Positions 1 to 64,000 of a stretch of DNA of 64,000 nt are shown here, piece after piece. This stretch comes from a virus, in the IMG/VR virus record IMGVR_UViG_3300045120_000303, positions 1 through 64,000 of that record; one strand, 5' to 3'. The notes under the pieces are model-generated. The model saw nothing but the letters and a program-made list of their open reading frames with translations, was not told the DNA's origin and ran no database searches. How positions within the stretch are numbered: the stretch's first letter is position 1; every line of letters starts with the position of its first letter. The position numbers and the translations under genes are program-made.

Positions 1-305
1 GGAGCGGTGCACAGGCAGGGCCCACGGGCCCGACGTCGGTGGAGCGGCGCACAGGCAGGGCCCACGGGCCCGACGTCGGTGGAGCGGTGCACAGGCAGGG
101 CCCACGGGCCCGACGTCGGTGGAGCGGCGCACAGGCAGGGCCCACGGGCCCGACGTCGGTGGAGCGGTGCACAGGCAGGGCCCACGGGCCCGACGTCGGT
201 GGAGCGGCGCACAGGCAGGGCCCACGGGCCCGACGTCGGTGGAGCGGCGCACAGGCAGGGCCCACGGGCCCGACGTCGGTGGAGCGGTGCACAGGCAGGG
301 CCACG
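1..305. repeat. 40-bp tandem repeat array, cut by window start
   Basis: About 7.6 head-to-tail copies of a 40-bp unit start at positions 1, 41, 81, 121, 161, 201, 241 and 281; the last is truncated near 300. Units are identical except for base 7, which reads T,C,T,C,T,C,C,T, giving a partial 80-bp higher-order period. All frames stay open because 40 is not a multiple of 3, so long Arg/Gly/Pro-rich ORFs arise; I do not regard these as genes. The array probably continues beyond the left edge. It is followed by GGGCCGCATC-type short repeats at about 330-370. Confidence 0.95.
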
Positions 306-410
306 GGCCGCGGGATCGGTATGCGGGCCGCGGGCCCGCATTCGGGCCGCATCGGGCCGCATCGGGCCCGCCATGGTGCGGCAGACTGGCGGAATTCCGC
401 CATTTTTGGT

Positions 411-480
411 GTGATAGTCGCATTTCGGCCTGTTATAGTCGCATTTCGGCCTTATCGGCTGTTATAGTCGCAATTCGGCC
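411..480. repeat. Three 20-bp direct repeats
   Basis: Three near-identical copies lie at 411-430, 432-451 and 461-480, with core ATAGTCGCATTTCGGCC. Copy 1 has GTG instead of GTT at its start and copy 3 has one A/T change. No gene is nearby. They could be protein-binding iterons or remnants of a larger repeat. Confidence 0.85.
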
Positions 481-506
481 CTAAATGGTCGAATCGACCC
501 CCTCCC

Positions 507-625
507 CCCCTACATGCGGTTATCAGGAACCGACCCCCCTACATGCGGTTATCAGGAACAATCCCCTACGTGCGGCTATGCGGAGGAATTCGGCCGGCCA
601 GCCCCTACGTGCGGTTGTCACGAAC
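507..625 (+). repeat. Cluster of four dispersed ~24-bp repeats
   Basis: Copies lie at 507-530, 536-559, about 563-582 (diverged 3' end) and 602-625, all in the same orientation. The shared core is CTACATGCGGTTATCAGG, preceded by a C run and followed by AAC. The same element recurs in pairs at 2187-2238, 3242-3286 and 5079-5123, always between genes or directly before a start codon. It is not palindromic. Roles as iterons, an anti-repressor site or an mRNA element are all possible. Confidence 0.9.
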
Positions 626-695
626 AGACAAAATTCTGCGTCGCAATCTTGGCTCGAAGTGCGCCAAATATTTTTCACGACGCGATGACATCCAC

Positions 696-726
696 TTGCA
701 TTGCGGCGCAATCTGCGCCATATAAT
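696..726 (+). promoter_or_regulatory. Promoter P1 with embedded GGCGCA-N3-TGCGCC operator
   Basis: TTGCAT (-35, 696-701) and a consensus TATAAT (-10, 721-726) are separated by 19 bp. The spacer holds the palindrome GGCGCA-ATC-TGCGCC at 705-719. The start codon at 763 lies about 30 bp after the expected transcription start. The geometry is repeated exactly at 1471-1501 and 3296-3326, which argues for a repressor binding between the promoter hexamers. Confidence 0.75.
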
Positions 727-762
727 CAGTCACGCGCTGGGCAACGGGTTCGGCGCTTTTAG

Positions 763-1467
763 ATGGGACATTCCCTCGTGCAACACCTCGATACCAATAC
801 CGACCTCGCCGCGATGTTCGACATTGAGATGGCGGACGACGTCGCCGCTCCTACCAGCCCGCCCACAGCGTTCTGCGGCAAGTGCAAGGGCAAGGGCAAG
901 TTCTACTCCTACACGGGCCGCGCAGTCGGCAATTGCTTTGCGTGCAATGGCACGGGCCTCGACCGCATGGCGTGCATCGAGGTCAAGGAAGGCGATTGCA
1001 CGAAGTGCGGCGGCAGCGGCGAGTGGCGTCCTGGCCGGCCGTGCTTCGCCTGCAATAGCACTGGCAAGGTTGCGGGCTCACAAAACGTCGACATCTCAGT
1101 GGAGGCGATCGCCACCGCGTTCGCCGCGGCCACACAGCATGGCATTGCGGCGCCCAAGCTTCGCCTGGGGACGTTCCTGTTCTCCCTCGCGCCGAACACC
1201 GGGCGCAACGCCGGCGCCATCTACGTGAAGACGGCGGCGAGCCGCGAATATCTGGGCAAGGTGATCGGTGGCAAGTTCTCCCCGACGCTCGCCTGCGACG
1301 CGGTAACCAAGGCGGAGGTAGTGGCGGTTGCCGCGGACCCGGCCAATGCGGCCAAGGCCTACGGCCAGCGGACCAACAAATGCTCATGCTGCGGTCGGAC
1401 GCTCACCAATGGTGACTCGGTTGATCTAGGCATCGGCCCAATCTGCGCCGAAAAATTCGGATGGTAA
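763..1467 (+). CDS. Zinc-finger protein with DnaJ-like CxxC repeats and C-terminal DUF6011-like domain
   Basis: This 234-residue protein has paired cysteines at about 38/41, 58/61, 79/82 and 94/97 in CxxCxGxG-like settings, as in the DnaJ cysteine-rich domain, so one or two structural zincs are likely. The last ~28 residues, beginning CSCCGRTL and containing GIGPIC, match the DUF6011 pattern found in phage and accessory proteins. The middle (about 110-200) has no recognised domain. It is the first gene after promoter P1 and no strong Shine-Dalgarno precedes it. Function is unknown; nucleic-acid binding is an inference from the zinc ribbons. Confidence 0.8.
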   Translation: MGHSLVQHLDTNTDLAAMFDIEMADDVAAPTSPPTAFCGKCKGKGKFYSYTGRAVGNCFACNGTGLDRMACIEVKEGDCTKCGGSGEWRPGRPCFACNSTGKVAGSQNVDISVEAIATAFAAATQHGIAAPKLRLGTFLFSLAPNTGRNAGAIYVKTAASREYLGKVIGGKFSPTLACDAVTKAEVVAVAADPANAAKAYGQRTNKCSCCGRTLTNGDSVDLGIGPICAEKFGW

Positions 1468-1470
1468 CGC

Positions 1471-1501
1471 TTGACATGTGGCGCACTATGCGCCACATAC
1501 T
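1471..1501 (+). promoter_or_regulatory. Promoter P2 with embedded GGCGCA-N3-TGCGCC operator
   Basis: A perfect TTGACA (1471-1476) begins 3 bp after the stop codon of the preceding gene. N3 is followed by GGCGCA-CTA-TGCGCC (1480-1494), one A, and CATACT (1496-1501). The dyad extends to TGTGGCGCA-CTA-TGCGCCACA. Spacing is 19 bp, as in P1 and P3. It should drive the gene at 1557. Confidence 0.75.
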
Positions 1502-1508
1502 TCCCCAC

Positions 1509-1560
1509 GGCGCAGGCATGGGCCTCGCCTCAACACTTGAAGAGGGACTTTCCCCGATGA
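1509..1560 (+). repeat. Leader repeat, copy 1
   Basis: This ~52-bp segment ends in AGAGGGACTTTCCCCGATGA, which includes the ribosome site (GAGGGA) and the start codon of the gene at 1557. A nearly identical segment precedes the next gene at 1775-1827. The match starts at GGCGCAGGCAT and covers the whole leader, so the 5' region was duplicated with little divergence while the proteins downstream differ. Confidence 0.85.
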
Positions 1561-1787
1561 CGACCAAGCACGAAGCCATTTTGGAAGAGAACGCCAAGCT
1601 GCGGGCCGCGCTCGCCAACCTGCGCGACGCTATGCGGGCCCACGACGACAAGCTCAACGATGATGATCAACCCTGCGGCGCACAGAGCCCGACAGGCGAC
1701 GATTACAACGACCTATTCTGCCTCGTGCTGGACGCCCTGCGGGACGCCGGCATGTCGCTCACAGCCGGCAGTACGGCGCAGGCATAA
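1557..1787 (+). CDS. Small hypothetical protein with N-terminal coiled coil
   Basis: This 76-residue protein starts at the ATG after GAGGGA with 9-nt spacing; the longer upstream frame at 1461 would run through promoter P2 and is less likely. Residues ~5-35 form an Ala/Leu/Glu heptad-like helix. The C-terminal half is acidic (NDDDQ, GDDYND). The last codons (STAQA) fall in the second copy of the duplicated leader. No family recognised. Confidence 0.6.
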   Translation: MTTKHEAILEENAKLRAALANLRDAMRAHDDKLNDDDQPCGAQSPTGDDYNDLFCLVLDALRDAGMSLTAGSTAQA

Positions 1788-1827
1788 GCCTCGCCTCCAC
1801 AGCTCACAGAGGGACTTTCCCCGATGA
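1775..1827 (+). repeat. Leader repeat, copy 2
   Basis: Second copy of the leader at 1509-1560, differing at a handful of positions. It includes GAGGGACTTTCCCCG and the ATG at 1824. It overlaps the 3' end of the preceding gene and has no P2-like promoter of its own. Confidence 0.85.
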
Positions 1828-2186
1828 CCACTCCCACCACTCCCCGTTTTATCGTCATGACCAGCAGCGCCCAGGTCCGCGGCATTGCCGCCAAGTACGG
1901 CCGCTATTCAAATGTGGCTGTCGTCGAAACCGATGGCGTTGAGGTTCCCAAGATGATCAGCGAGCGTGCGCGCCACTTGGTTCGCATCGTGCGCCACTAC
2001 GGCGCCTGCAGCGTCGGCACCACCGATCGGTGCCAGTTCAACGTGGCGCTGGCGGAGGCGAATGCCCTCGCCGTCAAGCTGAACGCGGAGGCGGAGGCTC
2101 TCCGCGCCGCGCTGAAGGCGCCCGTAACTATTCCTGCCGATGATACAGCGCGCTACTGGCCTGGACCTGTGCCAGCGGAGGGCTGA
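1824..2186 (+). CDS. Hypothetical protein
   Basis: This 120-residue protein starts at the ATG served by the duplicated leader ribosome site. It is Thr/Ser-rich at the start, has a basic middle (SERARHLVRIVRH) and an Ala-rich helix at about 75-100. It has no cysteine cluster or membrane segment and matches no family I know. The ~24-bp repeat pair starts right after its stop codon. Confidence 0.6.
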   Translation: MTTPTTPRFIVMTSSAQVRGIAAKYGRYSNVAVVETDGVEVPKMISERARHLVRIVRHYGACSVGTTDRCQFNVALAEANALAVKLNAEAEALRAALKAPVTIPADDTARYWPGPVPAEG

Positions 2187-2238
2187 CCCCTCCACGCGCG
2201 GCTATCACCCATACCCCTACAAGCGGTTATCAAAGGAC
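2187..2238 (+). repeat. Dispersed ~24-bp repeat, pair 2
   Basis: Two diverged copies, 2187-2208 (CGCGGCTATCAC core) and 2214-2238 (CTACAAGCGGTTATCA core), lie between the stop at 2186 and the ATG at 2246. The second copy merges into AAAGGAC, which can act as the ribosome site for the next gene. Confidence 0.8.
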
Positions 2239-2245
2239 AAATGAG

Positions 2246-2596
2246 ATGAGCGACGACCTTTCGATCAAAATGCGAACCACCATGGACATGCAGAGCCGCA
2301 AGGCCTTCCGGTGGAATACGACCGTCTGCCACAGGAACGACGACGGCTCGCACACGTTCGTGCCAGCCCGTTGCACGTCGCAGAGCCTGACGCATCTGCA
2401 TCCCTCTCGCGTGCCGGCCAAGCTGTTGGCGGAGCTGAACCCCCTACGTGTGGTTAACGCGGCGCCCGACATGCTGGCGGCGCTGGTAGAGGCCGAGGGG
2501 TTCATCCTGGGCTTTGAGGACGACGAGCAGCAGGGGGAATCTGTCAACCCGATGCTGGCGCGCATCCGCGCAGCAATCACCAAGGCGATAGGATAA
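2246..2596 (+). CDS. Phage hypothetical protein with 'NAAPDML' helical C-terminus
   Basis: This 116-residue protein ends in a segment (VNAAPDMLAALVEAEGFI ... ARIRAAITKAI) typical of small early phage proteins of unknown function found in many proteobacterial phages. The N-terminal half is basic with two cysteines. A sequence resembling the ~24-bp dispersed repeat occurs inside the gene at 2441-2458. Start is supported by AAAGGAC upstream. Confidence 0.65.
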   Translation: MSDDLSIKMRTTMDMQSRKAFRWNTTVCHRNDDGSHTFVPARCTSQSLTHLHPSRVPAKLLAELNPLRVVNAAPDMLAALVEAEGFILGFEDDEQQGESVNPMLARIRAAITKAIG

Positions 2597-2600
2597 GGCG

Positions 2601-2903
2601 ATGGCACTGAGGTTCACGCCCAACGGTCGCGACGCTAGGCACGTCAGCGCCGAGGACATCAGTCGGGCGCGGGAGGCGGCGGAATACGTGTTCGACGCCC
2701 ACGCCACGACCTCCACAGCCGCCTGGACGGCGTACCGCCTGCAGTGGCTGGAACACGACGACGACGACCTGATGACCGGTCTGGCGCTCGTGTGGCTTGA
2801 GGCGCGAGGTGCGGCCGATATCGCACTGACGGCGGGCTGGGAGATGGAAGACCGCGCCGAGGCGTTCTGTGAAATGGACTGTGATGAGAGTGAAGGACTG
2901 TAA
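2601..2903 (+). CDS. Hypothetical acidic protein
   Basis: This 100-residue protein lies 4 bp after the previous stop and 2 bp before the next start, so it is in the same transcript. It contains a Trp-rich helix (~45-55), an acidic run (EHDDDD) and a C-terminus rich in Glu/Asp with two cysteines. No recognised family. Confidence 0.6.
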   Translation: MALRFTPNGRDARHVSAEDISRAREAAEYVFDAHATTSTAAWTAYRLQWLEHDDDDLMTGLALVWLEARGAADIALTAGWEMEDRAEAFCEMDCDESEGL

Positions 2904-2905
2904 CG

Positions 2906-3241
2906 ATGAGACTTTATAGCTGCAGTGGCTGGGCGTTCGACGATAGCGACACGGGCCAGCAGTTCTATCGCACCAAGGCGGAGGCGATGAAGGCGGCTCG
3001 CGAGGCGACGGCGCCGAGTGCCACGGTCGAGGGGTCCGACGCCGAGGTTAGGCTGCACATAGCCGGCCCGATCAGCGCCTCTCTGATCGTGGCGATGCTG
3101 AATCACACGGGCTGGTGCAGACACTCCGAGACGATTGCCCACGTCAGCAACGGACGCGTGAAGCACGAGGCCGAGGGCGACGACGTCGGGCGTAGCGAGG
3201 CGATTTGGCAGGCTCGCATGGCCGGCGACATGGAGGCCTGA
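2906..3241 (+). CDS. Hypothetical protein
   Basis: This 111-residue protein starts MRLYSCSGWAFDDSDTG, an opening that suggests a small alpha/beta fold, followed by an Ala/Lys-rich helix (~30-40). It has two His/Cys pairs but no clear metal motif. Its stop codon is abutted by repeat pair 3. Unknown function. Confidence 0.6.
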   Translation: MRLYSCSGWAFDDSDTGQQFYRTKAEAMKAAREATAPSATVEGSDAEVRLHIAGPISASLIVAMLNHTGWCRHSETIAHVSNGRVKHEAEGDDVGRSEAIWQARMAGDMEA

Positions 3242-3286
3242 CCCCCTCTACATGCGGTTATCAGGATTACATGCGGCTATCAGGAA
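3242..3286 (+). repeat. Dispersed ~24-bp repeat, pair 3
   Basis: Two adjoining copies lie at 3242-3266 and 3267-3286, both with the ACATGCGG-TATCAGGA core, directly after the stop codon at 3241 and just before promoter P3. Confidence 0.9.
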
Positions 3287-3295
3287 CAGAACCTC

Positions 3296-3326
3296 TTGCA
3301 ACCTGGCGCATAATGCGCCACATGCG
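3296..3326 (+). promoter_or_regulatory. Promoter P3 with embedded GGCGCA-N3-TGCGCC operator
   Basis: TTGCAA (3296-3301), N3, GGCGCA-TAA-TGCGCC (3305-3319), A, then CATGCG (3321-3326): the same register and 19-bp spacing as P1 and P2, with a poorer -10. It lies upstream of the HTH gene at 3351, so an autoregulatory loop is plausible. Confidence 0.65.
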
Positions 3327-3350
3327 CGAGGCAAGATTGGAGAGAGGGCT

Positions 3351-3572
3351 ATGACCCCAGAACGATTCCGGCAGTCTCTGACTGCGCTTGATCTCAGCCC
3401 CGTGGCGTTCGCGTCGTGGATCAACGCCAACGACCGCATGGTGCGGCGCTGGGCGTCGGGCAAGATGGTGATACCGGACGACATGTCGCAGTGGCTGGAG
3501 GGGCTCACGAAGTACCTTGAGCAGAACCCGCTGCCGCGGCTGCACAGCGCTCGGTGGGGGCGCACGCCATGA
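3351..3572 (+). CDS. Small helix-turn-helix protein (Cro-like), copy A
   Basis: This 73-residue protein has a HTH-like stretch at ~10-45 (SPVAFASWINANDRMVRRWASG), with the RxW(A/S)G ending typical of small phage XRE/Cro-like DNA-binding proteins. The ATG is preceded by GAGAGAGGG with good spacing. Its stop overlaps the start of a paralogue (3569). It sits directly behind promoter P3 and is a candidate for the protein that binds the GGCGCA-N3-TGCGCC operators; this link is inference. Confidence 0.7.
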   Translation: MTPERFRQSLTALDLSPVAFASWINANDRMVRRWASGKMVIPDDMSQWLEGLTKYLEQNPLPRLHSARWGRTP

Positions 3573-3769
3573 TGGAGCCGGCGCGGTTCCGGCAGTGCCT
3601 GGAGCAGATCGGATGGACGCTGCGAGGCGTGGCCGATCACCTGGGCCTGCCGCCCACTCGCATCCGGCGCTGGGCGGACGGAGACTACCCGGTGCCGGCC
3701 GAGGTCGGCCGCTGGCTCGACAGGCTGGCAGCGGCGCACGAGCGGTTCCCACCACCCGAGGTCGACTGA
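3569..3769 (+). CDS. Small helix-turn-helix protein (Cro-like), copy B
   Basis: This 66-residue protein resembles copy A: both start M(T/E)P(E/A)RFRQ, have an HTH at ~18-45 and a RRWA(S/D)G motif, and continue with a V/I-P-x-(E/D) turn and W-L helix. The start ATGATG at 3569/3572 overlaps the stop of copy A. Operator O1 lies 15 bp after its stop. The pair looks like a tandem duplication. Confidence 0.7.
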   Translation: MMEPARFRQCLEQIGWTLRGVADHLGLPPTRIRRWADGDYPVPAEVGRWLDRLAAAHERFPPPEVD

Positions 3770-3783
3770 AACAGTAGACAGCG

Positions 3784-3800
3784 CGTCACACTCTGTGACA
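3784..3800. promoter_or_regulatory. Operator O1, CGTCACA-N3-TGTGAC
   Basis: CGTCACACTCTGTGACA has a perfect 6-bp dyad (GTCACA/TGTGAC) around CTC. It matches O2 (15732-15748) and O3 (15868-15884) at the divergent control region 12 kb away. It lies in the leader of the gene at 3883. A weak TAGACA sits 3 bp upstream, compatible with a promoter overlapped by the operator. Confidence 0.7.
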
Positions 3801-3882
3801 TGTCTGACGGCGCGGCGGCGCTGTTGTCGCCGTGAAAACCCGGTGGGGTCTTGGGCTCCACCAACCTCTTGGAGGTTACAAC

Positions 3883-4986
3883 ATGAGCCTTACTGCAACG
3901 ATCCGTTTGGATCGAGCTGCCTGCATTCTGGCCGGCAGAAGCGACTTTGGCGATTTTGGCGTGCCACTTTACGACGCTGACTTGGCCACATTCTCCGAGC
4001 TAGAGCGGAAGCTCATCGCGGAGCGCACCGACGATAATGGCAAGGTCGACCTGACAAAGCTGTCATTGCGCCGGCCGGATAGCTCGTGGACGTCGACCGA
4101 CGTGCCATACCCATCCCTGACGGTTGTCGACACCGAAGGCGTGCGGGCCGTCGTGGCGGCTCTCGTGACTGCCACCGAGGCCCGCGCTCTGAAGGACGCA
4201 GCGGAGAAGGCCGCGCGCGTGACGGAGTGGGAGGAGAAGGAGCGGGAATGGCTCGCCAAGCCTGACGATGAACTGCTGGTCGCCGGTTCGGCTTACGGCC
4301 GGGGGCTGCGTTACTCGGGCCACTTCAGCGTCACCACCCCCGAATACGGCATCCTGCAGAGGGGGCAGGAATTTCGCCCTGACCACGGGTACTATCGCGG
4401 GATGGTCCCTTCAAAGGAGGTGCTGCAGCGGCTCGCGGACCTGCAGCGGCTCGCGGACCAGCGCAACGCCGAGAGCGAAGCGACCGACAAGGCCAATCGG
4501 GAGGATCAGGCGGCGCGGGAGCGTGCCAACGAGGCAGCGCAGGAGGCGGCGCTGGAGGGGGCGCTGCAGGCTGGTGGCACTGAGGGACAGCGCAAGCGGC
4601 ATGCCCGCGGTCTGCTGCCCAAGGAGGAGCTACTGACGCTCTACCGGGATCAGGTCTTCGCGCCGCTGGAATCGTTCGCCAGGTACCAGCGGATCACCAA
4701 GGCCGAAATCCGCGCAGCCGATGCCGACCACAGCGACCGGTACGTGGACGACGACGAGTACGAGTTCGGCACGAGCGATTCTGAAGAGGCAACGGACGAG
4801 GAACTGGCCACGCTGGAGGCTATCGAGCAGGTCGCGAAAGCCCGCCTGCCCGAGGGCACCACATGCGAGCTGAAGCTCCACTCTGGCGGCTTTGAGCGGT
4901 CGAAGGAGTGGGCGGTTCAGCGCAACTCGGTAATGGTCACCGTCCTGGCGCCGGTGAAGGTATCGCGCGAATACGCCTGCCCGTGA
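3883..4986 (+). CDS. Hypothetical coiled-coil protein
   Basis: This 367-residue protein has an ATG preceded by GGAGG at 3871-3875, clearly better than the longer frame at 3832. Residues ~180-240 form a charged Ala/Gln/Glu coiled coil. A strongly acidic stretch (DDDEYEFGTSDSEEATDEE) lies near 285-305, and the C-terminus looks beta-rich. No catalytic motif was recognised. It is the largest gene of the left module, under operator O1, and followed by three tandem hairpins. Confidence 0.7.
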   Translation: MSLTATIRLDRAACILAGRSDFGDFGVPLYDADLATFSELERKLIAERTDDNGKVDLTKLSLRRPDSSWTSTDVPYPSLTVVDTEGVRAVVAALVTATEARALKDAAEKAARVTEWEEKEREWLAKPDDELLVAGSAYGRGLRYSGHFSVTTPEYGILQRGQEFRPDHGYYRGMVPSKEVLQRLADLQRLADQRNAESEATDKANREDQAARERANEAAQEAALEGALQAGGTEGQRKRHARGLLPKEELLTLYRDQVFAPLESFARYQRITKAEIRAADADHSDRYVDDDEYEFGTSDSEEATDEELATLEAIEQVAKARLPEGTTCELKLHSGGFERSKEWAVQRNSVMVTVLAPVKVSREYACP

Positions 4987-4990
4987 GAAA

Positions 4991-5083
4991 CCGCGGATCG
5001 GTGTGAGCCTACACCGGTCTGCGGGCTGCACCCGTGTACCAGCGGGGGTGCAGCACAGGGGGGCGGTCTGTAAGATCGCCCCC
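4991..5083 (+). ncRNA. Candidate structured RNA: three tandem stem-loops
   Basis: Directly after the stop codon at 4986: hairpin 1 has a 14-bp stem (4991-5004 with 5011-5024, G-T wobbles allowed) and loop GAGCCT; hairpin 2 has a perfect 9-bp stem (GCTGCACCC 5025-5033 with 5046-5054); hairpin 3 has a 9-bp stem with one wobble (GGGGGCGGT 5059-5067 with 5075-5083). There is no U-tract after any of them, so a simple terminator is less likely. Hairpin 3 runs into repeat pair 4. Confidence 0.55.
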
Positions 5084-5123
5084 TACGTGCGGTTATGAGG
5101 AACCATCACATGCGGCTATCACG
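5079..5123 (+). repeat. Dispersed ~24-bp repeat, pair 4
   Basis: Copies at about 5079-5103 (CTACGTGCGGTTATGAGG core) and 5106-5123 (ACATGCGGCTATCACG core). The second ends at the base before the ATG of the gene at 5124, so it also forms that gene's translation start context. Confidence 0.85.
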
Positions 5124-5750
5124 ATGAGCGACTGGGCGCTGGCCGGCGACCGCATGACGTACACCGAGACGCCAGAGGGCAACCTGACAATCACGTTCGA
5201 CAACAAGGGCACGGGCCGCGTCTGCGGCTCGTGCCAGTTGTGCTGCAAGCTTCTGCCGATCCCAGTGCTAAACAAAGCCGCGAACCAGCGGTGCCAGCAC
5301 CAGCGCCACGGCAAGGGCTGCGGGATCTACGCCGAGCGCCCCTTCGCCTGCCGCACTTGGTCGTGCCGGTGGGTGTCAGACCGCACCGCGACCGAGGGCA
5401 TGCCGAGGCCTGACAGGTGTCACTACGTCATCGATATCATCCCCGACCACGTCGATCTGGAGGACAAAGAAACGGGCTACAAACGCCGTGTCGATGTGAT
5501 AACCGTGTGGGTGGATCCGGCCTTCCGCGACGCATACAAAGCACCCGAGCTACGTGCGTTTATGCTGAAGATGGCGCAGCAATATCGCCTCGCAACGATC
5601 GTGCGCTGGTCAAGCAGCGATGCCGTAACGATATTCCCGCCACCGCTCGACATGGATGGCCAATGGCACGAAATGCGCGGCAACATGGTGCAGCGCGACC
5701 ACGAGGACATGCTGGAGATGGCCAGCCGAACGACGGTGATAACGCAATGA
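5124..5750 (+). CDS. YkgJ-like cysteine-cluster protein
   Basis: This 208-residue protein has cysteines at about 34, 37, 40, 41, 57, 66, 76 and 81, in the order CGSCQLCC ... C ... CGIY ... RPFACRTWSC. That is the pattern of the YkgJ/zinc-or-iron-chelating family (UPF0153-like), whose members bind a metal or Fe-S cluster and are poorly characterised. The rest (~100-208) is an alpha/beta tail without known motifs. The ATG at 5124 is preferred over the in-frame 5034 start because the latter would translate the repeats. Its stop overlaps the next start by 4 bp. Confidence 0.75.
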   Translation: MSDWALAGDRMTYTETPEGNLTITFDNKGTGRVCGSCQLCCKLLPIPVLNKAANQRCQHQRHGKGCGIYAERPFACRTWSCRWVSDRTATEGMPRPDRCHYVIDIIPDHVDLEDKETGYKRRVDVITVWVDPAFRDAYKAPELRAFMLKMAQQYRLATIVRWSSSDAVTIFPPPLDMDGQWHEMRGNMVQRDHEDMLEMASRTTVITQ

Positions 5751-5932
5751 AACATAAGTTGATGCCCTGCGACGATTGCACGGTGGAGACAGGAATTCCA
5801 GTCATGGACGAGCCGGTGTGCCCGCGCTGCGGCAAGCCCAAGAAACCCGACACCGTAGGCCACAAGCACACTGGACATCTCTGCTACGTTTGCGGCCATT
5901 CGACTGATCGCGGAGACGTGGCTCCTGGGTGA
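5747..5932 (+). CDS. Small zinc-ribbon protein
   Basis: This 61-residue protein has three CxxC pairs (CDDC, CPRC, CYVC) and a lysine-rich middle, so it likely binds one or two zincs. The ATGA overlap with the previous stop indicates translational coupling. Unknown role. Confidence 0.65.
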   Translation: MKHKLMPCDDCTVETGIPVMDEPVCPRCGKPKKPDTVGHKHTGHLCYVCGHSTDRGDVAPG

Positions 5933-5941
5933 GCTAGCGCA

Positions 5942-6124
5942 ATGATCCTTCGCCGCGCCGCCGACCTGACGACGGATGACAACCTGCGTCTGGAGGGTGG
6001 CATGCTGTGGAACATCGCGGACCTCTCATGGAACGAGGGACGCGTCACGCTGCAACTGACCCGAATGGTGGGGGACAAGATGACGCTCATCCTGTGGCCG
6101 GATGACATGGTCCTGCTCGCCTAG
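5942..6124 (+). CDS. Small hypothetical protein
   Basis: This 60-residue protein starts 9 bp after the previous stop and is the last gene of the left rightward module. It is predicted mostly beta (alternating TLQLTRMVGDKMTLILW). It converges with the leftward operon, overlapping the end of that operon by 4 bp, with no terminator hairpin visible between them. Confidence 0.55.
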   Translation: MILRRAADLTTDDNLRLEGGMLWNIADLSWNEGRVTLQLTRMVGDKMTLILWPDDMVLLA

Positions 6125-6417
6125 CCCACCTCGACTCCGCCAACCTTTGCGATGATCCGGCGCGCGGCCTCGGCCCCCGTGCCGTAGGAGATCACGCACA
6201 CCGGCATCCCGGTTTCATCGACGCCCTCGACGTCAAACCAGGGCGCAAATGGGTCTGCAGCGCCCTTCACGTACATCTCCATCGGGGCGTTGCGGACGAG
6301 GCGGTAGGCCACCGGCGGCGGGATGGCACGCGATGGCACGCGTGGCGGTGGTGCGGGTGGTGCGGGTGGTGCGGGTGGTGCGGGTGCAAACAGCGAAAGC
6401 TGCGGCGCCTTAGCCAC
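6121..6417 (-). CDS. Hypothetical protein with Pro-Ala repeat
   Basis: This 98-residue protein starts at GTG (6417), which overlaps the TAA of the upstream gene. It has a PAPPAPPAPPAPPP linker at ~12-27, encoded by 9-bp GGTGCGGGT tandem repeats at 6348-6387, then a compact C-terminal domain (VAYRLVRNAP ... GTGAEAARRIIAKVGG). Frames starting further upstream overlap the neighbour and are not credible. Unknown function; last gene of its operon. Confidence 0.55.
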   Translation of the reverse strand: MAKAPQLSLFAPAPPAPPAPPAPPPRVPSRAIPPPVAYRLVRNAPMEMYVKGAADPFAPWFDVEGVDETGMPVCVISYGTGAEAARRIIAKVGGVEVG

Positions 6418-7132
6418 GCCCAAGCCTCGACAGCCTCGACATGCGCCTATCCGGAGGTTCTCCCTTGGCCCACAGCTCCTGCCATTTCGCCAGGTAGGCG
6501 TCCTGCAGCGCTTGCATCGAGGGGAACCAATCGCCACCCGGCTTGAGGATCGAGCCATCGGGCCCGACGTGTCCCCACCAGGCATTCGACGCCGGCGCCT
6601 CCAGCAACAGCGCCGTGGATGTCTCCGGGGATCCGGCGATCCTCCACGCCGTGACATACATTTGCTTTAGCCAACAATTCTCGTGCGAGGGCGGCTGCGT
6701 CGCGTCGCGCGGTTCGACCGAAACCACCATGTGTTGTGCGGCCGCGGGGACATAGTGTGCCGGTTCGTTAACGATTATCGATGAGGCAGACGCAACCCCG
6801 ATCGAGCAATTGATCGGGTCTGATAGTTGCACGAGGAACTCTTCGTCTTCCTCGAAAACAGTGTCGCCGGCCACCGCCACTTCGATCGCCGCAGTGGTTT
6901 GGTCGATATCGAATGTAACGATACCGCTAGGCAGCGCACCGCCGACATAGTCCGCCGGTTCGGTGTCGCCTGCCAGCACCGTCCACGACGCGCTCGATAC
7001 CATGCTCTGATCGATCGAGCGCGTCACGGTGAAAGTGAACAACGTCTCGCCGGCGTCGCCTTCGACATGGCCGCTTTGGTCCGCCGCGATGTCGAGCCTG
7101 GGCATTGGCGCCCGCGGTGTTGTGCCGCTCAT
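6410..7132 (-). CDS. Calx-beta domain protein
   Basis: This 240-residue protein has residues ~20-115 resembling a Calx-beta domain: GxxGETLFTFTVTRS, W-x-V-x-x-G-x-x-P-A-D-Y, a G-x-V-T-F-x-x-x-Q-T core and an acidic EEDEEF loop suited to calcium. The C-terminal part (~130-240) is Trp-rich and unrecognised. Calx-beta domains usually serve adhesion or calcium binding on cell surfaces. It is encoded downstream of the radical-SAM-like gene with a 4-bp overlap. A structural or host-surface role is inference. Confidence 0.65.
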   Translation of the reverse strand: MSGTTPRAPMPRLDIAADQSGHVEGDAGETLFTFTVTRSIDQSMVSSASWTVLAGDTEPADYVGGALPSGIVTFDIDQTTAAIEVAVAGDTVFEEDEEFLVQLSDPINCSIGVASASSIIVNEPAHYVPAAAQHMVVSVEPRDATQPPSHENCWLKQMYVTAWRIAGSPETSTALLLEAPASNAWWGHVGPDGSILKPGGDWFPSMQALQDAYLAKWQELWAKGEPPDRRMSRLSRLGRG

Positions 7133-7971
7133 GCAGCTAGCTCCCTTTCATCAGCGTGATGGATCAAAGCAGGGCGAGCCCACCGTCGCTGAAATGCACG
7201 CCACTCCGGACCTGGCGCATACCGCATCTCCGCCGGCCGTTCTGGTCGCCACAGCATTGCCATCGGCGTGAAGCCGATTGAAACCATCTGATCGAGCCGC
7301 TGCTCCGCGGCAGTGAAGGTGTCTTTCGGATGTCCGATCAGCACATAGACGCGAAGCCGATGGGATTGCCGCGTGAACCCTGCAGCGAGCATTCGCCTTG
7401 CTGCGCTCTGCAATGTTTCGAATGCATCGCCTGGGTCATAAGCCCAGAACATATTCGGGCGCGGTTTGAGATCGGCCAGCAATCCGACCTGATAATCCTC
7501 CAGCGCCAACGCCTCCAGCCCACCGGTGAACTCAACGCGCCGCTTCTGCCCGCGCAGCATGGCGAACACCGCCTCGACATGCGGCCTCGGGCACGCCAGC
7601 AGGTTGTCATCGAGGACGTTCCATCCGGGGAATATCGGCAGCAGGTTCGGCGTCGGCCACTTGCGCCACACGCTGCAGAACCAGCACCGGCGTGGACAGC
7701 CGCGCGACGTGATCGTGTAGCCAGGTTTGACATACCGACCAGGGATAAATTCTAAACTGTCGTCCCCGTAGGCAACCCCGCCGATCTGCACCGGCGCCAC
7801 CCAGCGCCACTCCTCGGCAAGCCTCTCTGCGACAGGCTTATCCCACGTAAAGCTGACGGAGATATGCACCTCGTCCGCCTCCGCGAACATCGAGGGGGAT
7901 CCGACGAACGCAAGCTCATCGTCTGGCGTCGCTCGGGTGCGTCGAGGGAACACGCGGATGATGCGCGTCAT
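7129..7971 (-). CDS. Radical-SAM-like Fe-S protein
   Basis: This 280-residue protein contains TSRGCPRRCWFC, the CxxxCxxC 4Fe-4S motif of radical S-adenosylmethionine enzymes, with cysteines at about 92, 96 and 99. A downstream DDNLLA and a glycine-containing FTGGLEA fit the strand-helix repeats of the partial TIM barrel, and VYVLIGHPKDT lies late. The start at 7971 is chosen because it overlaps the upstream stop by 4 bp; a longer frame to 8004 exists. Substrate is unknown. Phage members of the superfamily exist but few have been characterised. Confidence 0.75.
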   Translation of the reverse strand: MTRIIRVFPRRTRATPDDELAFVGSPSMFAEADEVHISVSFTWDKPVAERLAEEWRWVAPVQIGGVAYGDDSLEFIPGRYVKPGYTITSRGCPRRCWFCSVWRKWPTPNLLPIFPGWNVLDDNLLACPRPHVEAVFAMLRGQKRRVEFTGGLEALALEDYQVGLLADLKPRPNMFWAYDPGDAFETLQSAARRMLAAGFTRQSHRLRVYVLIGHPKDTFTAAEQRLDQMVSIGFTPMAMLWRPERPAEMRYAPGPEWRAFQRRWARPALIHHADERELAA

Positions 7972-8138
7972 GTGTCGTCCGCCGCGACCGGCTCCACCTC
8001 GCACAGCGCGCCAGGAAAGCCCTGCTCCGTCTCGCTTTCCATCTGGTCAGCGCCGTCCTGCGTGATCCAGTAGGATGTCTCGATCGAGCCATCCGGCATG
8101 CGGCAACGACAACGCCATCTTGCCTCAGGCAGCGTCAT
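7968..8138 (-). CDS. Small hypothetical protein
   Basis: This 56-residue gene begins MTLPEARWRCRCRMPDG and ends in EPVAADDT. It overlaps both neighbours by 4 bp (ATGA), which strongly supports it despite its size. It has a CRC pair at the start and one further cysteine. Unknown role, co-translated with the radical-SAM-like protein. Confidence 0.6.
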   Translation of the reverse strand: MTLPEARWRCRCRMPDGSIETSYWITQDGADQMESETEQGFPGALCEVEPVAADDT

Positions 8139-8587
8139 CTGCAGGGCACCTTGACCGATCGCGGATCATCGCGACGCCCTGCTGTGGTGACGACACCGGT
8201 CCAAGTGCAGGCGGTGCAGTTGATGACATACTTGCCGATGCGCTTGGCCGGATATGGCAGGTCGAGACTGCAGGTCCGCGCCGCGCCGCGCGAGAAGTCG
8301 AGGTCGATGCCGTTCGGGAATTGTGGGTTCGGCGGCTGCGTCGGCTCGCGCCCCTCGTCGATCCATTCGGCATGCAGCGAGAGCGTTTTCTTGCCCCTTA
8401 CCGGCTCAAGCTCGACGCGTGCGATGGTGCCGGTGCGCGTCCGCCCGCCCTTCCCGTCAGGGGACATGATCGCTGCACCAGGCGCCTGCGTGGCGACCGC
8501 GCGAGCCTCGGCCTCGGGCCCCTCGAACAGGTTGAAGATCGACATGTCGTCGGTGTAGGCAATCACTCGCCAGTCATCCTCGCTCAT
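8135..8587 (-). CDS. Conserved alphaproteobacterial phage hypothetical protein
   Basis: This 150-residue protein ends in a segment (SLDLPYPAKRIGKYVINC, then TTAGRRDDPRSVKVPC) that I recognise as a recurrent pattern in small proteins of rhizobial and related phages. Two cysteines (CTAC) and a C-terminal Cys may bind zinc. Start at MSEDDWRV rather than 18 codons earlier. Function unknown. Confidence 0.65.
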   Translation of the reverse strand: MSEDDWRVIAYTDDMSIFNLFEGPEAEARAVATQAPGAAIMSPDGKGGRTRTGTIARVELEPVRGKKTLSLHAEWIDEGREPTQPPNPQFPNGIDLDFSRGAARTCSLDLPYPAKRIGKYVINCTACTWTGVVTTAGRRDDPRSVKVPCR

Positions 8588-9455
8588 CTGCAGGGCACTC
8601 CTCAAAATGGTCCGCCAGCCTCGCCATGCCGGCGCGGATCCGATCGCCGGCGACGGCGATCCTCATGCGACGCCAGGTCGCGTAGCCGCCCACAGAGCCG
8701 CCCAGAGCCACCCAGAGGACTGCCTCCCAGTGCAGCCTCCCGAGAGCCGCGGCGGCTTCCCGCGCCCGCCGGCAGGCCTCCAGGGACGCCGCGGAGATCG
8801 GCTTCCGGAGGAACGCCGCGGTCTGCACCGACAGCCCACCGGTCTGCCCCAGCGGCGGCGTGAGAGCCTCCAGGCTCGCGCGGAGCAGCTCCGCCGCTTC
8901 GAACTCCCTCGACGAGATCGAGCGGACGCGGAGCAGGGCGAGCAGCGGGTCCGCGCGCACCGCCCGCCGGATGACGCGCGACGGCTGGTCGGGATCCCGC
9001 ACGGTCGCCACCGACACGTCGGCCTCCCGGATCACCTGGCCGGCCGGGTTGATGACGGCCTCCAGGCGGATCGTCGGGCCGACGTCGACCTGGCCGTAGT
9101 GGTGCTGGGGCGGTTTCCGGCGGCGCTCGGTGCGGCGGGAGGCGGCGATCGCGAGGGCCATCCCAGAAGGCGACCCCCTCGTGGCGGGGCCTGGAGGGGG
9201 TCTACGCGGCTTCCGGGGTGCGGTCGGGTCTTTCGGCCACGGTCGGACCTCGACGCCGTGAGGCGCCTCCCCGGGCTGGAGGCGACGGCAAATGAGACGA
9301 AGGCGGGGGGACTGCAGCTCGCCGGCACGGCGGACCTGGGTCACCTCGACCACGCGGTAGAGCGCCCTGCCACCCGGCGAGCCGAGGATCATGCCGACCT
9401 CGATGCCCTCGGCCGACCGGCGGGAGCGGAGCGTGAGGATGCGTTCGCCGGTCAT
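8574..9455 (-). CDS. Hypothetical basic protein
   Basis: This 293-residue protein has an N-terminal beta-rich domain (VGMILGSPGGRALYRVVEVTQ), a Pro/Arg-rich linker (~75-120) and a helical C-terminal half with EFEAAELLRASLEAL followed by an Arg-rich helix. The C-terminal half weakly recalls helical DUF6456-type domains of alphaproteobacteria; I would not rely on that. GC and Arg content are higher than in neighbours. It overlaps the next gene by 14 bp. Confidence 0.55.
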   Translation of the reverse strand: MTGERILTLRSRRSAEGIEVGMILGSPGGRALYRVVEVTQVRRAGELQSPRLRLICRRLQPGEAPHGVEVRPWPKDPTAPRKPRRPPPGPATRGSPSGMALAIAASRRTERRRKPPQHHYGQVDVGPTIRLEAVINPAGQVIREADVSVATVRDPDQPSRVIRRAVRADPLLALLRVRSISSREFEAAELLRASLEALTPPLGQTGGLSVQTAAFLRKPISAASLEACRRAREAAAALGRLHWEAVLWVALGGSVGGYATWRRMRIAVAGDRIRAGMARLADHFEECPADERG

Positions 9456-9622
9456 TTTTCGCGGATGGCTCCATCGTTCTCAGCCACCCGGATCCAGTCC
9501 TCGACCTCGTCCTGCACGTTCTGCGCGAGCTGCATGATCATCTCCGGGGTGACCCCGGTGAAATCCGCGAGGAAGTATTCCGCCAACTCGAATGATTTCG
9601 GATCCACCATCATCAGCCCCAT
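9452..9622 (-). CDS. Small hypothetical protein
   Basis: This 56-residue acidic protein (MGLMMVDPKSFELAEYFL...) starts at the ATG overlapping the upstream stop at 9622-9624. Much longer in-frame extensions run antisense to neighbours and are rejected. Mostly helical; no known family. Confidence 0.6.
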   Translation of the reverse strand: MGLMMVDPKSFELAEYFLADFTGVTPEMIMQLAQNVQDEVEDWIRVAENDGAIREK

Positions 9623-9843
9623 CAGTTGCGCCTCAGCCTCACGAGCAGAGCGTCGTGAAACTGCATCACCTCGACGCGCAGCTTCCCAACCGAGACAGTC
9701 TCCTGCAGCGCCAGGGCGCTCCCAGCGCCGGCGAAAAATATCTGCCGCAGCCCAGGCGCCGACTCCTTGTCGACGCCGTGCTTCTCCAGCACCTCGCTGA
9801 AGTAGCTCGACCACTCCTCCTCCAGCGTCGAGTGAACCTTCAT
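9622..9843 (-). CDS. Small hypothetical protein
   Basis: This 73-residue protein starts MKVHSTLEEEWSSYF. Start and stop overlap adjoining genes by 4 and 3 bp. It has an amphipathic N-terminal helix and a beta-rich C-terminal third (SVGKLRVEVMQF). Function unknown. Confidence 0.6.
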   Translation of the reverse strand: MKVHSTLEEEWSSYFSEVLEKHGVDKESAPGLRQIFFAGAGSALALQETVSVGKLRVEVMQFHDALLVRLRRN

Positions 9844-10022
9844 GGCCGGATCGTTTCGGTGCCTACGCGCACGCACTCCACCAGCACGAGCGGCGGGTCG
9901 TGCAGCGCCAGCACCTCCGCTCGCGCATCACGCTGACGGACGAAGTCCATCACGCGGTGGTAGGTGAATTCCTCCTCGTCCCAGAGCAGCAACGTCGAGA
10001 ATGTCGATGGTGCGCCGTTCAT
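9840..10022 (-). CDS. Small hypothetical protein
   Basis: This 60-residue protein starts MNGAPSTFSTLLLWDEEEF and overlaps both neighbours by 4 bp. It has a beta-alpha-beta look (VLALHDPPLVLVECVRV). No family recognised. Confidence 0.55.
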   Translation of the reverse strand: MNGAPSTFSTLLLWDEEEFTYHRVMDFVRQRDARAEVLALHDPPLVLVECVRVGTETIRP

Positions 10023-10432
10023 CTCTCGTCTCCTGCAAGCGACGCCAGCGGCGGCAGCGTCGATGCGCCTCGGTGAAACCGCTGGGCCGGCTCTGGCTGT
10101 TCGCGCGGCACAATCGGAGAAGGCCGGTCGGGAAGGCCGCAGTGCCTGCGCTGCCGACTGATCGTCTCCTCCGAGCAGTTGAGCCGACGCCCCATCGCTT
10201 TGAACGACAACCCTTCCGCATCGAGTTGACGAAGCAATGCCTGTCTCTCCTCTGGCCACTGCGAGCCTCGTCGTCCGACCATAGCTAACCTCCCCAACGC
10301 GCACTCGCGCTCAAGACGGTGCAGGTATTCCAACAGCTCACGCATCCAGGCGCGGCCGATCATGACCACGGCAGGCGTCTCGCTCGCCGCGATAACTCCC
10401 TCGAAATCAGCGAGCCCCTCGGGTGGTTTCAT
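10019..10432 (-). CDS. GcrA-like helix-turn-helix protein
   Basis: This 137-residue protein has an HTH at ~59-99 that begins WPEERQALLRQLDAEGLSF and continues with a recognition-helix-like CSEETISRQRRHCGL. This resembles the N-terminal DNA-binding domain of GcrA, the alphaproteobacterial regulator that acts with methylated GAnTC sites, though the domain here is internal. An N-terminal helical segment (~1-55) precedes it. The start overlaps the upstream stop (ATGA). A transcriptional role is inferred; binding to methylated DNA is untested. Confidence 0.6.
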   Translation of the reverse strand: MKPPEGLADFEGVIAASETPAVVMIGRAWMRELLEYLHRLERECALGRLAMVGRRGSQWPEERQALLRQLDAEGLSFKAMGRRLNCSEETISRQRRHCGLPDRPSPIVPREQPEPAQRFHRGASTLPPLASLAGDER

Positions 10433-11115
10433 GCTGCCTTCGCTGCCTTCCGGCCGCGCCACTCGGTGAAGTCTGCCTTGAGCTGATCCAGTTGCGACGT
10501 GAGCTGCTCGATGCGCCGGGTCAGCGCGACAACTTCCGGGTCGGTGCGGATCGGGCCGTATGCGGCCTCGCGGATTTTAGCGACGATCGCCCACGGGATG
10601 TTCTCCGACTGCCCGATCACCTGGTCGCTCATGCCGTCGAGGTAAGTGCCCGTGCTGTCATCGAAGTGCTTGTCCAGCATCGTTCTAATTTTGATTCGCT
10701 CTTCGATCGTGGGCTCACGCGGATGCTGGTGCGATGCCATTGTCCCCCCTTTCTCGATTTCGATGACGGTCAACTGCGGTGGTGGTGCGCGTTGCGGCAC
10801 GACCAGCACAGGCCCGAGCGCGAGCGAGTCCTGTTCGGTTTTTTCAGGCGCCATGTCTTTGCGGCCCTTCCAATCGTTGAGACAGCGCGGGCAGTAACAC
10901 TTGTTGCGGTTGCGCGCGTCTGCAGCCCACCCGATGCGACGGCATCGAGCGACAAACCACTCGGCCGATTTGCCGGTGCCGCTGTTGGCAATGTCGAGGC
11001 AGTCCTGGCACTCGCTGCAAGTGAACCGCGCGACGCTGCGCTTACCGGCATCGCTGTGAATGAGCTTGAACGCGAAGCCGCGCTGCTCATTGTTGCGGCC
11101 GACTTTCTGAACCAT
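10429..11115 (-). CDS. Zinc-ribbon and coiled-coil protein
   Basis: This 228-residue protein has cysteines in a CSECQDC cluster (~35) and a later CYCPRC pair (~75), fitting a zinc-binding module, followed by a Pro-rich linker and a C-terminal coiled coil (VVALTRRIEQLTSQLDQLK). The start MVQKVGRNNEQRG overlaps the upstream gene by 29 bp. Likely nucleic-acid binding; specific role unknown. Confidence 0.6.
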   Translation of the reverse strand: MVQKVGRNNEQRGFAFKLIHSDAGKRSVARFTCSECQDCLDIANSGTGKSAEWFVARCRRIGWAADARNRNKCYCPRCLNDWKGRKDMAPEKTEQDSLALGPVLVVPQRAPPPQLTVIEIEKGGTMASHQHPREPTIEERIKIRTMLDKHFDDSTGTYLDGMSDQVIGQSENIPWAIVAKIREAAYGPIRTDPEVVALTRRIEQLTSQLDQLKADFTEWRGRKAAKAA

Positions 11116-11593
11116 CGCGCTTCCTCCCGTTCGGCAGCGGGTTGATCTGATCAAGCTGGGCCGGCGTGAGGTGCCGTGGCTGCGGCGCCATCGCGGACCC
11201 GGAGCGCTGGCCAAAGGGATCGCGCATGTTCCCGATGATCCGCTGCACGCAGTCGTGGACGTAGGCGACCTCCTCCTCGCTCGGTGGCACGCGGGGCTCG
11301 AGAGGCGGCGCCTCTTTCGGCTTCGCCAGCAGTGGCGGCATCGGGCGATGCTCGCGCCACCAGTCGCGTAGGTGGTTGTGTAGCTCGGGATATGTCGGGA
11401 AGCCTTTCACGCATGCCTTGGCGACATGGTTCAGACTTTCCTTGGTGAATGCGCCGTCTTCGAAGTCTGACATCAGCATCGGAAGAAAGGCGGCAAGCTT
11501 CATGTTTGCCTCCTCGCGCGAAATGCTGATCGCCGTCAGGATGCCCAGCGACACCGTCCACTCACGCGCAACGCCAACGTGCGTCTTCGTCAT
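11087..11593 (-). CDS. Hypothetical replication-associated protein
   Basis: This 168-residue protein starts MTKTHVGVAREWTVSL and overlaps the HNH gene stop by 4 bp. A helical N-terminal domain with FPTYPELHNHLRDWW is followed by a Pro-rich linker and a helical tail ending NGRKRDGSESRPQQ. Its position after DUF1376 and HNH genes suggests replication or recombination, possibly like a helicase-loader accessory; this is context only. Confidence 0.5.
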   Translation of the reverse strand: MTKTHVGVAREWTVSLGILTAISISREEANMKLAAFLPMLMSDFEDGAFTKESLNHVAKACVKGFPTYPELHNHLRDWWREHRPMPPLLAKPKEAPPLEPRVPPSEEEVAYVHDCVQRIIGNMRDPFGQRSGSAMAPQPRHLTPAQLDQINPLPNGRKRDGSESRPQQ

Positions 11594-12135
11594 CGCACAA
11601 CTCCATGCTCGGCGTTGTGACATTCGCGACAAAGCACAATCAGATCTGCCTCGCGCTCCGCTCCGAAGCGTCGATAGTCGAGATGATGAACGTCCAAGAA
11701 TCCGAAGTCTCGCCAGGAGCGGTTGCATCGCTGGCATATGCCGCCGCAACGCAACAGCTTGCGTCGCCGCAATTCCCGCCACCGGTCGCTTTGCAGGTAT
11801 TCAAGATAATCAATCCAGGGCGTCAGACGTTTGCCCCCGAAGTCATCCGCCAAATCAGCGATCGCCACCCCAAGCGCATTGCCCAGTGAGGAGCCTCCCT
11901 GCGGGCCGCTGATCTCCTCAAGCTCGTCTTTGTCCCAATTGCGTAGCGCGCGCTCTGTCGCCTCTGCTTGGCGAGCGGTGAGGTCATCATCAGACGCCGG
12001 TCGCCGCGGCCGACACTCGTTCGGCTTGATGGCGCCAGCCTCCCAGGCTGCACGACGAGCCGCCAGCAGATCGGGCTGCGCGTCAGAGGCGACCGACGAT
12101 GCTGACGATCTTGTCGTCTCGGATGTCTCGGTCAT
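11590..12135 (-). CDS. HNH endonuclease
   Basis: This 181-residue protein has a C-terminal HNH fold (~120-181): YLQSDRWRELRRRKL, CQRC zinc pair, DVHHLDYRRFG with the catalytic His pair, and LIVLCRECHNAEH with the second zinc pair and final His. The N-terminal ~110 residues are low-complexity and helical. Start MTETSETTRSS is internal to the longer frame and lies within the end of the DUF1376 gene (53-bp overlap). HK97-type phages often carry an HNH enzyme that assists terminase or DNA metabolism; it could also be a homing endonuclease. Confidence 0.8.
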   Translation of the reverse strand: MTETSETTRSSASSVASDAQPDLLAARRAAWEAGAIKPNECRPRRPASDDDLTARQAEATERALRNWDKDELEEISGPQGGSSLGNALGVAIADLADDFGGKRLTPWIDYLEYLQSDRWRELRRRKLLRCGGICQRCNRSWRDFGFLDVHHLDYRRFGAEREADLIVLCRECHNAEHGVVR

Positions 12136-12721
12136 CAACTTCCTCCTCTCCGATGATTGCCGCGCCGTGTTCGTTCCAAGCGTTCCTGTAGCGACCGTTT
12201 TCCTTCCTTTCCCCACCACCACCATTAACCCGCCCCGCCCGCCGTTTCCCCCCATCGGGGGGATTAAGGGGGGCTTCTCTGGTTGTTGGTTGTGGTTGTG
12301 GTTCTGTCGCGCGCGCGCGGACCCCCGCGCGTGAGTCTGCCATCGTTTGTGAATCGCATGTGCTATCGGCGGCCTTAGCATGTGCCATGTTCCAGCGCTT
12401 GTTAGCGCCTTGTTTTCCCGCACTTTGCTTGACTTCACGGATCGCATCGCAGCGTGCAATTTCAGCGTCGATTCTGCGATGTTTCCAGACACCATTTTCG
12501 TGCGTGAAAAGTGATGCCGCGGGACCACTTTCCCGACGCCATAAAGGCACGCTGATGCCGGCGATCCTGGCCAGCGACTTCTCGTCCTCGGGTAGCTCGC
12601 GGCGTTTGAAATAGTGCATGATGAGCCGCATGTAGATGCCATGCTGGAACGTGCTCAAGTGCATGGTGTCGGCCAGATAATCCCCGACATTAAAGCGCAT
12701 CCAGTGGTCGGTCGCGGACAT
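12083..12721 (-). CDS. DUF1376 (YdaU-like) protein
   Basis: This 212-residue protein has an N-terminal domain (1-~70: MRFNVGDYLADTMHLST, QHGIYMRLIMHYF, ARIAGISVPLWRR) matching DUF1376, a domain found in phage replication regions in place of lambda O-like initiators. The C-terminal half is low-complexity, basic and Asn/Pro-rich. The start codon overlaps the stop of an 18-codon mini-gene. Likely DNA-binding replication protein; the domain's biochemistry is unknown. Confidence 0.75.
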   Translation of the reverse strand: MSATDHWMRFNVGDYLADTMHLSTFQHGIYMRLIMHYFKRRELPEDEKSLARIAGISVPLWRRESGPAASLFTHENGVWKHRRIDAEIARCDAIREVKQSAGKQGANKRWNMAHAKAADSTCDSQTMADSRAGVRARATEPQPQPTTREAPLNPPDGGKRRAGRVNGGGGERKENGRYRNAWNEHGAAIIGEEEVDDRDIRDDKIVSIVGRL

Positions 12722-12777
12722 CAAGAGATGCCTGCGAGGCAAATGACGACCGCAGCGATGACGATCCAGACTTTCAT
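12721..12777 (-). CDS. 18-residue membrane micropeptide
   Basis: MKVWIVIAAVVICLAGIS is a single hydrophobic segment. Its ATG overlaps the stop of the gene at 12774-13076 and its TGA overlaps the ATG of the DUF1376 gene, so it is locked into the translational coupling chain. It could be a membrane peptide or merely a coupling ORF that delivers ribosomes to the next start. Confidence 0.45.
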   Translation of the reverse strand: MKVWIVIAAVVICLAGIS

Positions 12778-13076
12778 GCCGTCTGCTCCGGTAGGTCGAA
12801 CGGGCAATCGCGGGTGCTGTAGATGCGACCGGTCGAGCGCACGCGAATGGCGAGGTGATCCCTCGCACGACCTCTGGTGCCGCGGCGTACCTCCAGCATC
12901 TTCTGGCGACGGAGCCACTCGATAGCCTGCGCCAGGCGATAGGGGTCGACCGGCTCGCACTGCGGCATCTCTAAGCAGATGTCCGGAAGCCGCGGGATCT
13001 CGCCTTCCGGTTTCTCAACCAGCCATCCGTAGAACGCCATGGCGGCGCGATGCGTCCATGATCGATCGGAGGTCAT
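12774..13076 (-). CDS. Hypothetical winged-helix-like protein
   Basis: This 100-residue protein has helices with the pattern DPYRLAQAIEWLRRQKMLEVRRG, reminiscent of a winged helix in small phage replication proteins, and ends with a short acidic tail. 4-bp overlaps on both sides. Function unknown. Confidence 0.6.
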   Translation of the reverse strand: MTSDRSWTHRAAMAFYGWLVEKPEGEIPRLPDICLEMPQCEPVDPYRLAQAIEWLRRQKMLEVRRGTRGRARDHLAIRVRSTGRIYSTRDCPFDLPEQTA

Positions 13077-13513
13077 GCTGCGCTCCGCCGTTCTGCATTC
13101 CAGGCCTCTAATGCGTCAGCATGCTTTAGCAACGCCTTCCCACCCCGGCGCATTCGGGCGACGTTGTATTGGACGTCGGCTTCCGTCAGTAGGTCACGCA
13201 GCGCATAGATAGGCTCGTCTCTTGTTGGTGGTCGCGGGTAGCGTTCCTGCAGCGTCTCGGGGAACATGTCGTCCTCACCTTCAACGCTCGCCTTCGCCCT
13301 GGCGTAAGGATCGTGAGCGCGCCTCAGCTTTTGGCGCGCGATTTGCCTGACCTCTAAGTGACATCCGACGTAGCCGAGGAGATGTAATGAACGTGAGAAC
13401 TCAATCTCCGCCATCACCTGTGTCGCGATCCACGATGGGCTGACCTCGCCTACGAGGCGATAATCATCGATCACCTTCTGCACGGCGGCGTATAGTTGCT
13501 CCTCTGCTGTCAT
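13073..13513 (-). CDS. Hypothetical helical protein
   Basis: This 146-residue protein begins MTAEEQLYAAVQKVIDDY and is largely helical. A Pro/Arg-rich acidic linker at ~80-100 separates N-terminal and C-terminal helical domains. Overlaps neighbours by 4 bp. No family recognised. Confidence 0.6.
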   Translation of the reverse strand: MTAEEQLYAAVQKVIDDYRLVGEVSPSWIATQVMAEIEFSRSLHLLGYVGCHLEVRQIARQKLRRAHDPYARAKASVEGEDDMFPETLQERYPRPPTRDEPIYALRDLLTEADVQYNVARMRRGGKALLKHADALEAWNAERRSAA

Positions 13514-14112
13514 GGGTTGATCCTCCCCAACCAGGCCGCGACGCGCGGCGCTAACTCTTTGGCGGTTGTTTGCATGTGGCCGAGCATGCCATCCACGACC
13601 TCGTTAGGATCGAGATCGAGTAACCCATCACGTTCGAAGTCTCTCAGTCTGCCCCAGAGCCAAAGCGCTTCTGGTCCGACCTTGTCCTTGGGTTCGGGCT
13701 GTGCGTGCGCCGCGATGATGCCGTTGGTCGTCGGACGCTCGCTCTGCAATTCCTTTTCAAATAGATCGGGCGGAACGGCGGCAAGCTTCTGCCATTGCGA
13801 GGACTGATCGCGAGTTATGCCAAGGTCGGCGAGCGGTTGAGGATGTGTGGCGTCACGCGACACATCCTTGTGTTGATTGCTGCCGCGTGGTGTCGCCTTC
13901 TCGCGCTCGCGGAGCAATTCACCGCACTTGCGTTCGGCGCGAAGCCTGATCTCACATGCTTGGCGCTCTGCCTCGATGTTCTTTGCCTGTCGTGCATAGG
14001 TTTCGATCGCTCGCGCCTTGTTGCGAATATCCTTCACTTCATCGACTGCGTACGCGGCTGCGATGGCGCTGCACATTGCGTCATAGCGGACCAAGGTCGT
14101 TGTGCCGCTCAT
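13510..14112 (-). CDS. Phage regulatory-type helical protein
   Basis: This 200-residue protein has an N-terminal region (YDAMCSAIAAAYAVDEVKDI, KARAIETYARQ, EAERQACEIRLRAERKCGELL) matching a widespread phage protein type found near methylases and replication genes. A possible HTH follows at ~96-118 (LADLGITRDQSSQWQKLAAV). Function has not been established; a ParB- or regulator-like role is often supposed. Confidence 0.7.
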   Translation of the reverse strand: MSGTTTLVRYDAMCSAIAAAYAVDEVKDIRNKARAIETYARQAKNIEAERQACEIRLRAERKCGELLREREKATPRGSNQHKDVSRDATHPQPLADLGITRDQSSQWQKLAAVPPDLFEKELQSERPTTNGIIAAHAQPEPKDKVGPEALWLWGRLRDFERDGLLDLDPNEVVDGMLGHMQTTAKELAPRVAAWLGRINP

Positions 14113-14324
14113 GCTGCCACCTCATTGCTCAACAGCCCTGCATGCCACATGCATAAATTCCGATCCGGCTGGGCACGCTGCAGGAGGATCCCGGCCTCGC
14201 GCTTCGCCTCGCTGCCGACGCTGACGACGACCGCTGCAGCGCCGCAGCGGCACCGCCTTTTTGCAAACCGCGTGGCGAGTTGCGTCTGATAGGATTTCAG
14301 CTCGGATGTTTGCGCGGGGGTCAT
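14109..14324 (-). CDS. Small zinc-binding-like protein
   Basis: This 71-residue protein starts MTPAQTSELKSYQ. It has a CRCG pair and a later Cys-x-x-His (CMWH), possibly one zinc site. 4-bp overlaps on both sides. Unknown role. Confidence 0.55.
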   Translation of the reverse strand: MTPAQTSELKSYQTQLATRFAKRRCRCGAAAVVVSVGSEAKREAGILLQRAQPDRNLCMWHAGLLSNEVAA

Positions 14325-14746
14325 GCCGCGATCCTCATCGGCCGCGTGAGGCCCCAATCAACCACGACGTTGAACACCTGGGACTTGGTCCAGCACACCT
14401 TGACCAGCACGCCCGCCCGCAGCAGGCCGCGACAGAACGTCTTCTGATCGTCGGAAAGCTTCTCGCTGGCGTTGCGCTTCAGCTCGATGGCGAATGCGCG
14501 CCCGTCGAACCAGAACAGGTAGTCGCAGATCCCGCTCTTGACGCCGCGCGCCTTGCGCTTCTTGACCTCGATCAGCCCGATCGGAACGCCGTTCCGACCG
14601 ATGCGCCTATCGAGGCTGTGCGCGTGATCGACCGCCGTCCACTGGACGTCCTGCAGCAGGATGCGCTCAAGCATGGTCGTGCAGTCGATCTGCAATTCAT
14701 GCTCAGAAGGCTCCAGCGCCTCCAGCGCGAATGCTATCCGGCCCAC
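14321..14746 (-). CDS. VRR-NUC domain nuclease
   Basis: This 141-residue protein carries the PD-(D/E)xK core of VRR-NUC enzymes: GVKSGICDYLF (Asp ~75), GRAFAIELKR (Glu ~88 and Lys ~90) and SDDQKTF (Gln ~101). Stand-alone VRR-NUC proteins of this size are common in phages and cut branched DNA or assist recombination. The start is taken as GTG at 14746; MLERILLQ is a shorter alternative. Confidence 0.8.
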   Translation of the reverse strand: MGRIAFALEALEPSEHELQIDCTTMLERILLQDVQWTAVDHAHSLDRRIGRNGVPIGLIEVKKRKARGVKSGICDYLFWFDGRAFAIELKRNASEKLSDDQKTFCRGLLRAGVLVKVCWTKSQVFNVVVDWGLTRPMRIAA

Positions 14747-14760
14747 TGGTCATGGGCCGA

Positions 14761-15375
14761 TCAGAGCAACGGCTGCGGCGCCTCTGCTGCCTTGGGTGGA
14801 CGACCGCGCTTGCGCGCCGCGGGCTCGACGTGCCCGTTGGCCTTCTTGGCCTTGCCGCTCTTTTTCGGGCCCATCTCGCCGGCGATCTTCTTCTGCGCGT
14901 TCAGCCAGACCTTGTTGCCGCGGGTCCACGACTTGTCCCACGCGACATGCTCGGCGGATCCGGCTTCGAAGGGATTGGTCCCGCGCTCGTGTCCTGCTTC
15001 GCCAGCGTCGAAGCCTCTACCGCCCGCGACCCATTCACGCTGCTCTGATGCTGCGTTCACGTCTACTTCCGGAATGTCGTCTTCGAACATCGTGGCCTGC
15101 GTGCCGATGGCGACGTTCGCCCACTTCGCATAAATGACGAGGTGCTTCATTTTTAACTCGGCCTCGTCGGCATCGAGCGTCGCAAATTTCTCCAACAGTT
15201 TCATTGCGTCTAAATCGATGCCATCGTTCTTTGCCGCTTTCTTTGCGCGGGCGATGGCCATCCCGGTTTCAGAATGTGCATCCTTTAAGTCGCGTATCGT
15301 CCTGTAATGCCTCAGGAATACGTCGGGGGGCACGTTGTGGCTGGAAGCCTCGGCCAATGATGTTTCTTGCGGCAT
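14761..15375 (-). CDS. Hypothetical protein with GapR-like helices and AT-hook-like tail
   Basis: This 204-residue protein has an N-terminal coiled helical region (HYRTIRDLKDAHSETGMA, RAKKAAKNDGIDLDAMKLL, DADEAELKM) recalling the layout of GapR/DUF2312 and related phage proteins. The C-terminus is Lys-rich and contains RKRGRPPK, an AT-hook-type minor-groove motif. A TTG start at 15405 would overlap the repressor stop; ATG 15375 is used here. DNA binding is likely; the exact role is unknown. Confidence 0.6.
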   Translation of the reverse strand: MPQETSLAEASSHNVPPDVFLRHYRTIRDLKDAHSETGMAIARAKKAAKNDGIDLDAMKLLEKFATLDADEAELKMKHLVIYAKWANVAIGTQATMFEDDIPEVDVNAASEQREWVAGGRGFDAGEAGHERGTNPFEAGSAEHVAWDKSWTRGNKVWLNAQKKIAGEMGPKKSGKAKKANGHVEPAARKRGRPPKAAEAPQPLL

Positions 15376-15401
15376 GTCAATTTTGCCCCCCCCGGTGATG
15401 G

Positions 15402-15668
15402 TCAAGCGGTTGCTACTGCATTCCGTCGTGACCGTGTTGTTGCTGGTGCTGGTGGTGGTGTCGGCCAGACGTCGGGCCGCAACTCGTGCTTGCCGATGTT
15501 GCAGCGATCAAATGCAAGCTGGCAGGCATCTAGCGAAGGCTTGCGATCGCCGCGGTGCCATGAGCGGATGGTGGACATGCTCAGTCCCATCTGCTCGCAA
15601 AACTCCCCCCGACTGAGCCCGTGACGGATCAGGATCGCATCTATATCGAGCGCAGGAGCATCAGGCAT
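15402..15668 (-). CDS. Cro/CI-like XRE-family repressor candidate
   Basis: This 88-residue protein has an HTH at ~10-48: IDAILIRHGLSRGEFCEQM, GLSMSTIRSWHRG, DRKPSLDAC. That is the XRE arrangement. It is the first gene of the leftward operon and faces the rightward operon across a 270-bp control region with operators O2 (64 bp upstream) and O3. It is the best candidate for the protein that reads CGTCACA-N3-TGTGACG. Its C-terminus is short and basic, without a cleavable CI-type peptidase domain. Upstream AGGAT can serve as ribosome site. Confidence 0.7.
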   Translation of the reverse strand: MPDAPALDIDAILIRHGLSRGEFCEQMGLSMSTIRSWHRGDRKPSLDACQLAFDRCNIGKHELRPDVWPTPPPAPATTRSRRNAVATA

Positions 15669-15731
15669 CTGTTCATCCTGCTACTGCCTGTGGCGGCGTG
15701 CAACCAAAGAAAAGGGGTTACATGCTCGCCG

Positions 15732-15748
15732 CGTCACATGTTGTGACG
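15732..15748. promoter_or_regulatory. Operator O2, CGTCACA-N3-TGTGACG
   Basis: A perfect 7-bp dyad, CGTCACA-TGT-TGTGACG, lies 64 bp upstream of the repressor start. AATACT follows on the + strand. Same sequence class as O1 and O3. Confidence 0.8.
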
Positions 15749-15754
15749 AATACT

Positions 15755-15776
15755 TATCCACCGAAAATGGTGGATA
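15755..15776. promoter_or_regulatory. Second dyad, TATCCACC/GGTGGATA
   Basis: An 8-bp perfect inverted repeat with a 6-nt GAAAAT centre lies 6 bp from O2. Each arm reads (T/C)TATCCACC, one base from the DnaA box TTATCCACA. It may be an operator for another regulator, a DnaA-type site or a small hairpin. Confidence 0.5.
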
Positions 15777-15859
15777 GTTTCAGATTTATCATTCTCCTGA
15801 ATAGGTTGACCATACACATCTGAGCCAGTCTATCAGCATGTATATGGCAAAACTCTGGG

Positions 15860-15890
15860 TTGACGCCCGTCACAAGCAGTGACGTAATCA
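15860..15890 (+). promoter_or_regulatory. Early rightward promoter with operator O3 in the spacer
   Basis: TTGACG (15860-15865), then 19 bp containing CGTCACAAGCAGTGACG (15868-15884, a 6-bp dyad), then TAATCA (15885-15890). Repressor bound here would cover both hexamers. The 19-bp spacing matches P1-P3. The first gene starts 50 bp downstream at 15940. Confidence 0.65.
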
Positions 15891-15939
15891 AACCCATGGC
15901 AGAGATTGTTGGTATAAATACAATTGCGGCGCAGCGAAG

Positions 15940-16890
15940 ATGAGCGGCGAGCAACCCACCGCGCTGCGCGTGACTACACCCGGTATCTACACGATGTCGG
16001 CCCGCGACTATCATTCGGATCCCGCACCGCAACCAAGCCTATCGCGCTCGATCGCCATGCTGCTCATCGAGGCGTCGCCGGCTCATGCGTACGTCCAGCA
16101 TCCGCGTCTCGGCGGTTCGCCACCGACCGGGCCGGCTAGCGGTGATGAGGACATGGAGATCGGCACTGCCGCGCACAGCATGTTCCTTGAAGGCATCGAC
16201 ATTACCGAGTGCATCCCGTTCGACAGCTATCGCACCAAAGAGGCCAAGGAGATGCGCGACGACGCGCGGTCGCGCGGCAAGATCCCGCTGAAGCAGAAAG
16301 CCTACAACGCATCGCTGCAGATCTGCGAAGAACTGCAGGAGTACAACGCTAAAACCGGCCTGTTCACCAAGGGCAAGCCAGAGCAGACCGTGGTGTGGGA
16401 TGAGGGCGACCATAAGGCCCGCTGCAGGATCGACTGGCTACCGGACGACCCGGCGGCGCCGATCGTCGACCTCAAAACCACCGGCTCGCTGGCGACGCTC
16501 GCGGGTTGGGGGCGGAACGCTTTTGCGTTCGGCGCGGACATGCAGGGCGCGATGTATCCGAGGGGCCTGGAGTTCGTGCGCGGCGAGGCGCCTGACGGCG
16601 TGTTGTTCTGCGTGATCGAGACAAGCCCGCCATACGCGATCCGTCTGTTCGGGCTGGACCCGATCGCGCTGGAGGTCGGGCAGGCCAAATGCGCTGCCGC
16701 CAGGGCGGTGTGGGTTCAGTGCATGAAGCTGCAGCAGTGGCCCAGCTATCCGCTCACCCCCGAGTGGCTGATGCCGCCGCCGTGGGTGGTTCGGCAATGG
16801 GAGGAAGCCAGGATTGGCGGCATCGGCCGCGCCTCCGAGGACACGCAGTTCATCGAGAAGATGATTCGTCTGGGGAGTTGGGGTGGATGA
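15940..16890 (+). CDS. RecE-like PD-(D/E)xK exonuclease
   Basis: This 316-residue protein has the motifs of Cas4/RecE/YqaJ-type nucleases: EIGTAAHSMFLEG (~72-84; His and Glu of motif I), CRIDWLPDD (~162; Asp) and IVDLKTTGS (~174; Asp-x-Lys). The N-terminal HSDPAPQPSLSRSIAMLLI resembles the start of RecE C-terminal domains. It should resect double-stranded DNA for phage annealing recombination. It heads the rightward operon with a P-loop ATPase. Its end, RLGSWGG, overlaps the next start by 4 bp. Confidence 0.8.
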   Translation: MSGEQPTALRVTTPGIYTMSARDYHSDPAPQPSLSRSIAMLLIEASPAHAYVQHPRLGGSPPTGPASGDEDMEIGTAAHSMFLEGIDITECIPFDSYRTKEAKEMRDDARSRGKIPLKQKAYNASLQICEELQEYNAKTGLFTKGKPEQTVVWDEGDHKARCRIDWLPDDPAAPIVDLKTTGSLATLAGWGRNAFAFGADMQGAMYPRGLEFVRGEAPDGVLFCVIETSPPYAIRLFGLDPIALEVGQAKCAAARAVWVQCMKLQQWPSYPLTPEWLMPPPWVVRQWEEARIGGIGRASEDTQFIEKMIRLGSWGG

Positions 16891-17687
16891 GCCTTAGACA
16901 TTTTATCCTTCGTGACCTGACTGAAACCGTAGGGAAACGGCGATGGCCCGATCCAAATCGCATAGGCGCAAGGATACGTGACGCCCACCCCTTCGAACTA
17001 TCCGCAGTCGCGCCTGCCTTATTCGATCTGGCCGAATCGCTGATGGCTCACTGGAACCCAGGTCGCCTCGCTTTCTTACCGTTCGAATCGACTTGGTTGG
17101 AATGGAAGACTCCGGCTGGAGGCACCATAGCGTTCCTCATAGAACGACGAGACGACGATAGGGCGGAATTTCACTACGTCGATGAGCGCCAGAACTCGCA
17201 CTGCGGCAACTTCCCCTTAGCGCCAGCGATCCAAAAGATCGGCCTCGATGATCAGTATATTCAACTGACGCCAGGGTGGATGAAAGATCAGAAGGATCAA
17301 GACCGCGCGCACGCGATGGTCGCTATGATCTATGGAGCATTGCTACTCATAAATCATCCAAAGTCCGTAGGGCGCGTCGAGCATAAGCCGCATGCAGGAT
17401 TGCAGCGCAGGATAGCTGCGGCAGAGGGGAAACCCGGTAAGGCCTACCTGTTGGGCGAGACGGAGATCATTTTGCGAATGACGCCGCAGCCAGACGAAAG
17501 AGAGCCAGGAGAACCGTCAGTCCTTGTAGGAGGGCGGGCGCTGCACTGGGTGCGCTCTTATATCAGGCGTAATGCACGGTTGCCGGTTATCGAGCATATG
17601 CGCGGCGATCCTCGATACGGCATCAAGAAGGGGCGTTACAGCTTCGAACCTGAGAAAACGACCAGACTTGGAAGTTGGGGGGGATGA
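16887..17687 (+). CDS. Hypothetical phage protein, recombination operon
   Basis: This 266-residue protein starts at ATG 16887, overlapping the nuclease stop. The C-terminal third (ALHWVRSYIRRN, EHMRGDPRYGIKKGRYSF) resembles a conserved segment of small phage proteins of unknown function. It ends in the same RLGSWGG as its upstream neighbour, the DNA there also forming the ribosome site of the following gene. No catalytic motif recognised. Confidence 0.65.
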   Translation: MSLRHFILRDLTETVGKRRWPDPNRIGARIRDAHPFELSAVAPALFDLAESLMAHWNPGRLAFLPFESTWLEWKTPAGGTIAFLIERRDDDRAEFHYVDERQNSHCGNFPLAPAIQKIGLDDQYIQLTPGWMKDQKDQDRAHAMVAMIYGALLLINHPKSVGRVEHKPHAGLQRRIAAAEGKPGKAYLLGETEIILRMTPQPDEREPGEPSVLVGGRALHWVRSYIRRNARLPVIEHMRGDPRYGIKKGRYSFEPEKTTRLGSWGG

Positions 17688-18598
17688 AACCCTGCGGAGT
17701 ATGCGGCGGGACGGAGCGCACGCCGAACGGCACATGCCGCGCCTGCAAGGCACGCTACAGGCGGACATACCGCAAAGCCCACCCAGAGCAAGAACGCGCG
17801 GCTAACAACGCCTGGAACGCCACCAACCGCGAGCGTATTCGCGCTCAAAAGGCAGCATGGCGCGCAAAGAACCGCGTGAGGCAGGAGATTACCTGCCGAG
17901 AGTGCGGAGCGGAGGTGCCAGACCGACCTGGCCGGGGGGCCAAGCCGCGCTACTGCAGCGAGCGTTGTCGCAACGCGGCTAACAACGCCTGGAACGCCGC
18001 CAACATCGAGCGTATTCGCGCCAAACAGAAGGCATATCGCGCCAGACGGATAGCAGAGCGTCCGCCGCGGGTGTTTGCCTGCCAAGAGTGCGGAGCGGAG
18101 GTGCAGAAGCGACCGGGCAGAGGGACCAACCCCCGCTATTGCAGCGAGCGTTGTCGCAAGGATGCTACCAATCGGGCGCAAAGAAGGAAGCGAGTTGTGT
18201 TTGGGCCGGAACGGCGGCTCGCAAGGCGGCTCGCAAGGATGGAAGCCTACCGGGAATGGCGCCTTGCTCATCCGCTACCGTGCAGGAAATGCGGTGTGAC
18301 TGACCGTGATCCGCAGGGACAGTGTCGCCCATGCAAAGCAGCGCGCAAGAGAGCCTACTCGTTGGCGAACCGCGAGAAAGTGCGTGTCCGTCGCAACAAG
18401 TATCGCGCAGCGACCCGAGAGAGACGGCATGAGGTCGATAGAAAGCGATACGCGGCAATTCGCGAGGCGAACCCCGAGAAGATGAAGGAAGGGTTTCGAC
18501 TGAGAGCTTGGTATCTGAGGCAACAAATCATGAGGCGTCTCAGCCACAAGTTCGTCGTCGAGGTGGCGGCTATGATCGAGGAGAGGACAACCCCATGA
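17684..18598 (+). CDS. Multi-zinc-finger Cys/Arg-rich protein with internal duplication
   Basis: This 304-residue, strongly basic protein has CxxC pairs at the start (CGVCGG, CRACK), two duplicated modules (CRECGAEV...PRYCSERCR and CQECGAEV...PRYCSERCR, about 60 residues apart) and a further CRKCG/CRPCK pair near 200. Between them lie Arg-rich helices (RERIRAQKAAWRAKNR type). The pattern fits a nucleic-acid-binding zinc-ribbon array, seen in some phage HNH or endonuclease VII-like proteins, but no HNH catalytic motif is evident. Co-transcribed with recombination genes. Confidence 0.65.
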   Translation: MKPCGVCGGTERTPNGTCRACKARYRRTYRKAHPEQERAANNAWNATNRERIRAQKAAWRAKNRVRQEITCRECGAEVPDRPGRGAKPRYCSERCRNAANNAWNAANIERIRAKQKAYRARRIAERPPRVFACQECGAEVQKRPGRGTNPRYCSERCRKDATNRAQRRKRVVFGPERRLARRLARMEAYREWRLAHPLPCRKCGVTDRDPQGQCRPCKAARKRAYSLANREKVRVRRNKYRAATRERRHEVDRKRYAAIREANPEKMKEGFRLRAWYLRQQIMRRLSHKFVVEVAAMIEERTTP

Positions 18599-19299
18599 AA
18601 GACACGGTCCCAACGAAAGCCGAGTTGAAGCGGATGACCCAGGAGCAATTGTGGGCCGGTCTGCGAGAGGCGATAAAGCTCACCGAACATGGCCTACGCT
18701 TGGCCGCGATCTACTGGGTCGAGCTTAAAGAGCGAGGCCAAGACCTATCGAAGGTCGACGTGCCATGGTCGAGCTACTTCCCGGCGGTTGCGGAGGGGAA
18801 GCTGGATCCGAGGCTGATCCTTTCCTACGGCTGGCATGAGGGACTGCTGTCCACGGTCGCGAGCCTCGTCCCCGAGGACCAGGCGAAGATCGCCAACCCG
18901 CGCGACAAAGTGCCGCTACTGGTGCCGAACGCCTCGGGCAACGGAACGCACACTGTGATGCGCGCACCGGCGGTGATGAAGATGTCGGAGCTGCAGCAGG
19001 TATTCGGTGACGGACGAATTCGCACACCGGACGAACAGCGCAAGCACGTACAGCCCCTGCCCAACCGGAAGAGGTCGAACGACGACATAGAAGATACCGG
19101 CGCTGACCTCGATCTCTTCAACGCCCTGACGCCGCAACAGCGCGAACAGGTGCGGCGCTATGCGGCGACGCGGCATCCACCAGTCGCGTTCGTTGATCTG
19201 GTCGTGCGTTGGGCCGTGCAACGCGGCGCATGCAAAGAAACACCAGCCCCGGCGCGGCAGCGGCGCGAAGTGTCGATGGCTAGCGAAGCCCGCGTGTAG
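18595..19299 (+). CDS. Hypothetical protein
   Basis: This 234-residue protein starts MKDTVPTKAELKRMTQEQL, overlapping the previous stop by 4 bp. The N-terminal ~60 residues are helical. A region around NASGNGTHTVMRAPAVMKM is basic/neutral, and the C-terminal ~55 residues contain a second helical domain (LTPQQREQVRRYAATRH). It lies between the zinc-finger and ATPase genes. No family recognised. Confidence 0.6.
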   Translation: MKDTVPTKAELKRMTQEQLWAGLREAIKLTEHGLRLAAIYWVELKERGQDLSKVDVPWSSYFPAVAEGKLDPRLILSYGWHEGLLSTVASLVPEDQAKIANPRDKVPLLVPNASGNGTHTVMRAPAVMKMSELQQVFGDGRIRTPDEQRKHVQPLPNRKRSNDDIEDTGADLDLFNALTPQQREQVRRYAATRHPPVAFVDLVVRWAVQRGACKETPAPARQRREVSMASEARV

Positions 19300-20523
19300 A
19301 TGCCTGACGGCTCAATCCAGACTGACTTCACGTACCTCCGAGCGAAGCGCAGTAAATCTGCGCCGTTGATCATGATCGCCGGCCCGCCCGGTACCGGGAA
19401 AACATACTCGGCGCTGTTGCTCGCGAAAGGCCTGGCCGGCGGCGGCAAGATCTATCTGGCTGACACCGATAACAATCGCGCCGAGTTCTACGCCGAGGAC
19501 TTCGACTTCCAACATTTGAATCTGCACGAGCCGTTCCGACCATCGATCTTCAAAGCAGCGGCGGAGAGGGCACAGCGCGAAGGTGCGGCTGTCCTAATTA
19601 TTGATAATTTCATGCACGAGCATGCCGGTCCCGGCGGTCTGTTGGAGTGGCACACCGAAGAGCAGATCCGCATGGCAAGGGGCGACGCGAGCAAGATGGA
19701 AGCCGTCAACGTGTTGGCGTGGGCGAAGGTGAAGCCGGCGCACAAACAGATGAGAGAGCGGCTCTATCAGCTCAACATGCCAGTCATCCTGTGCTGCGGC
19801 GCCGAGAAGAAAATTGCGATGGTGAAGCAAACCGAGGGCAAGGATCGAGGCAAGACGATCCCCGTCGATCAAGGCCTCGTGCCGATCTGTGGCTCCGATA
19901 TTCCATGGGCAATGACGATCTCGCTGATGCTCGATGACGTGGCCCGACCTGGCGTGCCGCGGCCCATCAAAGCACTGCTGCCGGCGTTGAAGTCGATCAT
20001 CAGCCTCGATCGCCCGCTGGATGAAAAGACCGGACAGCTCCTCGGCGCATGGTCGCGCGGAGAAAGGGAGCCCGCCGCCGTGCCAACGCCAGCGGGCTCC
20101 AAGTCTAGGGAGGATACGGTAATGGCAGACCCGGTGACTGAGACACCTGATGAGCCGTCACCAGCTTTGCCTCCACCAGACGATTCTGACCAGAGACAAG
20201 TTGGTGACCCGCGGGATGAACCGCCGCCGTCCGACGAGGAACCCCCGCCACCGCCCGAGGATGAGGCTGCACCGCCTTCCAAGACGCGGAAGGAAGTGAC
20301 GGAGGCGGACATCGAGGAGGGCGCCAGGAAGCTCGCCGCGCTGTTCCTGGCCGCACCAGATCGCAAAGCCTACTTCGCCGTCGTCGACAACGAAGACAAC
20401 CGAAAGCAGATGGCGTGGCTGAAGCGGAACCGCCGGGAGTTGCATGACCGCGAGGTCGAAAGTGCGCGCAAGGCGTCGTGGACCCGAACGAATACACAGA
20501 ACAAGCAGGGAGGCTTGGTGTGA
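19300..20523 (+). CDS. P-loop ATPase (Sak4-like recombination ATPase)
   Basis: This 407-residue protein has Walker A AGPPGTGKT at ~27-35 and Walker B AAVLIIDNF at ~96-104. It then has conserved phage-type features (LAWAKVKPAHKQMRERLYQL, IPVDQGLVPICG). It resembles the RecA-like Sak4/phage AAA nucleotide-binding proteins that accompany nuclease and annealing proteins. A Pro/Glu/Asp-rich linker at ~265-330 leads to a small helical C-terminal domain. With the RecE-like nuclease upstream it likely forms the phage recombination system. ATP-dependent strand annealing is the family inference. Confidence 0.7.
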   Translation: MPDGSIQTDFTYLRAKRSKSAPLIMIAGPPGTGKTYSALLLAKGLAGGGKIYLADTDNNRAEFYAEDFDFQHLNLHEPFRPSIFKAAAERAQREGAAVLIIDNFMHEHAGPGGLLEWHTEEQIRMARGDASKMEAVNVLAWAKVKPAHKQMRERLYQLNMPVILCCGAEKKIAMVKQTEGKDRGKTIPVDQGLVPICGSDIPWAMTISLMLDDVARPGVPRPIKALLPALKSIISLDRPLDEKTGQLLGAWSRGEREPAAVPTPAGSKSREDTVMADPVTETPDEPSPALPPPDDSDQRQVGDPRDEPPPSDEEPPPPPEDEAAPPSKTRKEVTEADIEEGARKLAALFLAAPDRKAYFAVVDNEDNRKQMAWLKRNRRELHDREVESARKASWTRTNTQNKQGGLV

Positions 20524-20903
20524 GCGATCGTCCCATCAACCCGGAGGACTTGTTCCATATGGGCGTTGGGGAATTCCTCAATACTTGGGGCCTCACACGC
20601 GAGGAGCTTCGCCGCGAGGGCATGTCCGGTCGGCTTGTGGCTCACAGGAAGGACACGGAGCTGCCTCTCATAGAGCATGCCCGCTTTTCCCTTCCGGCGA
20701 TGCGCGACTGGATCGCACGCAAACGCAAGATGCCGCCAGCAGTGCGTGCCAAGGTGGAGGCGGCAGGCGGTCTGGATCGCCTTGAACAATTTCGCATGGA
20801 CCAGATCCGACGCTGCCAGTTCGATATCTTGGCAAACACTATGACCCTGCCTGATGGCGAGGTTCTGCATGACGTGCGGATAGGGCACGCGACACGGCAG
20901 TAG
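20520..20903 (+). CDS. Hypothetical protein
   Basis: This 127-residue protein starts at GTG 20520, overlapping the ATPase stop (GTGA), with AGGGAGG as ribosome site. It has a helical N-terminal region (LFHMGVGEFLNTWGLTREEL) and a basic C-terminus. Unknown function. Confidence 0.6.
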   Translation: MSDRPINPEDLFHMGVGEFLNTWGLTREELRREGMSGRLVAHRKDTELPLIEHARFSLPAMRDWIARKRKMPPAVRAKVEAAGGLDRLEQFRMDQIRRCQFDILANTMTLPDGEVLHDVRIGHATRQ

Positions 20904-20920
20904 TAGGGGGGAGGTCTCAT

Positions 20921-21022
20921 ATGACCAACAGGCAGCGAAGAATGCGACGGGCACTGCGGGACTGGCGGATCGATCTTCTGTTCGCCGCGCTGATCATTGT
21001 TGTTTTGTGGGGAGTACTCTGA
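20921..21022 (+). CDS. 33-residue membrane peptide
   Basis: MTNRQRRMRRALRDWR is followed by IDLLFAALIIVVLWGVL, a single transmembrane segment after a basic N-terminus. The ATG has an excellent ribosome site (GGGGGGAGG, 6-7 nt spacing). Its TGA overlaps the next ATG. It could act in host membrane remodelling or as an inhibitor; function unknown. Confidence 0.55.
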   Translation: MTNRQRRMRRALRDWRIDLLFAALIIVVLWGVL

Positions 21023-21207
21023 TGGCCATCCGCGATACTGAGCTGCACGACATCCAGCGCGTCATGGCCATCTTGGCGGCGATGCCACCGACACAGCGAA
21101 AGCGCGTGCTGCAATACATCAACGACCGCGTCGAGCTGTTGCCTTCGTTCCCCGCGATCAAGCGGGCCGAGGCTGCAGCGGAGGCCGATCTGCTGGAGAC
21201 GACCTAA
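21022..21207 (+). CDS. Small helical hypothetical protein
   Basis: This 61-residue protein starts MAIRDTELHDIQRVMAIL. Helical, with a motif (LPPTQRKRVLQYINDRVE-like) typical of small early phage proteins. Overlaps its neighbours by one to three bases. Unknown role. Confidence 0.6.
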   Translation: MAIRDTELHDIQRVMAILAAMPPTQRKRVLQYINDRVELLPSFPAIKRAEAAAEADLLETT

Positions 21208-21437
21208 TGGAGCGCGAAGACATCGCCAGCGAGGCCGCGAGGATCATGGTCCGCGCGAACGAAACCAACGCATCGCCCGACGAGGTTCTGTCGATCCTGG
21301 CAGTCGTGATGGGGCAACTGCTCCACGAGCATGCAGCGGACGCTTTCGCCGCCGGCCAGGTGTTGGTCGCACATAACTCCCGCGCCATCGAGTACTACGC
21401 CAATGCCAAGCGGCACGAGGAGCGCGTGGTGCATTGA
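21207..21437 (+). CDS. Small helical hypothetical protein
   Basis: This 76-residue acidic all-helical protein (IASEAARIMVRANETNASPD) has its start sharing the last base of the previous stop. No family recognised. Confidence 0.6.
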   Translation: MEREDIASEAARIMVRANETNASPDEVLSILAVVMGQLLHEHAADAFAAGQVLVAHNSRAIEYYANAKRHEERVVH

Positions 21438-21667
21438 TGGTGACCGACGAGGAGAGCTTCGCCGCGGGCGCCGCGCTGACCAACGAGATCCTGCAAGCGA
21501 TCTTGCCGGTCGTGGACGGCAAGCCGACCGAGCAGGCGATCGATGCTATCGCGGCGGCGCTGATGGCGGCGCTGTCGGCTGGTTGCAAGGATCCAAGGAT
21601 GGCCCGACTGGTCCTGCATCGCTACGCGGATCGCATCTTGGATTTTGCGGACGCGATCGACGGATGA
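21437..21667 (+). CDS. Small helical hypothetical protein
   Basis: This 76-residue protein starts MVTDEESFAAGAALTNEIL. It is Ala-rich and helical, similar in size and composition to the gene before it, so the two may be distant duplicates. The overlapping TTG at 21434 is a less likely start. Last gene before the structured intergenic region. Confidence 0.6.
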   Translation: MVTDEESFAAGAALTNEILQAILPVVDGKPTEQAIDAIAAALMAALSAGCKDPRMARLVLHRYADRILDFADAIDG

Positions 21668-21690
21668 CGACGTCTGCGTCCTGAGAGATG

Positions 21691-21791
21691 GGCATAGTGC
21701 CTGTCGGGACGCGGTCGGCCCAGGTGGGATACCCGGCACCTGGGGGAAGGTCGGCAGGTTCTCTTCGTGGTTTCCAGGGAGCCTGCCGACC
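21691..21791 (+). ncRNA. Candidate structured leader RNA with stacked hairpins
   Basis: In the 146-bp gap between genes (21668-21813): a small hairpin at 21691-21701 (GGCA/TGCC), a perfect 8-bp stem CCCAGGTG 21719-21726 with CACCTGGG 21737-21744, and a perfect 10-bp stem GGTCGGCAGG 21749-21758 with CCTGCCGACC 21782-21791 enclosing a 23-nt loop. The ribosome site GGGGAGG follows by 5 nt and the start codon lies at 21814. The layout suggests a 5' leader that could control translation; no known riboswitch class was recognised. Confidence 0.5.
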
Positions 21792-21813
21792 CCAAGGGGA
21801 GGAGCTTAAACGA

Positions 21814-22203
21814 ATGGCGCGATGGACACATGCCATGTGCGATGAGTGCTGGGAGGCGGCTCGGCCGGGTGAGGGCGCGGTGCGGATGGCGAGGCCGCGG
21901 ATCGAATTCTGCGGATGGTGTGCCCAGAGGACCGAGAGCGGCATCTACACCCGCGTCGACCCGGCCGAGGTGCCGTTCCCCGACAGGCCAGCGGACGCGC
22001 GCTGCTACGTTGCCCAGTTCAGGCGGTTCACCTTGCCCGGGACGGACTACGTCGATACCGGGCGCCGCCGGATCTGGCTCGACCGCATGTCGGACAGCGA
22101 CGCAATTTTCGTGGCCGGCGAGTTCCGCCGCATGGAAACCGAGGCAGCGATGCGAGCGATGAAAGCGCGCGGTACCCCAGCCCGCCGCCTCAGGCTGTCG
22201 TGA
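21814..22203 (+). CDS. Cys-containing hypothetical protein
   Basis: This 129-residue protein starts MARWTHAMCDECW after GGGGAGGAG. It has CDEC and CGWC pairs in the first 45 residues (zinc ribbon) and a C-terminal helical basic tail. Preceded by the structured leader. Unknown role. Confidence 0.65.
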   Translation: MARWTHAMCDECWEAARPGEGAVRMARPRIEFCGWCAQRTESGIYTRVDPAEVPFPDRPADARCYVAQFRRFTLPGTDYVDTGRRRIWLDRMSDSDAIFVAGEFRRMETEAAMRAMKARGTPARRLRLS

Positions 22204-22266
22204 GGAGATGCCGGTTCGGGCACCTCCTGCGGATCTGCCACGCAGAACGGCAGCGGGAATTCCGGC

Positions 22267-22292
22267 AGACTGTTGCGCCGCCGCCACAGTCT
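22267..22292 (+). promoter_or_regulatory. Hairpin in intergenic gap
   Basis: AGACTGT (22267-22273) pairs with ACAGTCT (22286-22292) around a GC-rich 12-nt loop, in the 170-bp gap 22204-22373. No U-tract. Nothing else recognised in the gap. Confidence 0.4.
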
Positions 22293-22373
22293 CGGGCTGA
22301 TGTCGTTACGCCCCGTTGCGAATAGTCGATGTCATCCATCAGGATGCCGGTGAGGCACACCGGAGTAAACTGG

Positions 22374-22898
22374 ATGACCGAGAGTATGACCGAAACAACA
22401 AACGGCGCCGAGGATGCCGAGGCGTTGAGCGGCACCGTCATGGCAGAGGATGACGACCCGCTACACTTCAGACCATGGACCATCAAGAGCGTGCCCGTCT
22501 GGCTGATAGACCTGGCACGGGAAGCCGCGAGCAAGGAGCGCCTGCCGATGGGAAGGTGGCTGGCCAGAGTACTCCCGCTTGTGGTGGGGCCGAATGGCGA
22601 AGGTCATCCCGGTAATCCCAAAGTTTCCCAGCTTCCTGCGGTAATTCAGCCCCCGGCAGACCCAGGTCAGCCCAAGGTCAGCCAGATCGCGGAGATCGCC
22701 GCCGTAGCCAAGCAGCTATCCGAGATCGAAGGTCTGCCCGAGTCAGTCCTCAAGGAAGCCCATGGGTTGCTGCGGGACAAACTGAGGGCAGCGAGGAGGG
22801 GAGGAGAACCCCCAAAGAAGCGAACCGAAAACGCCAAACTGGCTGCGCCTCGACCAGTCGAGCCCAGCGAGATCAAAGAGATGGATACGGCAGCATGA
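22374..22898 (+). CDS. Hypothetical protein
   Basis: This 174-residue protein starts MTESMTETTNGAEDAEAL; GGAG precedes the ATG. A short conserved-looking central region (IKSVPVWLIDLAREAASKE) may pack like a small antitoxin-type helix, followed by a Pro/Gln-rich linker and a Lys/Arg-rich tail. Overlaps the next gene by 4 bp. Function unknown. Confidence 0.55.
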   Translation: MTESMTETTNGAEDAEALSGTVMAEDDDPLHFRPWTIKSVPVWLIDLAREAASKERLPMGRWLARVLPLVVGPNGEGHPGNPKVSQLPAVIQPPADPGQPKVSQIAEIAAVAKQLSEIEGLPESVLKEAHGLLRDKLRAARRGGEPPKKRTENAKLAAPRPVEPSEIKEMDTAA

Positions 22899-23158
22899 GC
22901 ATCGTCTGGCAGCAGGAATTCACCGTGCCCCCGGATGACAGCGAGGGCGTCTGCGGCGTCAAGTTTGAGGACGGCGGGCACGCCGCGATCATGAACCACC
23001 CCCTGGAAGATCTACGGGACAAGGCTCAACCGACGCCCTATGACCCGGCCTTCTTCGTCCGGTTGCACAGTTGGGAGGAAGAGGAGCCGCTCAACCACAC
23101 GCTGTTCCGCTCGCTGATGGGCCGGCGGGTGCGCGTGACGATTGAGACGCTGGAGTAG
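22895..23158 (+). CDS. Small hypothetical protein
   Basis: This 87-residue acidic protein (MSIVWQQEFTVPPDDSEG) is probably beta-rich with a strand-like C-terminus (GRRVRVTIETLE). No family recognised. Confidence 0.6.
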   Translation: MSIVWQQEFTVPPDDSEGVCGVKFEDGGHAAIMNHPLEDLRDKAQPTPYDPAFFVRLHSWEEEEPLNHTLFRSLMGRRVRVTIETLE

Positions 23159-23162
23159 CGGC

Positions 23163-23627
23163 ATGAAACGCCGGAAACAGGCTCAGAGCATCAGCGAGCT
23201 ACAGGCGGGGATGGAGCGCATCCAGGCCGAGGGGCAGGGCGTCTGGCAACTCAGCATCTACGGTCCCGAGGCGGTTCTCGCTCTGCTGCACAACAGTTTC
23301 GTTGGCGATGCCGATGCCACCCGAACCATGACGGCGATTGCCCGCCTGATCGCGGGGATCCACGAGGTCGCGTCAACCCCGAAGCCGATGCTGTGCCTGC
23401 TCTGCGACACCAAGTTCGGGCGCCGATCGATGCCGCTCGCCTGGGTGCTGCTCCACGCCCGCCGGGACGATCCGTCGCAGGCGGTGGGCAACGGCATCTG
23501 TGCCGCTTGCTACAAGAAGTATCCCAGCGCCGAGGCGCTCTCGCCGCCGGTCATCGCCCTCTACAAAGCGAAGATGATCACCGATTTGCGGCTGTTGCCG
23601 CCGATCGGCCCGCCAGGTCACGCCTGA
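23163..23627 (+). CDS. Hypothetical zinc-binding protein
   Basis: This 154-residue protein starts MKRRKQAQSISELQAGM. CLLC (~79) and CAAC (~115) pairs are spaced as in a zinc ribbon, separated by a basic helix. Last gene before the 414-bp structured gap. Confidence 0.6.
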   Translation: MKRRKQAQSISELQAGMERIQAEGQGVWQLSIYGPEAVLALLHNSFVGDADATRTMTAIARLIAGIHEVASTPKPMLCLLCDTKFGRRSMPLAWVLLHARRDDPSQAVGNGICAACYKKYPSAEALSPPVIALYKAKMITDLRLLPPIGPPGHA

Positions 23628-23651
23628 ATCGGTTGCACGACCTCGATGTAT

Positions 23652-23932
23652 GGTAGCAGAATTGAGGCGGGACGCAGCCGGTGGTCTAGACCGGCTACGT
23701 CCCTAACCATAGGACGCTACCGGTGATAGGCCCCATGGCTGCATGCAGCATGCATGATTCCGATCGAAACCGCGACGGCCGTGGGGCCAAGCTCGCTGCT
23801 ATCTGTGGATTGTGGCAGGCTGATCCGCCGCGAATCGCGCGCGGCTGGAGTGACTGAATGACCTAGAAACAGCAGAGGCGGTCACAAGGACCGCCCCCAA
23901 CCGATGTTCAGGTTTGCCGTTGACAGCGGCAA
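23652..23932 (+). ncRNA. Candidate structured RNA region
   Basis: The gene-free stretch 23628-24041 holds nested, stable pairings. GGTAGC 23652-23657 pairs with GCTACC 23716-23721 and encloses a 14-bp hairpin with one mismatch (23669-23682 with 23690-23703). GGCCCCATGGC 23729-23739 pairs with 23778-23788 (11 bp with one G-T) around a loop containing TGCAT/ATGCA. A perfect 7-bp hairpin lies at 23877-23895 (GGCGGTC/GACCGCC) and another at 23914-23932 (TTGCCG/CGGCAA). A consensus TTGACA at 23920-23925 lacks a good -10. The nesting favours a folded RNA over simple terminators. Confidence 0.5.
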
Positions 23933-24041
23933 GAAATCCCTAGCCGGTCCCCGACCATCGGACATGCAGCGTCTAAAATCAAGCCCGCTTTGGCTGCGAG
24001 GGTGCGCGTCCTGACGGCTGGCCTCGGCATCGGAGGAACCG

Positions 24042-24596
24042 ATGACGAAGCGCCGCTTTCACCACGAGTCTGAACATGGGCCGGGACCGCGCCGGCCGCT
24101 CGCGCCCAGCCAACGCCTGGACTGGCGCCTGCGAGTCGAGAAGAGCTACCTCGCCCGCCAAATGACCGAGAGCGCCTGGAGGCTCGCGCGAGCCCTGGAG
24201 CGGCTCCTGGGGGCCGATGGGGAGCTTACCCCATCATACGACACGCTGGCGGCTGTGGCCGGCGTAGGGCGCAGGAGCGTCCCGCGCGCCCTGGTCCAGC
24301 TCTCCTCGCTCGGGTTCGTCCGCAAGACGCGGCGGCTGATCACCGAGGACGGCGAAACCCGGCAGACCTCCAACGCCTACGAACTGCTGGTCCCCGGTAG
24401 CCCGCCGCCACCCGTTCTGTCGCTGCCGGCGCCGCGCACCTCAAGAGCAATATCTTACTTAGACTCTTCCAGTGCCATCGTGGCACCGCGGCACCTGCCG
24501 GTGATGGATCCCGCCGCCCGGGCGGCTCGATTCGCGGCCAAGATCGCGGAGGAGAAGGTGCTGCGGCGGGCGCGAATCGGGGCGACTCGAGTCTGA
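24042..24596 (+). CDS. Winged-helix replication-initiator-like protein
   Basis: This 184-residue protein has residues ~48-95 (LARALERLLGADGELTPSYD, LAAVAGVGRRSVPRALVQLSSLGF) fitting the winged HTH of phage replication proteins of the lambda O / helix-turn-helix type, followed by a Pro/Ser-rich linker. GGAGGAACCG provides the ribosome site. Initiation of phage replication is the family-level expectation; sequence-specific binding is untested. Confidence 0.65.
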   Translation: MTKRRFHHESEHGPGPRRPLAPSQRLDWRLRVEKSYLARQMTESAWRLARALERLLGADGELTPSYDTLAAVAGVGRRSVPRALVQLSSLGFVRKTRRLITEDGETRQTSNAYELLVPGSPPPPVLSLPAPRTSRAISYLDSSSAIVAPRHLPVMDPAARAARFAAKIAEEKVLRRARIGATRV

Positions 24597-24668
24597 GTCT
24601 TCGTTCGCGTTCTGATCTATGGAAGGGAATTAGCGAGCGCCTATAATTCCACAAATGGGGAGGGACTG

Positions 24669-24761
24669 ATGAGCGTCTGGTATTGCACGCACTGCCGAAT
24701 CGCCTTCGCGTCGGTGCCCTACTGCCCGCGGTGCGGCCAAGTCGGGGTGCGCCAGCCGTGA
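24669..24761 (+). CDS. 30-residue zinc-ribbon peptide
   Basis: This gene starts MSVWYCTHCRIAFASVPYC and has two CxxC pairs (CTHC, CPRC) in 30 residues, enough for a single zinc knuckle. GAGGGA precedes the ATG and its stop overlaps the GTG start of the next gene. Confidence 0.6.
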   Translation: MSVWYCTHCRIAFASVPYCPRCGQVGVRQP

Positions 24762-24982
24762 ACGACCGCGAGATGGCACTGCAGGAGGCTGGCGACGCCG
24801 CTGCCGACTGCGTACAGCGGCTGGATCGGATGAAGGGGTGGTTGGGCGACCTGACGCCCGAGGAGGCCAGGGCGTGGTCCAGGGCGCGGCTGGCGTGCGA
24901 CTTCCTCTATAGGGCGGTCAACCAAGGCGAGCGTTTTCGTGACGTGATCCACGGCTTCGACCCTGACGACGACCGGCCATGA
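24758..24982 (+). CDS. Small helical hypothetical protein
   Basis: This 74-residue protein has a GTG start overlapping the previous stop (GTGA). Helical, with TPEEARAWSRARLACDFLYRA. No recognised family. Confidence 0.6.
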   Translation: MNDREMALQEAGDAAADCVQRLDRMKGWLGDLTPEEARAWSRARLACDFLYRAVNQGERFRDVIHGFDPDDDRP

Positions 24983-25152
24983 AGGTTCGCATCATCGGTG
25001 AAGCCGACAGAGACGCCTTCATGCACAATCGTTTGGGGCCGTTCGACCTGACCCGCCGCTGGGTGCGGCTGTGCATCCTCTGGTATGTGTGCGGCCTCGC
25101 GACCGGGCTCGTTGTCGCGGCTTGGTTCGCCAAAGCCAGGGGCATCTGGTGA
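24979..25152 (+). CDS. 57-residue single-pass membrane protein
   Basis: MKVRIIGEADRDAFMHNRL is followed by a Trp/Leu-rich transmembrane segment (VRLCILWYVCGLATGLVVAA) and a short basic tail. 4-bp overlap with the previous gene. Could be a small inner-membrane phage protein or a holin-related peptide, although it lies far from the lysis pair. Confidence 0.55.
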   Translation: MKVRIIGEADRDAFMHNRLGPFDLTRRWVRLCILWYVCGLATGLVVAAWFAKARGIW

Positions 25153-25153
25153 C

Positions 25154-25354
25154 ATGACCCTCTTCCCCAAAATCTCCCAGATCATCCCAGGCGGTATTCT
25201 GCCCAGCGACCGCTGGCATCGAGGCACCAATGACGGAACCTGTTCGCGGTGCCGTTCGCTCGTGCCAGACGGTGAGGTGCCGTTAATGCTGTGGAGCAAG
25301 GACGGCAACGACATGCTGCTCTACTGCGAGGAGTGCCTGGGGGTAGATCGATGA
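25154..25354 (+). CDS. Small zinc-ribbon protein
   Basis: This 66-residue protein starts MTLFPKISQIIPGGI. CSRC and CEEC pairs 27 residues apart form a zinc ribbon. 4-bp overlap with the next start. Confidence 0.6.
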   Translation: MTLFPKISQIIPGGILPSDRWHRGTNDGTCSRCRSLVPDGEVPLMLWSKDGNDMLLYCEECLGVDR

Positions 25355-25584
25355 GTGACGGTCATCAGTGGCGCCAGGGTGACCGCGTGCTGATTGCTGT
25401 CGGATCGGATCGCATGCCTGCGGTGGTGATCCTGGCATCGCGCAACGGCAAGTCGCTCATGCTGGAATTCGAAGCGGTCCTGCACGGCCATGTCGGGACA
25501 ATGCCGGTGCTGCAGGAAGAGGACGGCAGCTTTCGCTCCGTCGTCACCGGAGAGGTCGTGGAGCTGACGGCCGATGATCGATGA
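25351..25584 (+). CDS. Small beta-rich hypothetical protein
   Basis: This 77-residue protein starts MSDGHQWRQGDRVLIAVGSD. The strand-turn pattern (DRVLIAVG, AVVILASRNGKSLMLEF) suggests a small barrel like those of Tudor/KOW-type domains; no clear family. Confidence 0.55.
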   Translation: MSDGHQWRQGDRVLIAVGSDRMPAVVILASRNGKSLMLEFEAVLHGHVGTMPVLQEEDGSFRSVVTGEVVELTADDR

Positions 25585-25744
25585 GGCCAAGCTCGCGGCG
25601 ATCGTCGCGGAACTGGAGGACGCGGTCGCTGCGCTGCACCCGGTGCCAGCGTTCCTAGCGCTCCCCGAGGACGCGGTGGAGCAGGCCTACCGGCGCGGCG
25701 CGCGGGATGCTTACGAAATCGTCCTGCGGGCTCTCAAAGGATAG
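25574..25744 (+). CDS. Small helical hypothetical protein
   Basis: This 56-residue protein starts MIDEAKLAAIVAELED and overlaps the previous gene by 11 bp. Last gene of the rightward module; it converges with the leftward gene at 25734, overlapping by 11 bp. Confidence 0.55.
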   Translation: MIDEAKLAAIVAELEDAVAALHPVPAFLALPEDAVEQAYRRGARDAYEIVLRALKG

Positions 25745-25955
25745 GCCGCCTCGGCTCCTTGAGATTGCCATATTCATCTACGGAACACCCGCTGGCGACG
25801 TCGAACATAGCCCGCCAACATTCTCTCGCCGCCGCGTCGCTGCGCGACCAATCGCGGGCCGCAATCAGCATCGCCTCGGTTGGCTCTCGTGGCACCTCAG
25901 CCACCAGAAGCGGGCCGTGTTGCGCAATCCGTTCTGCCGTTTCGTCCTGGCTCAT
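25734..25955 (-). CDS. Small hypothetical protein
   Basis: This 73-residue protein starts MSQDETAERIAQHGPLL. The segment EPTEAMLIAARDW recurs in many small phage proteins. Preceded by AGTAGGAGGCG, in which the upstream stop TAG is part of the ribosome site. Confidence 0.6.
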   Translation of the reverse strand: MSQDETAERIAQHGPLLVAEVPREPTEAMLIAARDWSRSDAAARECWRAMFDVASGCSVDEYGNLKEPRRPIL

Positions 25956-25964
25956 GAGCGCCTC

Positions 25965-26165
25965 CTACTGCGATGTCTCGGGTTGGTCGTTCGATAGCCG
26001 CATCACAGACGAGCAGAAGTCGCCTCTGAGGTTCCACTTCTCCATGAGGCATCGGTACATCGGGACACCGCACTCATCGCATGTGCCTTGCTCCCACAGC
26101 ACAATGCAGGAAAACGAGGGCATCTCTCCGACCACGTTCACCCGCTGTCCATAACGGAAAGTCAT
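25965..26165 (-). CDS. Small Cys-containing hypothetical protein
   Basis: This 66-residue protein starts MTFRYGQRVNVVGEMPSF. It has a CDECG pair and further cysteines (CL, FCSS) that could bind zinc. Its start overlaps the upstream stop by 4 bp. Confidence 0.6.
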   Translation of the reverse strand: MTFRYGQRVNVVGEMPSFSCIVLWEQGTCDECGVPMYRCLMEKWNLRGDFCSSVMRLSNDQPETSQ

Positions 26166-26332
26166 GCCTCTCGCGCCAACGGAACGCCCAGCCGCTCACG
26201 GGCATCGGCCTGATGCTCGGGTGGCACGTTCTCAGTGATCCACGCACAAGATGAGCAGTGGGCTATCCCGACCTCGCCGTGATAGCTGACGACGTGGCGA
26301 CCGCAGTCAAGGCAGCGGAACTCGATGACCAT
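26162..26332 (-). CDS. 56-residue zinc-ribbon protein
   Basis: This protein starts MVIEFRCLDCGRHVVSYHG. CLDC and CSSC pairs 17 residues apart form a compact zinc ribbon, followed by an acidic helix. The ribosome site TAGGAGG contains the stop codon of the upstream gene. Confidence 0.65.
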   Translation of the reverse strand: MVIEFRCLDCGRHVVSYHGEVGIAHCSSCAWITENVPPEHQADARERLGVPLAREA

Positions 26333-26340
26333 ACCGCCTC

Positions 26341-26514
26341 CTACTCTTCAACCTGCCCCACAGCCTTGGGTTCCGGGTAGGCGTAGCCGATGGCCACGGC
26401 CAGCGCGTGTGCCCGCGCATCCTCCCGCCGGCCGGGCGGCACATACGCCTCCATCGCATCGATCGCCGCGCGCACGGCCGCGAGGGGAACTGTCGCCGGT
26501 TTCGGGGTTATCAA
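26341..26514 (-). CDS. 57-residue hypothetical protein
   Basis: Starts at TTG 26514 after GGAGGCGGCA and reads MITPKPATVPLAAVRAAIDA. Helical and Ala-rich. The unusual TTG start is supported by the same TAGGAGGCGG context as its neighbours; the upstream stop is the TAG inside it. Moderate confidence. Confidence 0.5.
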   Translation of the reverse strand: MITPKPATVPLAAVRAAIDAMEAYVPPGRREDARAHALAVAIGYAYPEPKAVGQVEE

Positions 26515-26523
26515 TGCCGCCTC

Positions 26524-26733
26524 CTACTGCTGCCGAATAACCGAGGGCGCGCAGTCGACGCACACCTTCATTGGCCGCTTAGGCGCAGCCGGGCGATGCT
26601 GCACAATGTGGCCGCACACGCCGCACTTGGCACGTATGTTGTCGGCTAGGATCGGCGGGTTCGTCCAGGGCATGCAGACCATCACGTCGGCCGTCTCGCC
26701 TTCCTCGGTCGATACAAATTTGATCTCCACCAT
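26524..26733 (-). CDS. Small zinc-ribbon protein
   Basis: This 69-residue protein starts MVEIKFVSTEEGETADV. CGVC and CVDC pairs 20 residues apart, with a basic linker (HRPAAPKRPMK), suggest a zinc ribbon contacting nucleic acid. Part of the small-gene chain. Confidence 0.6.
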   Translation of the reverse strand: MVEIKFVSTEEGETADVMVCMPWTNPPILADNIRAKCGVCGHIVQHRPAAPKRPMKVCVDCAPSVIRQQ

Positions 26734-26740
26734 CGGTTCT

Positions 26741-26992
26741 CTACTGCCGGCGCAGCAGATGGGCCTCGTTCACCGGGATCAGCTTGCGGACCAGTTCGAT
26801 ATGCGCGTCCAGTAGCCGTTCACGCGCGCATGTCGTCGCAACGTCATCGCCAGGATAAACATGACTGGCGAGCCAGATGGCGAGCAGATCAGCCAGGGCA
26901 GCGCCTACGATCTGCGGCGGGTTCCCGGCCAGGATGGGCCTGATCGCCTGGACCAGCCATTCGATCTTGTCCGCGTCCGCGTCCGCGTCCAT
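26741..26992 (-). CDS. Helical hypothetical protein
   Basis: This 83-residue protein starts MDADADADKIEWLVQAI (repeated Asp-Ala), followed by a long hydrophobic helix (IVGAALADLLAIWLASHV) that could be buried or membrane-associated. GGAGGAGG precedes the ATG. Function unknown. Confidence 0.55.
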   Translation of the reverse strand: MDADADADKIEWLVQAIRPILAGNPPQIVGAALADLLAIWLASHVYPGDDVATTCARERLLDAHIELVRKLIPVNEAHLLRRQ

Positions 26993-27011
26993 GTCTCGCC
27001 TCCTCCGGACA

Positions 27012-27045
27012 CAAAAATGGCCCCGCCTCACGAGGAGGGCGGGGC
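27012..27045 (-). terminator. Rho-independent terminator
   Basis: On the minus strand GCCCCGCC is followed by a 10-nt loop, GGCGGGGC, then CATTTTTG. The 8-bp GC-only stem with a T-run is a classic terminator. It begins inside the last codons of the gene at 27028-27234 and ends transcription from the right before the smaller genes. Confidence 0.75.
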
Positions 27046-27234
27046 GTGGTCGGTGCAGTAATCGCGCGTAACCGCTTTGGCCTTGCGTGATCCGGCTTCG
27101 TATACGCACCTGACGACGAAGACATCCGCTGCCTCGCCGCACTCGCAGCATCGATGCACGCGGTGGAACTCCGCGAGCGCTGCAGCGTGCTTCGCCTCGG
27201 CCGCGGCTTTGCGCTCGGCGCGGGTCGTTCTCAC
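27028..27234 (-). CDS. Small Cys/His-rich protein
   Basis: This 68-residue protein starts MRTTRAERKAAAEAKHAAA (basic helix), followed by CCECG, C and CTDH, fitting a single zinc site. The last codons form part of the terminator stem. Confidence 0.6.
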   Translation of the reverse strand: MRTTRAERKAAAEAKHAAALAEFHRVHRCCECGEAADVFVVRCVYEAGSRKAKAVTRDYCTDHAPPSS

Positions 27235-27575
27235 CCGTCCGTTCGTTCGAATCGGGGTTTGCCGGTGACCGGATCCTTGCCGATCGGCCGCAGCATGCCG
27301 CGGCAGACCGAACCCAGGATCCGCGACAGGGGATCGAGGCGGGACATCACCTCAAGGTCCATGCCGAGGGTCAGGCGCCGGATGAAGTCCCGCGCCTCTG
27401 GGATCTCCCAAAGCTCTCTCGGATCGTCGTCGTAGCCGTCAATCGCGAGGTGAATATCCCCGGTCGTGCTGGTCCGCACCGTCCCGTTGAGGTGCTTGAG
27501 GACATTGGCCAGGGTGTCGTCGGACAGGTCACCCTTGCCGCCGACCACGCAGAACACTGCATCGAAGTCGCGCAT
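27231..27575 (-). CDS. Hypothetical protein
   Basis: This 114-residue protein starts MRDFDAVFCVVGGKGDLSD. Mixed alpha/beta, with an acidic middle (DGYDDDPRELWEIPEARDFI). Overlaps by 1 and 4 bp with its neighbours. No family recognised. Confidence 0.6.
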   Translation of the reverse strand: MRDFDAVFCVVGGKGDLSDDTLANVLKHLNGTVRTSTTGDIHLAIDGYDDDPRELWEIPEARDFIRRLTLGMDLEVMSRLDPLSRILGSVCRGMLRPIGKDPVTGKPRFERTDG

Positions 27576-27874
27576 CAGGCTCGCCCGCCGCGCTTCGCCA
27601 GATCAGCGGGCAACTCTGGCCGCGCTCGCGACTGGGCGAGTTGGGCCATGGCGAGTTCGCGGCGTTCCTCCATCGAGAGGCATGAAAGCTCGGCGGCTGA
27701 CATCGGGCGCCACGCGTCGCCCTTGAGGAAGTAGGGCATCCCGCAATTCATGCACACAGCGAAGTCCCCTTCGTTCGGGGGTCTTGGCGGTCCAACAGCC
27801 GCCGAGGTGCAGTCCATCAGGTAACCGCAGCGAGCGCACATCCACGGCTTGAAGAACGTCACATCTTGTCGCAT
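27575..27874 (-). CDS. Zinc-ribbon hypothetical protein
   Basis: This 99-residue protein starts MRQDVTFFKPWMCARCGYL. CARC and CMNC pairs 32 residues apart frame a Pro-rich loop, followed by a helical tail. The gap 27875-27980 upstream holds no gene or clear promoter; the start region includes GTCACA-N3-TGTCGC, a degenerate match to the O1-O3 operators that I regard as chance. Confidence 0.6.
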   Translation of the reverse strand: MRQDVTFFKPWMCARCGYLMDCTSAAVGPPRPPNEGDFAVCMNCGMPYFLKGDAWRPMSAAELSCLSMEERRELAMAQLAQSRARPELPADLAKRGGRA

Positions 27875-27980
27875 GGCGGCACAGTAAGACGAGGCAGTCG
27901 CCCGCGCTAGGCGTTCGTCGGGACCATGCGCGGGGCCGCCCTCCGACCTCACCCCCGGCGGGATCTTGGTCGTCAGCTCT

Positions 27981-28229
27981 CTACGGCTTCGCCGGCGGCG
28001 GGTTCGGTGTCACACCGTGCGGGAACGCTTCCATGGGGATCGTCTTGCTGCAGGCTTCAAGCAGCGGCAGCAGGACGCGTTCGCGGGAAGCGTTCTGCGC
28101 GGCCAAGAGCCAGAACAGCGCGCCGATGAAGCAGATATTCAACAAAAGCATGAGCAGCATCTGCCCCGGCAGCGCCGTGATGATCTTGTTGCTGATGCCA
28201 GCAATCATCCCCTGCTGCTCCTCGGTCAT
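27981..28229 (-). CDS. Holin candidate
   Basis: This 82-residue protein has one strong transmembrane segment (~22-43, MLLMLLLNICFIGALFWLL) after a polar N-terminus (MTEEQQGMIAGISNKII) and a Pro-rich hydrophilic tail. It overlaps the stop of the lysis-enzyme gene upstream by 4 bp. Size, topology and context fit a class III-like or minor holin. No dual start is visible. Confidence 0.6.
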   Translation of the reverse strand: MTEEQQGMIAGISNKIITALPGQMLLMLLLNICFIGALFWLLAAQNASRERVLLPLLEACSKTIPMEAFPHGVTPNPPPAKP

Positions 28230-28609
28230 CGAGCCCCCTCCACCGATTCGACGACGAAGTATCGATCACCGTCATCGCACGCGGGGCCGGCGCCGTTCTT
28301 GAAGCGGATGATCCGTTCGTTCACCGGGTGGAGCTTCCACTGATCGATGACACGAAGCCCATCGTCGTCGAGTTGCTCCAGCAGGATAGCTATGTGGGAA
28401 CTGCCATCGGTTTTGTTATCGTAGCGCCCCGCATCGTTAAACGTAGCGATTACGGTTCCCGGCGGCAGGTCGGCGCCACGCACCTTGATGCCCTGGCGGA
28501 GCTTGCTGGAGTGCGGCACGCCAGGATCGACAAGCTGCACGAGAGCCATGCAGTGTCCGTTCCCGACAACCTTGCCAAACCAGCGATGAGTGTCCGACGC
28601 GACGAACAT
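28226..28609 (-). CDS. BPSL0067-family (NlpC/P60-like) endolysin candidate
   Basis: This 127-residue protein matches the BPSL0067 family layout: VGNGHCMALVQ with a candidate nucleophile Cys (~20), GTVIATFNDAGRYDNK, SSHIAILLEQ with a His (~70) and IDQWKL followed by ERIIRF. The family resembles NlpC/P60 cysteine peptidases and is often found beside phage holins, so a peptidoglycan-cleaving lysis enzyme is likely. The ribosome site is the palindrome shared with the divergent gene at 28621. Confidence 0.65.
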   Translation of the reverse strand: MFVASDTHRWFGKVVGNGHCMALVQLVDPGVPHSSKLRQGIKVRGADLPPGTVIATFNDAGRYDNKTDGSSHIAILLEQLDDDGLRVIDQWKLHPVNERIIRFKNGAGPACDDGDRYFVVESVEGAR

Positions 28610-28623
28610 GGGAGGCCTCCATG
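28607..28623. promoter_or_regulatory. Palindromic ribosome site shared by divergent genes
   Basis: The segment between the ATG of the leftward lysis gene (28609-28607) and the ATG of the rightward gene (28621-28623) contains GGAGGCCTCC. Read either way it supplies GGAGG 5-6 nt before a start codon. The divergent starts are only 11 bp apart, so both mRNAs carry the dyad as leader sequence. Confidence 0.6.
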
Positions 28624-28860
28624 GGGGGACGACGACGACGTAAGCGGACGAGTGCCGACGATGCGAGCCTGGAAAGCTGGGCCAGGTCGATCAACGAAAT
28701 GCCGTGGGAGCCGCTCCCGGGCATGAACAAGCTGCGCTGCGAGGAGTGCCTGTATTGGTTCGCCACCCCAGGCAAGACCGCGGTCTGCATCGAGTGTTCG
28801 CTCCCGAGCCGCCGTAGGAACAACCTCCGAGAGCCTCACAGTTCCGACGCGACGACGTAG
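28621..28860 (+). CDS. Basic zinc-ribbon protein, divergent in the late region
   Basis: This 79-residue protein starts MGGRRRRKRTSADD. CEEC and CIEC pairs form a zinc ribbon. It is the only rightward gene between 25.7 kb and the window end, starts with a perfect GGGAGG ribosome site, and its 3' end overlaps the end of the leftward tail gene by 25 bp. A promoter for it must lie within the endolysin gene. May be a regulator; unknown. Confidence 0.55.
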   Translation: MGGRRRRKRTSADDASLESWARSINEMPWEPLPGMNKLRCEECLYWFATPGKTAVCIECSLPSRRRNNLREPHSSDATT

Positions 28861-29906
28861 CTACCGCCAAGCGTAAATCCGCCGGCCGCGACACCGGTGG
28901 CTCCAAGCCTTAGCTCCCGGTTGTTCAGTGCGACCAGCGTCGGCGTGGTCAGATTGGTGGTGGTGGTGGCGTTCAGCGTTATCGTCGGGCTCCCGCGCAT
29001 CTTCACCGGCAAGGAAAGCAGGGAGGTCACGAACTGGCCAGCGAGGCAGTAGCCGTTGATGTCGAAATTGCCACTGACGCAGTACCGGTCGCACAGCAGT
29101 TGCTCGCCGTGCCGGTATTCAAATTGCGATGGCGTGTCGCCAGTTTCAAATTGCGGCCGCAAGACGGTTCCGGTGTTGAATTCCACCGTGTGGGCCGTCG
29201 CCGCAGCGAGCCCGGTCACGACCAGCGGGCTGGTGTTGTAAGCGCTCGTATCGATGCGCGCTGTCGCATTGCCTGTCCACGAGAGGACATACGTTCCGCC
29301 CTCTATCATCCCCGCCTCGATGACCTGCTGCAGCGTGCCGGCGGTGATGTTGATCTGTGTCGAGGTGATCCCGGCGGCGAACGTGTACGTGCAGCCGCCC
29401 ACGCCGGCCTTCCAGCGGTCGTGCATATACACACCAGCGAGTGCGGCGGTGTTGCTCACATAGGCCCTCTGATTGATCATCAGCGCGCTGTTGACGAGCC
29501 GATTGCGGTGACCTGCCAGTGGGCCCAGGTTCTGCTGCGCGCTGGAGATGTCATAGGCCGCGATCAGGCGTCCGGTTGACGGATCGCGATAGACCATGCG
29601 CTCGGCCGGCACCTCCGGATAAACGTACACCGGGTTGGTCGCGAAGTTGAGCTTTGCCGTGCTGCCAGCCGAGGTCCACAACACGACGTCGCGCGTCAGG
29701 CCACCGGTGGTGTAGGTGCCGTAGCCCCACTCCTGTTTTGTCGTGTCATTCGCGATATAAAAGACCTGGCCACCGGAGGCCCAGTAGCCTGCTGTCACGC
29801 CGGCGGACCATGGCAACCGCCCGGTCACCGGCGTGCCAAGCACGAAGCTGCCGACGCCTGGTGCTGGCACCAGTTCCAGAATGAAATTGCCGATCTTCTC
29901 GGGCAT
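28836..29906 (-). CDS. Tail-tip or fibre-like structural protein
   Basis: This 356-residue protein is Thr/Ala/Gly-rich and beta-predicted. It begins MPEKIGNFILELVPAPGVGS, a start typical of tail-tip proteins in this type of phage, and contains RNRLVNSALMINQRAY, an N-x-x-x-x-x-x-I-x-Q-R segment common in phage receptor-type proteins. The C-terminal 90 residues look like a small beta domain. It ends the late operon, 4 bp after the gene upstream. Receptor contact is inference. Confidence 0.6.
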   Translation of the reverse strand: MPEKIGNFILELVPAPGVGSFVLGTPVTGRLPWSAGVTAGYWASGGQVFYIANDTTKQEWGYGTYTTGGLTRDVVLWTSAGSTAKLNFATNPVYVYPEVPAERMVYRDPSTGRLIAAYDISSAQQNLGPLAGHRNRLVNSALMINQRAYVSNTAALAGVYMHDRWKAGVGGCTYTFAAGITSTQINITAGTLQQVIEAGMIEGGTYVLSWTGNATARIDTSAYNTSPLVVTGLAAATAHTVEFNTGTVLRPQFETGDTPSQFEYRHGEQLLCDRYCVSGNFDINGYCLAGQFVTSLLSLPVKMRGSPTITLNATTTTNLTTPTLVALNNRELRLGATGVAAGGFTLGGSYVVASEL

Positions 29907-29909
29907 AGG

Positions 29910-30686
29910 TCAGATCCTCTCAGTGAGCTGACCGGCCCACGATCTACGGTCGGAAGTGCCCAATGGGTATTTGATGTCGGAGGTTTGCTTGAGCCGGCCG
30001 AACGTCGCCTCGTTTTGCATCTGGCCCGAGGTGATATCGGGAACGACAAGGATGTTCCCACCGAGCGCTGCCGTTCGCATCATCGCATCGAGCGAGGGCC
30101 ACAGCTCCGTTGCGGAGCGCACGCCTTGCATATCCAGATCCCACCGTCGCCGCTGATACCGATAGAGCGGATACTCCTGCCCGCCCTTCGAGATCATCTC
30201 GTCGACCGCCACGTCACGGCCGAATGACGTCGCGAGGGAGAGCGCCGACAACGGGCTCCATGCAGGACCAGCGAACGCCAGCGCGATATTGAGAAACCCG
30301 CTGGGGTTGCCGGCATCGTTGATGCCAAAGGTGGCGTAGTCACCCACGACCCCGCCGGTATCGATGATGACCTGGCCGCTGCCATTCACTGGTCCAAAAG
30401 AGGATCCCGCCCAAACCAGAGACGATGGGCTCGTGTATACGTTGAAATACACCACAGCCGCGGATGTCAGATTGGTGCGGAACAGCCCGAGCAGACGAAA
30501 CGTCTGACGTGTGAGCGTCGGCGTGACTGTCAGCACGATGCCGGTTCTGGTCGTGGTCTGCCAGCCATCGGCCGCGGCGCCGGAATCGTTCTGCAGGTTC
30601 GTGACCGGGAAGTTTGTCGCGGCATTGTTTGCCGACACCGCGCCGGTCTTCACAAAGTTTGTGTAGCCGATGAGTGTGTTGCTCAT
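29910..30686 (-). CDS. Tail protein (distal-tail or minor-tail candidate)
   Basis: This 258-residue protein has an N-terminal beta domain (NTLIGYTNFVKTGAVSANNA...) followed by a W/R-rich region (RRRWDLDMQGVRSATELWPS). Length and position directly after the tail-tip gene suit a baseplate-proximal tail protein. It overlaps its neighbour by 4 bp. Exact role unassigned. Confidence 0.55.
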   Translation of the reverse strand: MSNTLIGYTNFVKTGAVSANNAATNFPVTNLQNDSGAAADGWQTTTRTGIVLTVTPTLTRQTFRLLGLFRTNLTSAAVVYFNVYTSPSSLVWAGSSFGPVNGSGQVIIDTGGVVGDYATFGINDAGNPSGFLNIALAFAGPAWSPLSALSLATSFGRDVAVDEMISKGGQEYPLYRYQRRRWDLDMQGVRSATELWPSLDAMMRTAALGGNILVVPDITSGQMQNEATFGRLKQTSDIKYPLGTSDRRSWAGQLTERI

Positions 30687-33600
30687 ACCAAGATCCTAAG
30701 CGTGATCGAGGCATCCTCGGAGCGATAACTGTAGCCTACGACCTGGCCGTTCTTAGTGCCGGTTAGATCACCGATGTCGGTAGTGATCGCCACGACGTCG
30801 CCATACTCCAGAGGGATGCCCACGAGGAACGGCACCACGATGGCGTAAGCCCTGCGCCGCACGCCCCACAGTGCGATGTACTGGTTTGCGGATTGGCTCG
30901 CCGCTGCCGCTGCCAGGAGTGAGGGCTTGTTGTCGACGATGGACCCGGTGATGACCGGCGGATCATTCGGGCGGATGATGGCATTCACCAGGTTCGGGCT
31001 GTTCGCCTGCGAAACACTGTTGGGCGTCGCCAGGTACTGCTTCCTGGCTGTGGTGATGAGCGGTGACAGATCGCTCGTCTGCGAGGTGTAGTTGTCATTG
31101 TAACCGACCCGCATTCTATAAGGCTGCGGCACCAGAGTGGTCGGTAGATCGATTGGCGTGATCGAGATGATGGTGCGGCTATCCAGCTTGGCCTTGATGG
31201 TTGGCGAGGCGGGGAGCGCGGCGATCACATAGGCGCGCAGCATTCCATCGCGACACGCCACGAGCTTCATCCCGGGCGGCGCCAGAATCCGGGTCATCAG
31301 ATCGACGCCGCTGATGTTGTCCTGTGGGCCGAGGTAGATGGCACAACCGTTGTTGCGCGCCGCCGTGGCACCGATCGAGGACAGCACGCCGCCAGTCAGT
31401 GCCACGAGGTTCGGAGGGACGCCGCACAGCGTCGTCAGGGCGTAGGCAGCGACTGCCCGGGAGGTTGCGTCCACCCCGATCGAGGCGCCGTTCACGTCGC
31501 ATGTGATGGCTCGCGTTGGGGTGCTGCCCAATTGGAAGCATCCCTTGGCAACACAGGTTCGATACTGACCGCTGGGAGTCGAGCCGGTGTAGAGATCGGC
31601 CACGTCCCCGGCGAATGTGATGCCACCCGCATAGCCGCCTTCGTAGAGCGCGGCGATCTGTCCGATCGGGCCATCGTTAAGCTGGTAGATCAGCGCCGGC
31701 GGATCGACCAGCACAGGCGTTGCGTTGTTCGCCGGCCCGAACCAGTTGCCGGCCGCGGACTTCGTCCCGCCGAACATGAGGGGCTTCAGCGTGCCCGTCA
31801 GCTCGGTCGTCCCGTCGAGCTGTCCGTTGCCGCCGTAGGTCGAGCGCAGCAGGGGACGCTCCAACCAGTACGACGCGTCGCGCAGGGGGATCGTCACCTG
31901 GGTGTCGTCGGAGGTGATGCTGCCGGCCACGCCGTTGAATGCCGGCACCAGGCTCGCGTACGGCGGATCGATCAGGATGTTTCTCGCGGTGTAGAGATAG
32001 TCACCCGGGCGAACTGCGGGCGTGGTCGCCGGCGGGATGAAGGAGGTCACCGCTCCGGTATCGACCTCCATCTGCCAGGCGGAGGTATAGATCACGTCGC
32101 CGGCGACCTGCGGGGACATGCGGAGGACGATGGAAGCTGCAGTCGATCCCGCAGCGAGCGTCGCGGTGCAGGTCACGCGCTGCCACTGATCGAGCAGCGT
32201 CAGGACGGTGTTGCTGTAGACCGCGCCGGTGATACCCGTTCCTTCGATACGAAGGTGGGCCAAGGTCTTCCCCGCCGCGAACGACGACGGGATCCAAACC
32301 CACGCCGATGCACGAATGGTGACGAGGGCCGAGGGCATCCCGGCCACGCCGATCGTGCCAGAGGCGCTGTCCGTCCCGGTGGCGGTGCGGAGATGCTTCC
32401 AGACCGGAACCCCGGCGTAGATCGCCGGCACGTCAGTGGATACCGCAACCGTCACGTTTGCCACGCTAGGAGTCTGCGTGGAGAGGACGTAGTTGGTCGC
32501 GTCGGGCTCGTTCATCGTCACCGGCGTTCCGGTCACGCTGTAGGTTTCCCGCCTTCCGGCCGGGGCAGAGGTCGTGGGGATGAACGCGGTCACCAGCCCG
32601 CCGCCCTCAAGCTGCGGCGCCATGAGCCGGATGGTGACGTCGATCGCGACGCCGCTGGCATAGGTGACCCACAGCGACGGCGAGATAGAGCGCGTGGTCG
32701 CCTGGTTGGTGGTGATTGGAACAACGCGGCGAGCGCGGCTGATGCCGTTGAGCGACAATGCCGATGCGGTGTCCGCCTTGAACGCCAGGAATGCGCCGGC
32801 GCTGTCTGTCTCCTGCACGCCGAGCGCGAAGGTGATGCCGGCCTGTGAGCCTGCGACAAACTGAGCGTAGACGCTCTGGCACCAAGCCTGCCCGGTGAGC
32901 GCATCGATCGCGCTGGCGAAGTGGATGTTGGTCAGCGTGCTGCCGCTGGTACCGGAGAACCGCAGGTCGATGTATTTCTGGCCGGTCACCGCATCGGTGC
33001 CGACAGCCACGACCTGCTGTGAAATGTTGGTGCCGAGGTTAACGCTCCACCCCGTCGGGAGTGTCCCGGGTGTGCCAGCAACCGCTCCGGTCATCGTCGA
33101 GTTCGGAATGTAGTTCACGGCTCCGTCGCCGTGCGTGACCTCGGCCGCGGCGGTGGTCGGGATGAACGGCGTCATCACCGCGCCGAATTCGACCTGCGGC
33201 GCCGCAACGTCGATGGTGAAATCGATCGTCGCGCCGACTGCCCAGTAGAACACGATCGCCGCGTTGGCGGTGGTGAATGGCACGGGGCCAGTCGCAGGCA
33301 GCGTCACGACGCGCGAGAACCGCGTCAGGGTCGTCGTGATCGAGGGCAGGAAGTTTGGCTGCGGTGTGCCGAAGCCGACCGCGGTCGCATCGGTGACCGC
33401 GAGCCAGTGGACGATCTGCGTGACGTTGGTGAAGGCGCCGCCCGACCGCGAGACATGGACCGACTGCGTGACCGACTGGTTGAGCTGCAGGCCTTGTACG
33501 CCGCCCTGCGTGCCGTAGTAGAGGACGCCAGTGGTCGCTGTCGTTATGCCGTGGAACCGCAGCCGCACGACTGTGGGGACGCCGCCGATGGCGCTGGTCC

Positions 33601-34246
33601 GATAGGCCGAAAACTCGATTGCCAGCCCGCCGGCCGAGGCGCTCCACCCGGCCGGAAGCACCCCGCCGGAACCGACCGTGCCGCCCACCCCGCCGACCGC
33701 GTTCGCGTTCCGCACAGTGTTTGTCGCGGTCGGATCGAGCGTGACGACTGACGCGTAGTCCTGGCGCACTTCCATCGGATCCGCGAGCTGAACCACCTTG
33801 TTCGCATCGACGTAGGTGGCAGGGACGCTGCAGGCGCTCGCGACGCCGTCGAACACCTCGTGCGTCTTCTGGCCGTAGAGAATGTGGGTGTCTCTTCCGT
33901 CAGCAACCCACCCGCCGGTGACGATCGAATCGTAGGTGCCGTCAGCGTTGGCGAGCTGTATCGCGCCCCAGGATGCGCCCACCGCGGAGGCTGTCGGATC
34001 GAGGTTCACCATGGCGTCGATGGCGAACGCCTCCTGCACCCGCGGCGGATAGGGGATAGGTCCATCCGGGTCGGTGGGCAGCGAGCAGTAGCCAGAGTCG
34101 GAGGCGCGGATGACGCTGTCGTTGTAGACCGTCTCCTGCAGCGACAGCGCGGCGTGCGGGCGCGTGGCATGCCCGAGGTCGTACGTCAGACCGGTATCGC
34201 CAGGTCGCCGGATAGCCTGCTCGATGGCGAAGAAGGTGTTCGTCAC
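30683..34246 (-). CDS. Large tail-tip protein with three carbohydrate-binding-like modules
   Basis: This 1187-residue protein has an N-terminal ~170-residue domain, then three consecutive ~200-residue beta modules at ~175-370, ~375-570 and ~584-745. Each has a 'LP-x-GWS' or related start, long Ala/Val/Thr strands and a final 'G-x-V-T-x-F-I-P' strand, like jelly-roll CBM4/9-type domains of phage spikes. The C-terminal 440 residues look like a tail-tip/host-specificity domain. It follows the tape measure, as expected for the tail hub or tip. Glycan binding is inferred from the fold. Confidence 0.65.
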   Translation of the reverse strand: MTNTFFAIEQAIRRPGDTGLTYDLGHATRPHAALSLQETVYNDSVIRASDSGYCSLPTDPDGPIPYPPRVQEAFAIDAMVNLDPTASAVGASWGAIQLANADGTYDSIVTGGWVADGRDTHILYGQKTHEVFDGVASACSVPATYVDANKVVQLADPMEVRQDYASVVTLDPTATNTVRNANAVGGVGGTVGSGGVLPAGWSASAGGLAIEFSAYRTSAIGGVPTVVRLRFHGITTATTGVLYYGTQGGVQGLQLNQSVTQSVHVSRSGGAFTNVTQIVHWLAVTDATAVGFGTPQPNFLPSITTTLTRFSRVVTLPATGPVPFTTANAAIVFYWAVGATIDFTIDVAAPQVEFGAVMTPFIPTTAAAEVTHGDGAVNYIPNSTMTGAVAGTPGTLPTGWSVNLGTNISQQVVAVGTDAVTGQKYIDLRFSGTSGSTLTNIHFASAIDALTGQAWCQSVYAQFVAGSQAGITFALGVQETDSAGAFLAFKADTASALSLNGISRARRVVPITTNQATTRSISPSLWVTYASGVAIDVTIRLMAPQLEGGGLVTAFIPTTSAPAGRRETYSVTGTPVTMNEPDATNYVLSTQTPSVANVTVAVSTDVPAIYAGVPVWKHLRTATGTDSASGTIGVAGMPSALVTIRASAWVWIPSSFAAGKTLAHLRIEGTGITGAVYSNTVLTLLDQWQRVTCTATLAAGSTAASIVLRMSPQVAGDVIYTSAWQMEVDTGAVTSFIPPATTPAVRPGDYLYTARNILIDPPYASLVPAFNGVAGSITSDDTQVTIPLRDASYWLERPLLRSTYGGNGQLDGTTELTGTLKPLMFGGTKSAAGNWFGPANNATPVLVDPPALIYQLNDGPIGQIAALYEGGYAGGITFAGDVADLYTGSTPSGQYRTCVAKGCFQLGSTPTRAITCDVNGASIGVDATSRAVAAYALTTLCGVPPNLVALTGGVLSSIGATAARNNGCAIYLGPQDNISGVDLMTRILAPPGMKLVACRDGMLRAYVIAALPASPTIKAKLDSRTIISITPIDLPTTLVPQPYRMRVGYNDNYTSQTSDLSPLITTARKQYLATPNSVSQANSPNLVNAIIRPNDPPVITGSIVDNKPSLLAAAAASQSANQYIALWGVRRRAYAIVVPFLVGIPLEYGDVVAITTDIGDLTGTKNGQVVGYSYRSEDASITLRILV

Positions 34247-37200
34247 GTCGCGGCCACCCGGGCTGGCGCGGACTGACCTTGGGCGACCTGCAACCGCAGT
34301 TGCTTCACCTCCTCCTTCAGTGCCGTGAGTTGCTCGACGAGGATCTGCGTTTGGTTGCGCGTCTCGTTCTGCAGTATCGACGCGGTGAGGGCATCCGGCG
34401 TTTGCGCCGCCACCGACGCGAGTGCGGTGATGACCCGGCCGAAGGCCTGCACATAGTCCATGCCCGAGCCGTAGACGTTGTGAGCGGCGGACAGGTACGC
34501 CTCGCTGTAGGACTGCAGCGTCTGCACCGCCCCGTAATTGCCCTTCGCCGCGAGATCGGCCTGCGTGTCGAACTGCCGCTTCGTGAGCGACAGTTGGGCC
34601 TGCGGCGAGAGTGGAGACTTGTCGGAGGTTTGCAGCCCGAGGGCATACTGATTGAGCGAGGAGATCGACTGCGTTGCTTGCGATTTCAGTTGATCGTCCT
34701 GCTGCTTCTGCAGCGCGAGGCGTTCTTCGCCTTGTGCTTTCTGCAGCGCGGAGAGCTTGTCCGCGTACTCTTTTGTCAACGCGTAGCTGTCGCCATAGGT
34801 CGCAGTCAGGCTCAGATAGAGAGACCGGCGCTCTGCCAGGGCTTGAGCATCGAAGGCCGCGAGCGCTGCGGCCTGCTGCGCTTTCGCGCTACCGCTGACC
34901 TGTGCTGCGGCTGTCTGGTAGCGGGTCGCGAAGGACGCGTTCTGCTGTTGGCTGGCATACGAATTCTCGAGATTGGTGCGCGCGATCTGCTTGTTTAACA
35001 GATCAACCTCGGCCTTCTGAGCAAGCACGAGGAGATTCATCAGTTGCTGATATTCCGCACTGGTGGCGGGATGCCCCGCAGCGACCAGGGATTGGCTCAA
35101 GTTCGCCGCCTCGCCTCGCTGCGTGTAAGTAAGCGCAAGTCTCTGGGAACTCTGCCGCTCTGCGAGAGTACCGGCGAGATCCCCGAGGTCTTTCACATAG
35201 CGGCCGTACAACGCAATATTCTGGTTTGCGATTTGCTCCTGGGCTTGCCTTATCTGATCCGCTTGCTGCTTCTCCAAGGCGAGACGTTCTTCACCTTGCG
35301 CCTTGGCGAGCGCATTGACCTTGTCGCCGTACTCCTTGCTGGTCGTGTAGGCATCGCCGTAGGTCTGCTGCAGCGTGAGCTTGAGCGTGTCCATCTCGGT
35401 TTGTGCCTGTGCATCGAGCCCCGAGAGTTGCGCTTTATGAGTATCCGCCAGAGTGCCAGTAACAGTCCCGTAGGCGGTCAGGTAGCGCGTAGAGAAGCCA
35501 GCATCCTGCGCCGTGCTGGAGATGGCGGTTTGGCGATTGGCGAGTGTGATTTGCCGCTCAAGCGCAGCGCTTTCCGCAGCCTGCGCCTGCTTCTGCAGAT
35601 CGATTTGGTATTTGTACCAATAGTCGCCTGGATTGTACCCTAACGCGACGAGCGACGGCCCAAGTTGCCGCGCCTCCGTCTGCTGCTGCCGCGCGAGTGC
35701 GTTGCGTTGCGCCTGCTGCGTGTATGCAATTGAGCCGCCGCCCGACAACCCAGAAGCGGCTTCCGCGCGGTTGAAGAAGCCGTAAGCCTGCGACCAGTAA
35801 TTGATACTGAGTTGCTCGCTTTGACGGGCTTGGTCCTTGGCGAGCGCCGCGGTTTCCTTGGTCTGTGTATCGACCAGAGCGGCGACCTTGACCCAATACT
35901 CTTGCGTATTCTGATAGGCATCACCGTAGGTTTGCCGAAGACCGAGCTTGAAGTCGTCCATCTCGGAGGCTTGCTGGTTCTGCAGCGCGTAGCTCGCCGC
36001 CCACTGGGCCGAAAAGGGATTGCCGGTCCCCGCCGCGTCTGCGTTCACCTGACGCACAGAGAGCCCGCGCCACATCTGCATGTTTGCATTCGCGATTTGA
36101 GTCTGCCGCTGGGCGAGTTGTTGCTGGAGGACGAGGGTTTCCTCGTTTTGGGCTTTCTGCAGCGCCGCCATCTTGTTCGCGTAGTCGACCGTGCTTGCGT
36201 AGGCATCACCGTAGATCTGCGTGAGGCTCAGATAGAGGTTCTGCTGTTCCGTAGCGTTCTGCACGTTTTTCGCGGCCATTGCTGCGCCAGAGTCGGTCGG
36301 CCAGTAGAGCGCATTCTCAGCGTTCCACTGCCGCGTGCTGAAGCCCCAGTCCTGTTGCTGACTGCTGATCGCAACCTCAAGGTTCGACCGCTGAATCTGC
36401 TTCGCCAGCAGGTTCATCTCATTCGACTGCGACTGCTGCAGAAGCGACAGCTTGCTCCAATAGTTCGCGTCCGCACCTTGAGCGTATTGATCACCAAACT
36501 GCTGCTGCTCGGCCTGATTGTACTGCGTCGTCTCAGTGAACTGCGAGCGGTTCAACGCATTAATCTGCTCGTACTGGATCCACCCGCGATCTCCGCTCAA
36601 CGCCGCAGCGCTCGTGCCAGCCCGCGACTGCAACGAGAGGAGCTGCAGGTTGCTGGCAATCATCAGATCGTATTGTTTCTTGTTGTACTGCACGAGGATC
36701 GCCAGCCGTTCCTCGGCGCTTGCCTGGTCTACTTGCGCCATACGATCGGCGTAGCCCTGCGTCGTCTCGTAGGCGTCGCCCCATATGGATTTGAGGTTGT
36801 CGGAGATCTGCTGACGCTGTTGCTTGGCCTGGACGTCGAACGAATATAGCTGTGCCTGCACCGCGTCCTGGGCAGTCCCGGTAACTGCCGCACGAGCGTT
36901 GTAGAACCGGGACATCACGTTTTCCGCCATTTGGTCGGTGGCGTCAGTCGCCTGCTTGGTGTTCTTGGCCATGAGGCGGTCTGCCGCAGCCTGCAGATCG
37001 CCTTCCCCAAACCCGAATTTCCGCGCCTCGGCGAGGGCAGGACCATATTGAGCAACAACCTGCTCCTGCGCTGTTTGCAGAGAACCGACGTTGCCCTTCA
37101 CCAGTGTCGGGTAGGTCGCAGTTATGAATGTCGAGGCTTCCTGCAATCTGTCATGCACCTCGGTGTTCGCCGCACCTGACAGAGCCCGCAACGCGATGCC

Positions 37201-40200
37201 CGTGGTGTCGGTTTCTGCCTTGGTGCCGCGGAGTGCATTCTCAAAATCGACCAGCGATGTCGTGACGCCGCCAAGCTCGTCTTGGTTTTGGAATGCGCGC
37301 CCCTGGATAAACCGATTGGTAAGGTCGTCGTCAGACCGGAAGCGCAAGTTCGCGAAGTTAGCCTGGAAGGAGCTAAACTTGCTGGGATCTTGGAACCCAC
37401 CTGGGGTGTTCTGGCCGACTTGAAAATACGGAGCGTCATACCCACCCGCGAGGCTGGTGACCCTCAGATTACGGATGCCTAGTAAAGCGTTGAGCGAGGC
37501 GGCGGCATTGAGGGTATCGCTCCGCTCGCCGGATGCATCGACACGTTGGGCTGTTGTGCCACCAACGTCGATGAACCCGTTGTTGATGCGGACCATGGTG
37601 GACGAGAACGCGCTTGGCGCTTTCGGCCCGATGAGCCCGCCACCCGCACCGCCGATGAGCCCGCCCACGAGCCCGCCGATCAGCGTGCCGATGACAGGGA
37701 CGACGCTGCCGATGACGGCGCCCGCGATAGCCCCCGTCGCCGCGCCGATCTGCGGTGCGGGCCCGACCTTGCCGAGTGCGCCCTGGATGTAGCCGCCGGC
37801 GAGGGAGCCGACGCCGTAGCCCGCGCCGACGCCACCGATGAAGGAGCCGATCGTCGCGGTACTCGCCCCCGCCACGCCAGCGGTCGGTCCTGAGATCCCC
37901 GCCGAGCCCAAGAACGCGGACTCCCCAGCCGACACGCCCGAGCTTGCGAAGGTTGGGAAGAAACCGCCCACCGAAGAGTACAGCGGCGTGTTGAGGAAGC
38001 TGGTGATGCTACTCAGCGCGCCGCCCTGCCCGGTCAGACCAAGCGACTGGCCAATGTTGCCGAAGAGGCTCCCACTGCCAGTGCCGAACGTGTTGGGGAA
38101 GAATGCCTTGCCGATGGACGACAAGCTGCCGCCGATGCTCATCAGGTTCGACAAGCCGCCGCCGCTGGCGCCACCACCGCCGGTGCCGCCGGTCCCGTAG
38201 GTGCCCTGACCGAGGCCAGATGCGTAGAGCGCCCCCAATGCCCCGAATGCGCCGCCGCCGCCCAGCACGCTTCCAACGCCCGTGTACTGGGTGCCGATGA
38301 GGCCGAGCCCACCACCGAAACCTGGCACGCCGGCGGCAGCGAGGTCACCAGTGGTCAGATCGCTACGGCCACCGAACCCACCGAAGCCGCCGCCGCCGCC
38401 GCCGCCCAGCACTTGAAGCTGTCCGCCGACCCTGACGAGCTGCGTGGCGGCGCCGCCGCCTCCGCCGCCTCCGCCGCCGCTGAACAGGTTCATCACCGAA
38501 CCAAAGGTGGGGTTGTTCCCGCCGAACAGGCTGTTCATTATGGGGTTGATGATCGCGAGCTTGGCGAACTGCTGCACAACCTGGGTCAACACGCCTTGCA
38601 TGACGTTGCCCCACTTCACAGCGGAGCCACTGCCTTTGACGAAAGCGTCGGTGATGCTGTTGCCGATCGTGTCGAAGGCCGATGAGAACTGCCCCTGCAG
38701 GTAGCTGAGTGTCTGCTTCTTGTTGTCTAGTTCCTGCGTGAGCGCCGCTTGCGCGTCCTTCTCAGCGAGTATCTGCGCCCGCCTTTCGGGAGCCAGAGAC
38801 GCATTGTTCTTCTCGACCTCGTACTCGTCCTTCTTGTGCTGGATCGTGAGAACGCGGACATTGTTGTTCTCGAGTAGCGTGTCACTCTCAAGCTTCAGCA
38901 TCTTGATCTGCTGATCGATGTCCTTGGTTTCCTGTACCGCCTTTAGCTCTGCGGCCGAGCGGCCGAGTTCTTTGAACTCCGCTGTCAGCGCGGCGAGTTT
39001 CGTCGCGTAATCCTTGTTCGTTGGCAGGATGCTGTCCGAGATCAGCTTTTTCTGCGCCTGGAGTTTCGCGGTGATATCCACCACAGCATCGCCGCCCTGC
39101 GCGTAAGCCTTCGCCAGGTCGTTATTCGCTTCGATTTCAGCGCGAACCGTGTCCGTCTGCTTGACGAGTGCAGAGACATGCGTCGCCGTCGTCTTGTTCA
39201 GCTTGTCGATTTCACGGTTGGCGGCATCGATGCCCTTCCCGAACTCGATGTACTGATCTGTCGGGAGCGCGGGATTGGCTCTCTGGGCTTGGAAGTCACC
39301 GATCTTTCGCTGCAGTTCAGCGATCTGTGACGGTTTATCATTACCGCGCACTGTCTGCAGTTCCTGCGCGGCCTTGTTGTAAGCTGCCGACGCCTGCTGG
39401 CGCGCGAACAGATCGGCGTTCGCTTGCTGGACTTCCGGCGAGGCGTTGATGTCCTTCTGCGCGAATTGCTTTTGCCGGATCGCGATAACCGCCTCGCGGT
39501 TCGCCGCTGTGTTGTTGATGATCGCCGCCGTCTCGGCGTTGGTCAGCTCGATCTGGTTTTCAATGCTGCGCGAGTCTTCCGCTGCCTTGATCGCCCCGAT
39601 CGAGCGCGCCAGGTCGACGTTCGATACCGTGAGCCTGACGACGGTGTCGTTGAACTCGGCTGTGCCCGGGGTCAGATGCTGCGCCAGCGCGTCCGAGTAG
39701 GCCTTCGCATAGGCAGTGGCCTGCACGATCGCGTCGTTGCCTTGGGCATACGAGGCCGCGATGTCATTATTGCCCTTGGCGGTTGCGGCGCTTGCTTCGA
39801 CCTGCCTGTCGGTGACGGACTTCGCTGCGTCCTCCGCCTCGCGCATGGCCTTCTGGGCGAGGGCGAGCGCCGCGGTGAGTGTGGCCAGCTTGCCGGCATG
39901 CGCCTCGTCCGCGTCGCCCATCTCAGCGATGGCGTTCGTCAAGGCCTCGACGTTGTCTTTGGCGGCATCGAGCTTGCCGAATGGCGAGTTCGCGACGGCG
40001 ATGACTGCCTTGTCCATCACCTTGTTGAAGTCGTCGACTGCCTTCGCTGCTTTGTGTGCCTCGTCCTCCAATAGGGATGCGTCGCCTCCCGCGGCGCGGA
40101 ATCGCGTGGCGATGCCCTCACCGGGTCCGGAGGTGAAGCTGTCGGGCCCGAAGCTCGGAGCCTGACTCGGTACGCCGCCATACATTTCGAGTGGCGTCAT

Positions 40201-42126
40201 CGGCTGGTTGGTCCCGCCACGCGTAGAGCCAAGGCGTTCCGCCTTATTGAGGAGGTCGTTCGCCGCGTCCGCCAGACTGGTGCCCATCCGCGCCAACGGT
40301 CCCTGCGGCGCGGTGTAGTTGTTCGCTGCCTCCTTCGTACTTTTGAAATGGTCTTCCAGTCGCGCCATCGCCGCTTCGAACGGCGTCATGGCATCGGTGG
40401 TGGCGCCCTGAACCGTCTTCAGCACCTCAAGGACTTTGGCATACGCGTCGGCCGCGTGGCCCGTATTCTCCAGGCGCTCGATCGTGTGCGCGAGTTCCTG
40501 ATCCATCCCGGGGAAGTGCTTCTTTGCCAGGTCCTGCGCGACCTTGGATGGCTCGTCCATCGCCGCCGCCAGGGTCTTCGCGGCCTCGGGCACAGTGACG
40601 CCCCACACTACCGCCAGGTCGCCTGACAGCTTGATCAGCGCCTCGATGTCCTTCTGCGAGCCTTCGAAGCTCGGTGCCGAGGCGATGATCTGTCCTGCAG
40701 AACGCGCATCCGCCCGGGAGATCGGGCTGGAGGAGGCGACGTTTTTCGCCGCCTGGTTCACGTCGGTTGCCAACGCAGAGTAGTCGGTTCTGGTGGCGCG
40801 CAGTTGTTGCTGCATGTTGAGCAGCGCTTTTTGGCTATTCTCGGTCGCATACACCATGGCCGCGAGGCCGGCGGTGAGAAGGGCGATGCTGGTGATCGCG
40901 ACCCCGACGGGACTGGCGATCGCGCCGAACGCCGCCTTCGCGGCATTCTTGAACACCTCGAACCCGGTGCCCGTCGCCAGCGCAACGTCGACGATCTGAT
41001 GACCCTGCTCGACGAGAGCCGTCATCAGCGGAATGCCGCTTTCGAGCGAGGAGAAGAATTGGACGGTCTGCACGCCCAACTGCCGCGTGGCGAACGCAGC
41101 CTGCCCGTGCCCAGTGGCTAAGGCCTGCGAGGAGCGCCCAGCGTTCGCCATGGACGCGTTCAGCTTGTCGAGGAGGACGTTGTACTGCGCGTCGTTGATG
41201 CGGCGCGCAGCGAGGTCCGCGTCCATCTTTTTAAGCTGGCCTTCGTATTCCTTCGACACCCGGAAGACGGCATCATATGAGGCCCGGTTCGCCTCGTTCT
41301 GGGAATTCATCTTGGCTATCGAGTCACCCAGGATCTTCCACGCATCGGCTTGCTTTTGCGCCGCCGCGGCTGCGGCCTCTTGCGCGGCCGTGAGGGCCTT
41401 GGTGGTGCCTGTGGTGGTGGCATATTTGGCGTTCAGTTCATCGAGCGCTCGGGCCTGTGCCACTGGCCCCTTGATAGCCCCGAGTTCGAATGCCCTGGTG
41501 AGCAGGGCAAGTTCTGACTCGTAGGCCTTCGTGGTCGCGAACACGCTGTCGAACCTGGCGCGCAGCGAGTCGAGCGATTGCCCGTAGAGCGTCGCTTCCG
41601 CCGAGCCCTTGACGAAGGCATCCGCGGTGAGCTTCGCGGAGCTTGCCATCATGGTGAGCAGCTCGTCGCCGCTCTCCAGACCGGCCTTCCACAACTGCGC
41701 CGCCTGCGCGGAGCCTTCCTGCGCCTCCCGCATCGCCTGCAGGCTGATCTTCAGCCTGTCGACATTGGCGGCAAGCTTCTCAAGTACCCTCGCGACCTGC
41801 TCTTGATTGGCACCGTTGCCGATCGCCTTCGCCGCCAGGGCGTTGACGCGGACAAGCTCCTCCTGCGCGGCAGTCAGCTTGTAGGTCGCCGCCGTGACCT
41901 CGTCCTGGCGACGCGCCACACGCTCCCACGCGGCGCCGGCGGAGGTGGCATTGGTAGCGGCACCCCCGGCGCCGACACCGGCTCCCTTGAGCGCCTCCGC
42001 CGCGGCCGCGGCAGATTTGGTGGTGCGATCGAGCCGCTCCCTCAGATCCTCAAGCTTGGGCCCCGCCTTATCGTCAAGATCGGTTTCGAGGATGATCTTG
42101 TCGCGGACATCGTTGGTGCCTGCCAT
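34243..42126 (-). CDS. Tail tape-measure protein, giant, with ~94-residue repeats
   Basis: This 2627-residue protein has a helical N-terminus, a TMP_2-type segment (RQLGVQTVQFFSSLESGIPL, ~345) and a lambda tape-measure C-domain-like segment at ~1150-1190 (ITDAFVKGSGSAVKWGNVMQ, QFAKLAIINPIMNSLFGG). A Gly-rich region and a hydrophobic stretch (GAIAGAVIGSVVPVIGTLIG) follow near 1450-1480. Residues ~1780-2520 consist of about eight ~94-residue helical units. At 1.5 A per helical residue the whole protein would span almost 400 nm, although the Gly-rich and hydrophobic parts are unlikely to be one helix. Confidence 0.85.
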   Translation of the reverse strand: MAGTNDVRDKIILETDLDDKAGPKLEDLRERLDRTTKSAAAAAEALKGAGVGAGGAATNATSAGAAWERVARRQDEVTAATYKLTAAQEELVRVNALAAKAIGNGANQEQVARVLEKLAANVDRLKISLQAMREAQEGSAQAAQLWKAGLESGDELLTMMASSAKLTADAFVKGSAEATLYGQSLDSLRARFDSVFATTKAYESELALLTRAFELGAIKGPVAQARALDELNAKYATTTGTTKALTAAQEAAAAAAQKQADAWKILGDSIAKMNSQNEANRASYDAVFRVSKEYEGQLKKMDADLAARRINDAQYNVLLDKLNASMANAGRSSQALATGHGQAAFATRQLGVQTVQFFSSLESGIPLMTALVEQGHQIVDVALATGTGFEVFKNAAKAAFGAIASPVGVAITSIALLTAGLAAMVYATENSQKALLNMQQQLRATRTDYSALATDVNQAAKNVASSSPISRADARSAGQIIASAPSFEGSQKDIEALIKLSGDLAVVWGVTVPEAAKTLAAAMDEPSKVAQDLAKKHFPGMDQELAHTIERLENTGHAADAYAKVLEVLKTVQGATTDAMTPFEAAMARLEDHFKSTKEAANNYTAPQGPLARMGTSLADAANDLLNKAERLGSTRGGTNQPMTPLEMYGGVPSQAPSFGPDSFTSGPGEGIATRFRAAGGDASLLEDEAHKAAKAVDDFNKVMDKAVIAVANSPFGKLDAAKDNVEALTNAIAEMGDADEAHAGKLATLTAALALAQKAMREAEDAAKSVTDRQVEASAATAKGNNDIAASYAQGNDAIVQATAYAKAYSDALAQHLTPGTAEFNDTVVRLTVSNVDLARSIGAIKAAEDSRSIENQIELTNAETAAIINNTAANREAVIAIRQKQFAQKDINASPEVQQANADLFARQQASAAYNKAAQELQTVRGNDKPSQIAELQRKIGDFQAQRANPALPTDQYIEFGKGIDAANREIDKLNKTTATHVSALVKQTDTVRAEIEANNDLAKAYAQGGDAVVDITAKLQAQKKLISDSILPTNKDYATKLAALTAEFKELGRSAAELKAVQETKDIDQQIKMLKLESDTLLENNNVRVLTIQHKKDEYEVEKNNASLAPERRAQILAEKDAQAALTQELDNKKQTLSYLQGQFSSAFDTIGNSITDAFVKGSGSAVKWGNVMQGVLTQVVQQFAKLAIINPIMNSLFGGNNPTFGSVMNLFSGGGGGGGGGAATQLVRVGGQLQVLGGGGGGGFGGFGGRSDLTTGDLAAAGVPGFGGGLGLIGTQYTGVGSVLGGGGAFGALGALYASGLGQGTYGTGGTGGGGASGGGLSNLMSIGGSLSSIGKAFFPNTFGTGSGSLFGNIGQSLGLTGQGGALSSITSFLNTPLYSSVGGFFPTFASSGVSAGESAFLGSAGISGPTAGVAGASTATIGSFIGGVGAGYGVGSLAGGYIQGALGKVGPAPQIGAATGAIAGAVIGSVVPVIGTLIGGLVGGLIGGAGGGLIGPKAPSAFSSTMVRINNGFIDVGGTTAQRVDASGERSDTLNAAASLNALLGIRNLRVTSLAGGYDAPYFQVGQNTPGGFQDPSKFSSFQANFANLRFRSDDDLTNRFIQGRAFQNQDELGGVTTSLVDFENALRGTKAETDTTGIALRALSGAANTEVHDRLQEASTFITATYPTLVKGNVGSLQTAQEQVVAQYGPALAEARKFGFGEGDLQAAADRLMAKNTKQATDATDQMAENVMSRFYNARAAVTGTAQDAVQAQLYSFDVQAKQQRQQISDNLKSIWGDAYETTQGYADRMAQVDQASAEERLAILVQYNKKQYDLMIASNLQLLSLQSRAGTSAAALSGDRGWIQYEQINALNRSQFTETTQYNQAEQQQFGDQYAQGADANYWSKLSLLQQSQSNEMNLLAKQIQRSNLEVAISSQQQDWGFSTRQWNAENALYWPTDSGAAMAAKNVQNATEQQNLYLSLTQIYGDAYASTVDYANKMAALQKAQNEETLVLQQQLAQRQTQIANANMQMWRGLSVRQVNADAAGTGNPFSAQWAASYALQNQQASEMDDFKLGLRQTYGDAYQNTQEYWVKVAALVDTQTKETAALAKDQARQSEQLSINYWSQAYGFFNRAEAASGLSGGGSIAYTQQAQRNALARQQQTEARQLGPSLVALGYNPGDYWYKYQIDLQKQAQAAESAALERQITLANRQTAISSTAQDAGFSTRYLTAYGTVTGTLADTHKAQLSGLDAQAQTEMDTLKLTLQQTYGDAYTTSKEYGDKVNALAKAQGEERLALEKQQADQIRQAQEQIANQNIALYGRYVKDLGDLAGTLAERQSSQRLALTYTQRGEAANLSQSLVAAGHPATSAEYQQLMNLLVLAQKAEVDLLNKQIARTNLENSYASQQQNASFATRYQTAAAQVSGSAKAQQAAALAAFDAQALAERRSLYLSLTATYGDSYALTKEYADKLSALQKAQGEERLALQKQQDDQLKSQATQSISSLNQYALGLQTSDKSPLSPQAQLSLTKRQFDTQADLAAKGNYGAVQTLQSYSEAYLSAAHNVYGSGMDYVQAFGRVITALASVAAQTPDALTASILQNETRNQTQILVEQLTALKEEVKQLRLQVAQGQSAPARVAAT

Positions 42127-42127
42127 C

Positions 42128-42796
42128 TCAGCGCTCGGTCACTTTGAGGGCTGGATAGGTGATCGTGTCCCCTTTGTGCCGGCCGCGCCGCAGCGTGTAC
42201 GGAACCTCCCACCCGCGGGCCATGCCGCCGCCGGGGAGGACAATGAACTGCCGCTCGATGAGGGCGCCGGGGAATTGCCTCTGCGCCCATTGGCGCGTTC
42301 GCTCCGTCACGACCATTTCTGGACGCGCGTACGAAGCTAGCCTGCCACTACGCCCAAACCGCCGCAGCTCTTCCAAGCGGCGCGCGTATGGTGCGTAGTT
42401 TGTCAGGATGACGACCGAATTGTGAGGGATTTTCCGCGAGTAGTCGGTCCACGGCACACCGTCGACGAGCAAGACCCACGCATCCATGTAATCGCCGCTC
42501 TTGCGCGCCGAAATGGTCTTTGCGTAGTCCAGCATGGCGATGGCAACGCCATCGAGCAGCTCAAATTGGATCTCAATCACGCTGCCTCGGAACGTAACCG
42601 AGGTCAGCTCCTTGGTTTCCTTGTTGTCGACAAACATCTGATAGATCGGGATTTGCCCGCCTTGAGCCATCGCCTCAAGGCGGTCTCTCAGGTGAATCGC
42701 CACTCGCTTGCCCGCGTTCGGGGTCTGGATCTCTCGATCCAGCAACCGACGCGATTCTTTCATCAGTCGGGCGCCGGCGCCGGCGAACGATGGCAT
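42128..42796 (-). CDS. Hypothetical tail protein
   Basis: This 222-residue protein starts MPSFAGAGARLMKESRRLL, overlapping the T-frame stop (ATGA). Alpha/beta with an internal basic region (YARRLEELRRFGRSGRLASY). It sits between the chaperone GT and the tape measure. No family recognised. Confidence 0.55.
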   Translation of the reverse strand: MPSFAGAGARLMKESRRLLDREIQTPNAGKRVAIHLRDRLEAMAQGGQIPIYQMFVDNKETKELTSVTFRGSVIEIQFELLDGVAIAMLDYAKTISARKSGDYMDAWVLLVDGVPWTDYSRKIPHNSVVILTNYAPYARRLEELRRFGRSGRLASYARPEMVVTERTRQWAQRQFPGALIERQFIVLPGGGMARGWEVPYTLRRGRHKGDTITYPALKVTER

Positions 42797-43188
42797 CAGC
42801 GCGGCCTCCCTGATGTTGGTGGATCCGGCGGGTGCTTGGTGATCCACCAGTCGCGATACTCAGCGTCCATCGCCTGCACCAGGCGATCGAGCATTTCGAA
42901 TTCGTGGGCTGTCAGCCCATGGAACACGGCCCAATCGCGCACGACAGTCCAGGGGATGTCTCCTGGCACCGATGGTCCCATCCCGCCGCCGAGCTGCGGA
43001 CGATCGGGATGGAGCCTGTGCCAAGCCCGCCAGACCCACATGAGATAAGGTTCGATGAATGGGGCCGGCGGCATGTCGGACTCAGAGACGTTCGACGGCT
43101 GTCCCGCGTTGATCAGATCCTGGCGGAGCTGCAGCATGCGGGCGCGCAGTGTGCCGTAGTCTAATTCGAGCCTGAGTCCTGTTCGGAG
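42796..43188 (-). CDS. Tail assembly chaperone T extension (made by -1 frameshift)
   Basis: After slippage at 43188-43194 the ribosome enters this frame and adds 130 residues (LRTGLRLELDYGTLRARML...), giving a GT fusion of ~267 residues. The frame has no good start of its own; the upstream in-frame ATG at 43254 lies inside the G gene. The G-T arrangement directly before the tape measure is the hallmark of long-tailed phages, where GT recruits the tape measure and tail-tube subunits. Confidence 0.75.
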   Translation of the reverse strand, partial: LRTGLRLELDYGTLRARMLQLRQDLINAGQPSNVSESDMPPAPFIEPYLMWVWRAWHRLHPDRPQLGGGMGPSVPGDIPWTVVRDWAVFHGLTAHEFEMLDRLVQAMDAEYRDWWITKHPPDPPTSGRPR

Positions 43189-43598
43189 TTTTTTGCCGCT
43201 GCCTCGACCTGCGCTATCGAGCGTGCGGACACGCGGCCCGCAGCCTCCCAGCACAAGCGAGACAACCTTCCGTATTCGGGCTGGAAGAGGAACTTGTGGA
43301 ATTCCTCCACCGTCACCTCCGCGCCGGTGTCATCGTGATGCAGGTTGCGAACACCGATGATCAGGAAGTCTTGCATCAGCGATGCATTGATCCGCCGCGT
43401 CTCGGCGTTCGGTATCCGCTTCTCATCCCCCGCATAAGGCTCGGCCGCGGCGGCTGTGCGTGCAGCACGCGCGTCGTGGAAGCCGTCTGTGAAGCCACGC
43501 ACTTGGATCTCGAGATCTCCGAATGCTTCGTTCACGCGCACCCATATGCCGTCGTTGATCGCTCGGGTGTCCGAGCGAAACTCGTTCAGATTTGCCAT
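43161..43598 (-). CDS. Tail assembly chaperone G
   Basis: This 145-residue helical protein starts MANLNEFRSDTRAINDGIW. It contains VTVEEFHKFLFQPEYGRLSR, resembling tail-chaperone sequences. It lies between the tail-tube genes and the tape measure. The slippery heptamer lies 8 codons before its stop. Most product is expected to be G, with a minor GT fusion. Confidence 0.75.
   Translation of the reverse strand: MANLNEFRSDTRAINDGIWVRVNEAFGDLEIQVRGFTDGFHDARAARTAAAAEPYAGDEKRIPNAETRRINASLMQDFLIIGVRNLHHDDTGAEVTVEEFHKFLFQPEYGRLSRLCWEAAGRVSARSIAQVEAAAKNSEQDSGSN
43188..43194 (-). other. -1 programmed frameshift site, A AAA AAC
   Basis: On the minus strand, GCA AAA AAC in the G frame presents the canonical X XXY YYZ heptamer A AAA AAC; slipping -1 continues into the T frame as CTC CGA ACA. 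It lies 8 codons before the G stop codon, as in lambda-type G/GT genes. Confidence 0.75.
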
Positions 43599-43677
43599 GA
43601 TGCTTCCTGTCCGGTGGAAGTGGGGTGGCGCGTGGCCGAAACCCGGACGGCAACAACCACGCGCCGACGCGCGGGGT

Positions 43678-43693
43678 GGGTTCCTACGAACCC
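43678..43693. promoter_or_regulatory. Hairpin between tail-tube and chaperone genes
   Basis: GGGTTC (43678-43683) pairs with GAACCC (43688-43693) across a CTAC tetraloop, within the 146-bp gene-free gap 43599-43744. No T-run follows on the minus strand, so it is at most an attenuator or processing site that could lower chaperone expression relative to the tail tube. Nothing else recognised in the gap. Confidence 0.4.
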
Positions 43694-43744
43694 CCGCTCG
43701 CCATCAGCGCCCGCGGGGACGCCGATCTCGCGATTTGGTTGCCG

Positions 43745-44962
43745 TCAGTTGGGTGTCGGGTTCCGATCGATCTGGAACGTGCCCGAGAGCGTCGGATCCG
43801 GGTTCACTTCAAATGTCACGTCGACGAATACCGCTGTGCCTGGACCGGTCGCATTGATCTTGCAGAACAGCACGACCTGCTGGAACGACAGCACGTAGCT
43901 ATTCTTCGCTCCGTCCTGCAGGTAGATCTGCATGTCGGCGTTCGTCTCGTTCTCAAAGTATTGGTAGAGCGTGAAATCCTTGCAGTACATGCGAAATGCG
44001 CCAGACGCGGTGAACGTGCCACCGAGTATGCCATCGGCGCCGGCCGTGCCGCCCAGGCTGAACTCTGGTGCAGCCCCGGTATTTTCCAACGTCATTGAGA
44101 GCTGATCGAGCAATCCGGTGACGGTGCCGTTGTTGTAAGCAAGCTTGATGAAGCCGGCGACCGGGTTGAACACCGTGCCTTGTGGTGCAGGAACCGTGGG
44201 GCCGAAGGTCGAGGCCTCCGCGGTCGCGGAGATTTCCGACTGCGCGATCAAATCGATCGTCCCGGTGAAAAAGTTGCCGACGCTGGTGCCGAGCGTGATG
44301 CGCGACACGTACGAGCCGCCGTAGCGCAGATACTTCGTCGAGGAGAACTTCTGCTGCACGAAGAGGCTTTTGAAGGTCGTGCCATTGTTCAGCGTCGAGC
44401 CGGTTATCTTGATGTTGGTGCCAGCCGACGTCTCCGTCGTGGCCCCGACCGCTTTGCCGAAGACCGAGATATGCGTAGGGTCGGCCTTCGCGGTGACACG
44501 CCAGAAGTCGTTGTAGAGGGTTTGGGTGAAACCGGAGATGCGGATGTATTGCCCGACGTTGATGCTCGCGAACTTGTTCGCCAGCGTGGACGACAACGTC
44601 AGCGTCGTGGTGCCGGTCGAGGTCATCGTGATATCGGCGCCGATGCTGGCAATCGCGTAGGGCGGGGTCCAGTCGTTCTGCATCAATGACGAGAAGAAGT
44701 CGTCAAAACTGCCATACGACAGAGCGTAGTTGATCGACCCGCCAGCCACCTGTTCGGTGGTGACAGCGTTGGAGACTTCCCTCGTGACGTTGATCTCCGC
44801 CGGCCGCTGTCGTGTCTTGGTGAGGCCGAGCGTGTCCGACATATATCGGATTGCCGAGAAGGCGACCGTGGTGGGCCGCGCACCCCATGTGAGTTCGGGG
44901 GCATATGAGAGCTGTGTCTGATTGGCCTCAATGCCCGCTTGATAACCTGCGGTCAGCGGCAT
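43745..44962 (-). CDS. Tail tube protein, copy B
   Basis: This 405-residue protein starts MPLTAGYQAGIEANQTQLSY. It is a clear paralogue of the next gene, sharing YQAGIEANQT, TTVAF-AIRYMSDTL, KTRQRP-EIN-TRE-S-AVTT and the INYALSY-FDDFFS segment. Its length fits major tail-tube proteins of the long type. Either both copies build the tube or one is a specialised tube or terminal ring protein. Confidence 0.8.
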   Translation of the reverse strand: MPLTAGYQAGIEANQTQLSYAPELTWGARPTTVAFSAIRYMSDTLGLTKTRQRPAEINVTREVSNAVTTEQVAGGSINYALSYGSFDDFFSSLMQNDWTPPYAIASIGADITMTSTGTTTLTLSSTLANKFASINVGQYIRISGFTQTLYNDFWRVTAKADPTHISVFGKAVGATTETSAGTNIKITGSTLNNGTTFKSLFVQQKFSSTKYLRYGGSYVSRITLGTSVGNFFTGTIDLIAQSEISATAEASTFGPTVPAPQGTVFNPVAGFIKLAYNNGTVTGLLDQLSMTLENTGAAPEFSLGGTAGADGILGGTFTASGAFRMYCKDFTLYQYFENETNADMQIYLQDGAKNSYVLSFQQVVLFCKINATGPGTAVFVDVTFEVNPDPTLSGTFQIDRNPTPN

Positions 44963-44987
44963 GGCTGAATCTCCCTCGCGCTGCGGA

Positions 44988-46196
44988 TTAGGTGTTGGGC
45001 AGACGGTCGACGATGACCGTGCCGCCAATCGCCTGCGGGTTTGCTTCGAAAACGATCTCGGCAAACACCGGTTGACCTGGCCCGCCAGCGTTGAGCTTCA
45101 CCATCATGTAGGCGTTGGGGAACGTGAACGCGTAGCTGTTGCCGATGTTACTCTGGACGATGAAGGTGAGGACGCCGCTCGTCTCGTTCGTGAACAGGTT
45201 ATAGTTTGTGAAGTCGTTGAAGTACATTCTGAACGTGCCGTTCGCGCTGAACGTGCCGCTCAATATGCCGCAGGCGAGCTGACTGCCGAGGCCATACTCG
45301 GGTGCCGCCGCCTGGTTCTCCATTGTGATCGCAAGCTGGTCGAGCGTGCCGACCATCGGGATGCCGTTCCAGAAGCATCCGACGAAGCCCGACACCGGAT
45401 CCATGACGGGGGTTGTCGGCGCAGGGGTGACAGGACCGAACGTCGACGAGTCGGTCGTCGAGTTGTCTTCGTCTTTGGCGATGATGTCGATCGCGCCGGT
45501 CCAGAAGTTGCCCACCGAACCAGAGAGCGTCATGCGCGTGACGTAGGTGCCTGGGTATACAAGGAACAGCGCCGGCGACAGCATCTGCTGCATGAACATC
45601 GATTTGAACGTGACACCGTTCGTCGCCGTCGAGCCGCGGATCCGCATGCCGACTGGCGGGGCGGCTTCTGTGACTGCTGTGGGGCGGTTGGGGCCTTCAA
45701 GTATCAGAGACTGGTCGCTGGTGTGGGTCTTCACCCACCACCAGCCATTATTGACGGTGTTGGTGAAGCCGTAGAGCTTGATCCAACGCCCCTGCGCGAT
45801 GCTCGCGAACTTCGTCGCGAGAGTGGACCCCAGCGTCACAACTGCGCCGGCGACGGTCAACGAGATGTCGGACAGCGAGTTGGTGATGTTCAAGAACGCT
45901 GAGAAGTCCTGCTGCAGCACGATCGAGAAGAAGTCGTCGAATGTGCTGTAGGAGAGCGCGTAGTTGATCGTGCCGCCCGCGGTCTGCTGCGTCGTGACCG
46001 CTTGCGATGCCTCGCGAGTGAGGTTGATTTCCGATGGACGCTGCCGGGTTTTCGTTTCAGCGAGGGTGTCCGACATATACCTAATCGCCTTGAAGGCGAC
46101 GGTGGTCGGAGCGACGCTCCACGTCGTCTCCATGGCGTACGAGATGCGTGTCTGATTGGCCTCGATGCCAGCTTGATATGCGGCAGTCGCGGGCAT
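44988..46196 (-). CDS. Tail tube protein, copy A
   Basis: This 402-residue protein starts MPATAAYQAGIEANQTRISY. The N-terminal ~110 residues are highly similar to copy B, while the middle and C-terminal parts diverge in a way consistent with an old duplication. The beta-rich, Thr/Asn-rich composition fits a tail-tube subunit. It is followed 25 bp later by copy B. Confidence 0.8.
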   Translation of the reverse strand: MPATAAYQAGIEANQTRISYAMETTWSVAPTTVAFKAIRYMSDTLAETKTRQRPSEINLTREASQAVTTQQTAGGTINYALSYSTFDDFFSIVLQQDFSAFLNITNSLSDISLTVAGAVVTLGSTLATKFASIAQGRWIKLYGFTNTVNNGWWWVKTHTSDQSLILEGPNRPTAVTEAAPPVGMRIRGSTATNGVTFKSMFMQQMLSPALFLVYPGTYVTRMTLSGSVGNFWTGAIDIIAKDEDNSTTDSSTFGPVTPAPTTPVMDPVSGFVGCFWNGIPMVGTLDQLAITMENQAAAPEYGLGSQLACGILSGTFSANGTFRMYFNDFTNYNLFTNETSGVLTFIVQSNIGNSYAFTFPNAYMMVKLNAGGPGQPVFAEIVFEANPQAIGGTVIVDRLPNT

Positions 46197-46242
46197 GGCT
46201 CTCTCCTGTGTTTAGTGGTGATGCGCGCGACGCGCCGGTCGC

Positions 46243-46707
46243 TTAGGTGACGACGACGGAATTAGACGCTGGTGCAGCAGTCGACCCTGTCGCGTTGGTC
46301 GCTGTTACGGTGCAGGACGCTTCGTGCCCGACGTCGCCAGGTTGGACGGAATAGGTGGCCGCGTTGGTGCCTTTGGTGACCCCATCGACCTGCCACTGGT
46401 ACGAGTACGACGTCGGCGTGTTGGTCCAGTTGCCCATCGTGCAGGTCAGCACCGCGCCATTTTGCGAGACGACCGGGATATCGACGTTGGACGGTAGATT
46501 CGGGTCCGCGACTCCAACGCCACCAGGCGGCAGGACGTGTCGGCCAAGCACTGAGTTGTAGACCATGAAGCCGTAGCGATTGCCGTCCTCTGCTAGCTCG
46601 ATGCAGCGCAGCTTTGCGTCCGTTTCATTGGTTGCGATGATCTCGCCGGTTTCGGTGTAGCTGCCGCTGCCGGACGACACTTCTTTCAGGATATGGAACT
46701 CTTCCAT
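46243..46707 (-). CDS. Ig-like domain protein (tail or capsid decoration)
   Basis: This 154-residue protein has an N-terminal ~60-residue domain, then an Ig-like fold at ~75-150 (VSQNGAVLTCTMGNWTNTPT, YSYQWQVDGV, GHEASCTVTATNATGS). Such domains are added to phage tail-tube or decoration proteins and may bind cell-surface glycans. It sits just upstream of the tail-tube genes. Confidence 0.7.
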   Translation of the reverse strand: MEEFHILKEVSSGSGSYTETGEIIATNETDAKLRCIELAEDGNRYGFMVYNSVLGRHVLPPGGVGVADPNLPSNVDIPVVSQNGAVLTCTMGNWTNTPTSYSYQWQVDGVTKGTNAATYSVQPGDVGHEASCTVTATNATGSTAAPASNSVVVT

Positions 46708-46722
46708 GTCTATTGTTCCTTG

Positions 46723-47160
46723 TTAGGGAGGGGCGGTAGTCAAACGGTCTTGGAACTTGTACCGGACGATTAACGGCAACCGCCGATACATCCCGTCGTC
46801 GATCGTCCATTGCAGAGGGTCGGATGACTGGTTCTCGCTGTAGACCAGGCCTTCCGGCGTCATCCCGGCCTTGAGGCCGCGGAAGGCGAGTTCGAATGCG
46901 CTGAGATAATCGAGCCAGGGACGGATGCCCGAGCCGATGGGGATCATTAAGCTGATGAAGATCTGGCCAAGCTCTTCCCAGGTGTCGCCGCCTAGTTCGA
47001 TCGGCCGATAGGACTCCGCTGAGACTTCGATCTGCACCCACGGGGCTGGTGGCGATGGTCGAGGGCCCGCGTCCTCGTTGGGCATTTCGAATGTGATGCC
47101 GAGCTGATCCGCCACCGCCTGGATGCGGGGGATCGCGTCATCCCATACCTCGCCCTTCAT
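46723..47160 (-). CDS. Tail terminator
   Basis: This 145-residue alpha/beta protein resembles the phage tail-terminator type: an N-terminal helix, the PWVQIEV strand and a central strand preceding the tail-tube genes. It should form the ring that ends tail-tube growth. 2 bp separate it from the gene upstream. Confidence 0.6.
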   Translation of the reverse strand: MKGEVWDDAIPRIQAVADQLGITFEMPNEDAGPRPSPPAPWVQIEVSAESYRPIELGGDTWEELGQIFISLMIPIGSGIRPWLDYLSAFELAFRGLKAGMTPEGLVYSENQSSDPLQWTIDDGMYRRLPLIVRYKFQDRLTTAPP

Positions 47161-47162
47161 AG

Positions 47163-47507
47163 TTAGCCGCCGAGCGTCTTGATGATGTAGACGCTGCCAT
47201 CAGCGAGACGACGCTCGTCCGCCCTTCCTTGAATTGTCCGCGTGCTGCCATCCGAATAGACGATCTGGTCGCCTTGGCGCGGAGGCCGCGGCCACTGCAT
47301 CGCGTTCATCTCGCGGTCGGTAACCATGAGAAGGTCGTGGGTCTGTTGGACGGATCCGATCAGCACCGCCTCGGGGCCGGTCTGCACGATGGCCTGACAG
47401 ATGACGCTCAACGCCGCGCCTTGCCTGGTGCCTGTCAGGCGCTTGATCGTGACCATGTCGGACTGCGAGGCGCCGGCCCGCAGGAAGTCGTCGATCGTCT
47501 GCCTCAT
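47163..47507 (-). CDS. Head closure protein
   Basis: This 114-residue protein starts MRQTIDDFLRAGASQSDMV. It is beta-rich with an acidic N-terminal helix (PPRQGDQIVYSDGSTRTIQG). Size and location between connector and terminator genes fit a head-closure or head-tail joining protein; sequence alone gives only modest support. Confidence 0.5.
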   Translation of the reverse strand: MRQTIDDFLRAGASQSDMVTIKRLTGTRQGAALSVICQAIVQTGPEAVLIGSVQQTHDLLMVTDREMNAMQWPRPPRQGDQIVYSDGSTRTIQGRADERRLADGSVYIIKTLGG

Positions 47508-47947
47508 TTTGGGCTGACCAGCGCCGTCAGCGTCGTGTTGACGTACGTTCCGTCGACGACCAGCAACAGCCGCAGCCGATCGCCCAGGACCGGGCAGAGA
47601 AACCCCTCCGCGGTCGGAATGCCGGTGCTGTCCATGCCGCCGGCACCTGGCGCGATAAAGCCGTTCGTGCCGCCGAACAGCTCGAAAAGCACCGCGCGTG
47701 CCGCGGTGGTGAACGTCACCTGTGCGACGTCATAAGGCTGGCCATCCGGCCCCATGGCCGACTGCAGGAGGGCGTTGACTGACTGGCCACCGGAGCCCCA
47801 CGCAAAGCGCAGGTCGACCGCGACCGAGGACATACCGACCAGATCTTTGACCCACACGCCGGTCAGCGTTCCTGGCGTCGTGATCTGAAAGGATCCGGTG
47901 TCCGTGCCGTCCGGACGGAGGGCATAGACGGCTGTTGATTGCAGCAT
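47504..47947 (-). CDS. Hypothetical head-tail region protein
   Basis: This 147-residue protein starts MLQSTAVYALRPDGTDTGS. Beta-rich, Ala/Gly/Thr-rich and probably structural, perhaps decoration or fibre-associated. It lies between the Cys-rich small gene and the head-closure gene. No family recognised. Confidence 0.5.
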   Translation of the reverse strand: MLQSTAVYALRPDGTDTGSFQITTPGTLTGVWVKDLVGMSSVAVDLRFAWGSGGQSVNALLQSAMGPDGQPYDVAQVTFTTAARAVLFELFGGTNGFIAPGAGGMDSTGIPTAEGFLCPVLGDRLRLLLVVDGTYVNTTLTALVSPK

Positions 47948-47958
47948 CGTGGCCTCTC

Positions 47959-48150
47959 TCAGTGCAGGGGGCGGAGGATCGAGGAGCAACACTCGACGAC
48001 CATCGACGCTTCGCTGGTTCGCAGCCGATACTGTTGGCACCCGCAGTCGATGCAGCGTGGCCCAATGGCGAGAATGACCGCGGCTTCCGGCTCGCAGGTT
48101 TCACAGTGGATGACGACGGTGTCGCCAGTTTCGTAGCGACGCTCGGTCAT
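47959..48150 (-). CDS. Small Cys-rich protein
   Basis: This 63-residue protein starts MTERRYETGDTVVIHCETC. Eight cysteines include CETC, CIDCGC and CC, suggesting one or two zincs. It lies within the structural operon, where a zinc-ribbon protein is not typical. Confidence 0.6.
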   Translation of the reverse strand: MTERRYETGDTVVIHCETCEPEAAVILAIGPRCIDCGCQQYRLRTSEASMVVECCSSILRPLH

Positions 48151-48809
48151 ATCCGTTGCTCCCGGTATGGCTCCAGGCGCGCGGCTGCGGCCGGCAGGAT
48201 CGCTGCGTTGTCACCGGGGTTGCCGTAGAAGTAGGTGGTCGACAGGACGTTCGGCACCGTCTCGGACTTGATCGTCTGATCGCGCTGGCCAGCGGTCTTG
48301 CGGTAGCCCAACTGCATCAGCACCGCGGCCTCGATGTCGGGCGGCAGGTCGTCGCCCAACGTGTAGCCGCCGGTGTATTGGACCGTGATGGTGTTCGGGT
48401 ATCCGTAGCCGAGGTACCAGTACTGGTCGGGCGGGCCGAACCAGGGCACCCAGCAATCGTCGACCTGGCTGTAGCGACGCAGCAGACCGGCATCGCCGTC
48501 GAGCTGCCACTGATCCGGCGTCAGCACCTCGTTGTTCCACGTCACCGAGACGACCTCAGTGACCGGGTAGAGCGCCAAGATGAGGTCGGTGCGATGGCCG
48601 ACCTGATCGCCGGTGAAGACCTGCTGCAGCGTCTCGTTGACCAGCTTGCGTCCGCAGAACGTCTCGACTGCCGCCGACTCCTCGCGGATCCAGCGCTTGA
48701 GGCGCGCGTCGTACGACGTGCCGGTTATGCCGAGTTCCTCTTTCGCCGTGTCCAGCGTCGTCAGATCGCGCGACACGGCCTTGGTGATGACGGTGGTGAT
48801 CGAGCGCAT
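48147..48809 (-). CDS. Head-tail connector (gp6-like adaptor)
   Basis: This 220-residue protein contains LTTLDTAKEELGITGTSYD, a DARLKRWIREESAAVETFCG segment and a beta tail, matching gp6/DUF-type connector proteins that attach to the portal. Its start shares the last base of the methyltransferase-like gene. Role by family: adaptor ring below the portal. Confidence 0.75.
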   Translation of the reverse strand: MRSITTVITKAVSRDLTTLDTAKEELGITGTSYDARLKRWIREESAAVETFCGRKLVNETLQQVFTGDQVGHRTDLILALYPVTEVVSVTWNNEVLTPDQWQLDGDAGLLRRYSQVDDCWVPWFGPPDQYWYLGYGYPNTITVQYTGGYTLGDDLPPDIEAAVLMQLGYRKTAGQRDQTIKSETVPNVLSTTYFYGNPGDNAAILPAAAARLEPYREQRI

Positions 48810-49525
48810 CAGGTCATCCGCGCGAAGGCAAAGCTCGCGATGCTCTCGCGGCCGAGGCGCGTCTCCGCTTCGTTGTGTTCAAGCAGCTCCCAACCGAGGG
48901 AGCGCATTACCTTCAAGAAGCCGAAGCTCGTGAAGTACCAGAAGTGTTCGTCCTCTCGGTAGTGTTTGGAGGTCAGCACCTCGCAGGGACCGGAGAACAC
49001 CGGGAGACACACGAACACGCGGGCGCTGACGCGGCACAGGAGCCGGTCGAAGTCCCAGAGATGCTCCAGCACGTCCCATAGCGTCACAGCCTGCACAGGC
49101 TCGCTGTAGGGGTTGCAGAACAGGCCACGCTCCAAGAGCCACTGCACACCGACGGGGTTGATGTCGTAGCCGCGCGTGTTGGGTCTGGCATCTACGAAAG
49201 CGCCGCAGCCGATCCCCACGTCGACCACGGGCCCGTCCCAGTACCGGTCCACCAGATCGACGCGGGCCTCGGTCAGGCGTCGGCCGAGGGGCGTGTCGCG
49301 GTAGCTGAGATATTTGGCGAAGTAGCTGACGTCGTACGGCGCGGACGGGTCTTTGACATTGAAATATCCGACGCCCAGATCGGGGAGCCAGGTCAGCCGG
49401 TTTTTGGCGAGCCGGTCGATGAGCGAGAGCTTGGGAAGCCGAGCCTGATCTTCCGCGTCCAGCGCCTCCATTGCTGTCCACAGTCGGGTATGAGCTTCGT
49501 GCATCGATGTCGCATGTCTGTGCAT
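48809..49525 (-). CDS. Class I SAM methyltransferase-like protein
   Basis: About 238 residues from MHRHATSMHEAHTRLW. The SAM-binding motif I VVDVGIGCGAFV is followed by GYDINPVG and later VTLWDVLEHLWDFD (motif IV/post-I region), as in class I methyltransferases. It overlaps the glycosyltransferase-like gene by 133 bp with this start; MEALDAED (49471) is an alternative. A methyltransferase between capsid and connector genes is unusual; substrate unknown. Confidence 0.65.
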   Translation of the reverse strand: MHRHATSMHEAHTRLWTAMEALDAEDQARLPKLSLIDRLAKNRLTWLPDLGVGYFNVKDPSAPYDVSYFAKYLSYRDTPLGRRLTEARVDLVDRYWDGPVVDVGIGCGAFVDARPNTRGYDINPVGVQWLLERGLFCNPYSEPVQAVTLWDVLEHLWDFDRLLCRVSARVFVCLPVFSGPCEVLTSKHYREDEHFWYFTSFGFLKVMRSLGWELLEHNEAETRLGRESIASFAFARMT

Positions 49526-50322
49526 ACACAGGCCCTTTCCGGCATGGCGAAACCGATGCGCTTGGTCTTCATCCTGGGATCGAGGAGCCTTTCCGGCGCG
49601 TTCATTCCGAGGTTGCCGCCCAGGACGACGAAGGTTGGCGTCTGCAGCGCGACCGCGACCGGCACGATGAAGCCGACCGGGCCGACGACAACGGCGGCAT
49701 CTCGGATGCTGGCGAGCAGTTGGCGCACCGACAGCTCGCCGCGGGTCAGCGCCAGGTTGTGCGGAGGCAGTGGGCCGTCCACCCACTCGTATCCCTCTTT
49801 GATGTCGCAAATGACCACGACGGCGAAGCCGCTGCGCTTGAGGTCACCGGCGATCTCGTTGACGTACTGCGGTATCGGGTTCCTGGCCTCGTTGTCCCAT
49901 TCCACTCGCCGCATCACCGGGCGGATGATCGCCAGCGGCGCGTCGCCTGTGTCGAACGGGCAGGGGCCCATATCTGGCAAATCCCACACCGGCGGCGTGG
50001 AGACTATGTGCGGGAGCTTCCGCTCCATGATCTTCGCCACGTTGCTTCGAACAAGCTCCTGGGCGCCATAGCCAAGCGCCACCATCTCAACCTCAGGCGG
50101 AGGCGGCATGAACCATTGTCTGCTGTGCTGGCGCGCGATGTTCCGCATCTGCGTGCGAAGCTGGCGGCGACCGCGGACGAACCGCACGGGTAGATCGTCA
50201 TACAGTTCCGGCCATGGTGTTTCGAGGTAGACCTCGCGCTCTGCAGTCTGTGCTGCGATGAACGGCCTCGAGTAGCATGCATCACCCAAGCCCCAAGGCG
50301 CACGAATGAAGAGGGGACTCAC
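49393..50322 (-). CDS. Glycosyltransferase-like protein
   Basis: This 309-residue protein has an N-terminal alternating alpha/beta domain and a second domain with LLASIRDAAVVVGPVGFIVP and ALQTPTFVVLGGNLGMNAPE, like the nucleotide-sugar domain of GT9-type (GT-B fold) glycosyltransferases. It ends with a Cys-rich basic segment (CVCTDMRHRCTK). It is inserted among head genes. Glycosylation of capsid or host glycan is a hypothesis. Confidence 0.6.
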   Translation of the reverse strand: MSPLFIRAPWGLGDACYSRPFIAAQTAEREVYLETPWPELYDDLPVRFVRGRRQLRTQMRNIARQHSRQWFMPPPPEVEMVALGYGAQELVRSNVAKIMERKLPHIVSTPPVWDLPDMGPCPFDTGDAPLAIIRPVMRRVEWDNEARNPIPQYVNEIAGDLKRSGFAVVVICDIKEGYEWVDGPLPPHNLALTRGELSVRQLLASIRDAAVVVGPVGFIVPVAVALQTPTFVVLGGNLGMNAPERLLDPRMKTKRIGFAMPERACVCTDMRHRCTKLIPDCGQQWRRWTRKIRLGFPSSRSSTGSPKTG

Positions 50323-50579
50323 TTGCGATGATGTTTCGGTTTCGCTTTTGGTGGTGGCGCAGACGGCTTTACTGGCGCCGCCTTCGCCGCCGGTTGCTCC
50401 TGTGGTGACGGTGGATCCGCCACGACTTTGATCTGCTGGCCATCGTCTAACACCGGCACAGCCAGACCGGCGAGTTCAAGCTCAGTGGCCCGAGGACCGT
50501 GAGCTTGAAAACGCTGACCTGGCTCCACCACGCCCTCGTGATCCATGTTGATCCAAGGCTTGAGGGCTTCCATCAACAT
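50319..50579 (-). CDS. Small Pro/Lys-rich hypothetical protein
   Basis: This 86-residue protein starts MLMEALKPWINMDHEGVVEP. It has a globular N-terminal half and a Pro/Lys/Ala tail (PPSPQEQPAAKAAPVKPSAP). It lies between the capsid and glycosyltransferase-like genes. Unknown. Confidence 0.5.
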   Translation of the reverse strand: MLMEALKPWINMDHEGVVEPGQRFQAHGPRATELELAGLAVPVLDDGQQIKVVADPPSPQEQPAAKAAPVKPSAPPPKAKPKHHRK

Positions 50580-50600
50580 GGTATAGCCTCCAGTATAGTT

Positions 50601-51803
50601 TTACGGTATATTGCCGTAAATGAAGGCTGCCGGACGATATACTGCGAGTGCTAGTCTCTCTTCTCCACGTATAGTTATCATATTCTTAACAAAATCTAGA
50701 TCATTTTCAGTAGAGAGCAGTATTTCTATCGACATCCTGTCGAAGATCTGCGCTCCCAGTTGGAACGCTCCGGTCAGGAATTTGCCGACCTGCATTGCCT
50801 GCGTGTCGACAACCGGAAGGTTCCAGAGCCGCTTGCCGAGGACGCCGGTTGGATCGCCAACGATGTAACGACCCTGCGTGTCTTTGGTCAGCTCGATGCG
50901 GCCCCAGTCAGTCGGGTGCAGCACGTAGCCACTCGCCGGATAGAGCGCGAGCGTTGCCTGCAGGGATGCAAGCCGCAGAGTATCGATCGCGGTCGGCAAG
51001 GAAGGCGCGAACGCTGCAGAGTAGGCGGTAGCCTGCGGTACGATGCCCAGGAGATGTTGACCGGTCCCGTCCCCGTAGAGCAGCTCCGCCTCCTCGACGA
51101 ACTGCAGGCCGTAGGTCAGGCGACCATCGATGATGCTCCGCAGTTGCGGCGCATCGTCCATGATCTGACGGCTCGCTTTCATAAAGTGAGCGATGGTTCG
51201 CACGGGCAGGCTCTTCAAGTCGAAGGTGATGTTCGACTGTGGCTTGAGCTGGCCTTCCGAAACCACCGCAGCCGCGGTCACCGCAGGATCATCGGTTTCC
51301 ACCGCATATTCGATGGCATTCGACGACGTCGTCCCGGGCGTTATGAGGTTCCTGACGACCATCTGCCGCATCGGTGGGGTTACCATGCCGACGCGGTCTG
51401 CAACCACCAGCGACGTGCTGGGCGACCGGCCGGCGCCTTGGGTGGGATTGCCCGACGTGATGTCCTTCAGCTCGATGGACAACCTGGCCGAACCGGACTT
51501 GCTCTGCATGAGCCCCTTGACGCCTTCGTTCTCAAGCACGAGGTCGCCAAGCGATTTCAGTTCCTCATTCGGGTCGCCATGACGGCGGACCATCTTCTGC
51601 TCGATCGCGGTCAGTCGCTCGCTGATCGTGTTCATCTCCGTCAGCGCCTTGTCGGCCTTCGCCTTGGTTTCCTCGGTGATTGTGCCGAGGTTCTTCATCT
51701 CGGTCGTGGCCTTCTCCGCGAAGGTTTTGACCTCGTCGGTTGCTTTCTTGAGGTCGATCGCAAGGTTCTTGAGTTCGACCTCGGGGTTCGGATCGTCGGC
51801 CAT
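50601..51803 (-). CDS. Major capsid protein (HK97 fold)
   Basis: This 400-residue protein has an N-terminal Lys/Glu/Thr coiled coil at ~10-70, the scaffolding delta domain, followed by HK97-type features: YAVETDDPAVTAAAVVSEGQ, LKSLPVRTIAHFMKASRQIM, QFVEEAELLYGDGTGQHLLG and TIRGEERLALAVYRPAAF. The protease upstream should remove the delta domain. Clear capsid identification by family pattern. Confidence 0.9.
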   Translation of the reverse strand: MADDPNPEVELKNLAIDLKKATDEVKTFAEKATTEMKNLGTITEETKAKADKALTEMNTISERLTAIEQKMVRRHGDPNEELKSLGDLVLENEGVKGLMQSKSGSARLSIELKDITSGNPTQGAGRSPSTSLVVADRVGMVTPPMRQMVVRNLITPGTTSSNAIEYAVETDDPAVTAAAVVSEGQLKPQSNITFDLKSLPVRTIAHFMKASRQIMDDAPQLRSIIDGRLTYGLQFVEEAELLYGDGTGQHLLGIVPQATAYSAAFAPSLPTAIDTLRLASLQATLALYPASGYVLHPTDWGRIELTKDTQGRYIVGDPTGVLGKRLWNLPVVDTQAMQVGKFLTGAFQLGAQIFDRMSIEILLSTENDLDFVKNMITIRGEERLALAVYRPAAFIYGNIP

Positions 51804-51809
51804 TGTGTC

Positions 51810-52706
51810 CTACCTTTTGCTGGTGAGTGAGAAGCCAGACACGAGCGTCGACAGTTCCTTGACCGTCGCTGCGCGTGCTTCCGTTTCCGCCTGCTCCTTC
51901 ACCTCGTCCCGAGGCGGTTTGAACCCGAGTTCGGCGATAGCTCGGGACTGCGAATGCGAAAGGTGGAACTCCTCCCGGAGCCACGCCTCGTACTCGCGAA
52001 TGGTGGTGGGCTTGGACATCTTCCAGCCCATTGGGGTGTCGTGACCGGTCAGCGCGGAGTGGGCATCCATCAGATGCGCCATCATCTGCGACCGCTGGTC
52101 GACTGTCGGGCTGTTCTGACCGGCAAGCGACGTCTGATGCAGCTTCATGCAGGCAGCGACCGCGTCCATGGCCTTCTGGGCATCGACGTTCCGCATCACC
52201 GAGTTCATGAAATGCACTTGCGCCAGGGCGTTCGCGGGATCCCGCACGAGATCGACAGAATGCAGATCGAGCCGGTTGATGGTGCGCTTGGGCTCGCCCT
52301 CCTTCTTGCCGCGGACATCGCCGCCGGCCGGCACCCGGAAGGCGATGGACAGCCCCGTGATAGCCTTGTCGCGCATCAGGCCGATGATGCGTTTGCTGTG
52401 GTCGGTATCGAGCGCGGAGATCTTGCCCTTGACGTGGAGGCCCTTGCTGTCCTCCGACATTGCCTGCCACACGCCGATCGGCAGCGGGTCGCCACCGAGT
52501 TCATATGCGCTGTGTTCAGCGTACATCCCCGGCATCGTGCCCGCGGTGGTGTGCTTGGCGAGCGTCTCCGCGAAGGCGCCGGCCGCGATGACATGGCCGT
52601 AGTAGTCGGTGTTGCCGAACACGGCGCCATAGCCTTCGAAAGCCCCGGGCTGGCCGTCGCTAACGAACGACAGCTCAACCGGAGCTGCGTAGCGGTCGTA
52701 CAACAT
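51810..52706 (-). CDS. HK97-type prohead protease
   Basis: This 298-residue protein has a protease domain at 1-~180 with GFEGYGAVFGNTD-like start, MYAEHSAYE (His65) and ITGLSIAFR (Ser120), the His/Ser pair of S78 proteases. HK97 gp4 has the His at the same number. An extra ~110-residue C-terminal region may be scaffold-like. It precedes the capsid gene by 6 bp. It should cleave the delta domain. Confidence 0.85.
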   Translation of the reverse strand: MLYDRYAAPVELSFVSDGQPGAFEGYGAVFGNTDYYGHVIAAGAFAETLAKHTTAGTMPGMYAEHSAYELGGDPLPIGVWQAMSEDSKGLHVKGKISALDTDHSKRIIGLMRDKAITGLSIAFRVPAGGDVRGKKEGEPKRTINRLDLHSVDLVRDPANALAQVHFMNSVMRNVDAQKAMDAVAACMKLHQTSLAGQNSPTVDQRSQMMAHLMDAHSALTGHDTPMGWKMSKPTTIREYEAWLREEFHLSHSQSRAIAELGFKPPRDEVKEQAETEARAATVKELSTLVSGFSLTSKR

Positions 52707-52718
52707 GGCAGTTGTCTC

Positions 52719-54056
52719 CTAGCTTGGCTTCTGCGGCGGCTTGGGCGGCGGCGGCGGAAGAGCCGGTGGCGGAACCGGCGTATGGGGCAGTGGCGTGGCG
52801 CCGGGGGGCGTGGCGGGCGTGAATGGATCGAACGGCTTCTCAATTCTGAACGAGGCCTCTTTGCCGAGGAGCTGAATGGGAATGAGGTTGCTCTGGACGG
52901 TGAGATCATCGCCGCCCTCGATCGGTGCCACGTTGTCGAGCGCGCGTAGTTCATTCCTCGTGCGGAGGCCGTGATCCGCATAGGCAGTCATCAGTGCAGC
53001 GCGGCCGGCGCTGTCGGCTCTTAGCAGTGCGTCGACGTTGAACTCGGCGTAATAGAGCTTCTTCTCGCCAGGTTTGAGCAGCGACATGCGGATTGCTTGC
53101 TCAATAGACTTCAGTAGTGGCCTCAATGTATACGTGAGGAACCAGAGGTTCATCTGCTCTAGGCCTGTGCCCCAGGCAGTAGACTTTTCCATGTGCCCAA
53201 TCATGACCGGTTGGACGCCAAACCAGCGGCAGACCTCTTCTACGCTGAACGCTCGAGTTGCCAGGAGCTGTGCGTCCTCGGGCTTGATGCTGATCGCATC
53301 GGCCGTCATGCCGCCTTCCAACAACGCGAAGCCGCCGGTGTTGATCGCGCCGACCAGCTTCTCTTTCGTCTCCTCCTCGAAACGCTTGCGCCGGTTCTCG
53401 TCGAGCCATTTGTCGATCTTGAAGACCATCGACGGCTTCATACCGTTGCGGAAGAAACTAGCCGCCGATTTGTCCGCCGCTAGCGATATCCCAAGCGTCT
53501 CCCGCGCCTGTCCGACGATCGACATCCCGTGCATGCCATCGAGGGTGAACCCCTTAATGTGCATGACCTGCTCTTCCTGCAGCTCCCTGATCTCGCCGGC
53601 CCATGAGTAGAAGTAGGTGACCGACTTGTCCGCGTTCTTTCGCAGCGTCAGACGGTCGGGCACCATTGGCGCGATTGCCACGACGCGAGTGCCGAGGCGC
53701 TCGATCTCAATGTAGGCGTTGCCCCACAACAAAATGCACGCAACCACAGCCTCCCAGAAGGTCACCGCGGTCATGTCCGCGTTGGGTTGGTCGTGCAACA
53801 TGTCGTAGAGCGGATGGTCGCGTGCGAGCGTGCCACGCCCATCCTCGTCTGCCTGGTAGAAGTGGCACGGCAGCGTGGCGATCGTCTGCGAGATCAACCG
53901 CACGCAGGCGTACACAGTTCCGATCTGCATCGAGGTGCGCGGCGAGACGACCTCGCCCGAATACGTGGGGCCACCTCCCAGCCATGAGATCATACGGGTA
54001 TCGGTCAGACCAAGGTTGCGCGCGATGGTCGAAACCGCGTTGCGGATTATGCCCAC
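52719..54056 (-). CDS. HK97-type portal protein
   Basis: This 445-residue protein has TVYACVRLISQTIATLPCHFY, an ILLWGNAYIEIERL segment, the wing/stem region and FGVQPVMIGHMEKSTAWGTG, as in HK97 gp3 portals. The C-terminus is very Pro-rich (PPPPPKPPQKPS). It forms the ring through which DNA enters. It precedes the protease gene by 12 bp. Confidence 0.9.
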   Translation of the reverse strand: MGIIRNAVSTIARNLGLTDTRMISWLGGGPTYSGEVVSPRTSMQIGTVYACVRLISQTIATLPCHFYQADEDGRGTLARDHPLYDMLHDQPNADMTAVTFWEAVVACILLWGNAYIEIERLGTRVVAIAPMVPDRLTLRKNADKSVTYFYSWAGEIRELQEEQVMHIKGFTLDGMHGMSIVGQARETLGISLAADKSAASFFRNGMKPSMVFKIDKWLDENRRKRFEEETKEKLVGAINTGGFALLEGGMTADAISIKPEDAQLLATRAFSVEEVCRWFGVQPVMIGHMEKSTAWGTGLEQMNLWFLTYTLRPLLKSIEQAIRMSLLKPGEKKLYYAEFNVDALLRADSAGRAALMTAYADHGLRTRNELRALDNVAPIEGGDDLTVQSNLIPIQLLGKEASFRIEKPFDPFTPATPPGATPLPHTPVPPPALPPPPPKPPQKPS

Positions 54057-54117
54057 TGTCAGCGCCTCCCGACCGTGCGTGTATTGGCCCGCGCCGGGTC
54101 AGGCCCGTGCTGGTCAG

Positions 54118-54363
54118 TTAGGCTGGCGGTTCTGCCCTGCTGACCGTTTCTGGTTCACGCACGACAGTCGGTGGCGGATTGATCGAGTTGAACATCTGGC
54201 GCTGCATCTCCGCGATGATCGGATTGCAGTCGTTGAACGGATTGACGCCGATCAGTTGATAGACCCGGTTCCAGATCCCCACCGGCAGGGTAATCGTCGC
54301 TGGTATTGCGAGCGGATCCTGCGCCGGCTGCGGGGGCAAATGGTTGACGTTGTCCATGTCCAT
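54118..54363 (-). CDS. Small hypothetical protein after fibre gene
   Basis: This 81-residue protein starts MDMDNVNHLPPQPAQDPLA. It has a compact central domain (VGIWNRVYQLIGVNPFNDCN) and a Pro-rich tail. It overlaps the fibre gene stop by 1 bp. Such small genes after fibres may be chaperones; unproven. Confidence 0.5.
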   Translation of the reverse strand: MDMDNVNHLPPQPAQDPLAIPATITLPVGIWNRVYQLIGVNPFNDCNPIIAEMQRQMFNSINPPPTVVREPETVSRAEPPA

Positions 54364-57300
54364 CAGTGCAGTGTCCTTGCTTCGAGTTGTTGCACGCGCG
54401 CGGCGAGCGCAGCGTTCTGCGCGGCCAGTTCTTTCATGCCGTTGACCAGCGCCGCGACAATGGGATCGAGAGACATGCCCAGCACAGGGCTATCTTCTTT
54501 CCAACTGCCATCCGGCATATCAATGTCCGTTTCGAACACGGCTTCTGGGATGACGTCACGCACTTCCTGCGCGATGAAGCCGAGTTCGAATCGCCGTGGA
54601 GCCTTGATATTATCGCTGTGCCAGTGATGCCGCTTGAACCTCACTGGCCGCAGCCGAGCGATAGCACTCAGGCCATCACCAAAATCCCCCACGTCGTATT
54701 TGATCCGCATATCGGAGGTGTTGATGTAAGCGCCGTTGCCGCTGACCGTGCCTGTCGCCAGGAAGTTGCCGGTAACGGTCATAGCGCCCGTGGCGCGATT
54801 GATGAACAACGGCGTGGATAGAAAGCCTCCAGCGTCGGTATAGCTTCGAAGATCGAAGTTCGTTCCTGCATTGCCGGTGCTCTCGGCATCCGTATTGCCT
54901 ATTCGAAGCTCCCAGCGCGGCAAGGAATTAGCGGCGTTATAGCAAGTGGCCCCGGCACTCTGACCGGCCAGCTTGAACAGAAGCACAGTAGCGGAGCCGG
55001 AAGTTGGCTTTAGATTTATCTGTGGAGCAGTAACGGTTCCGGAGAAGGTAGGTGATCCGAGGGATGCCGTGACGAAAGCTGTGGTGGCGATCTGCGTCGT
55101 GTTCGTGCCTGCGGTCGCAGTCGGCGCTGTGGGTACCCCTGTCAGTGCAGGCGAGGCGAGGGGCGCATAAGGCGCCAGGAGCGTCGTGAAGCCCGCCCCG
55201 GAGACAGCGCCTGATGCTGCCAGCGTGGTGAACGAACCCGTGCTGGGCGTCGAGGCGCCAACAGCGGCGGCGTTGAGGCCGGTGGCTGAGAAGAATCCGA
55301 CATCGAGGGCGTTGACGACGAAGTAGTGCGAGGCGTTCAGCGGGGCGACATAGTTCAGCCGAGAAGCGGTGACATTGAAGCCGTAGTTAGTGCCGAAGAG
55401 TGCAATGCCTCTTGAGAGGTCAGAGGTGGTGGCACCGACCGTGCTGGCAAGGCTGATGCCGCGATTGAAAAGCACAAGGCCGGTGCTGCGAGTGATGCGA
55501 AAGACCGGGTTGACGAGGATAGCGCCCGTGTCGTCGTAACTGACGATATCGAGATCGGATCCGGCGTTGCTGCCGCCCTCTGCGGTCGGATTGCACAGGA
55601 ACCACCAGCGCGCCAAGCCGCCAGTCTTGAACTGGTATCCTCGATTGGTCCCCGCCACGTTGTCCGCAGACATCCCCTGAAGGCAGGTAACCAGCCCAGT
55701 GTCGCCAAGCGTGATGACCACATTGGGCGCCGCGGTAGTGCCTATGGAGTATTTGAGGCCAGCAGGTAGGCTGACGGTGTTGTCGAAGTAGAGGTTGCGG
55801 TTTGCCGCCCCTGTGAAGGCGATGTTGCCGCTAACGCGCAGCGCCGCCGAAGTGTAGGTTCCGTTGAGAATAATCCCATATGCCGCGGTGTTCGTAAGGA
55901 TGAGGCCCCAACCGCCCGCGTTATTGCCGCTCATCGTCACGCCGCCAGCACTAAACGTCGTGGCGCCCGCAACCGTCCCACCGCCAAGCGAAAGCAGCGA
56001 GGTGTCGGTCGGGTGGGTATGGTCGGCCCGCGCCCACGTCGTTCCGACACCGATTGCAGCTGTCCCGTCCATGTTCGGCGTGGTCGAGGATGGCAACAGG
56101 ACACCGGTCACGTCGGCATTTGTCAGCGTGATGGCGCCAACGCGACTGTTGAACGAGAGGACGGCAGCGTTGTTCGCGGCGGTGACGAAGGCAGTGGTCG
56201 CAATTTGCGTGGTGTTCGTCAGAGCCGCAGCAGTTGGCGCTGTGGGGACGCCTGTCAGGGCTGGCGAGGCCAAGGTCGCATAGGCCTGGTTCTTCACGAA
56301 CGCGGTGGTGGCAAGCGTGGTGGTGTTGTCGGCGGTCGCTGGCGTCGTGGCAGTGACCGCGCCAATAAACTGGATCGCGCCCGCGCCCTGCGTGCTGATA
56401 TTGGACGCACTAGTAGGTGTCGCGCCTGTGCTGAAAATGAAACCGTTGCGCGTCGGGTCGCCGATGCGGGCTATGGTGCCGCACAGCATGTTTTGTGCGG
56501 TGAAGATGTTGAACGAGTTGGTCCAAATCTCCGTGATATACCCCGGCGGGATGGTGAACGACGTGCCACCGGAACAGGTGATGGTGATATTGAAGCCGCC
56601 GGTCGTGCCGTTTCGTATCAGCCAGTTGCGCCGATTCAAAGTCATCGGCACGGTATAGGTGCGGTCGGCCGTCAGCGTGCCGATAACATTAATCGCTCGA
56701 CCATCAAGCTGCGCTGCGGTCAGTGTCGTGTCGGCATCGCCGGGGGTTGGCTGGTTCAGACCCTGCGCGGCACGCGCGGCGAACAGAGTCGATGCGATCT
56801 GTGTGCTTTCATCTCCGACTGCCGCGTTCGGCGTTATCGGCACTCCGGTCAACGCAGGCGACGCCAGGGGCGCATAGGGCGCCAGGAGGCCGGTGAAGCC
56901 CGCGCCGCTGACCGTGCCTGTTGCCGCCAGGGTGGTGAAAGAGCCTGTGCTGGGCGTCGTGGCGCCGATGGCGGCGGCGTTTATGCCAGTGGCAGAGATT
57001 TGTGCGACGTCAATCGCGTTGACGTTGAAGAAGTGCGAGGCGTTCAGCGGCGCGAGATAATTGAGCCGATTGGCGGTGACGTTGAAGCCGTAGGTCGTGG
57101 CGTAGAGCGCGATATGACGAGAGAGGTCGGTGATGCCCCCAGGCGCGACCTGGGTGAATATACCGAGGCCTCGATAGACCATAAACAAGCCGGTAGAGCG
57201 CGTGATGCGGAGACAAGTGCCAATGAGCGCGCCGCTGTCGTTGTAGGCGTTTATGTCGTAGTCGGTACCAACGTCGCCAGTGCTTTCTGCCGTGAGGTTT

Positions 57301-59294
57301 CCCCCAGCGATCCAGCGCAGCACACCGCCTGTGAGGACACGCATGATGCGCCAAGCCCCAGACGCTCCGTCCGCATAGTAGCTGCTCGCCTGGACGTATC
57401 CGGCGTCAGCAAGCGTGATGACCGGGTTGGGCGCCGCGACAGAGCCGATGGACCATTTGAGGCCCGTGGGGGTGTCGTTGACGTTGTCCCAGTAGAGGTT
57501 GCGAGTCCCAGCGCCTGTGAAGCCGAGCATCTGATTGGTGCCAAGCCGAATGGCGCAATTTGAGAACACGCCACCATCAAGTCGAAGACCAAAGATCGTG
57601 TTCGCGGTGATGTTGATCGCGCCAACCGTGGCACTCCCCGCACTGACCGTCACACCGCCACCGCTGAACGTCGTGGCGCCAGTGACGTTTCCGCCGACGA
57701 GCGGCAGATAGGCTGCAGTGGCAGTCGTGACGAACGCTGTCGTTGCTAGTTGCGTCGTATTTGTGAGCGCCGCAGCAGTTGGCGCTGAAGGCACTCCTGT
57801 CAGGGCTGGCGACGCCAGGGGCGCATAAGACGCCAGGAGCGTCGTGACGCCAGCGCCCGATATTGCTCCAGCCACCGACAAGCCAGCATTCAGCGTCAGT
57901 TGCCCGTCAGTTCGGCGGAAGGTGCAGACCGCTCCTAGGAAAGCGCCAGTGTCGCTGTAGTTGTACAGGGCGAGGTTACTACCAGCGTTTGATCCACTCT
58001 CGGCAAACGCATCGAGGGCCAGAAACCAACGCTGGCTGCCTGCGGAATACCAAGAAAACCCAGGAGCCGTGGTGACAGCCGAGTTGACATAGATCTTGGA
58101 ACCACTCGTGGTCGCTGTTCCGGCGTTAATCCAGCCGCCGCTTGACGACACGTTGCCTGTTGCCGCCAGGGTGGTGAAGGAGCCCGTGGACGGCGTCGTG
58201 GCGCCCACAGCGGTGGCATTCAGACCGGTGGACGAGATGAACGCGGCATCAGTGGTGCCGAGGACGAAAGCGTGCTGGGCAGTGGCCCCAGCGATATGGT
58301 TCAGTCGATTGCTGGTGACACCAAGACCAAACGTAGTGCCCCACAGCGCGAGGTGGGCGGTAACATCGCTGCCGCTGGCGCCGAGAACGCTGCCAAATCC
58401 GACCCCACACGCGAACTGAAGTACTCCGGCGCCGCTGGTATTGATCGTTGACGCGGTTGTCGGAGTTGCTCCAGCGTTGAAAAGGAATGCGTTGCGGGTG
58501 CCATCACCGATGCGGACTGGCACGCCTAGCAGCAGGTTATGGGTCGGAAACAGAGAGACGCCGTTGGTCCAGAGTTCCGCCGAGTAAGCGGGTGGGATCG
58601 AATACGTGCTGGTGCCGGTCGTGAAGTTGACGTTGAAGCCGCCGGTCGTGCCGTTCCGCACTACCCAGTTTCTCTGCTGGCCGGTCAGCGGAATTGTGAT
58701 GGTGCGATCAGCAGTGAACGCACCGCTGACGTTGTTGATCCTCTCGCCCATCTGCAGCGAGGTCCACGTCGCGTCGGCGTCCCCCGGATTGGCGCTCATA
58801 AAGCCGTTGGCATGTCGCGCGACGAATTGCGTGCTGGCGAGCGAGCCTGTCTCGTTCCCGATCGCCTGGAGCGGCGCGTTGGCGGTGACGCCGCTAGCGT
58901 TGATGGTTGCGACATCGACGCCGCTTGAGACGCAGACGATAGATCCGCCCACGAGGTTGAGTCGGCCGCTCGTGATGTTGAGGCCGTAGTTGGTGCCGTA
59001 AAGCGCGAGGTGGTTCGACAGATCAGTTGTACTGCTTGCCAGGACGCTGCCGAAATTAAGGTTCGCCCCGGCGCCAACCGTCACATTGCCGGTTAGAATT
59101 CCGCCCGAAAGCGGCAGGAAGGCACCAGGTCCAGCAATCGGAAAGATCGAGGTCGCCGCCCCGGCGCTGTTGCCGCCACCGTAGTAGAGAATGTTCGTTT
59201 GCTCATTATAGGCCAGTTCAGCGGCGGCAAGTGTGGCTGGTGCGCCCGCGGCTCCTCCGACCGCTCGGCGTTTGATCCTTAGAACGTCTGCCAT
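54363..59294 (-). CDS. Large fibre protein with C-terminal S74 chaperone domain
   Basis: This 1643-residue protein starts MADVLRIKRRAVGGAAGAPA, an N-terminal attachment domain shared with the next fibre. It carries four copies of a TDLS-H-ALYGTNYGLNVT-like unit and many PLASPALTGVPTAPTA-type repeats. Two ~120-residue duplicated blocks (GTTGGFN ... IGDGTRNAF) alternate with them. The last ~120 residues are an intramolecular chaperone (peptidase S74): SDMRIKYDVGDFGDGLS holds the catalytic Ser/Lys, then FGLIAQEVRDVIPE-like and LDPIVAALVNGMKELAAQNA. Likely trimeric and self-cleaving. Confidence 0.85.
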   Translation of the reverse strand: MADVLRIKRRAVGGAAGAPATLAAAELAYNEQTNILYYGGGNSAGAATSIFPIAGPGAFLPLSGGILTGNVTVGAGANLNFGSVLASSTTDLSNHLALYGTNYGLNITSGRLNLVGGSIVCVSSGVDVATINASGVTANAPLQAIGNETGSLASTQFVARHANGFMSANPGDADATWTSLQMGERINNVSGAFTADRTITIPLTGQQRNWVVRNGTTGGFNVNFTTGTSTYSIPPAYSAELWTNGVSLFPTHNLLLGVPVRIGDGTRNAFLFNAGATPTTASTINTSGAGVLQFACGVGFGSVLGASGSDVTAHLALWGTTFGLGVTSNRLNHIAGATAQHAFVLGTTDAAFISSTGLNATAVGATTPSTGSFTTLAATGNVSSSGGWINAGTATTSGSKIYVNSAVTTAPGFSWYSAGSQRWFLALDAFAESGSNAGSNLALYNYSDTGAFLGAVCTFRRTDGQLTLNAGLSVAGAISGAGVTTLLASYAPLASPALTGVPSAPTAAALTNTTQLATTAFVTTATAAYLPLVGGNVTGATTFSGGGVTVSAGSATVGAINITANTIFGLRLDGGVFSNCAIRLGTNQMLGFTGAGTRNLYWDNVNDTPTGLKWSIGSVAAPNPVITLADAGYVQASSYYADGASGAWRIMRVLTGGVLRWIAGGNLTAESTGDVGTDYDINAYNDSGALIGTCLRITRSTGLFMVYRGLGIFTQVAPGGITDLSRHIALYATTYGFNVTANRLNYLAPLNASHFFNVNAIDVAQISATGINAAAIGATTPSTGSFTTLAATGTVSGAGFTGLLAPYAPLASPALTGVPITPNAAVGDESTQIASTLFAARAAQGLNQPTPGDADTTLTAAQLDGRAINVIGTLTADRTYTVPMTLNRRNWLIRNGTTGGFNITITCSGGTSFTIPPGYITEIWTNSFNIFTAQNMLCGTIARIGDPTRNGFIFSTGATPTSASNISTQGAGAIQFIGAVTATTPATADNTTTLATTAFVKNQAYATLASPALTGVPTAPTAAALTNTTQIATTAFVTAANNAAVLSFNSRVGAITLTNADVTGVLLPSSTTPNMDGTAAIGVGTTWARADHTHPTDTSLLSLGGGTVAGATTFSAGGVTMSGNNAGGWGLILTNTAAYGIILNGTYTSAALRVSGNIAFTGAANRNLYFDNTVSLPAGLKYSIGTTAAPNVVITLGDTGLVTCLQGMSADNVAGTNRGYQFKTGGLARWWFLCNPTAEGGSNAGSDLDIVSYDDTGAILVNPVFRITRSTGLVLFNRGISLASTVGATTSDLSRGIALFGTNYGFNVTASRLNYVAPLNASHYFVVNALDVGFFSATGLNAAAVGASTPSTGSFTTLAASGAVSGAGFTTLLAPYAPLASPALTGVPTAPTATAGTNTTQIATTAFVTASLGSPTFSGTVTAPQINLKPTSGSATVLLFKLAGQSAGATCYNAANSLPRWELRIGNTDAESTGNAGTNFDLRSYTDAGGFLSTPLFINRATGAMTVTGNFLATGTVSGNGAYINTSDMRIKYDVGDFGDGLSAIARLRPVRFKRHHWHSDNIKAPRRFELGFIAQEVRDVIPEAVFETDIDMPDGSWKEDSPVLGMSLDPIVAALVNGMKELAAQNAALAARVQQLEARTLH

Positions 59295-59311
59295 TACTTG
59301 CCGCTCTCAAG

Positions 59312-60874
59312 TCAAAAGGTGCCACCATCCAATGTTACACCATCTATAGTACCGCCCGTTATTGCGACTGCACTTGCCGCCTGGAGGGCCATACTGCCAA
59401 GACCGGTGATGTCTGTATTCGGTATTGACGCCACACCGGTAAACGCAGCGGCACCATTGCCCTTGAGATAGCCCGTCAGGGTGACGGCGCCCGAGCCGCC
59501 GCGATTGACCGCGATCGTGGTGGCGTTCCATGTGCCGGTTGCCACAGCGCCGAGCGTCGTGATCGAGGTCTGCCCGACATAGGCCGGGTCGATATCGATG
59601 TTGTCGGCGTTGACGAGGATCCTGTTCGCCGTGCCAACGGCATCAATCTGGTTGCCCGTCTTGACGAGGCCGGCGCCGCCGATGATCTGGCCGGCACCGC
59701 TGAACTGCACCCATGTGACGGGTGTCGTGCCGAGCGTGCCGCCGGGATCCGAGGTGCAGAGATAGCCGTTGTCGGCGTTGGCGGTGCCCACCTCGATGAA
59801 GGTGTAGGCAGCAACCAACCCGGTCCACGTATTGGTGTCGGTGGAGCGCGTCCACGCGCCAACCGCAGCGTTGTAGATACCGTTGTTCGCCTGCGCGGTC
59901 TGGTCTTTCACCAGCACTCGATCGCCGGCGACCGCTACGATGCCATCGATCGTCAGCAAGCCACTCAGCGCCGCCAGGTTGGCAGTGGTCGCCATGCGGC
60001 AAGGCTGCGTGACGTTCAGCCCTTGGATCGCTCCGTCGACGTAGTTTTTTGTCGCGGCGTCTTGCGGGGACGTACAATCTGCGAGCCCGGTGATCTTGCG
60101 ATTGCCCCACGCGACATCCGCAGTCGGTGGCTGGAACTGATCCTGCCGCAGCCCCTTCACGAACGCCGTAGTGGCAAGCGAAACGGAAGAGTCCGTGTTG
60201 GCAGGGGTTGGTCCGGTCGGATTGCCTGTCAGGACCGGGCTGGCCAGCGGCGCATAAGCCTGCGCCTTCACAAATGCCGTAGTTGCAAGCGAAACCGAGG
60301 AGTCGGCTGTGGCAGGAGTCGGCCCGGTCGGATTGCCCGTCAGGACCGGGCTGGCCAGCGGCGCTCGCGTCGAATCGGTCGGGTGAACGTGGTCAGCCCT
60401 CGCGAACGTCGTCCCGACACCGACAGCAACAGCGCCGTCCATGAGTGGATTGGTGCTGGATGGCAGTGGAACCGAAGCGACGGTGGCATATAACTGCGCT
60501 TTTACAAACGCTGTAGTTGCTATACTCGTGTCATTATCTGCGGTCAGAGGTGTTGGTGCTTGAGGATCACCTGTAAAGACCGGATTGGCTAGGGGTGCGC
60601 GCGAAGTATCCACCGGGTGGACGTGGTCACTCCTGCTGTACGTGACCTGCGCGCCAGCCGCAGCGACGCCATTCATCACCGGGTTGGTGTTCGAAGCCTG
60701 CCCGCTGCCTCCGACCGGGACGACGACGGTCGCGGAACCGCCGGAACCGCCCGTTCCTTCGCCATAATACAAAATGTGGTCGACCTCGTTGTATGCCAGT
60801 TCGGCATTCGCGAGAGTCGCAGGCGCGCCAGGTGATCCACTCGTGCGGCGCTTAATCCGGATGACGTCGGCCAT
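59312..60874 (-). CDS. Second fibre protein
   Basis: This 520-residue protein starts MADVIRIKRRTSGSPGAPAT, paralogous to the large fibre's N-terminus. The middle is repeats (PLASPVLTGNPTGPTPATAD). The C-terminal half is unique and ends ITGGTIDGVTLDGGTF. It has no S74 domain, so it may assemble with the large fibre or act as an adaptor. Located between terminase and portal. Confidence 0.7.
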   Translation of the reverse strand: MADVIRIKRRTSGSPGAPATLANAELAYNEVDHILYYGEGTGGSGGSATVVVPVGGSGQASNTNPVMNGVAAAGAQVTYSRSDHVHPVDTSRAPLANPVFTGDPQAPTPLTADNDTSIATTAFVKAQLYATVASVPLPSSTNPLMDGAVAVGVGTTFARADHVHPTDSTRAPLASPVLTGNPTGPTPATADSSVSLATTAFVKAQAYAPLASPVLTGNPTGPTPANTDSSVSLATTAFVKGLRQDQFQPPTADVAWGNRKITGLADCTSPQDAATKNYVDGAIQGLNVTQPCRMATTANLAALSGLLTIDGIVAVAGDRVLVKDQTAQANNGIYNAAVGAWTRSTDTNTWTGLVAAYTFIEVGTANADNGYLCTSDPGGTLGTTPVTWVQFSGAGQIIGGAGLVKTGNQIDAVGTANRILVNADNIDIDPAYVGQTSITTLGAVATGTWNATTIAVNRGGSGAVTLTGYLKGNGAAAFTGVASIPNTDITGLGSMALQAASAVAITGGTIDGVTLDGGTF

Positions 60875-61501
60875 CTAAAAGCTCCCTCCGTCAATCTGCT
60901 GAACGTCAAAGTCCTCGATGTCGTCGGTGTAGAGGAGGACGTCGCCAGTCTTATGCGCGACACTCGTCACCAGATCGGGCCTTTGGCCGGCCACCACAGC
61001 CGCTTCAACGTATTGCGTGGTCGCTAGCTGTGTCGTCGTGGTGTTGGGTGGCGCAGTTGGCGCTGTTGGAGTTCCGAAGAAGGCCGGGGAGTCGAGGGGC
61101 GCATAGGGCGTGGTGTCTGACAGCACCTCGACCCAGTCGATGCCGCCGCGCCGGCCATAGATATTGCCGTCGTTCGGCGCGTCCGGAATGCCCGTCTGCC
61201 ACGCGGCAAGGACGTCGATCTGGACCGGCGGCTGCGGCGCCCCGCCAACGACATCGACGGTCACCGGCGCCGGCAAGGTCACGGCCACGAGCGGCGGCGG
61301 CGGAACTACCGCATCGACGCTGACGGTCGGCGGTGGAGCTGCAATCACGTCGACGCTGGTCGGCGGGAGCGGATCGGGGAGGTCGACCTCGATGACCGGC
61401 GGCGCCGGCAGCGTGACGTCGATCGTGGAGGCGTCGGCCTCGACCTCGATGACCTGTACCGGCTTGGATTGCTCAACGTCGACGGATACGACGCCGCTCA
61501 T
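60875..61501 (-). CDS. Pro/Val-rich fibre-linked protein
   Basis: This 208-residue protein starts MSGVVSVDVEQSKPVQVIEV. A striking ~85-residue Pro/Val/Asp beta repeat (VTLPAPPVIEVDLPDPLPP) is followed by a short repeat like those of the fibres (YAPLDSPAFFGTPTAPT). It ends IDGGSF, like the second fibre's TLDGGTF end. It may link fibres to the virion. Confidence 0.6.
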   Translation of the reverse strand: MSGVVSVDVEQSKPVQVIEVEADASTIDVTLPAPPVIEVDLPDPLPPTSVDVIAAPPPTVSVDAVVPPPPLVAVTLPAPVTVDVVGGAPQPPVQIDVLAAWQTGIPDAPNDGNIYGRRGGIDWVEVLSDTTPYAPLDSPAFFGTPTAPTAPPNTTTTQLATTQYVEAAVVAGQRPDLVTSVAHKTGDVLLYTDDIEDFDVQQIDGGSF

Positions 61502-61908
61502 CCCGGCCTCCTCGGCATAGCAGGGGCCGCAGGGGCCGCTGGAGCGGCCAGGACGCCAATGCTCGCCCCGCTGTCAGTCACGTCCATCGTCACCGTCACC
61601 AAGCCACTGAGGACCGTCTGCACGTCGCCGTTCGGGTAGGTGAGCTGTAGGTCATAGGTGCCGCCGCTCTTTGGCAGTAGCGCCGTCTTCGCGGTCGGCA
61701 GCACCGCGAGGATCTGATTCGGCGTCTGCACCGTCAGATCCATTGTCGTGATGATCGCACCGCCGGCGGAGCTGACCCGGATTTCCGCTTTCGGGACCAC
61801 GCCAGTCAGGTCGGCTGGTATCGTTTTTCCCGCGTCCTGCCACAGCGTGAACGTCCAGCGATAAGTGTCGCCATGGTAGATCGTGAGATTGAGCGTTCCC
61901 GGTGTCAC
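61498..61908 (-). CDS. Fibre/baseplate N-domain-like protein
   Basis: This 136-residue protein starts at GTG 61908, overlapping the previous stop (GTGA), reading TPGTLNLTIYHGDTYRW. It contains LTGVVPKAEIRVSS and GTYDLQLTYPNGDVQTVLSG, resembling small BppU-like phage domains that anchor fibres. The C-terminus is Ala/Pro-rich. Confidence 0.55.
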   Translation of the reverse strand: MTPGTLNLTIYHGDTYRWTFTLWQDAGKTIPADLTGVVPKAEIRVSSAGGAIITTMDLTVQTPNQILAVLPTAKTALLPKSGGTYDLQLTYPNGDVQTVLSGLVTVTMDVTDSGASIGVLAAPAAPAAPAMPRRPG

Positions 61909-62168
61909 CGCACGGCACCTGGCGCCGTCAGCGTCTCGATCTGCAGCCCCTCGGGCGCGTCCGTTTCCATCGCGCCTCGCATCTCGGTCCAATGCGCGCC
62001 GCAGGTATCGCAGACCTTCTCCGACGTGAACGTGTTCGGATCCTTGTTCGTCAGGACGCCGTTGCCGTCATAGACGGGCTCCCACGCAACGGTCGTCAGC
62101 ACTGTGCTGACTGTCCGCACTCGGCAGTCGGCAGGATCGCCGGAGCACTCAGGATGGTAGTTCGCCAT
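61905..62168 (-). CDS. Small hypothetical protein after terminase
   Basis: This 87-residue protein starts MANYHPECSGDPADCRVRTV. Four cysteines, including CDTC, suggest a zinc site. It lies 20 bp after the large terminase. Unknown. Confidence 0.55.
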   Translation of the reverse strand: MANYHPECSGDPADCRVRTVSTVLTTVAWEPVYDGNGVLTNKDPNTFTSEKVCDTCGAHWTEMRGAMETDAPEGLQIETLTAPGAVR

Positions 62169-62188
62169 GTCCGGTCCCCTGTTGCTCG

Positions 62189-63931
62189 CTAGGCAATGAT
62201 CGGGCTGCTCAAGAAGCCATCGAGGCCGGCGGCGTCATCGACGTCCATCGAGCGGCCGATCGCCATGATCAATCCGGAGATGCCGTCGATGCGCGCGGTG
62301 GAGTGTTTCTTCGACGGCATGCGATTTTCGTTCTTGTCCGTCAGCACATGCAGATTGCTGGCCATCCACGCCAAGACTTCGTTGCCGCCATGATCGAGAA
62401 GCTCGGACAACAACCACGCTTCCAATTGTTTCGTTGGCGCGTTGTAGCTGCGGAAGCCCTGCACGAATTCGAACATCGGCAGGCCTTCGCCCTCCAGCGC
62501 GACCGCGAGCTGCGTGGCATTCCAGGGATCAAAGGCTATGGCGCGGGGCTCGTTCAGGCGGCAATCCTCGAGAACCGCTGTCTGGATCTCACTGTGATCG
62601 ATCACATTGCCCGGGGTGATCTCGATCAAACCGGCATCGATCCAGCGCCGATACTGCACCTGATCTCGATCGGACTTCGCCTGCACCGTGTCCGCCGGCA
62701 TCCAGAACCGCGGAACGATTTTCCAGAGCCTCTCGCCCTCGATCGGCGGGAACAATTTGACCCACGCCGAGAGATCGATGCGCGACGACAGGTCAATCGC
62801 GCCGTAGAAGGGCCGTTGCATCAGCTCCGCAGGATCCCATGCCCCGCTGGTGTTCCTGTGCCAGACCTCCATGTCGATCGCCCGCGTGGCGTCCGAGGTC
62901 CGCATGTTCAAGCGAAGGCGTTTGAAGGCGACAAGGGCTGGTGGAGAGCGCGACGCTTTGAGCGCTTGGCGCCTCAAATCGTCCATTTTGACTGAGATGC
63001 CGAGATTTGGATTGGCCTTGATCCAAACTTTCGGATCGTCCCAGGCATCACCTGGGTCCAAGGTGGCTATGTAGGCAAAATAGCTGTCGTCTTTGATCGT
63101 GCCTTCGACAACCTGCGACGCGTATGTCGTTTCCGCCGCGTAAACGCTCTCCGGGTTGTCATCGCCAGCCGTGGTGATGATCCAGATCAACGGCTGTCGC
63201 CTGGAGCCCATCGCTGTGTCGAGAACGTCCAGCACAGCCCGCGATTTGTGCCGATGCAGCTCGTCGATGACGACGAAGTGCGGATTTAGACCGTCGAGCG
63301 TCCGTTCATCGGCCGACAGCGGCACAAAGCTCGACAGCGTTTCGTTGACCGCGAGAACCCGCTGCAGGACTTGAACCTGTTTGCTCAGTCGCGGCGATCG
63401 CTGCACCATTCTGCGCGCCTCGTCGAACACCAGGCGGGCCTGATCGCGCTTGGTCGCTGCCGAGTAGACCTCGGCACCAGGCTCCTTGTCGGCGCACAGG
63501 CCTTTGAGTGCGACCGCGGCAGCGGAGGTCGATTTGCCGTTCTTCCTGCCCAGTTCCTCATAGACCGTCCGGAACCGGCGAAGACCGTCCTTCCGGAGCC
63601 ACCCGAACACGCTGCCGTGGATAAACTTCTGCCAGGGCTCAAGCTTGACCGGCCGGCCCGCCCATTCCCCTTTCGAATGCAGCAGAAACCGGCAAAAATC
63701 GATCGAATGGATGGCAACGTCGGGACGCCACACCAGCCCGCGCTTGTGACCGTCTATGAGATCGCGGAAGTGTCTTTCGCAGGCAAGCCGAACCAGTCTT
63801 CCCGTGATGATCTTGCCTTTGACGACGTCCCAGGCGTACGCGGAAACAGGATCGGCGTCAGTGGACGGCCGATACGTCGGGAGCGCGCTCAAGATATTCG
63901 TCGAGCGATTCTTCGTCTTTGGTCGGAGCAT
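62189..63931 (-). CDS. Terminase large subunit (HK97 type)
   Basis: This 580-residue protein starts MLRPKTKNRSTNILSALPT (earlier frame residues belong to another gene). The ATPase domain has the Walker-A variant EELGRKNGKST (~127) and Walker-B VVIDELH (~220). The RNase-H-like nuclease domain has Asp residues in IDLSSRID (~382), FDPWNA (~467) and ARIDGISG (~547). It cuts and packages DNA with the portal. It overlaps the small-subunit gene by 74 bp. Confidence 0.9.
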   Translation of the reverse strand: MLRPKTKNRSTNILSALPTYRPSTDADPVSAYAWDVVKGKIITGRLVRLACERHFRDLIDGHKRGLVWRPDVAIHSIDFCRFLLHSKGEWAGRPVKLEPWQKFIHGSVFGWLRKDGLRRFRTVYEELGRKNGKSTSAAAVALKGLCADKEPGAEVYSAATKRDQARLVFDEARRMVQRSPRLSKQVQVLQRVLAVNETLSSFVPLSADERTLDGLNPHFVVIDELHRHKSRAVLDVLDTAMGSRRQPLIWIITTAGDDNPESVYAAETTYASQVVEGTIKDDSYFAYIATLDPGDAWDDPKVWIKANPNLGISVKMDDLRRQALKASRSPPALVAFKRLRLNMRTSDATRAIDMEVWHRNTSGAWDPAELMQRPFYGAIDLSSRIDLSAWVKLFPPIEGERLWKIVPRFWMPADTVQAKSDRDQVQYRRWIDAGLIEITPGNVIDHSEIQTAVLEDCRLNEPRAIAFDPWNATQLAVALEGEGLPMFEFVQGFRSYNAPTKQLEAWLLSELLDHGGNEVLAWMASNLHVLTDKNENRMPSKKHSTARIDGISGLIMAIGRSMDVDDAAGLDGFLSSPIIA

Positions 63932-64000
63932 ATTTGCCGTGCAATTCTCCGCCGCCAGACAGGCCGATCTTGGGACGCGAGGTCGGCGCGAAGCCAAGCT
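63858..64000 (-). CDS. Terminase small subunit (3' end only)
   Basis: The last 46 codons and stop are visible, reading LGFAPTSRPKIGLSGGGELH and ending EYLERAPDVSAVH. The acidic helical tail and the position immediately before the large terminase fit a small-subunit C-terminus. The start lies outside the window, so the identification rests mainly on context. Confidence 0.5.
   Translation of the reverse strand, partial: LGFAPTSRPKIGLSGGGELHGKYAPTKDEESLDEYLERAPDVSAVH

Follow-up and report, generated by a model that had tools for sequence, protein, structure and literature searches.

The window that we analysed is a stretch of 64,000 nucleotides (positions 1 to 64,000) of the IMG/VR virus record IMGVR_UViG_3300045120_000303, which is 66,415 bp long and is a tailed phage by its gene content (a major head protein, a minor tail protein, and a terminase-like DNA match). 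Its early region encodes a zinc-ribbon protein, a small protein of no known family, and two adjacent helix-turn-helix (HTH) proteins, P1 and P2, and contains three promoters that each enclose the same palindrome (Table 1). On comparison of the leaders, we moved the probable start of gene 1 from ATG 763 to GTG 778; the relatives of this zinc-ribbon gene are mostly distant and have different promoter sequences. Direct reading of the three sites agreed to the base with an earlier note on this DNA, which had placed them at 696, 1471, and 3296 in identical register, with a 19-bp spacer and differing flanks. The arms of the palindrome extend to a perfect 10 bp at site 2 (1476-1498) and to 7 bp at site 3. 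The -10-like hexamer that the note assigned to every site was present at sites 1 and 2, but that of site 3 (CATGCG) is weak. The note had also assigned the tandem HTH proteins to one of the three units, and operator 3 does lie directly upstream of the HTH gene pair.

Table 1. Features of the early region of the window.
Feature	Position	Strand	Description	Basis
Promoter/operator 1	696..726	+	TTGCAT-TGC-GGCGCA-ATC-TGCGCC-A-TATAAT; operator GGCGCAATCTGCGCC at 705-719	Direct reading
Leader hairpin 1	734..756	+	Predicted mRNA 5' end; 9 bp, unbulged; also terminator-like	Folds; terminator scan
Ribosome-site hairpin	765..775	+	GGGA-CAT-TCCC, before GTG 778	Fold
Gene 1	778..1467	+	DnaJ-type zinc-ribbon + DUF6011 protein	DUF6011 E 1e-13; phrog_4046; DnaJ zinc-finger region
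Promoter/operator 2	1471..1501	+	TTGACA-TGT-GGCGCA-CTA-TGCGCC-A-CATACT	Direct reading
Leader hairpin 2	1509..1529	+	GGCG-c-AGGC-ATGG-GCCT-CGCC; bulged C; 7 nt past -10	Folds; pair counts
Ribosome-site hairpin	1544..1554	+	GGGA-CTT-TCCC, before ATG 1557	Folds
Gene 2	1557..1787	+	76 aa	Matches no known family
Second copy of leader hairpin and ribosome-site element	1775..1826	+	Without promoter/operator, between genes 1557 and 1824	Sequence; hairpin fold
Promoter/operator 3	3296..3326	+	TTGCAA-CCT-GGCGCA-TAA-TGCGCC-A-CATGCG; operator GGCGCATAATGCGCC at 3305-3319	Direct reading
HTH protein P1	3351..3572	+	73 aa	Orthologues in sister phages 76% and 66% identical, L103 47%
HTH protein P2	3569..3769	+	66 aa; proposed Aca-like operator-binding repressor	phrog_4779 transcriptional regulator E 3.5e-8

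The genome-wide motif search proposed in the earlier note found exact copies of GGCGCA-N3-TGCGCC only at the three sites in the whole 66,415-bp record, where a reversed control pattern had 0 occurrences, and the longer pattern (C)TTG-N6-GGCGCA-N3-TGCGCC-A was present in exactly three copies in the 66.4-kb record, all in the early region. When up to three mismatches were allowed in TTG-N6-GGCGCA-N3-TGCGCC, there were 17 matches compared with 7.0 ± 3.0 in shuffled sequences (0 of 100 shuffles reached 17), and the only exact ones were again the three sites. The promoters all point in the same direction within ∼2.6 kb, and a terminator scan found no clear terminator between them. The three exact sites stand, but this arrangement agrees equally well with promoters nested in a single early region and with the regulon of three transcription units that the earlier note proposed.

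The predicted mRNA starts with a hairpin 5 to 9 nt past the -10 element at operators 1 and 2 and at the operators of many relatives; folding gave no leader hairpin behind operator 3. Most leader hairpins have one bulged base in the stem, and the ribosome site downstream of most of them forms a small GGG-CCC hairpin. In the promoterless copy at 1775-1826, the hairpin loop contains the stop codon of gene 2. Of 21 leaders, 20 were more stable than their shuffles, with a mean z of only -1.4. Across 20 hairpins, all 120 of 120 cells pair, and more than one pair type occurs at three of the six pairs (compensatory changes); the pairs were counted on arms transcribed by hand from the folds because MAFFT misaligned the short hairpins, and the counts are favoured since the arms had been chosen as helices. 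None of 10,000 shuffles of the 3' arm matched this pairing, and with only seven distinct arm pairs, 4 of 5,040 permutations did as well. Rfam gave no credible match for the leader in window positions 1-6500. A scan of viral contigs with the leader pattern returned, beyond the sister phages, 11 other loci that look like coding or chance matches. As a conserved RNA element, the leader hairpin at promoters 1 and 2 belongs to the same cassette as the operator, and it may protect the 5' end or provide a second, translational control.

To locate the promoter geometry elsewhere, 2.9 million viral contigs were scanned for TTG-N6-GGCGCA-N3-TGCGCC-A, which was found in 30 stretches. The sister contig 3300048909_000132 (64.8 kb; L017/L065/L066) carries the pattern three times, at 460, 1571, and 4301; the copy at 4301 lies just upstream of orthologues of P1 and P2 that are 76% and 80% identical to those of the window. 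A second sister pair comprises 3300024249_000006 and 3300045391_003214; together they contain a single exact site plus two copies that are offset by one base. The earlier note had asked whether the motif is frequent at random positions of related phages; we ran this search, and in the sister phages of the window phage no further matches with zero or one mismatch were found, leaving the proposal intact. All seven exact-geometry sites have CTTG at -35, which is compatible with alphaproteobacterial sigma-70 promoters. Searches by DNA or by the P1 protein found no close relatives among named phages, a P2-family query against named phages gave one weak match, to an Aeromonas phage, and protein search A3 of genome contigs gave no match. 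The same operator arrangement occurs in many related phages and in plasmid-borne elements.

A search for P2-type proteins recovered 52 viral loci, and many of their promoter regions contain CGC(A/G)-N3-(T/C)GCG, often paired and with varied flanks (e.g., ATACGCAATATGCGTAT in L070). For an enrichment test, 256 four-letter words with spacers of 1 to 5 (1,280 palindromes) were counted in the 900 nt upstream of 41 P2-type HTH genes and compared with dinucleotide shuffles. CGCA-N3-TGCG was the most enriched of the 1,280, with 24 seen versus 3.2 expected and a z of 11.7, which is not a strict probability because the 41-gene set includes the window clade and some related loci; the next best palindrome had a z of 6.9. 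At some P2-type loci the core is missing from the 900 nt upstream. Two loci with a recognition helix that differs from that of P2 (SHNTVHRWA; L138 and L139) have GGCA-N3-TGCC in the equivalent place, and one locus picked up by the DNA pattern alone (L028) has, on the same strand, a gene for a relative of P2 (E 1.3e-20). The enrichment, the helix co-variation, and this last locus tie the site to the P2-type HTH family and not to a host factor. In many relatives (L097, L099, L102, L105, L126, L141, L150), the gene between the operator and the HTH gene encodes a coiled-coil protein of 70 to 106 aa with a hydrophobic end; automatic choice of the first gene was unreliable at some loci, such as L070 and L132. 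The homologue of this protein is located after the HTH genes in the sister phages, and none was found in the window.

Taken with the fold of P2 described below, these results support the proposal of the earlier note that a dimeric phage HTH repressor binds between the hexamers, and they favour P2 as that protein. We consider it probable that the palindrome is the operator of a small phage-encoded HTH repressor, most likely P2, which would autoregulate the early promoters. A P2 dimer would bind GGCGCA-N3-TGCGCC between the -35 and -10 elements of sigma-70-type early promoters and exclude RNA polymerase, so that the early genes, including its own operon, would be shut down once enough P2 had been made. 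Binding, dimerisation, and repression by P2, as well as its preference over its paralogue P1, are what we infer for this protein. The alternative that P1 reads the operator, alone or as a P1-P2 heterodimer, is unlikely. In its favour, the gene nearest downstream of operator 3 in both phages encodes P1, a paralogue of P2 (31% identical). However, the operator core is distributed much more widely than P1-type proteins at 45% identity or more, which are confined to the window clade and L103. From this distribution, P2 is the likelier reader.

The AF2 model of P2 has a pLDDT of 92.7, and its top fold matches in the PDB were Aca2 and Aca1 (TM(query) 0.69-0.82; Foldseek E values of 0.06 or worse, not significant), with a TM of 0.81 to Aca2 and a match to Aca1 in a structure solved on palindromic DNA. 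A profile search of PDB chains with P2 gave Aca1 at E 0.13 and Aca2 at E 0.15 (range 0.13-0.16), which are likewise not significant. P2 matches HTH_31/HTH_3, and neither P1 nor P2 matches a MerR family. Most Acas are small HTH proteins, and they act as repressors of their own operons by way of inverted repeats located in the core promoter (PMC9410906). Aca1, Aca2, and Aca10 (most ∼60-80 aa) have the fold seen in the P2 model. Their operators often occur as two per promoter, and they autoregulate phage operons (PMC9410906, PMC9410881), as we propose for P2 with operator 3 before the HTH pair. The published sites, GGCACA-N-TGTGCC for Aca1 and TTCGCA-AT-TGCGAA for Aca2 (PMC9410881), have half-sites similar to those of the window but a centre of 1 to 2 nt rather than 3 nt. 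The P2 system further differs in its conserved bulged leader hairpin and in that several promoters rather than one would be controlled. The P2 system has a small HTH protein with the Aca fold and an inverted repeat within the core promoter of its own operon, but no anti-CRISPR family match was found among the operon genes tested (NCBIfam, PHROGs). With no known acr gene among these and no significant sequence match in the profile search, we describe P2 as Aca-like and stop short of assigning it to the Acas; an autoregulating, Aca-like early repressor is the best reading of the evidence as a whole.

A lysogeny (CI-like) immunity repressor that operates a lytic/lysogenic switch would also place operators in several early promoters and one before the genes of the regulator itself. 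We regard this as improbable, somewhat more so than a role for P1, as the features of a lambda-type switch were not seen: the sites all face the same way and include no divergent promoter pair, and neither a tyrosine integrase nor a resolvase was found in the 66-kb record, nor a tyrosine integrase in six related contigs. Such records may, however, be fragmentary, and integration is not universal among temperate phages. With no tyrosine integrase in these seven, possibly incomplete, records, a lysogeny switch is less likely than an early-gene autorepressor.

The poor -10 of operator 3, the presumed autoregulatory one, counts against the P2 reading. A weak third -10 is understandable if the promoter is activated, and in the window clade the palindrome is nearly centred between hexamers with a 19-bp spacer, so that a MerR-type dimer could twist the over-long promoter into register. 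We give this little credence, since the sequences of relatives mostly have a 17-bp spacer, with the operator overlapping the -10 in some, and P2 matches HTH_31/HTH_3 and not MerR; 17-bp spacers and an operator that overlaps a hexamer fit occlusion.

Least credible is that the phage exploits the operator of a host regulator, for although the promoters resemble ordinary host sigma-70 promoters with CTTG at -35, the site follows a phage HTH family and the strict pattern, scanned across 257 Gb of 84,980 prokaryote genomes, occurred only in a single conserved fliA-like coding stretch of two Nitrosomonadales, taken as a chance match, on which basis a host regulon was rejected. Nearly all of the listed P2 relatives on named plasmids belong to Alphaproteobacteria (e.g., Rhizobium, Acetobacter, and Roseomonas), which suggests an alphaproteobacterial host class for the phage.

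Repeated regulatory elements of other phages resemble parts of this arrangement. Corndog, a Cluster O mycobacteriophage, has a 17-bp repeat, TGTTCGG-N3-CCGAACA, which resembles the window operator in that it is a palindrome specific to the phage, has arms of 7 bp around a mostly A/T centre of 3 bp, and is repeated in one genome (PMC4351075), but its 34 copies are genome-wide and many lie inside genes, whereas the three of the window are all between promoter hexamers. The SAS/ESAS elements of Cluster K mycobacteriophages, a short conserved GGGATAGGAGCCC just before start codons of which about half have an upstream inverted repeat (PMC3203893), are like the GGGA-N3-TCCC element and hairpin of the window but differ in sequence and host group and have no linked operator or cognate HTH protein. 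The L5-type stoperators of Cluster A mycobacteriophages are repressor sites that extend beyond a single promoter (PMC9283540), as in the window, but they are asymmetric and stop elongation, whereas the window sites are palindromic and within promoters. A separate TACRTGCGGYTATC repeat of the window phage is closer to the stoperators than the operator sites are.

For Aca2, a translational role has reportedly been described. It binds RNA, as seen in a complex (PMC11239489), and because of this a second, RNA-level control is a fair hypothesis for the window leaders, and no more; by analogy, an Aca2-like control on the mRNA is possible. In a broader and rather doubtful reading, P2 and its relatives would be dual DNA/RNA-binding repressors of an unnamed Aca-like family, whose dimer binds both the operators and the bulged leader hairpin, and the small genes under their control (e.g., that of the coiled-coil/membrane protein) would encode unrecognised anti-defence proteins. 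If this were true, one protein would shut the same operons twice, like Aca2, across several promoters.

With CGCA-N3-TGCG and the protein family that probably recognises it, early-gene control becomes readable from DNA in a large group of uncultured phages and in related plasmid-borne elements. Aca-type repressors are markers of anti-CRISPR operons, and the operator-plus-leader cassette could therefore be used as bait to list candidate anti-defence genes, a use to which regulatory motifs have already been put in archaeal viruses (PMC11065993). A second, RNA-level control can be tested directly on the conserved leader hairpins.

The early region of the window contains an asymmetric repeat, with a unit of approximately CCCC-TACRTGCGGYTATC-AGGA, that is dispersed in a single orientation throughout and is also present in both sister phages. 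The 3' end of the unit is frequently a Shine-Dalgarno-like AGGA near a start codon. In a more distant phage (L103), an analogous repeat of different sequence, ATCTTTTGCACCTGACC..AAAAACGG, lies near HTH genes. The second copy of the predicted leader hairpin and ribosome-site element found in the window is without a promoter, and its hairpin loop contains the stop codon of the upstream gene.

Features of the window and of related viral and plasmid loci (L-numbers)
Feature	Locus	Position	Strand	Remark
Dispersed asymmetric repeat	window	511, 540, 567, 606, 2193, 2218, 2445, 3249, 3268, 5084, 5107	+	
Analogous repeat	L103	3452, 3487, 3522, 3945, 3978		
Leader hairpin and ribosome-site element, second copy	window	1775-1826		between two genes
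Cysteine-rich protein	window	5124-5750	+	
HicB-like gene, phrog_497	L066 (sister phage)	545-949		first gene behind first operator
Small coiled-coil protein gene	L099	329-568		
Small coiled-coil protein gene	L126	from 2219		
Small coiled-coil protein gene	L150	3768-4004		
Tandem array, 40-bp	window	1-310		
Terminator-like GGCGGAATTCCGCC	window	387-409		then T-rich DNA

The cysteine-rich protein is conserved in the sister phages (72-74% identity) and exhibits a weak likeness to PF03692. In many relatives, a gene situated between the operator and the HTH gene encodes a small coiled-coil protein whose C-terminus is hydrophobic; one carrier of this gene order is a Methylobacterium indicum plasmid.

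An array similar to that at the start of the window forms the start of one sister contig and the end of another, and the sequence of the compared locus L067 continues through such an array; on the basis of these comparisons, we conclude that the record is probably broken at the repeat. The GGCGGAATTCCGCC palindrome also occurs in L067, where it is found on the opposite side of the array.
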